Virus record (IMG/VR): IMGVR_UViG_3300045999_005736
Location: 1 to 21,805 of that record
Source of the DNA: a virus
Direction: 5' to 3' (one strand)
Length of the DNA stretch: 21,805 nucleotides
Below, piece after piece: positions 1 through 21,805 of this stretch (the stretch's first letter is position 1; every line of letters begins with the position of its first letter). Under the pieces are notes generated by a model. The model saw only the letters and a list, made by a program, of their open reading frames with translations. It had not been told where the DNA came from and ran no database searches. Made by a program: the position numbers and the translations under genes.

Positions 1-75
1 GGCGAAAATTCCGAAATAAAGGTCCATGCAATTATCCGGCAATTTGGTTCCGGGTTGCTCAATTGGGATAAATAG
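1..75 (+). CDS. C-terminal fragment of an upstream gene (unknown)
   Basis: Frame 1 is open from the window edge to a TAG at 73-75 and encodes 24 residues ending GSGLLNWDK. Only the tail of the protein is visible, so no family can be named. It lies on the same strand as the lysis cassette and is followed by a hairpin terminator at 107-139. If the map is circularly permuted, this would be the end of the tail/late region that runs off the right edge of the window; that is inference. Confidence 0.45.
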   Translation, partial: GENSEIKVHAIIRQFGSGLLNWDK

Positions 76-106
76 TTACGGTATCATTTTAACGGGAAAA
101 AAACTT

Positions 107-139
107 AATACAACTAACAACCAGTAAGTTGTATTTTTT
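107..139 (+). terminator. Rho-independent terminator before the lysis cassette
   Basis: The 9-bp perfect inverted repeat AATACAACT (107-115) / AGTTGTATT (127-135) has an 11-nt loop and continues into a run of six T (134-139). It sits between the end of the partial upstream gene and the first lysis gene. The stem is AT-rich, so termination may be partial and allow read-through into lysis. Confidence 0.55.
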
Positions 140-189
140 CGTTTATAGGGTGGTATCAATTTTGCAATTCCTATGAAAAACCGATACCC

Positions 190-381
190 ATGAAACACAT
201 GATTGACTGGATGTCAATAAAACTGAACGCGATATGTTTTATAGGATTAATCCACCCGAACATGATAACATATACGCTGACCATTTTTGCAACGGTTACG
301 ACCATTGCATACAACGTGATAAAAATTAGTAAAGAATTAAAAACCCGTAAACGAAAAAAAAATGAAATCCGAATATCTTAA
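190..381 (+). CDS. small membrane protein, first gene of lysis cassette (holin-like candidate)
   Basis: This 63-residue protein has hydrophobic stretches at about residues 14-22 and 26-42 and a very basic tail (KTRKRKKNEIRIS). It may form one or two membrane helices. Size, charged C-terminus and position directly before a second small membrane protein, a spanin candidate and an endolysin fit a holin or holin partner (antiholin), but holins share no diagnostic motif. Its 3' end overlaps the next gene by 20 nt through a run of nine A. A six-codon reading frame (172-192) ends with a stop overlapping this ATG. No promoter with a perfect TAnnTTTG lies upstream; CAATTTTG near 152 is the nearest match. 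The role is inferred from context. Confidence 0.55.
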   Translation: MKHMIDWMSIKLNAICFIGLIHPNMITYTLTIFATVTTIAYNVIKISKELKTRKRKKNEIRIS

Positions 382-604
382 ATTAACGCCACATGATTTT
401 TTGAAAGGATTGATTGTATCGGTCCTGTCATCCGTCATGACTATAATGTACCAAACAATCCAGGGCGGAACATTGGTATTTGACTGGAAAGCAATCGGAA
501 CCGTTGCCATCATGTCGGCAATGGGTTACATCTTGAAAAACCTGGTCACCAATTCCAACGATGAATTCCTGAAGCCGGAACCATCCGAAACCCCTGGACA
601 ATGA
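362..604 (+). CDS. putative holin (two-helix small membrane protein)
   Basis: This 80-residue protein has two likely transmembrane segments, about residues 14-32 (FLKGLIVSVLSSVMTIMY) and 45-61 (AIGTVAIMSAMGYILKN), separated by a short loop, with a polar acidic tail. Two helices, fewer than 100 residues and a location just ahead of a spanin-like lipoprotein and a CHAP endolysin are typical of class II holins, which permeabilise the inner membrane and let a signal-less endolysin reach the peptidoglycan. The start lies inside the 3' end of the preceding membrane protein, and the stop TGA overlaps the ATG of the next gene (ATGA). Of the two small membrane proteins this is the better holin candidate. 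No sequence signature proves it. Confidence 0.6.
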   Translation: MKSEYLKLTPHDFLKGLIVSVLSSVMTIMYQTIQGGTLVFDWKAIGTVAIMSAMGYILKNLVTNSNDEFLKPEPSETPGQ

Positions 605-1164
605 AACGATTTTTCATCATTTGCCTAATTTTTGCGTCCTGCAACCCGGCAAATCGGGTTTTGCGCAACCAGGATCAGTTTGAAAAGGTTGGTCAAAAAT
701 GGTTGGAAAAAAACCCATGCGTCAACGATTCCATTTCAATTTACATTCCCGGCAAACGGGATTCCGTTTACATTGAAATCCCGTCCGGCATAAGCGGGGA
801 TGATCATTTGTCGGTCATTGACCTGTTAGATTCCGTCCGCCAGGCCGCGGATTACATTGACCGGACCTGCCAACCCCGGATTGCCGCCGCATACCGGAAA
901 GGGTATCAAACCGCCATCGGCCGCGTTAAAACGATTCGGGTTCCGGTTCCGGTCCATGATACCATCCGGGTGGTTGTTAAGGATAGGCAATTTGCTGCCA
1001 TTTTGGAGCAAAATTTGAAGGTGGCAAGGGAAAGCATTAACGAACAGGAAAAAACGGCCCTAAAGGCCCGAAATCGCGGCAATTTTTGGTTCCTTTTGTT
1101 TTTGATTGCCATGTTGCTTTTAATTGTTGTGAGTTACCACAAAATCAATAAAAAATGGCATTAG
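601..1164 (+). CDS. putative unimolecular spanin (outer-membrane lipoprotein with C-terminal inner-membrane helix)
   Basis: The 187-residue protein begins MKRFFIICLIFASC, a short lipoprotein signal with the lipobox cysteine at residue 14. The middle is a polar periplasmic region with a beta-rich part (about 42-62 and 110-128) and a charged, probably helical segment (130-158). A single transmembrane helix follows at about 161-178, then the basic tail HKINKKWH. An N-terminal lipid anchor plus a C-terminal TM helix is the defining architecture of u-spanins such as phage T1 gp11, which bridge and fuse the inner and outer membranes in the last step of lysis of Gram-negative hosts. It lies between the holin candidate and the endolysin, overlapping both genes. 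The family is assigned from topology and context, not sequence similarity. Confidence 0.6.
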   Translation: MKRFFIICLIFASCNPANRVLRNQDQFEKVGQKWLEKNPCVNDSISIYIPGKRDSVYIEIPSGISGDDHLSVIDLLDSVRQAADYIDRTCQPRIAAAYRKGYQTAIGRVKTIRVPVPVHDTIRVVVKDRQFAAILEQNLKVARESINEQEKTALKARNRGNFWFLLFLIAMLLLIVVSYHKINKKWH

Positions 1165-1598
1165 GCGCAGCGGCATTGAAGGTGGCCCAGACACAAATCG
1201 GCAAGGCCGAAAAGCCATTGGGAAGCAATTGGGGCGAGCCGGTCAAATCCTACCTGAAATCGGTCGGGATTGATTTCCCAGCCGCATGGTGCATGGCGTT
1301 CGTTTATTGGTGCTTTTCGCAAGTGGACAAAAATTGTCCACTAATCCGGACCGGGGGAGTTCTGGCCGCATGGAATAAGGCCGACCGCAAATACCGGGTA
1401 ACCGACCCGAAACCGGGCGACATTTTCATCATGAATTACGGCCGCGGCCTGGGCCACACCGGAATTGTCGTCAAAACCGACACAAATTTTATTTATACGA
1501 TTGAAGGCAACACCAACGATTCGGGGAGCCGGGAAGGGGTGATGGTTTGCTATAAACAACGGCCAAAAAAGAAAATTGCCGGATATTTACGCTACTAA
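1155..1598 (+). CDS. endolysin, CHAP/NlpC-type peptidoglycan hydrolase
   Basis: This 147-residue cysteine hydrolase has the catalytic Cys at 46 in AAWCMAFVYWC, the His at 101 in GLGHTGIVV, and a likely third polar residue in EGNTNDSG (117-124). The order Cys-His-Asn/Glu, the phrase KPGDIFIM before the His and the length match the small phage CHAP-like amidase/endopeptidase group that cleaves peptidoglycan cross-links or amide bonds. There is no signal peptide, so export would depend on the holin upstream. The gene overlaps the spanin candidate by 10 nt and is followed by a terminator, making it the last gene of the lysis unit. The bond cleaved cannot be told from sequence. Confidence 0.8.
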   Translation: MALGAAALKVAQTQIGKAEKPLGSNWGEPVKSYLKSVGIDFPAAWCMAFVYWCFSQVDKNCPLIRTGGVLAAWNKADRKYRVTDPKPGDIFIMNYGRGLGHTGIVVKTDTNFIYTIEGNTNDSGSREGVMVCYKQRPKKKIAGYLRY

Positions 1599-1672
1599 AT
1601 ATGTGCTTTGTTTTTTAATGGTTTAAGGCGGTATTGGTGATTTGCAAAGGCAGGTTGCCAATATCCATGATC

Positions 1673-1705
1673 CCCCGGCATTTCCATGCTGGGGTTCTAT
1701 TTTTT
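1673..1705 (+). terminator. terminator closing the lysis operon
   Basis: A 9-bp GC-rich hairpin (1673-1681 with 1686-1694, one G-T pair, loop TTCC) is followed by TTCTATTTTT. It separates the rightward lysis cassette from the convergent leftward gene whose stop codon lies at 1704-1706. The rest of the 1599-1703 gap shows a minor hairpin (GGCA-GGT-TGCC) and nothing else I can name. Confidence 0.7.
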
Positions 1706-2009
1706 ATGCAATGCGGTGAACGGTCAATTTGCCGTGGATGTAACGTGTGACGAATTTTTTGCGTTCGGATGATGCCGACCGCTTTGTAATATCGGACAAA
1801 TGTTTGCGGAACAACTTGATGTGGGGTTCGGTCATGTCCATCAAAATGACGGTGTTCAACTCCATGTCGTCATGTATGGCTTTTGCCTGTTGATATGTCC
1901 CGGTTTTGTCTCTCATTTTTTTGGTATATTTTTGCAACGGACAACCTGCCGAAATTAATTTCCCGTGAAAAACCAAAAAACGGCCGGTTGTTTCCACAAC
2001 TGGCTTCAT
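1704..2009 (-). CDS. hypothetical protein, last gene of the leftward cluster
   Basis: The 101-residue reading from the ATG at 2009 (MKPVVETTGRFLVFHGKL) looks protein-like throughout. Other starts are possible: an ATG at 2072 gives 122 residues and one at 1914 (MRDKTGTYQQAK) gives 70. I chose 2009 because residues between 2009 and 1914 read naturally, while those upstream of 2009 do not. The C-terminal half is basic and probably helical (HIKLFRKHLSDITKRSASSERKK), which would suit a nucleic-acid contact, but no family is recognised. It is separated from the rest of the leftward cluster by a terminator at 2106-2136, so it may have its own promoter. The 12-mer TTGCAACGTAAT lies just upstream, as it does upstream of the SSB-like gene. 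Confidence 0.5.
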   Translation of the reverse strand: MKPVVETTGRFLVFHGKLISAGCPLQKYTKKMRDKTGTYQQAKAIHDDMELNTVILMDMTEPHIKLFRKHLSDITKRSASSERKKFVTRYIHGKLTVHRIA

Positions 2010-2105
2010 AAAATTACGTTGCAATAAAATATAAAATCGGGGTAAAATATCCCCAATAAGAGGTTGCCCCATCGGGCAGCGTTTGTTTTCGATTGTTATG
2101 GAACG

Positions 2106-2136
2106 AAAAACCCCCGCATCATGCAGGGGTTTTTTA
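2106..2136. terminator. bidirectional terminator at the end of the leftward operon
   Basis: The hairpin CCCCxGCA-TCA-TGCxGGGG (2111-2129, with a C/A mismatch) is flanked by A5 on one side and T6 on the other, so both strands carry a U tract after the stem. It lies about 20 nt beyond the stop of the leftward gene ending at 2153. Two further short inverted repeats, GGGG/CCCC at 2039-2054 and TGCCC/GGGCA at 2065-2078, occupy the rest of the 2010-2152 gap. Confidence 0.7.
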
Positions 2137-2143
2137 TTGGATT
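2126..2143. repeat. 18-nt repeat, copy 1 (terminator flank)
   Basis: GGGGTTTTTTATTGGATT is present here and again, identically, at 6459-6476. Both copies form the right arm and U tract of a hairpin lying next to the 3' end of a leftward gene. Confidence 0.8.
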
Positions 2144-2152
2144 ATATTTTGG

Positions 2153-2566
2153 TCAATACCAAATGTAAGTTGACACGGTGCCGGTGCCATCCGGTTGAAT
2201 GGTCATTGTGATTGAAAATTTGCCTATTTCAAATATTTCAACCCGCTTTACCAACGGCAAATCATGTTCCGTCGCCGCGTCGCTATATTTGAAATATATG
2301 ATTGTTTTTTCAGTCGCCGTGAAAACGGTTGACCCCCCGAATTCGGAGTGGCAAATCATGATGGCCGCCGTATAAGGGGTCAGCCGTTCAATGTGGAATA
2401 ATTTGATGTAATTGTCCGGAATGTCCGCAAGTATGCGGATGGCGTGATAAAAGGGTTGTGGGTTTACCTGGGTGGTTTCGGTTTGGACCGGGTTACCGGT
2501 AATTGGTGCGGTTGGTGCCATGTTTGATTGTTTTGATTGTGTAGAAAATTTGGTAATAATGCCCAT
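2153..2566 (-). CDS. hypothetical protein
   Basis: This 137-residue protein is not recognised. The first 35 residues are low-complexity and rich in T, P, Q and S (NMAPTAPITGNPVQTETTQ), like a flexible linker. The remainder, from about residue 40, alternates short hydrophobic strands and looks like a small beta-rich domain ending TVSTYIWY. The start at 2566 is preceded by an A-rich stretch 12 nt after the upstream small membrane gene. A shorter version from the ATG at 2521 (MAPTAP) is possible. It is the last gene before the 2106-2136 terminator. Confidence 0.65.
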   Translation of the reverse strand: MGIITKFSTQSKQSNMAPTAPITGNPVQTETTQVNPQPFYHAIRILADIPDNYIKLFHIERLTPYTAAIMICHSEFGGSTVFTATEKTIIYFKYSDAATEHDLPLVKRVEIFEIGKFSITMTIQPDGTGTVSTYIWY

Positions 2567-2578
2567 ATTTGGTTGATT

Positions 2579-2743
2579 TTAGTTTTGGCTGAAAAAATCG
2601 CCCCTGATCAGTTCGCGCAAATCGGATTTGGTCAATTTGCCCATTTTATCTTTTTCTCTTTCCTTTTTTTCTTCGAAGTCAATCAAGAAACAGGAAATAG
2701 CAATGTAAACGACGGCAACAATGGCCAAAAGTAGTGTTGTCAT
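2579..2743 (-). CDS. 54-residue small membrane protein
   Basis: Reading leftward from the ATG at 2743 gives MTTLLLAIVAVVYIAISCFL, a single N-terminal hydrophobic helix, then a highly charged segment (EEKKEREKDK) and the tail GKLTKSDLRELIRGDFFSQN. The start overlaps the stop of the DnaA-like gene (TAATG), a sign of translational coupling, and the next gene starts 12 nt beyond its stop. The single-TM topology with a charged cytoplasmic tail and the coupling suggest a membrane-associated partner of the neighbouring replication genes, but no family is recognised. The rightward reading frame over the same bases is a shadow. Confidence 0.65.
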   Translation of the reverse strand: MTTLLLAIVAVVYIAISCFLIDFEEKKEREKDKMGKLTKSDLRELIRGDFFSQN

Positions 2744-3072
2744 TAGTCAAGCAAATTTTTGAGGTTTGAAATGTAATTGATATAATCTTCGCGCAGGTCG
2801 GGGTAAACGGACATGAGGTCTTCCAGTTTGTTTATTGAATGAATCACGGTTGTATGGTCCATGTCGAAATGTTCGGCAATGGAGGTGAATGTTTTTTTGT
2901 ATTCAACCCGCAAACACCGGAACACCATTTGCCGGATGGCAACCCGGCGGTTGTCCCGAAGTTTTTTCCGCAAGTACGGCAAATCGACGTCAAAGTAAAT
3001 GCATGATTTGTCAACTATGTTGAAAATGGTGAACGGGTTTTTTGTGAGCGCGGGTAAAATCATGTAATTCAT
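2743..3072 (-). CDS. DnaA domain IV-like DNA-binding protein
   Basis: The 109-residue protein is essentially the C-terminal DNA-binding domain of the replication initiator DnaA. Residues 44-56 (VAIRQMVFRCLRV) match the helix before the motif, and FTSIAEHFDMDHTTVIHSINKL (62-83) matches the DnaA signature helix-turn-helix, including D-H-T-T-V-I-H-S. No AAA+ domain (Walker A/B) is present, so it cannot itself act as a DnaA ATPase. Known DnaA domain IV recognises DnaA boxes. A stand-alone copy in a phage replication cluster could mark the phage origin or compete with or recruit host DnaA. The start may be either ATG of MNYM (3072 or 3063). It is coupled to the 54-residue membrane protein by a 1-nt overlap. 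Confidence 0.75.
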   Translation of the reverse strand: MNYMILPALTKNPFTIFNIVDKSCIYFDVDLPYLRKKLRDNRRVAIRQMVFRCLRVEYKKTFTSIAEHFDMDHTTVIHSINKLEDLMSVYPDLREDYINYISNLKNLLD

Positions 3073-3085
3073 TCAACTAATTTAA

Positions 3086-3196
3086 TCAAAATCCGAATAA
3101 GGTTTCAAATAATGAATCAGCAAACAGGCAAAGGAAAATAATGATGGCAATGGCCAGGTATGACCAATTCGGGTTGTAAGGTTTTGGGTTTGACAT
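3086..3196 (-). CDS. 36-residue membrane protein
   Basis: From the ATG at 3196 the leftward frame reads MSNPKPYNPNWSYLAIAII and continues through a hydrophobic helix (IIIFLCLFADSLF) to ETLFGF and a TGA at 3086-3088. One TM segment at about residues 13-26 occupies most of the protein. The frame fits exactly between its neighbours with 11-nt and 13-nt gaps, which supports it as a gene. The function is unknown. Confidence 0.5.
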   Translation of the reverse strand: MSNPKPYNPNWSYLAIAIIIFLCLFADSLFETLFGF

Positions 3197-3207
3197 GATG
3201 GGTTGGT

Positions 3208-3435
3208 TTAATTATTAAGAAAAAATTGGTCTGCCTCATATTTTGCCGCATCAATGGCGTCCTCTTCATCATCAAACCCATCCACCAAAAATTCCAGGGT
3301 TGATTCAAGTTTGCAATATTGATTTGTGTAATTTGAAGGCATTGACAGGATTACCAATGCCCTCCATCCGTCCGGATAAAAGATGGTTTTGATTGTCCAG
3401 TCACCGGCTCCGTTCAGGTAATTTTTTGTTGTCAT
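3208..3435 (-). CDS. hypothetical acidic protein
   Basis: This 75-residue protein is not recognised. An N-terminal part with aromatic residues and likely strands (DWTIKTIFYPDGWRALVILSM) is followed by an acidic helix (VDGFDDEEDAIDAAKYEADQFF). Small acidic phage early proteins often act by binding host proteins, but nothing here points to a target. The ATG at 3435 is preceded by an A/C-rich leader with no Shine-Dalgarno sequence. Confidence 0.6.
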   Translation of the reverse strand: MTTKNYLNGAGDWTIKTIFYPDGWRALVILSMPSNYTNQYCKLESTLEFLVDGFDDEEDAIDAAKYEADQFFLNN

Positions 3436-3494
3436 GGTTGTTTGTTTTTTGGTAATGAAAAAATGCAGTTGGTCGGATGCTGCACCCCGGTGGT

Positions 3495-3776
3495 TTATTT
3501 TTTATGTAGATAATTACGAGGCATTTTTTTTGCGCAAGTATTACCAACTGGAAAGTAACCCTGTGATTCTAAACCGTGTTTTTCGGCATCGGTTGTGGTA
3601 ACAATTGAGTTGTCCATTGCCAACCATTCGGTTGACATATGGACCATGTATGTTTCATTATCGGCCATTGGCTTCATGCAACAAATGCACTGGTTGGCGA
3701 GGATATGGCCATATTTTTCCTCATTATCATCCCTTTTCGGGGATTCATACAAAGGGAACTGAATTTGTTTGATCAT
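3495..3776 (-). CDS. small cysteine-motif protein (possible zinc ribbon)
   Basis: The 93-residue protein begins MIKQIQFPLYESPKRDD. It carries CICCMKPM at about residues 30-37 and one further cysteine near the end (GNTCAKKMP), so a treble-clef-like zinc site is possible but not secured. The upstream in-frame GTG at 3797 would add seven residues, but it overlaps the predicted -7 promoter element at 3797-3804, so it would lie upstream of the transcript start. The ATG at 3776 is therefore preferred. It appears to head its own leftward transcript. The function is unknown. Confidence 0.6.
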   Translation of the reverse strand: MIKQIQFPLYESPKRDDNEEKYGHILANQCICCMKPMADNETYMVHMSTEWLAMDNSIVTTTDAEKHGLESQGYFPVGNTCAKKMPRNYLHKK

Positions 3777-3796
3777 GGTTTTTGGTTTTGTTTCCA

Positions 3797-3829
3797 CAAA
3801 GATAAGTATTTGCTGAATTAAAAAACAAA
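3797..3829 (-). promoter_or_regulatory. Bacteroidota-type promoter TTTG-N21-TATCTTTG
   Basis: On the minus strand TTTG (3829-3826) is followed after 21 nt by TATCTTTG (3804-3797), an exact TAnnTTTG -7 element. The spacing is within the range described for Bacteroidota sigma-ABfr promoters. The predicted start of transcription is near 3790, about 14 nt before the ATG at 3776. It lies in the 55-nt gap after the helicase gene. Confidence 0.55.
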
Positions 3830-3831
3830 TT

Positions 3832-5061
3832 TTAATCCATATTTATTTTATGATAATGCGAAACGGTAAAATCTTTCTTTTTTGACACCTGGCCATAAAC
3901 ATATTTTTCAATCCCACCTTCCGCAAAAATCCAATGCACCAATGCCGGTGTTTTCCGGTCTTTAGTTTGTAGCCTGGCCCGGCTTTGCCAATAACTGGTT
4001 GCGCTGAAATCTATGTTCATCATGATCAGGACGTCCGCCGTGGCAATATTTATGCCTTCCCGACCGGATTGGATTTGTGACACAAATACACGGTCAGGAC
4101 CGGCCGCGTTGAAGGATTCCGGGCAAAAAATCAGCCGGTTCCCAAAGGTTTGGCGCAGCAACTCCAATTCCGCTTGAAATTTGTAAAATATGGCGATTTT
4201 ACGGCCCTGATAATGTTGGGCAATGTACCGGGTTTTGTAGTCCGAAATGAGGTGAAACCCGCCATCTTCATCCTTTACTGTCCCGCTGCATATTTGATGG
4301 ATTTTGCCCAATTCCTTGACCGCCGTGTCGCCCAAAACCGTGGCACCCGATTTGGTTTGTATTATTTTGTCCCTGCGCATTATTTTAACGGCCAATGCAA
4401 TCCGTTCCGGCATTGGAATACTTAAAATCCGTTCATCCACAGGCATTTCAAACCCGGCCTCTTGTTGCGTCCAGGTCAACAAATATGGATTGACAATGGG
4501 GTTGATTGTTTCGGCAATTACCTCCGAATAATCGTTCAATTCACGATTGTACACATATTTTGTTTTCGGAATGCCATATTCATGGTGCCATTTGTAAAAA
4601 TTACGATGCGGGAAAGGACTGAATGACGATACCCAAAATTGGTGGAACCATTGGGAATAGGTTTCCGGTGTTGGGGTTCCCGATAGGTACAAAATGGGTT
4701 TGCCGGTGCAAATTTGCTTCAGTAATTCGGTCCGCTTTGCCGGGATGGGGTATTGACCCAGGCAATGCGCCTCATCCAAAATTATCAAATCAAAATTGCC
4801 ATACAATTTGTGCAGCGATTCATAATTGATAAAAGTCATAAAAAATTGACCACCATATTTTTCAAAATCCGACTGAATCCCTGGAATTGCTTTCAGTTTG
4901 CTTACAAACAGGACATTTTGCACCCCTAATTTTTCCGCCGTCAAAAATGCCGTCAATGTTTTTCCGGTTCGGACCTGCATGACCAGGTATGAAATGCGTT
5001 TGGTACGCAACAAATCCGCCGCCTGTTCGGCGATGTTTATTTGGTAATCCCTTGCAACCAT
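3832..5061 (-). CDS. SF2 DEAD/SNF2-like helicase
   Basis: The 409-residue protein has both RecA-like lobes of a superfamily 2 helicase. Lobe 1 carries the Q-motif-like start VARDYQINIAEQAADLL, motif I QVRTGKT (29-35), motif II DEAH (96-99) and motif III LSGTPT (126-131). Lobe 2 carries QIQSGREGINIATADVLI (329-346) and the arginine-finger motif QSRARLQ (359-365). The pattern is that of short phage DEAH/SNF2-like ATPases that unwind or translocate on duplex DNA; T4 UvsW/Dda-like roles in recombination or origin remodelling are possible. The start overlaps the end of the preceding gene by 25 nt. It lies in a cluster with a PD-(D/E)XK nuclease and an SSB candidate, which fits DNA replication or recombination. 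Confidence 0.85.
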   Translation of the reverse strand: MVARDYQINIAEQAADLLRTKRISYLVMQVRTGKTLTAFLTAEKLGVQNVLFVSKLKAIPGIQSDFEKYGGQFFMTFINYESLHKLYGNFDLIILDEAHCLGQYPIPAKRTELLKQICTGKPILYLSGTPTPETYSQWFHQFWVSSFSPFPHRNFYKWHHEYGIPKTKYVYNRELNDYSEVIAETINPIVNPYLLTWTQQEAGFEMPVDERILSIPMPERIALAVKIMRRDKIIQTKSGATVLGDTAVKELGKIHQICSGTVKDEDGGFHLISDYKTRYIAQHYQGRKIAIFYKFQAELELLRQTFGNRLIFCPESFNAAGPDRVFVSQIQSGREGINIATADVLIMMNIDFSATSYWQSRARLQTKDRKTPALVHWIFAEGGIEKYVYGQVSKKKDFTVSHYHKINMD

Positions 5062-5366
5062 GTGCTGATAAATTCGTTTGTGTTAATTTTGCAACCATGC
5101 AAAAAATCATTCATATCCTGACACCAACATTTGATCCAATTGGCCGGGTTGTTCCCTTTTACGGACTGATAATGCCGGGCAAAATCCCGTTTGGCAACGG
5201 CTAAATAATAATCCCAAAAATCAATCATTTCGTCAACTGGTTCCTCCACAACTTTTGTCGGTTGTGGAGGTTGAACGGTTGGGACTGGTTCAATCAAACC
5301 CCAATCATCCAACCCCGATATTTTACCGGATTTGAATTTGGCGTAAGTGGTTAGAAGTTTTTTCAT
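5037..5366 (-). CDS. hypothetical protein upstream of the helicase
   Basis: This 109-residue protein is not recognised. The first 50 residues are polar with a proline-rich linker (EPVPTVQPPQPTKVVEEP). The C-terminal 60 are rich in tryptophan and aromatics (MIDFWDYYLAVAKRDF, NWIKCWCQDMNDF), suggesting a compact helical domain. Its end overlaps the helicase start by 25 nt, so the two are probably co-translated and may work together. The ATG at 5366 is preceded by an A/T-rich leader. Confidence 0.6.
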   Translation of the reverse strand: MKKLLTTYAKFKSGKISGLDDWGLIEPVPTVQPPQPTKVVEEPVDEMIDFWDYYLAVAKRDFARHYQSVKGNNPANWIKCWCQDMNDFLHGCKINTNEFISTWLQGITK

Positions 5367-5397
5367 TGTTTTATTTTTTTAGTATGTATGATTATTT

Positions 5398-5640
5398 TTA
5401 TGAATTATTTGGGTTTATGTATCGTTTAGTAAACCTTTGTATCATATCATACCAATCATCATGAGATGTGCGACCAGTTCGGCGCATATCCTTTGCAGCA
5501 TCTTCAAGTTTTTTTTGAAAAATTTTAAGAGCATACAAAGTATCTTGGCAGTCAACCTCTTGTTGTCCATTGCTTAAATGGTCAGTTGATACTCTAATTG
5601 CTTCAGCAATTACACGGCATTCATCTTTAGTGATTATCAT
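5398..5640 (-). CDS. hypothetical protein of different base composition
   Basis: The 80-residue protein (MIITKDECRVIAEAIRVSTD...) is probably all helical, with a central acidic/basic helix (ALKIFQKKLEDAAKDMRR) that could form a coiled coil. No family is recognised. Its codon choice differs visibly from its neighbours: more AT at third positions, AGA and TTA used, and few of the CCGG/TTGG words that fill the surrounding genes. It could be a recent insertion into the operon. It starts 12 nt after the nuclease gene with an A-rich leader. Confidence 0.6.
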   Translation of the reverse strand: MIITKDECRVIAEAIRVSTDHLSNGQQEVDCQDTLYALKIFQKKLEDAAKDMRRTGRTSHDDWYDMIQRFTKRYINPNNS

Positions 5641-5652
5641 AATTTTTAATTT

Positions 5653-6399
5653 TTATTTTTGATGCATCAATTGATAAGTTAACAATTTGGGTTTTGCGTC
5701 CGCGTTTTCCTTCAACCAAAGCCGGTGAACACATTGGAACAAATCAAAATCGTCCGTTGCTTCAATATTGGTTTTGGTTATCAATTGCCATCCTTTGCCC
5801 TGAATGGAATCTTTTTTGCCGTCAGTCCGGGTTTTTGCATTTAGCCACAATATCGCAACGCCATCGGTTTGGGTAAATAATCTATTCGCCGCCAATAATT
5901 CCCGATATGCCGCCAATTGGAGCCAGTACGAATTGGCAATCATGTTTGATGTTTTGATGTCCAAAATGAACCGTTTGCCGTTGATGTCAATTACCCGGTC
6001 AATCGTTCCGGCATATCCCAACGATTCGTTGACGATGTTTTGTTCTATCAACAAATTTTCGGGTTTGTAACGCGTGGCAAATTCAACATACCTTTCAAAC
6101 ATCGCCCATTCCTCCAATGAATACGCCGGGCGTCCGTTTTCATCCAACAAATGGCATTCGTGGCCGTTGTCAAAGCGTTCGGTCAGTTCATGCACGTTTG
6201 AACCCCTGCGACCTGCCATGTCGCGGATTTCGTCCGCCGCTGCGCCTTTTTCTTTGAACCATTGGAGCAATGCGTAAGGTTTCGGGTAGGCTTCCAAAAT
6301 AGTGGTGACGGATGGCACCCATCCACCGGATTCGGACTGATAAAATCGTCCGTCACTAAATGTGAATTGGTTTTTTTCGGTTTTGATTACGTTTAGCAT
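5653..6399 (-). CDS. PD-(D/E)XK nuclease (RecB/Cas4-like exonuclease family)
   Basis: The 248-residue protein shows the nuclease core motifs in order: RRGSNVHELTERF (64-76) with the conserved His at 70, GYAGTIDRVIDI (128-139) with the metal-binding Asp at 134, FILDIKTS (144-151) giving the D-x-K pair (D147, K149), and QLAAYREL (161-168) as the RecB-family Q-x-x-x-Y motif. This is the standard layout of PD-(D/E)XK exonucleases found in phage recombination systems, which resect double-stranded DNA ends. Its neighbours, an SSB candidate upstream and an SF2 helicase downstream, support a recombination or end-processing role. A hairpin in the 78-nt upstream gap may lower its expression relative to the SSB-like gene. 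Confidence 0.8.
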   Translation of the reverse strand: MLNVIKTEKNQFTFSDGRFYQSESGGWVPSVTTILEAYPKPYALLQWFKEKGAAADEIRDMAGRRGSNVHELTERFDNGHECHLLDENGRPAYSLEEWAMFERYVEFATRYKPENLLIEQNIVNESLGYAGTIDRVIDINGKRFILDIKTSNMIANSYWLQLAAYRELLAANRLFTQTDGVAILWLNAKTRTDGKKDSIQGKGWQLITKTNIEATDDFDLFQCVHRLWLKENADAKPKLLTYQLMHQK

Positions 6400-6440
6400 A
6401 TTTTTGTTTTTAAGTTGATTGCACTAATTTGGTAATGAAA

Positions 6441-6468
6441 CCCCGACCATTCATGGCCGGGGTTTTTT
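6441..6468. terminator. terminator/attenuator between the SSB-like and nuclease genes
   Basis: The hairpin CCCCGxCCA-TTCA-TGGxCGGGG (6441-6462, one A/C mismatch) is followed on the plus strand by TTTTTT. On the minus strand, in the direction of the operon, the following sequence is only GGGGTTTCATT, so it may attenuate rather than stop leftward transcription. It may also stop antisense transcription. Confidence 0.55.
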
Positions 6469-6476
6469 ATTGGATT
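6459..6476. repeat. 18-nt repeat, copy 2 (terminator flank)
   Basis: GGGGTTTTTTATTGGATT is identical to 2126-2143 and directly abuts the stop codon of the SSB-like gene. Confidence 0.8.
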
Positions 6477-7052
6477 TTAGAACGGGGCATCCGCCGTTTC
6501 ATCGGGTTTGATTGCTGCCAACAATGATTTGGCGTTTGCTTCCAGCCAGTCCATCATGTCGGAATCGTCCCAGGTTATTTTGCCTTTGACCTTAATTTGG
6601 CGCATTTGGGGCATTTCGCCTGGATTATCCTTTGTGAATGCAGGGGCAATTTTGTTTCCTGATTGATACAACGTGATTCCGGTGACGGTTTTGGATGAAT
6701 CGTTTTTATCCTGCATTGCCCATGGCATCAATTTAATCGGTTGCGTCAAATCCAAATTTGGGATTGCCTTTAATAAACTGGATGAATACCTGGACGAATA
6801 AGGCATGGACACGGAATAGTATTCCGACCCATCGGTAAAATGTACGGTCAATTGTTTGCCGAAATCGTTTTCCCTGGATTCAATTTTGGTCAGCATTCCA
6901 GTCAGGTCCCGGAATCGTTCTTCATGTACCAATTTGCCGGTTTTGGTCGTCCGTTGTTTGGTGCGTTCGTTCGGTTCTTTGAATTGCCGCACAATGTTGC
7001 CATCACTGATTGAGAGAAAAATTGTTTTGCTCTCATTTTTTGTTAGTGCCAT
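6477..7052 (-). CDS. candidate single-stranded DNA-binding protein
   Basis: The 191-residue protein starts MALTKNESKTIFLSISDG. It has a strand-rich core (GMLTKIESRENDFGKQLTVHFTDGSEYYSVSMPYS; VTGITLYQSGNKIAPAF) and ends in the acidic tip KPDETADAPF. Bacterial and phage SSBs share a disordered acidic tail ending in Pro-Phe (for example DDDIPF) that docks partner enzymes, so the ending here is suggestive. It is the first gene of the leftward cluster and directly behind a -7 promoter element, consistent with abundant early expression. An in-frame start at 7088 lies on the promoter itself, so the ATG at 7052 is chosen. An OB fold cannot be confirmed by eye; it could be another beta-rich replication accessory protein. 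Confidence 0.5.
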   Translation of the reverse strand: MALTKNESKTIFLSISDGNIVRQFKEPNERTKQRTTKTGKLVHEERFRDLTGMLTKIESRENDFGKQLTVHFTDGSEYYSVSMPYSSRYSSSLLKAIPNLDLTQPIKLMPWAMQDKNDSSKTVTGITLYQSGNKIAPAFTKDNPGEMPQMRQIKVKGKITWDDSDMMDWLEANAKSLLAAIKPDETADAPF

Positions 7053-7085
7053 AAAAATGTTTTTGGTGAAAAATTTATTACGTTG

Positions 7086-7093
7086 CAAAAGTA
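7086..7093 (-). promoter_or_regulatory. -7 element TACTTTTG, leftward early promoter
   Basis: The minus strand reads TACTTTTG, an exact TAnnTTTG, about 34 nt ahead of the ATG at 7052. No TTTG lies at the expected -33 distance, so the promoter is either weak or needs an activator. The sequence after it (TTGCAACGTAAT) recurs upstream of the leftward gene at 2009. Confidence 0.5.
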
Positions 7094-7140
7094 TCGGGAT
7101 ATTGCTGAAATAAAAAAAAATATTTTCGGCATTATTTATT

Positions 7141-7148
7141 TAATTTTG
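7141..7148 (+). promoter_or_regulatory. -7 element TAATTTTG, rightward early promoter
   Basis: TAATTTTG, an exact TAnnTTTG, lies 22 nt ahead of the ATG at 7170 and back-to-back with the leftward -7 element at 7086-7093. The predicted transcript start is near 7155, which rules out the in-frame upstream start at 7083. No clear -33 TTG is seen. Confidence 0.5.
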
Positions 7149-7169
7149 CCGCATAAAAAAATATTTAAT

Positions 7170-7367
7170 ATGCAAAACACACACACAAACACAACCGAAA
7201 CAACCGAATTGAAAAAACTCCGCGGTCGCCGTAGATTGCCGGAAGGTGAACGGAAAGTCGCCATCACCATTTTTGTCAAACAAAAACATTTTAACGATGT
7301 CCGCCGCGAAATCAAACAGTTGGAGGGAAAGTACAATACAATCACGGATACAACAAATGTTGATTGA
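7170..7367 (+). CDS. small basic RHH-like protein, possible regulator
   Basis: The 65-residue protein has a basic patch (LKKLRGRRRLPEGERK, 15-29), then a short strand and amphipathic helix (VAITIFVKQKHFNDVRREIKQLE, 30-52) followed by a polar tail. A strand followed by a helix of this kind resembles the first half of a ribbon-helix-helix (Arc/CopG) DNA-binding fold, but the second helix is short or missing. Position supports regulation: it is the first rightward gene next to the divergent promoters. The ATG at 7170 is chosen because the predicted promoter lies upstream of it. Its end overlaps the next gene in another frame. The regulatory role is inference. Confidence 0.6.
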   Translation: MQNTHTNTTETTELKKLRGRRRLPEGERKVAITIFVKQKHFNDVRREIKQLEGKYNTITDTTNVD

Positions 7368-7614
7368 TCAGGGATGGACCGTTGTGAAGTTGATACAAAC
7401 CAACCACAACGGGATGCCGGATTTGATGTGTTTAAAGCAGGGGAAAACATTTTTCATCGAAGTCAAAGCATTTGACGGTAAATTGTCACCCCTGCAAAAA
7501 TTCCGGCACAAACAATTAAATGCCCAGGGTTTCAATGTTTTCACAATCAATCAACTAAAAAATGTCCAATCAATCGCAATTGCTGAAAGCGGCCCAATAT
7601 TACCACCAACATAA
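7297..7614 (+). CDS. VRR-NUC domain nuclease
   Basis: The 105-residue protein matches the stand-alone VRR-NUC fold: Glu 11 in ESTIQSRIQQMLIDQGW, GMPDL (39-43) with the metal-binding Asp 42, FFIEVKAF (52-59) giving E55-x-K57, and SPLQKF (64-69). VRR-NUC proteins are PD-(D/E)XK-like nucleases, common in phages beside primase-helicase genes and thought to cut branched or structured DNA. The start is uncertain. The ATG at 7297 keeps the N-terminal Glu motif but overlaps the RHH-like gene by 71 nt; the ATG at 7357 would overlap by only 11 nt but drop that motif. The end overlaps the PrimPol gene by 53 nt. Confidence 0.8.
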   Translation: MSAAKSNSWRESTIQSRIQQMLIDQGWTVVKLIQTNHNGMPDLMCLKQGKTFFIEVKAFDGKLSPLQKFRHKQLNAQGFNVFTINQLKNVQSIAIAESGPILPPT

Positions 7615-10075
7615 AATCGCCTGTATTGCCACCAATGACAACAAACGGGCAATATTACCCTGGAAAGATTACCAAACCCGACTACCAACCACCGAAGAAA
7701 TCACCCAACAATTTGCCCATCCGAAAGCCAAAGGAATTGCCATCATTTGCGGTGCGGTTTCGGGCAATCTTGAAATTATTGATGTTGACCTAAAAAATGA
7801 TGTGTCCGGTGACCTGTTCCACCGATTGATGGACCAACTTGGCGAAATCGGCAAACGGCTTTATTGCGTTCAAACCCGGTCCGGCGGTTATCATTTAGGG
7901 TACAAATGCGAAGTGATTGACGCCAATTTGAAGTTGGCAAACCGTCCGGCAACACCGGATGAAATCGCTGCCAACCCGAATGCAAAGCAATTATGCCTGA
8001 TTGAAACCCGTGGTGAGGGTGGGTACGTCATTGCGCCACCTACCGAAGGTTACAACCGATTGTCGGAATTCCACATTCCAATCATTTCAATTGACGAACG
8101 TGAACACATCATGACGGTGTGCCGTTCATTCAATGAAATCTACATCGAAGAAAAAAGCATACCAACCAACACCAATGCGCGTAATTACGGGACAACGCCG
8201 TGGGACGACTACAATGCCAAATCGGATGTCGTTGAATTACTAACGAAACATGGATGGACCCGTGTTGAACAATCCGGGGAACGGATCCGCATGAAACGTC
8301 CAGGCACAACAACCGCCCATTCATCCGGTGATTATCACACCGGCTTAAATTTATTCAAAGTATTTACCACATCAACCCAATTTGATACCGAACGGGCATA
8401 CAAACCATTCGCCGTTTATGCCATATTGGAACACAATGGGGATTTCAGCAAAGCCGCCAAACAATTGGTTGCGGATGGGTTCGGGGAAGCCGCCGCCAAT
8501 GTCGAAAAAAAACTAAACATCAAAATCAACCAGGCATTGGCCACCGGGCGGACAAAGGATCAAATCACCGACCTTTTGATGATGGAGGATAAACGAAGCC
8601 GGGATGAGGCAAATGTTTTGATTAACAATGTCATGTCGCAACGTGGCGACACTATATTAGAATTTTGGGACACCGTGACAACAAACGCCGGAACACGGAT
8701 CACCATTTCGCGCCAACGATTTATCCAATTCCTGTACAACAACGGGTTCCATTTATTTTTTTATGACCAAAAGGTAAATGGGTTCATCATTGTCAGGCAA
8801 ATGGATGGGTTGGTGATTGAAGTGACGCCGGAAAACATCAAAAAATTTGTCAAAAATTACATTCAATCATTGCCGGAAACATTTGACATGATTACCCCGC
8901 CGGAATTGTTGGAGGTCGTTATGAAGGGAAACGAAACCTATTTTGGCAAAGGATTGATTGAATTCATGGACGCCAAACAACTGGACCTGTTGCGTGATGA
9001 TGCAAACACCGCTTATTTCACATTTACCAACGGCATCATAAAAATAACCACCGATAAAATCCAATTGCTCAAATACAACCAAATTGATGGCCGCGTTGTG
9101 TGGAAATCACAGGTCATTGATTTCAACATTGACATTGATTTTGACGTCGAAAAGGATGCCGAGTTTTACGAATTTATGGAATTGGTCGCCGGGAATGACG
9201 TGGAAAACACCATGTATTTGGTGTCAATGGTCGGCTATTTGTTGCATCAATACAAAGACCCATCCAAACCATTTGCCGTTATTTTGGCCGAGGAAACAGA
9301 GGACGAAAACAAAGGGGGTGGAACCGGGAAGGGAATTTTGGTCAAAGCATTGTCCAAATTAGCCAAAATCGAAACGGTTGACGGCAAAAATTTCAAATTG
9401 GACAAATCGTTTGCATTCCAACGTGTGGGCCTGGACACCGAAATCATTGCCATTGAGGATATGCGGAAAAATGTGGATTTTGAAGGATTTTACCCAATAA
9501 TCACGGAAGGCATCACAATTGAGAAAAAAAATAAAGATGAAATGTTCATCCCGTTTGCTGATTCCCCAAAAATCATTTTTACGACCAATTACACCATACC
9601 GTCAACCGGGGACCATGCCAAACGGCGGCAACGGGTATTTGAGTTCAGCAACTTTTTTTCAGCAACAAAATCTCCATTGGACCATTTCGGCCACCGTTTG
9701 TTTGACGACTGGGACCGGGATGAATGGAACCGGTTTTACAACCTGTTGTTTCATTGCGTCCAAATCTACCTGAAAGACGGAATAATACACAAACCGAATT
9801 CGGACAAATTGCACAGGAAACACATCCGGTTGAATTACACGGCGGATTTTTTAGATTGGTGGGATGGGTTTATTGAAACGAATATCGGTCAGCCAAACGC
9901 CGCAAAATCGCTTTACAATGAATTCCTTTTGGCTAATGATTTGGACAAAAAGGATTTTTCGTCGAAACGGTTTAAAAAGGCCTTGACCGAATCATGTGAA
10001 AAATTTGGGTATTGCATCACCGATTCCAGGGTGGGAACGGAAAAGGTGCTGCATTACACTATAAAAACGATTTGA
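7562..10075 (+). CDS. PrimPol-SF3 helicase (bifunctional primase-helicase)
   Basis: At 837 residues this is the main replication protein. The N-terminal PrimPol domain shows NLEIIDVDLKN (69-79) with the metal-binding DVD (74-76), TRSGGYHLGY (105-114) with His 111, and ETRGEGGYVIAPP (148-160). The C-terminal part, from about residue 560, is a D5/SF3-type helicase: Walker A GGGTGKG near 585, Walker B IIAIEDM near 627, motif C KIIFTTN near 670, and the AKRRQRVFEF arginine stretch. The middle holds a long linker. Such fused proteins synthesise primers and unwind DNA at the phage fork. No DNA polymerase gene is seen in the window, so the host replicase is probably used. The start overlaps the VRR-NUC gene by 53 nt. 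Confidence 0.9.
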   Translation: MSNQSQLLKAAQYYHQHKIACIATNDNKRAILPWKDYQTRLPTTEEITQQFAHPKAKGIAIICGAVSGNLEIIDVDLKNDVSGDLFHRLMDQLGEIGKRLYCVQTRSGGYHLGYKCEVIDANLKLANRPATPDEIAANPNAKQLCLIETRGEGGYVIAPPTEGYNRLSEFHIPIISIDEREHIMTVCRSFNEIYIEEKSIPTNTNARNYGTTPWDDYNAKSDVVELLTKHGWTRVEQSGERIRMKRPGTTTAHSSGDYHTGLNLFKVFTTSTQFDTERAYKPFAVYAILEHNGDFSKAAKQLVADGFGEAAANVEKKLNIKINQALATGRTKDQITDLLMMEDKRSRDEANVLINNVMSQRGDTILEFWDTVTTNAGTRITISRQRFIQFLYNNGFHLFFYDQKVNGFIIVRQMDGLVIEVTPENIKKFVKNYIQSLPETFDMITPPELLEVVMKGNETYFGKGLIEFMDAKQLDLLRDDANTAYFTFTNGIIKITTDKIQLLKYNQIDGRVVWKSQVIDFNIDIDFDVEKDAEFYEFMELVAGNDVENTMYLVSMVGYLLHQYKDPSKPFAVILAEETEDENKGGGTGKGILVKALSKLAKIETVDGKNFKLDKSFAFQRVGLDTEIIAIEDMRKNVDFEGFYPIITEGITIEKKNKDEMFIPFADSPKIIFTTNYTIPSTGDHAKRRQRVFEFSNFFSATKSPLDHFGHRLFDDWDRDEWNRFYNLLFHCVQIYLKDGIIHKPNSDKLHRKHIRLNYTADFLDWWDGFIETNIGQPNAAKSLYNEFLLANDLDKKDFSSKRFKKALTESCEKFGYCITDSRVGTEKVLHYTIKTI

Positions 10076-10076
10076 T

Positions 10077-10283
10077 ATGAAACCAAAACAACTTGACCCG
10101 CAATTGTCACTATTTCCGGAAAAAACATATACCGTCACTTATTGGGCGCATCCATTTGACGAAAATGGAATGTACATTCGGACACGGATGGAATTATTCG
10201 TGGATCGTGTCCATGAAAGGCAATTAAATACTTTTTTATCCTTTCTTTCAATAATACATTGCAAATATGTGAAATATTCATAA
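10077..10283 (+). CDS. 68-residue protein with sliding-clamp binding motif
   Basis: Starting one nucleotide after the PrimPol stop, this small protein reads MKPKQLDPQLSLFPEKTY. Residues 9-13, QLSLF, are the consensus bacterial beta-clamp (DnaN) binding pentapeptide, placed in an unstructured N-terminal arm where such motifs usually lie. The rest (YTVTYWAHPFDENGMYIRTRMELFVDRVHERQLNTFLSFL) looks like a small alpha/beta domain of unknown family. It is the last gene of the replication operon and is followed by a strong terminator. I infer that it tethers the phage primosome to the host clamp or titrates the clamp. The motif is seen; the function is not known. Confidence 0.65.
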   Translation: MKPKQLDPQLSLFPEKTYTVTYWAHPFDENGMYIRTRMELFVDRVHERQLNTFLSFLSIIHCKYVKYS

Positions 10284-10308
10284 GAAATCCGGCATAGTGG
10301 ACAATATT

Positions 10309-10344
10309 GGACAGGTTTGATTTTTCAAACTCTGTCCTTTTTTT
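10309..10344 (+). terminator. strong Rho-independent terminator of the replication operon
   Basis: GGACAG-GTTTGA (10309-10320) pairs with TCAAAC-T-CTGTCC (10325-10337) around a TTTT loop with a single bulged T, giving a 12-bp stem followed by seven T (10338-10344). Confidence 0.85.
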
Positions 10345-10374
10345 ATGCCTGATTATCAATTAGTTATCTAATTA

Positions 10375-10390
10375 GTACAGGTTGTACAGG
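10375..10390 (+). repeat. direct repeat GTACAGG x2
   Basis: GTACAGG at 10375-10381 and 10384-10390, separated by TT, in the gap upstream of the small terminase gene. Confidence 0.6.
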
Positions 10391-10417
10391 GTTCTTTATA
10401 TAATTAGGGGGGAGGGG

Positions 10418-10451
10418 GTATAAAAAGGTAAAAAGTATAAAAGGGTAAAAG
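10418..10451 (+). repeat. tandem 17-nt purine-rich repeat
   Basis: GTATAAAAAGGTAAAAA (10418-10434) is followed directly by GTATAAAAGGGTAAAAG (10435-10451), 15 of 17 positions identical. The strand from about 10405 to 10465 is almost free of C. Confidence 0.65.
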
Positions 10452-10559
10452 AATAGGAAAGGGCGTCAAATCTGTCCAATGCCGTCCATGTCACCGGTTG
10501 TGCAATAATTGATTGGGGCAATCGTTCGGTGGTTATTAGAATTATTTTAATTTTACGAC

Positions 10560-10907
10560 ATGGTCGGTGACACTAATGACAACAAAAAAAGGATGTTGGA
10601 GGCGTTAGGCCATACAATGTCCAACGTTTCCAAATCCGCAAAAATGGTCGGCATTGCCCGTAATACTCATTACGAATGGATGAAGGAAGATGAACAATAC
10701 AAAAGTGCCGTTGAAGAACTGGAAAACGAGGTATTGGATTTTGCCGAAGATTGCCTACACAATGAAATGGCCAATGGCAATGTGGCGGCAATTATCTTCA
10801 AATTAAAAACAAAGGGGAAGAAACGAGGTTACATCGAAAGGGTTGAAACCGAAATTTCCGGACCAAACGGTGGACCCATCCAAATCACCGGCATGACCAT
10901 TGAATGA
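10560..10907 (+). CDS. terS: small terminase subunit
   Basis: The 115-residue protein has an N-terminal helix-turn-helix (NVSKSAKMVGIARNTHYEWMKED, about 22-44) that would recognise the packaging site, followed by a helical oligomerisation segment (YKSAVEELENEVLDFAEDCLHNEMANG) and a polar tail. This is the standard small terminase layout (HTH, central helices, C-terminal tail contacting the ATPase). It lies directly before the large subunit with an ATGA overlap and just after the repeat-bearing gap. The family is assigned from layout and position. Confidence 0.75.
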   Translation: MVGDTNDNKKRMLEALGHTMSNVSKSAKMVGIARNTHYEWMKEDEQYKSAVEELENEVLDFAEDCLHNEMANGNVAAIIFKLKTKGKKRGYIERVETEISGPNGGPIQITGMTIE

Positions 10908-12250
10908 TGCAACTGCGTTTCAATACACATGGCAACGACAAACAAAAACAGGTGGCCCGATACTGGATTGACAACACCACCACCGACATTGTTTACGGTG
11001 GGTCTAAAGGTTCGGGCAAATCATATTTGGGCGTTTCGCTGATTTTTGGGGATGCCTTCATTTATCCAGGCACCCACTATTTCATTGCGCGGAAATCGCT
11101 TACAAACATTCGCAAATTCACAATCCCGTCCATCCATGAGGTGTTCGGCCATTGGGGGATAACCCCGGCAATGTGGAAATACAACGGACAAGATAATTAC
11201 TACGAACTGCACAACAAATCCCGCGTTTATTTATTGGATGCAAAGTACCTGCCATCCGACCCGGAATATTATCGTTTCGGTTCAATGCAAATGACCAGGG
11301 GATGGATTGAGGAAGCCGGGGAATTTGAGGAAGCCGCCAAAAACAATTTGATGGCGTCAATTGGCCGGTGGATGAATGATGAATACAAATTGCATCCGAA
11401 GTTGTTGCAAACCTGCAACCCGTCAAAAAATTACCTGTACAGGGAATATTACAAACGCCAAAAGGATGGGACATTGGAGCCGTACAAACAATTTGTCCAG
11501 GCTTTGCCGGTGGACAATCGGTTGTTGCCTGGCGAATACCTGACCAACCTGGAAAGGACATTGTCGAAAAACGAACGGGCGCGGTTGCTGCATGGTGAAT
11601 GGGAAACGGACGACGACCCATCGTCATTGATTGATTACGAAAAAATATTGGACGTTTTTACCAATACCCATGTGCCGGGTGGGACCCGTTACATCACGGC
11701 GGACATTGCCCGGTTGGGTGGTGACAAAATCGTGATCATCAAATGGGATGGGTGGCGCGGTACGGTTGAACATTATTCCCGCCAAACATTGGACGTCACA
11801 TCCACATACATCCAAACGGCGATGAGCAAAAACGAAACGGGGCGGTCCAATTGCCTGATTGATTCGGACGGTTTGGGTGGTGGCCCGGTTGATTTTTTGA
11901 AGGTCAAAGGATTCGTGAACAATGGCCGTCCGTTGCCATCACCTGACCGGCCAAACAACGATTTGCCGGAAAATTATGTGAACATAAAATCGCAATGCTA
12001 TTTCCGGTTGGCCGAACGAATCAACAAAAATGGACTATTTTTAACTTGTGAAACCGAACAGGTAAAGCAATGGATCATTGAGGAATTGGAATGTGTCCGG
12101 CAAAAAACATTGGATTCGGACATGAAAAAAGCGGTGTTGCCCAAAGACAAAGTGAAGGAAGTTTTGGGGCGGTCACCGGATTTTGCCGATGCTATTATGA
12201 TGCGCGAATACTTTGATTTGAAACCTATAAAAAACCTAACATGGGCCTGA
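10904..12250 (+). CDS. terL: terminase large subunit
   Basis: The 448-residue protein has the N-terminal packaging ATPase with Walker A GGSKGSGKS (32-40), a Walker B-like GWIEEAGEF (133-141) with the catalytic Glu, and coupling motif LLQTCNPS (168-175). It also has the C-terminal RNase H-like nuclease with acidic residues in YITADIARLGGDK (264-276), CLIDSDGLGGG (318-328) and PDFADAIMM near 430. It cuts concatemeric DNA and pumps it into the prohead through the portal. The start overlaps the small subunit stop (ATGA). A second ATG directly follows, so the start may be three bases later. The end overlaps the portal gene by 10 nt. Confidence 0.92.
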   Translation: MMQLRFNTHGNDKQKQVARYWIDNTTTDIVYGGSKGSGKSYLGVSLIFGDAFIYPGTHYFIARKSLTNIRKFTIPSIHEVFGHWGITPAMWKYNGQDNYYELHNKSRVYLLDAKYLPSDPEYYRFGSMQMTRGWIEEAGEFEEAAKNNLMASIGRWMNDEYKLHPKLLQTCNPSKNYLYREYYKRQKDGTLEPYKQFVQALPVDNRLLPGEYLTNLERTLSKNERARLLHGEWETDDDPSSLIDYEKILDVFTNTHVPGGTRYITADIARLGGDKIVIIKWDGWRGTVEHYSRQTLDVTSTYIQTAMSKNETGRSNCLIDSDGLGGGPVDFLKVKGFVNNGRPLPSPDRPNNDLPENYVNIKSQCYFRLAERINKNGLFLTCETEQVKQWIIEELECVRQKTLDSDMKKAVLPKDKVKEVLGRSPDFADAIMMREYFDLKPIKNLTWA

Positions 12251-13620
12251 TTGACAAATTGTTTGGACTGGACAAAAAAGCCGTGGTGCCGGTCAACACC
12301 ATATCGTCCGCGCTGATCAACAATGGTGTTGCCGTATATGCCAACGACAACCCGATGGCCCAGGTGGACAGGTACGTCAGTATTGACGACATTTATTCCA
12401 TCGTCCGATTGATTGCCAAAACATCGGCCACCATTCCAATCCGGGTTTACCGGAAGATTGACCAAAGGAAGGCGGCGGATTATGACCGATTGACCAAAAC
12501 CAAACAATGGACGGCCCAATCATATGTCAGCAAAATGATGTTGAAGGCAATGGCATTGGAGGAAGTAAATGGCCTGGACCCGCTTTATCAATTGCTAAAC
12601 AATCCGAATCCGCTTTACACGGTCAACGAATTCCGGGAAGGTTTCCACACAATGCGATTGACGACCGGCAACGGCTACATCTATGCACCGAAAATCGAAA
12701 TGGGAGTAAACACAGGCAAGGTGGCCGAAATGTGGTTGCTGCCAAGCCAATACACAACCCCGCGGGTGGTGGCATCATTTCCCCGGCAGGTGACTGGTTA
12801 CACGTTGTCATTGTTGGGGCAAATCAACCTACCAACGGACGAGGTGCTGCATTCCCGTTATTTCAATCCGGAGTTTACCACCGAAGGTTCGGAATTGGTT
12901 GGGTTGTCCCCATTACGGGCATTGAACCGGGCATCGGCCCGGGCCAGGTCGGAAAATGATTTCATGGTCCGTGGGTTCCAAAACGCCGGGGCGCAGGGGA
13001 TTGTTTCGGTGAAGGGAATGGAGGATATATCGGTTGAAGCATTGGGCAAACTCAAATCGGAATTTTACACGGAAAGTAGCGGAACATTGAATGCCCGTAA
13101 AAATTTGTTCATGGGCAATGAAGTGACGTTTACCCAAATCGGCTTGTCACCGGTTGACATGCAGGTCATTGAATCGCAAAAATATACATTCAAAAGGATT
13201 TGCAATGCGTATGGCGTCAGCGATGTGTTGTTCAACAATGGGGAAGCCGCGACCGAATCGAACGTGAATGCGATGATTAAACGGTTGTATACCAATGCCG
13301 CGTTGCCGGAAGTTTATGCATACCGTGATTTGTTGAACCAGTCCATTGTACCGTTGTTCGGTCCGGATTATTACGTTGATGTCGATTTGGTTGGTATTAC
13401 GGAATTGCAGGACGACATGAAGGCAATGGCCGACATTTTCAGCACATTGCCAATCATGCAACCAAACATGATATTGGAGGCGTTTAATTACGGCAAATCG
13501 GACGACATCATGATGGATCAGTTTTACATAAAAGCGGGATATGAACCCATTGCCAACATGGCCCCAATTCCTGACCTGCCAATTTCACCTGATTATGGAC
13601 AACCTGCAACAAATCGTTGA
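12241..13620 (+). CDS. portal protein, HK97 family
   Basis: The 459-residue protein begins MGLIDKLFGL and carries features typical of HK97-type portals: SIDDIYSIVRLIAKTSATIPIRVYRK (47-72) leading the first domain, PNPLYTVNEFREGFHTMRLTTGNGYIY with the clip-proximal fold, and LSPLRALNRASARARSENDFMVRGFQNAGAQGIVS (223-257). The end is low-complexity and proline-rich (PIANMAPIPDLPISPDYGQPATNR). It forms the dodecameric ring at the prohead vertex through which DNA enters. Position between the large terminase and the Mu F-like protein confirms the role. Confidence 0.9.
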   Translation: MGLIDKLFGLDKKAVVPVNTISSALINNGVAVYANDNPMAQVDRYVSIDDIYSIVRLIAKTSATIPIRVYRKIDQRKAADYDRLTKTKQWTAQSYVSKMMLKAMALEEVNGLDPLYQLLNNPNPLYTVNEFREGFHTMRLTTGNGYIYAPKIEMGVNTGKVAEMWLLPSQYTTPRVVASFPRQVTGYTLSLLGQINLPTDEVLHSRYFNPEFTTEGSELVGLSPLRALNRASARARSENDFMVRGFQNAGAQGIVSVKGMEDISVEALGKLKSEFYTESSGTLNARKNLFMGNEVTFTQIGLSPVDMQVIESQKYTFKRICNAYGVSDVLFNNGEAATESNVNAMIKRLYTNAALPEVYAYRDLLNQSIVPLFGPDYYVDVDLVGITELQDDMKAMADIFSTLPIMQPNMILEAFNYGKSDDIMMDQFYIKAGYEPIANMAPIPDLPISPDYGQPATNR

Positions 13621-13762
13621 ACGGGCCATCCCCATCAACTACACATGTCCGGCAAAGCGAAAGGACGCCATTGCCCGGCGTGTTTGGTTGTTGGAGCAAT
13701 TGCGCCGGTTGACCGGAACAACTGACAAACCCATCATTGGCCCGACTGAATTTAAGACATGA
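13595..13762 (+). CDS. small hypothetical protein between portal and Mu F-like gene
   Basis: Starting at the ATG at 13595, this 55-residue protein reads MDNLQQIVERAIPINYTCPA, then a basic helix (KRKDAIARRVWLLEQLRRLTG), ending PIIGPTEFKT. A longer frame opening at 13541 sits almost wholly inside the portal gene, so the later ATG is preferred; it overlaps the portal by 26 nt. The stop overlaps the next start (ATGA). No family is recognised. Genes in this slot are often small head or packaging accessory proteins. Confidence 0.6.
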   Translation: MDNLQQIVERAIPINYTCPAKRKDAIARRVWLLEQLRRLTGTTDKPIIGPTEFKT

Positions 13763-14559
13763 CCCCGGACGAACAGGCAAAATACCAACGTGATTTTAAC
13801 CGGTTTCAACGCCGAAAGGAATCATTGTATTCGGGCAAAGTCAACAAAGCCATCCGGCAACAAATCAAAACATTTATTGAAAGGTATTTGGGCAACCCGA
13901 CCAATGCCACCGTCATTGTGTTTGACACGGCACCATTGGTGAACGTGATTCGTGAGATTTATGTTGATACTGGATTGACATGGGGTGCGAAGGTTTACAC
14001 GGGATTGAACCGTGAGTTGAGGCGACAAAAGGCGCAAATGCCGATCGGGTTGTCGGAATTTTTACGCGATGCGATATTAAATTATTTTGACATGGACCTG
14101 TTGTCGGACGTGTCAAATATCAACAACACAACGAGGGACAACATCCTGTCAGCATTACGGATGGCGGCGGAACGTGGGTTCGGGATTGATGATACAATTG
14201 CCCTAATTTATGACGTTGCCATCCCGGTTTGGCGTTCCCGGTTGATTGCCCGGACGGAAACGGTAACGGCGGCCAACCAGGGTGCGGCATTGGCGGCGGC
14301 GAAAACTGGAATATCATTGAACAAAATTTGGATTTCCGCGGTTGACAACCGAACGCGTCATGATCATTTGTTGGTCAACCGTACGACCATTGATTTCAAT
14401 GAGCCGTTCATTGTTGGTGGGTTTCCGATGATGCAACCAGGTGACCGGGGAACGAAAAGCCAACCGACCCCGGCAAAGGAAATATGCAATTGCCGATGTA
14501 CGGTTGGCTATGAACCGAAACGTGATAACAATGGACGGATTGTCATGGTTTCGCAATAA
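13759..14559 (+). CDS. Mu gpF/SPP1 gp7-like minor head protein
   Basis: The 266-residue protein carries the C-terminal Mu F domain: WRSRLIARTETVTAANQGAAL (158-178), the core KIWISAVDNRTRHDHLLVN (189-207), and the cysteine cluster CNCRC (243-247) followed by VGYEP. The N-terminal half is helical and basic. Proteins of this family sit inside the capsid near the portal, assist head morphogenesis, and are often ejected with the DNA. Position directly after the portal gene fits. The 77-nt gap that follows holds TGTCGTT/AACGACA (14571-14604), a weak inverted repeat. Confidence 0.85.
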   Translation: MTPDEQAKYQRDFNRFQRRKESLYSGKVNKAIRQQIKTFIERYLGNPTNATVIVFDTAPLVNVIREIYVDTGLTWGAKVYTGLNRELRRQKAQMPIGLSEFLRDAILNYFDMDLLSDVSNINNTTRDNILSALRMAAERGFGIDDTIALIYDVAIPVWRSRLIARTETVTAANQGAALAAAKTGISLNKIWISAVDNRTRHDHLLVNRTTIDFNEPFIVGGFPMMQPGDRGTKSQPTPAKEICNCRCTVGYEPKRDNNGRIVMVSQ

Positions 14560-14636
14560 AAAATCAAATATGTCGTTGGCGAGTGGGGAAAAAACGAAAC
14601 GACAATGAATCAAAATACTTTTAATTTTATCCCGAA

Positions 14637-15401
14637 ATGAGCATCTACCAATACAAAACCGATTCAATTTCCGCAACCATAAAGGATGTGGATGGCAAAC
14701 AGGGAATCGTAAGCGGTTATTTCAACTCATTCAACAACGTGGATTCGGATGGCGATATCATCCGCCCCGGCGCATTCACCAAAACGATTGCGGAAAATGG
14801 CCCGGGATCGGCGAGGCCGCGCATCAAACATTTGATGAATCATGACGTGAGCCAGGTGCCTGGCGTTTTGCAGGTGCTGAAGGAAGATGGCCGCGGTTTG
14901 TATTACGAATCAAAAGCCGGGTCCCACACGTTGGGGCAGGATTTTATCAAAATGGTGGAATCAGGCATTGTGACTGAACATTCCATCGGATTCAAAACGA
15001 TAAAGAAAAACCAATTGCAGGATTTTGAAAACTACCAACAAAATCCCGGCAAAGGTTGGTTTGAAATCACGGAAGTGAAATTGTGGGAAGGTTCGTCATT
15101 GACCGCATGGGGAGCAAATGAAATGACCCCGATTGTTGGCATGAAGGGACTGACTGCCAATCAGCATTTGGACCGTATGTTGGCCCGTTGCAAGGCATTG
15201 GAAAAATTTTGCCGCAACACAACCGCATCGGACGAAACAATCGAACTTTTGTTGATTGAACAAAAACAACTTACTCAAATCATTATTGAAATGCAAAAGG
15301 ACACAAAGCCGACCGATGGGGTTACTTTGCCGGAACCGGAGCAAATCAACATTGATGACATAAAACAATTATTCAAAACCTTTTCAACTCAATTATCATG
15401 A
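14637..15401 (+). CDS. prohead (maturation) protease, HK97 family
   Basis: The 254-residue protein contains the U35/HK97 protease fold: VSGYFNSFNNVDSDGDIIRPGAF (25-47), the catalytic His 69 in LMNHD, and the catalytic Ser 116 in TEHSIGF. The C-terminal 80 residues are a helical, glutamine-rich tail (LLLIEQKQLTQIIIEMQK), probably a scaffold-like or self-cleaved part. The enzyme trims the delta domain from the capsid protein inside the prohead before expansion. The next gene starts within its stop codon (ATGA), and its product keeps such a delta domain while the second capsid gene does not. Confidence 0.88.
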   Translation: MSIYQYKTDSISATIKDVDGKQGIVSGYFNSFNNVDSDGDIIRPGAFTKTIAENGPGSARPRIKHLMNHDVSQVPGVLQVLKEDGRGLYYESKAGSHTLGQDFIKMVESGIVTEHSIGFKTIKKNQLQDFENYQQNPGKGWFEITEVKLWEGSSLTAWGANEMTPIVGMKGLTANQHLDRMLARCKALEKFCRNTTASDETIELLLIEQKQLTQIIIEMQKDTKPTDGVTLPEPEQINIDDIKQLFKTFSTQLS

Positions 15402-16618
15402 GCGAAATAATCAAACAACTGGAAGGCGAGTTCACCAAACTGAAGGCCGACCTGGAGCAATCCACCGCTAAAAACGTGGACGAAAAAATGGCCGCAATCA
15501 ATGAAGCGATTGAATCGCTGAAATCGGCAAAACCCGAAGTAACTGCCGACGATCTGGCCGAAATCAAATCCGATTTGAACGCCACAATCAAGGCCCTGGA
15601 CATGGTCCAAACCCGTGTGAAAAACACCGGAACAACCGCCAACCAATCACAACCCGAAGCGTTCGGCGATGTATTGCTGAAGGCAATGGACGATGCCCGT
15701 GATGGCATTAAAGAAATGAAAGCCGGGAACCGCAAATCCCTTTCCTTGAATTTGAAGGAAATGAAGGACATGACGTTTGCCGGTAATTTCCCGACTGCAT
15801 CCGCATCGGTTGCCACCGTCCGCCCCGGCATCATCCCCGGAGCCAACCGCAAACTGCACATCCGTCAATTGCTGCAACCCGGAAGCATGACCGGTTCAAC
15901 GTACAATTACGTCAAAGAAAATTCAATAAGTGGTGGTCCAGTTGGCCCGGCCGCTGAAGGGACATTGAAGCCGCAAATTGACATTAACCTGGCCGAAGTT
16001 GCATCACCTGCACAATGGATCGCCGGTTTCCTGGTTGCATCCCGGAACATGATGGACGACATCGTTGCGTTTAGTTCGTACCTCCAAACCCGTTTGCCGG
16101 AGTTGCTTTTGAATGCCGAGGACAATCAAATCATCAACGGAACAGGCACATCGCCCCAACTTTCCGGCATCCTGGACACCGGTAATTTCACCGCTGCATC
16201 ATCAACCGCAACGGCAAAGGTTTCACGTTTGATTGAATCAATCGGCCAACTTGAAGGATTTGACCGGGAAGCCAATGGCATCCTGTTGAACCCCGCCGAT
16301 TACTATTCAATGATGTTGAATGCAACAACCGGTGGCGAATTCACATTGCCCGACCAACTGGTAACAATCCAAAATGGTCAGGTGTATTTGGCAGGTGTTC
16401 CCGTGTTCAAATCCACCGCCCTGACCGCAAACAATTTCATTGTTGGCGATTGGGTAATGGGTGCAAACCTGATAACCCGTGAGCCGGTCCGCGTTGAATT
16501 TTTCTACGAAGATTCCACCAACGTCCGCCAAAACAATGTGACCGTCCGGGTTGAAGAGCGCATCGCGCTACCCATTTACGGCAACACATATTTTGTGGCC
16601 GGTACATTCGGTGCGTAA
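15398..16618 (+). CDS. major capsid protein, HK97 fold, with N-terminal delta domain
   Basis: The 406-residue protein has a helical, charged N-terminal region (1 to about 76: EFTKLKADLEQSTAKNVDEK, LKSDL-type heptads), then a linker (TGTTANQSQPEAFG) and the HK97 capsid fold from about residue 90. Typical phrases are MTFAGNFPTASASVATVRPG (125-144), SRNMMDDIVAFSSYLQTRLPELLL, and the C-terminal GVPVFKSTALTANNFIVGDW...RVEFFYED. The N-terminal region is the expected scaffold (delta) domain, removed by the upstream protease; the cut probably falls near 76-90. Leu codons are often CTG and other codons are more C-ending than in the neighbours, consistent with high expression. A close paralogue follows immediately. 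Confidence 0.9.
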   Translation: MSEIIKQLEGEFTKLKADLEQSTAKNVDEKMAAINEAIESLKSAKPEVTADDLAEIKSDLNATIKALDMVQTRVKNTGTTANQSQPEAFGDVLLKAMDDARDGIKEMKAGNRKSLSLNLKEMKDMTFAGNFPTASASVATVRPGIIPGANRKLHIRQLLQPGSMTGSTYNYVKENSISGGPVGPAAEGTLKPQIDINLAEVASPAQWIAGFLVASRNMMDDIVAFSSYLQTRLPELLLNAEDNQIINGTGTSPQLSGILDTGNFTAASSTATAKVSRLIESIGQLEGFDREANGILLNPADYYSMMLNATTGGEFTLPDQLVTIQNGQVYLAGVPVFKSTALTANNFIVGDWVMGANLITREPVRVEFFYEDSTNVRQNNVTVRVEERIALPIYGNTYFVAGTFGA

Positions 16619-16644
16619 TTGATTGACGATTTGTAAACAAATAA

Positions 16645-17607
16645 ATGCGAAACGCAATGAGTGGAATTCTTAATGAGTTGAAAGTCGATGTATTGTTGAA
16701 GGCAATGGAAAGCCAAAAGGATGGCATACAGGAATTGTTTGACGGCAAACGCAAGTCAATTTCGTTGGATTTGATTGAGGCGAAAAACATGACATTTGCC
16801 GGAAATTTTCCGACTGCCAATGCATCGGTTTCAACAATTCGTCCGGGTGCAACTCCATTGTTGGACCCAACACCACATGTACGAAATTTAATCAATCAGG
16901 GGTTGATGTCAGGTTCACAATATGTGTACGTTAAAGAAACATCATTTAAAGACCCACCGTTGGTGACAAGTTCGGCCGAGGGTGAAACCAAAAAAAGCGA
17001 CGACATAAATTATTCACAAGTCGTTGCACCTGCGCAATGGGTTGCCGGGTTTTTGGTTTGTTCACGGAACATGATGGACGACATCATTGCGTTTTCGTCA
17101 TATCTTGAAAGCCGATTGACCGAATTGTTGTTGGTCGCCGAGGACAACCAATTGATAAATGGGAACGGTACCAGTCCGAACATTTCGGGCATTACCGATT
17201 CAGGCAATTTCACAACATCATCATCCGGCGCATTGACCGTCAATACAATCATTGCCGATATGGGGCAATTGGCGGCATTGGGTCGAAATGTTACAGGTGT
17301 TTTGATTAATCCACAGGACTATTTTACATTGATGTCAAGTGCAACAAATGCCGCGATTTCATTCACAAATGGTCAAATGTACATTGCCGGAATTCCAATA
17401 TTTACCAATCAACGATTGGCCAAGGGTTCGTCCATTGTCGGCGATTGGGTGAATGGTGCAAATTTGATTGTCCGTGAACCGGCCCGTGTAGAATTCTTTT
17501 ACGAGGATTCGGACAATGTTCGGAAAAACAATGTCACGGTGCGGGTTGAAGAACGGATTGCGTTTCCAATTTATGGCAGCAATTATTTTGTCTACAAAGC
17601 CGGATAA
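16645..17607 (+). CDS. second HK97-fold capsid protein (paralogue lacking the delta domain)
   Basis: The 320-residue protein aligns with the preceding major capsid protein from DVLLKAM (residue 15 here, 91 there) to the end. Shared phrases include MTFAGNFPTA-ASV, PAQWVAGFLV-SRNMMDDI-AFSSYL, EDNQ-INGxGTSP, VGDWVxGANL, VRVEERIA-PIYG. It has only about 14 residues before the match, so it lacks the scaffold domain, and a loop near its residues 223-235 is about 10 residues shorter. It starts 26 nt after the first gene with an A-rich leader and is followed by a terminator, so both should be made together. Heteromeric capsid, penton or size-control roles are possible; a decaying duplicate is unlikely, since the frame is intact and conserved. 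Confidence 0.85.
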   Translation: MRNAMSGILNELKVDVLLKAMESQKDGIQELFDGKRKSISLDLIEAKNMTFAGNFPTANASVSTIRPGATPLLDPTPHVRNLINQGLMSGSQYVYVKETSFKDPPLVTSSAEGETKKSDDINYSQVVAPAQWVAGFLVCSRNMMDDIIAFSSYLESRLTELLLVAEDNQLINGNGTSPNISGITDSGNFTTSSSGALTVNTIIADMGQLAALGRNVTGVLINPQDYFTLMSSATNAAISFTNGQMYIAGIPIFTNQRLAKGSSIVGDWVNGANLIVREPARVEFFYEDSDNVRKNNVTVRVEERIAFPIYGSNYFVYKAG

Positions 17608-17631
17608 ACAATTGATGTTTTGACAATAAGG

Positions 17632-17657
17632 CCCCGCCCAAATCGGGCGGGGTTTTT
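17632..17657 (+). terminator. terminator after the capsid genes
   Basis: The perfect 8-bp GC stem CCCCGCCC / GGGCGGGG (17632-17639, 17645-17652) with a 5-nt loop is followed by TTTTT. It ends the strongly expressed capsid unit and probably lowers transcription of the connector and tail genes. Confidence 0.88.
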
Positions 17658-17669
17658 CAAATCAGCAAA

Positions 17670-18239
17670 ATGGACTACCGATACAACATTGACAAATTGC
17701 AATTTCCGATGGGGCCAGGTGCCACATTCAATTGCATTTATGACATTGCATTTGACGACCCGGACCCGGTGGTTGAGCCGGTCACATTACAGGAAGCACT
17801 GGACCATTGTTTGATTGATGCATTGGGTCAGGACAACACCATTGTTGAAGCATTCATAACAACCGCCCGGCAAATGTGTGAGCAATACACCAACATTGGG
17901 TTCATCAACCGCGATTTGACGGTGACATTGTGCAATGCATGTGGTGGCATTTATTTGCCATATGGCCCGGTCGTTGACATCACGTCAATGAAAAATTACG
18001 ATGGCGAAACCATACCCACATTCAAAGTTGTTGGGCCGCGTTTCAAGCAAATTGCTGAACCGGCTTATTCATACATCGAAGTTGAATACAATGCCGGGTA
18101 TTCCGTTTTGCCGGAAGTATTGAAACGGGCGTTGTTGTGTCAGGTTGCATATTTGTATGAACACCGTGGCGATGAAAAGGAAGGGACGATGTCGCCGGTT
18201 GCCATGTCATTATTGAAACCATTACGCCGTGTGTCATGA
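17670..18239 (+). CDS. head-tail connector, HK97 gp6-like
   Basis: The 189-residue protein has the helical signature of this family: PVTLQEALDHCLID (37-50), DNTIVEAFITTARQMCEQYTN (55-75), the short beta section RDLTVTLCNACGGIYLPYGPVVDI, and C-terminal helices VLKRALLCQVAYLYEHRGDEKEG. Such proteins form the ring that attaches under the portal and starts the head-tail joint. It is the first gene after the capsid terminator and overlaps the next gene by 4 nt (ATGA). Confidence 0.8.
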   Translation: MDYRYNIDKLQFPMGPGATFNCIYDIAFDDPDPVVEPVTLQEALDHCLIDALGQDNTIVEAFITTARQMCEQYTNIGFINRDLTVTLCNACGGIYLPYGPVVDITSMKNYDGETIPTFKVVGPRFKQIAEPAYSYIEVEYNAGYSVLPEVLKRALLCQVAYLYEHRGDEKEGTMSPVAMSLLKPLRRVS

Positions 18240-18562
18240 TTGGACAACTGAACCGAAAGATAAAAGTAAGTTACCCGACATTCGGCATTGATTCCGCCGG
18301 TGGCCAGTTCGTTGACGATGTCACCGAATGGGAGCAAATGGCGAGTGTGGAAACAACACGGGGCAACGGCAATGATTCGGAGGCAATGAACGTGTGGACA
18401 TACGATGTAAAATTCACCATGCGGGTATTGTTGACCATTAAGTCCAACTACACGTTGGAATACATGGGCGACAAATACGCCATCAATTCAATAAAGGTGA
18501 CCAACGAACGGAAAAAACAATTTTACGAAATAACTGCAACAAAAGTGGATGGCAACATTTAG
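18236..18562 (+). CDS. head-tail adaptor/stopper, HK97 gp7/SPP1 gp16-like
   Basis: The 108-residue protein reads MIGQLNRKIKVSYPTFGIDSAGGQFVDDVTEWEQMASVETTRG, a typical opening for small beta-barrel head-closure proteins, followed by strands (FTMRVLLTIKSNYTLEYMGDKYAINSIK) and YEITATKVD. These proteins close the filled head and dock the tail. Overlaps on both sides (ATGA and 14 nt) and gene order support the call. Confidence 0.78.
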   Translation: MIGQLNRKIKVSYPTFGIDSAGGQFVDDVTEWEQMASVETTRGNGNDSEAMNVWTYDVKFTMRVLLTIKSNYTLEYMGDKYAINSIKVTNERKKQFYEITATKVDGNI

Positions 18563-19070
18563 CATAAAGGCAACCGGCATTGAGGCGATCCAGGCGAAGA
18601 TTGCTGAACCGAAGTTCAAAGCCGGTGTTAATGCCGCGTTGAATGCATTTGCTTTGTCAACGGTAAGCGATGCAAAACAATTAGCACCAAAGGATGAAGG
18701 CATTTTGGCGCGTTCAATAAATTTTGACCCTGCAACCGATTATGTTGCGACAATCAATGTGAATGTTGACTATGCCGCATATGTTGAATTTGGGACAAAA
18801 AAATTTGCCGCATCGTACGTCAGCGGATTGCCCCGTGATTGGCAATCGTTTGCCGCCGAGTTCAAAGGGAAGGGCAACGGGTCATTTGCCGATTTTGTAC
18901 GCAGGTTGACGCTATGGGCAAAACGGACGGGCAAAATACCGGCTGAAGCGGCTTACGTGACGGCGTTGAAAATATTGCGTAATGGTTTGAAACCCCGTCC
19001 GTATTTATACCCTGCATTCAATAAAAATTTGCCGCAATTAACAAAGGACCTAAATAACGCCGTACAATGA
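18549..19070 (+). CDS. HK97 gp10-like tail-joining protein
   Basis: The 173-residue protein has the family pattern: an N-terminal strand with IKATGIEAIQAKI, a helix rich in Ala, the APKDEGILARSI motif (about 48-59), the NVDYAAYVEFGTKK motif (about 73-86) and the terminal RPYLYPAFNKNLPQL (about 150-164). These proteins act at the neck or tail completion step. It carries an inserted segment between about 90 and 135, including a positively charged stretch (WAKRTGKIP). The start overlaps the adaptor gene by 14 nt; the end overlaps the next by 4 nt. Confidence 0.78.
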   Translation: MATFSIKATGIEAIQAKIAEPKFKAGVNAALNAFALSTVSDAKQLAPKDEGILARSINFDPATDYVATINVNVDYAAYVEFGTKKFAASYVSGLPRDWQSFAAEFKGKGNGSFADFVRRLTLWAKRTGKIPAEAAYVTALKILRNGLKPRPYLYPAFNKNLPQLTKDLNNAVQ

Positions 19071-19747
19071 ACGACATAAATTACCCATTGCGGAAGGCAT
19101 ATTTTGCGGCATTAACGGCAACTGGGTTGCCTGTGTATTATCAGGGATTGCCAAACAATCAAAACCCTGAAGAATACATTGTTTTCCGGTCCATAAATTC
19201 AAACGAAGCATCCACCAAAAATTCAGCTGACACGGAAACGCAAATCACGGTTGAAATCCATACATATCAGGAATACGCCAACCAGGGGCGATTGGTTGAA
19301 ACAATTGCCGATGATGTTTACCAATATGTTTATGCCATCAGCCAGTTTGTTTTGCCGATGGATGGGGTGCAAATGGTGTCAACGGAATTGGTAAGTGATC
19401 AAACGAACAATTACGGGTACCTGGGCAATCGGATGTACATTGACCGGTTTATCACGTTCAAGCACAACATTTTCATTGGTGGAACCGGGAACGGGACAAC
19501 GCCAATCATTATTGTCAATGGGGTCAGCCGGTTCACCTACATTGCCACAGGTGGGGAAACGTCGTTTGTTGTTGGCGATGCGGTCGGGCAAAACCCAATT
19601 TGCCTGTTTAAAGATGGCATCCAGTACACGTTGGTTTCCCCTGGACCGCCGACCGACAAACGGTTCACATTTGATTCAGCAACCGGGACCGTGTCATTTG
19701 AACAACCCTGCGAAGTTGGGGAAATATTGTTTTTCCTTTATGATTGA
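19067..19747 (+). CDS. tail terminator protein fused to a fibre-like C-terminal domain
   Basis: Residues 1 to about 137 look like a tail terminator (gp17/DUF3168 type): LRKAYFAALTATGLPVYYQGLP, EEYIVFRSINSN, strand ITVEIHTYQEYANQGRLVETIADDVYQYV, and the RFITFKHNIF end. A Gly-rich hinge (GGTGNGT, 138-144) leads to an extra 80-residue beta-rich domain with VNGVSRFTYIATGGETSFVVGD...CLFKDGIQYTLVSP...FTFDSATGTVSFEQPCEVGEILFFLYD. That domain resembles modules otherwise common in phage tail fibres (FTATAGQT-F...VFLNGV...DYT...). The usual terminator length is about 120-140 residues, so the addition is clear. Function: caps the tail tube; the extra domain may decorate the neck. Confidence 0.7.
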   Translation: MNDINYPLRKAYFAALTATGLPVYYQGLPNNQNPEEYIVFRSINSNEASTKNSADTETQITVEIHTYQEYANQGRLVETIADDVYQYVYAISQFVLPMDGVQMVSTELVSDQTNNYGYLGNRMYIDRFITFKHNIFIGGTGNGTTPIIIVNGVSRFTYIATGGETSFVVGDAVGQNPICLFKDGIQYTLVSPGPPTDKRFTFDSATGTVSFEQPCEVGEILFFLYD

Positions 19748-19783
19748 TAAATTTTTAACTTTAACCCATAAAAACACAAAATC

Positions 19784-20215
19784 ATGGCCGAACACAAATT
19801 ATCAGGCAAAAATGTCCTGTTGTTTATTGACCCAACGGGTGGCACAACATATGACACCGTTGTTTGTTTGACAAACCAAACATGGCAGGGAACGTCCAAT
19901 GTAATTGACGCAACATCCAAATGCGGACCGGACACATTGCCCGGAACACAAACAAACTCCGTTTCGTTTGAAGGGCAACATTTATACGACCCGGCAACTG
20001 GCACCATTTCCGGTGTTGATCTGTTTACGTTGTGGCAATCCCAAACAACCATTGGTTGGAAAATTGCCCCGGCGTCACCAATCACCGGTGATGAGGAATT
20101 AAGCGGAACAGGTTTCATTTCGGAGTTGTCCAAAAACTACAACCAAACCGACCCATCCACATTTTCCGGCACGTTGTCCATTTATGGTTCCACAACGCAA
20201 ACCGTAACACCGTAA
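19784..20215 (+). CDS. major tail (tube) protein
   Basis: The 143-residue protein reads as a TP901-1/lambda-V-like tube subunit: KLSGKNVLLFIDPTGGTTYDTVVCLTNQTWQGTSNVIDATSKCGPDTLPGTQTNSVSFEGQHLYD, with the TSKCG turn typical of this group, and the C-terminal LSKNYNQTDPSTFSGTLSIYG. Hexamers stack to form the non-contractile tail tube. It follows the terminator gene after 36 nt with an A-rich leader, and its stop overlaps the next start (TAATG). Confidence 0.83.
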   Translation: MAEHKLSGKNVLLFIDPTGGTTYDTVVCLTNQTWQGTSNVIDATSKCGPDTLPGTQTNSVSFEGQHLYDPATGTISGVDLFTLWQSQTTIGWKIAPASPITGDEELSGTGFISELSKNYNQTDPSTFSGTLSIYGSTTQTVTP

Positions 20216-20571
20216 TGAATTATTGCAAAATCGAAATGGGCGGTCAGGAACGCGGGTTGAAATTTAACAACCTGGCTTTGATTGTCATGTCCGAAAAGGC
20301 GTCAAAGGAATTCCCAGACGCGACCGCCGCATATGCAATGGTTTATGGTGGTTTGGTTGGCAATGCGTATGCCAAAGGTGTTGAAGTTGATTTCACAATG
20401 GAACAGGTCATGGATTGGGTTGATGCATTGACGACGGACCAGGTCAACACCATTGCGGAAGCGTTCAAACATTCGGAAGCATATAAAAAGACGGAGGAAT
20501 ACCAAACCGCCGTGGATGAAACAAAAAAAAAGGAAAAACCAAAGCCGGTGACTATCGAGGCGAATGCATAG
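20215..20571 (+). CDS. tail assembly chaperone, gpG-like (0 frame)
   Basis: The 118-residue protein (MNYCKIEMGGQERGLKFNNLALIVMSEKASKE...) has the helical chaperone layout with a lysine-rich end (DETKKKEKPKPVTIEANA). In siphophages this gene and the next produce two proteins, gpG and the frameshift fusion gpGT, that assist tape-measure-guided tail assembly. A run of nine A (20523-20531) near its 3' end offers the slippery heptamers A AAA AAA and A AAA AAG in frame. A -1 slip there opens the reading frame of the following gene and gives a 208-residue fusion. Position between tube and tape measure is exactly as expected. Confidence 0.8.
   Translation: MNYCKIEMGGQERGLKFNNLALIVMSEKASKEFPDATAAYAMVYGGLVGNAYAKGVEVDFTMEQVMDWVDALTTDQVNTIAEAFKHSEAYKKTEEYQTAVDETKKKEKPKPVTIEANA
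20523..20531 (+). promoter_or_regulatory. -1 programmed frameshift site (A9)
   Basis: The 0 frame reads ACA AAA AAA AAG GAA, giving slippery heptamers A AAA AAA and A AAA AAG. The -1 frame is free of stops from here to 20838 and joins the downstream frame exactly (20574 is in the -1 register). A hairpin GGCGT/ACGCC (20584-20602) lies about 50 nt downstream, farther than usual for a stimulatory element. Confidence 0.7.
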
Positions 20572-20573
20572 AA

Positions 20574-20840
20574 ATGGCCTGTGGGCGTTTAGGATGGACG
20601 CCGCGCGAATTTTATTTGAGTGACCCCGGTGAGTATTTTTTTGCTTGTCGGGGTTATTTCGTTAAACTACAAGACGAATCATTGGCGATACGGAATGCGG
20701 CAACAATCATTTACCGGTCATTGGGTGGCAAACAAAACATTGACACCATTTGGCCGTTGACCCGCGACAATGATGAAAGCAAAATCACCGTTGACCGTCA
20801 AATGTGGGATGAAATCAAACGCAAACACAAAATGAAATGA
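20574..20840 (+). CDS. tail assembly chaperone gpT-like part, expressed by frameshift
   Basis: This 88-residue frame (MACGRLGWTPREFYLSDPGEYFFACRGYF...) is the expected partner of gpG: the GW-x-P-x-E-F opening and the aromatic-rich core are common in GT fusions of Bacteroidota phages. It has an ATG but only a short upstream A tract. The open -1 frame reaching back to the A9 site suggests that most product is the gpG-T fusion, in which it follows GKTKAGDYRGECIE. Separate translation cannot be excluded. The stop overlaps the tape measure start (ATGA). Confidence 0.75.
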   Translation: MACGRLGWTPREFYLSDPGEYFFACRGYFVKLQDESLAIRNAATIIYRSLGGKQNIDTIWPLTRDNDESKITVDRQMWDEIKRKHKMK

Positions 20841-21805
20841 GTGGAATAAATATACCGGTAACGGTCACGGGTGCGGATACGGCTGCGACCCAGTTGGGAA
20901 AAGTTAGTGGGGCATTGGGCGGCGTTCAAACATCATCCAACAATGCAAGTCAGGCTTTTTCTAATTTGACAAATACCGTCAAAGATGTACCAAATGGCTT
21001 GTCAAATGTTTCAAATAATGTTGGGCCATTAATTAGTTCATTTTCAGCATTAAAAAACGAAACTGGTTCATTCAAAGGTGTATTAAAAGCATTGGCCGGA
21101 CAATTGACCGGAGGCGCAGGTATTCAAGTTGCATTGACTGCGGCATCAACGGCATTGATTTTTTTTAGTGACAATGGAGTTGACAGGACGGCAAAAAAAG
21201 CGGAAGAAAGCGCAAAGCGATTAAAGGAATTTGAAAGCGCAATAAATTCAGTCCAAAAAAGTGTGGCATCCGAACAGGCAAACATTTTGGTATTGGTTAA
21301 AGCATTGGAAAGCGAAACCACCTCCCGTGAAAAAAAGGCCGCTGCATTAAAAGAATTACAACAAATCAACCCACAATATTTTAGTGATTTGAAATTGGAG
21401 GGGAATTTGGTGGAAGGGTTGGGCGCGGCATATCAAAGTTATGCGGCATCAATTTTGGCATCCGTTCAAAATAAAATTGACACCAAACGATTGGAAGATG
21501 TGTTGACAAGATTGAATGAAGCACAGGAACAACAACAACGCAATCAACTACAAATCAAATCAAATGAGGCGGAAATTGCCCGATTGACCGCGTTAGGTGG
21601 TAAACAATATGCATCACAATTTCAGGCGTTGAATTTACAATTGGGGGCAACCACCAAAATTGTACAATTTGAACGCGAAAGGGACGAAATTTTGAAGCGT
21701 ATTGCATCACGAAATTTTGAGGGAACAATAAAATTTGGCAAAACCGCTGAAAACGCTGAAAAAACAAAAAAGGCAATTGAAACCGTTGAAACAACCATTG
21801 CCAAA
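20837..21805 (+). CDS. tape measure protein, N-terminal part (runs off window)
   Basis: The frame opens at the ATG overlapping the gpT stop and stays open for 323 codons to the window edge. It starts MSGINIPVTVTGADTAATQLGKVSGAL, then a Ser/Asn-rich region, a hydrophobic stretch (AGQLTGGAGIQVALTAASTALIFF, about 87-110) and long charged coiled-coil helices (KKAEESAKRLKEFESAINSVQKS; RLEDVLTRLNEAQEQQQRN). These are features of tape measure proteins, which set tail length and are ejected with DNA. Place directly after the G/GT genes is diagnostic of the gene order. Codon use is somewhat more AT-rich than in the head genes. Confidence 0.82.
   Translation, partial: MSGINIPVTVTGADTAATQLGKVSGALGGVQTSSNNASQAFSNLTNTVKDVPNGLSNVSNNVGPLISSFSALKNETGSFKGVLKALAGQLTGGAGIQVALTAASTALIFFSDNGVDRTAKKAEESAKRLKEFESAINSVQKSVASEQANILVLVKALESETTSREKKAAALKELQQINPQYFSDLKLEGNLVEGLGAAYQSYAASILASVQNKIDTKRLEDVLTRLNEAQEQQQRNQLQIKSNEAEIARLTALGGKQYASQFQALNLQLGATTKIVQFERERDEILKRIASRNFEGTIKFGKTAENAEKTKKAIETVETTIAK

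Follow-up and report, generated by a model that had tools for sequence, protein, structure and literature searches.

The window analyzed here is the whole 21,805-base stretch of IMG/VR virus record IMGVR_UViG_3300045999_005736, and it covers the left portion of a morphogenesis operon of siphovirus-like type. The genes run in the order small terminase, TerL, portal, Mu-F-like protein, S78 prohead protease, MCP1, MCP2, connector, head closure, gp10-like, tail-terminator-like, tail tube, and the start of the tape measure, where the names small terminase, tail-terminator, and tape measure were assigned from position only. The prohead serine protease (Peptidase_S78, 254 aa; 14637–15401, + strand; PF04586, E = 1.5e-20) overlaps by 4 nt the start of MCP1 (15398–16618, + strand), which encodes a full-length HK97-type major capsid protein of 406 aa with an N-terminal delta (scaffold) domain. 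In one relative, L064, the capsid region (~6276–7502) has an open frame of 637 aa in total that starts with S78-protease-like sequence, a fusion of protease and capsid genes that are normally separate. MCP2 (16657–17607, + strand) encodes a tower-less capsid paralogue of 316 aa. The earliest possible ATG of MCP2, at 16645, would give 320 aa, but the start is most likely 16657, where the homologous ATG is found in a related contig, L003 (at position 2123 of that contig). An intrinsic-terminator-like hairpin and T-run lies 3′ of MCP2 (17632–17657, + strand) and is kept in L003, being G-C-rich and followed by TTTTT in both sequences. No comparable fold was found in the short MCP1–MCP2 spacers of the window or L003, in keeping with the earlier proposal that both genes have a single terminator in common. 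The first gene 3′ of the capsid pair encodes a head–tail connector (17670–18239, + strand; PHROG 442, E = 1.9e-22).

MCP1 and MCP2 are identical at 182 of 311 residues (59%; BLASTP, E = 6e-131), and both match the profiles of HK97-type major capsid proteins above the cut-offs. For PF05065 (Phage_capsid), the scores were 102.9 bits (E = 2.6e-29) for MCP1 and 73.6 bits (E = 2.3e-20) for MCP2 against a curated cut-off of 24.2; for TIGR01554, they were 99.7 bits (E = 1.9e-28) and 60.4 bits, respectively, against a cut-off of 27.5. Both proteins also matched PHROG 10 (major head protein), MCP1 over residues 14–404, and the PDB matches were of HK97/D3 type (9lbm, 9osb, 3qpr, and 1ohg). No gp23 family matched the pair in the profile searches, in which the only Pfam and PHROG matches were PF05065 and PHROG 10/617. 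Thus, the two intact, adjacent open reading frames with a shared capsid fold described in the initial annotation are borne out. AlphaFold models of MCP1 and MCP2, computed from four-sequence alignments only, had pLDDT values of 30.7 and 31.9, too low for structural use. The 21-nt identical stretch previously seen between the copies is real and is their longest aligned identical run; identity of this length was reached by 2.2% of synonymous-codon shuffles, making it weakly unusual, and the longest identical run within the MCP1/MCP2 pair of L003 was 11 nt. Given these values, gene conversion is a weakly supported source for the 21-nt identity and was set aside.

The same MCP1–MCP2 arrangement is present in L003 (IMGVR_UViG_3300042507_002994), a 10,285-base contig with 84–92% DNA identity to the window. 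Between the two, the S78 protease is 99% identical and MCP1 is 95% identical at the amino-acid level, whereas MCP2 is only 60–62% identical. Because L003 carries the pair independently and with a strongly different MCP2, an assembly artefact or strain mix is ruled out as its source. A tree built from 29 capsid cores placed the MCP1 and MCP2 sequences of both contigs in one clade (support 100/100) adjoining single-copy IMG/VR relatives, with the MCP2 sequences together at 100/100 and the MCP1 sequences together at 96/91. The pair thus arose by one duplication, and the grouping of MCP2 with MCP1 rules out its acquisition as a laterally transferred, unrelated capsid protein.

Besides the L003 contig, a second copy was absent from 79 other IMG/VR loci of this capsid family, and a single capsid copy was likewise found in the Chitinophaga eiseniae prophage L088, in eight other Chitinophagaceae-level genomes, and in the syntenic contigs L103 and L104; some single-copy contigs end near the capsid gene, so that a second copy beyond the end is possible in individual cases. 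The single-copy relatives inspected at full length have the N-terminal domain. Among annotated phages, a match at a second place was seen in 0 of 490 records matching MCP1 and 0 of 595 matching MCP2, in line, for the phages surveyed, with the earlier view of HK97-type capsids as normally homomeric. A survey of 395 Bacteroidota genomes gave 26 Phage_capsid matches and no tandem pair, scans of genome contigs gave no second tandem capsid pair, MCP2-directed scans of IMG/VR returned L003 alone or nothing, and the portal used as bait recovered no further MCP2 carrier. With no second copies across these surveys and ~80 other related loci carrying one capsid gene, tandem capsid pairs are therefore as unusual as first proposed, and this one looks lineage-specific. 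The literature on duplicated HK97-type phage capsid genes, searched largely outside subscription papers, yielded no direct precedent. The nearest prophage suggests a host in or near the Chitinophagaceae. Another contig, L102, is 98% identical to the window at 19067–19747 and begins downstream of the capsid genes. The tail-terminator-like protein encoded at these positions has a C-terminal extension of ~85 residues that is absent from the L103/L104 homologues and has no Pfam match; a similar segment is fused instead to the L104 head-completion protein (2927–3532; 30% identity over 63 residues, E = 3e-8), which suggests that this neck-protein segment is a mobile add-on domain.

In HK97 and D3 procapsids seen by cryo-EM, the delta domain consists of a coiled-coil tower on its N-terminal side and a helix-turn-strand on its C-terminal side (PMC10275583, PMC12749128), the latter termed spoke in HK97 (residues 76–103; PMC10275583) and PDAR in D3 (residues 81–113; PMC12749128), which clamps the P-domain. 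Maturation cleavage occurs at K103/S104 in HK97, just after the spoke (PMC10275583), and at 113/114 in D3 (PMC12749128). When MCP2 was aligned with MCP1 and with these subdomains, its N-terminus fell at the tower/spoke boundary. The complete delta domain and predicted cleavage site are present in MCP1 and not in MCP2, from which the tower (MCP1 residues 1–83; 15398–15646, + strand) is missing and in which the spoke (MCP1 residues 86–119; 15653–15754, + strand) is kept, with 18 of 31 positions identical over MCP1 residues 90–120. The description of MCP2 as a copy without a delta domain is therefore right for the tower (~83 residues) and wrong for the spoke/PDAR (MCP1 ~90–120). The predicted P1 residue of the cleavage site, MCP1 Lys120 (15755–15757, + strand), aligns at most 1–2 residues from the HK97 and D3 cleavage points and is invariant in 54 of the 54 non-MCP2, delta-bearing sequences, many of which are near relatives and hence not 54 independent observations. 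At this position, MCP2 has Ile40 (16774–16776, + strand) in the window and Ser in L003, lending support at the level of sequence to the earlier idea of a subunit that may enter the prohead without proteolysis. Because MCP2 lacks both the tower and the cleavage-site Lys, its role in assembly would differ from that of an ordinary HK97-type major capsid protein. The predicted scaffold cleavage site carries a motif, [LM]K...D[MIV][TS], with invariant Lys and Asp (window 15755–15757 and the L009–L104 capsids), that is common across this Bacteroidota-phage capsid family.

A second module is also missing. MCP1 residues ~312–321 (GGEFTLPDQL; 16331–16360, + strand) form an A-domain loop that aligns with HK97 ~292–301, and ~8 of these residues are absent from both MCP2 proteins, including Pro318, which is Pro in 54/54 relatives. 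The loop is present in the outgroup phi17:1 and was therefore lost by MCP2. In HK97-fold encapsulin shells, A-domain loops form the pores (PMC6668986). The crosslinking residues are intact in both copies. The crosslink Lys169, crosslink Asn356, and catalytic Glu363 of HK97 correspond to MCP1 Lys191 (15968–15970), Asn379 (16532–16534), and Glu386 (16553–16555) and are retained in MCP2 as Lys112 (16990–16992), Asn291 (17527–17529), and Glu298 (17548–17550; all + strand). This autocatalytic triad occurs in both MCP2 sequences and in 54/54 others in the alignment; MCP1 and MCP2 are thus predicted to crosslink, and retention of the triad in MCP2 points to a place in a shell. Among 48 family positions conserved at ≥95%, the two MCP2 proteins keep 37 and 36. 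With the triad kept and the tower, Lys, and loop gone, MCP2 seems to have been retained for the shell and altered in the modules for scaffolding, cleavage, and the capsomer center, and we consider it probable that MCP2 is a functional shell subunit.

Between the window and L003, MCP2 had dN 0.29, dS 1.18, and dN/dS 0.25, compared to dN 0.036, dS 0.35, and dN/dS 0.10 for MCP1 and dS values of 0.19–0.43 for most neighboring genes. MCP2 is therefore under purifying selection and is constrained rather than neutral. The initial annotation had named loss or pseudogenization in close relatives among the signs of a redundant duplicate; the only close relative in which this region is sequenced, L003, has an intact MCP2, which goes against redundancy. 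The high dS indicates that the MCP2 alleles separated before the DNA around them did, and recombination with an unsampled MCP2-carrying phage has probably replaced one of the two. Given such a replacement, the longer branch path for MCP2 in the tree (0.74 vs 0.064 for MCP1) would reflect both the greater age of the alleles and faster change. The gp10-like neck gene (window 18549–19070; L003 4020–4586), with dS 1.85 and 59% amino-acid identity, shows the only other exchange-like divergence in the shared stretch, in which neighbors are mostly 97–99% identical, and it and MCP2 may be exchanged between phages as two distinct modules.

Codon usage also separates the two capsid genes. In the window, CTG encodes 16 of the 36 Leu residues in MCP1 and 0 of 26 in MCP2 (p = 5e-5), with a like trend in L003, and the CTG preference is strongest in MCP1 among the structural genes; in both genomes, MCP1 is rich in NNC codons and MCP2 poor in them. 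Absence of the MCP1-type bias from MCP2 is consistent with fewer copies being needed, but it may instead reflect age or mutation history, as gp10, which may likewise have been swapped, has 0/14 CTG.

These properties are compatible with MCP2 being a specialized, lower-abundance shell subunit that co-assembles with MCP1, most likely as a dedicated pentamer (penton) protein, a reading that we favor tentatively and with a little less than even confidence. The penton idea fits the loop deletion, the missing codon bias, the kept crosslink residues, and two precedents. T4 gp24 is, like MCP2, a phage-encoded capsid paralogue that probably came from duplication of the major capsid gene, an origin that our tree gives for MCP2; its propeptide is much shorter than that of gp23 (10 vs 65 residues), which recalls the missing tower, and the A-domain is involved in both systems, as it is the site of some mutations that bypass gp24 by enabling gp23 to build pentamers (PMC9958956). 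T4 differs in having a separate scaffold core and a gp24 that is cleaved and ~20% identical to gp23, whereas MCP2, a member of PF05065, shares 59% identity with MCP1 and seems not to be cleavable at the usual site. The second precedent, Ccm of SaPIbov5, is an HK97-type homologue of the phage phi12 capsid protein (CP) that co-assembles with this delta-domain CP and occupies all pentamers (PMC8569155); MCP2 may be likened to it as an HK97-type capsid homologue that would likewise join a delta-domain capsid protein in the shell and fill its pentamers. Unlike MCP2, Ccm shares 24% identity with CP, carries a delta domain of its own (87 residues, cleaved), and is encoded by a satellite against its helper, whose head size it redirects. 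MCP2 adjoins MCP1 in a phage head operon, and the window is not that of a satellite without its own capsid gene, as terminase, portal, protease, MCP1, connector, and tail genes share the operon. The HK97 and D3 major capsid proteins share with this pair the fold family, delta domain, upstream prohead protease, and crosslink triad but make hexamers and pentamers from one capsid gene; the related single-copy capsids (L088 and the IMG/VR loci L009–L087) share its family, delta domain, and gene order but have no second copy. Capsid-paralogue pentons are thus known from T4 and SaPIbov5, and as far as we found, none is encoded in the own genome of an HK97-type phage. Counting against the penton assignment, only two genomes carry MCP2, the raised dS of MCP2 suggests an exchange of its alleles between phages, which would be less expected of a structural part closely fitted to MCP1, and an uncleaved penton would differ from both gp24 and Ccm, which are cleaved.

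MCP2 could instead belong to the shell at other sites, mixed into hexamers, next to the portal, or at certain quasi-equivalent positions. The lack of towers there would change crowding inside the head or its curvature and thereby adjust head size or the incorporation of protease or portal. The kept crosslink triad also fits such placement, tower length and T number are correlated across HK97, D3, and T5 (PMC12749128), and 30 scaffold domains touch the HK97 portal (PMC10275583), so that tower-less subunits could matter anywhere. Shortening the loop in only some subunits of a capsomer would unbalance its center, however, and both precedents of known position, gp24 and Ccm, are pentons; we regard non-penton placement as possible but unlikely. 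That MCP2 is a redundant duplicate heading to decay might be argued from its presence in only two sampled genomes, with other relatives being single-copy, and from its faster evolution relative to MCP1. Both genes, however, are full-length open frames despite their dS and have a low dN/dS, both keep the triad and most conserved positions, and both lack the same two modules (tower and A-loop), which indicates an inherited state rather than random decay and makes this explanation quite improbable.

The divergence of MCP2 between close relatives (62% identity for the MCP2 alleles vs 95% for MCP1) could come from an arms race, if MCP2 acted outside the head of its own phage, either poisoning satellites and co-infecting related phages or distracting capsid-sensing host defenses as a decoy; Ccm, a capsid homologue, does divert the assembly of another element (PMC8569155). 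We think this very improbable for a gene that sits in the head operon with a terminator in common, retains the shell crosslink residues, and has no match to defense-system models. Least probable by far is that MCP2 forms a compartment of its own, an encapsulin-like shell, or serves as a transient assembly factor. HK97-fold proteins without a delta domain include encapsulins, and MCP2 weakly matches the NCBIfam family 3 encapsulin model (NF041188), but its score of 50.1 bits is far below the cut-off of 180, MCP1 matches the same model, the nearest relative of MCP2 in the tree is MCP1, and no cargo gene was seen in the operon.

For the penton reading, we infer from the sequences that MCP2 is expressed, incorporated, left uncleaved, and placed at pentamers, and we propose the following scheme. 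MCP1 would build the hexamers, including those surrounding the portal, and would supply the coiled-coil scaffold towers, which would matter most around the portal; in HK97, the portal is contacted by 30 scaffold domains from the hexons next to it, whereas the scaffold domains that surround regular pentons do not touch the penton subunits to any substantial extent (PMC10275583). MCP2 would fill minor positions, most likely the eleven pentamers. The spoke (PDAR) that it still has would dock into the clamps shared with MCP1 at the quasi-threefold axes, and its shorter A-domain loop would be better matched to an opening of five-fold than of six-fold symmetry. It would stay full length because the cleavage-site Lys is missing and, on expansion, would join the chainmail through its retained Lys, Asn, and Glu. 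In its complete form, this scheme describes an HK97-type lineage with a split capsid job, scaffolded and cleaved MCP1 hexamers beside tower-less, uncleaved, crosslinked MCP2 pentamers held by a permanent internal spoke clamp, which we consider conceivable but on balance doubtful.

Open questions of HK97-type assembly include how a single protein comes to form hexamers as well as pentamers and what purpose the delta-domain towers serve. MCP2 is a natural subunit in which tower is separated from spoke, the cleavage residue is gone, and the crosslink residues are kept, beside an intact sister. If MCP2 is a penton protein, the pair would capture capsid subfunctionalization at an early stage (59% identity compared to ~20% for T4 gp23/gp24) and would offer a natural experiment on whether scaffold towers or propeptide cleavage are at all required in pentons. 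It would then represent an independent and recent invention, in the HK97 branch, of a vertex protein like T4 gp24.
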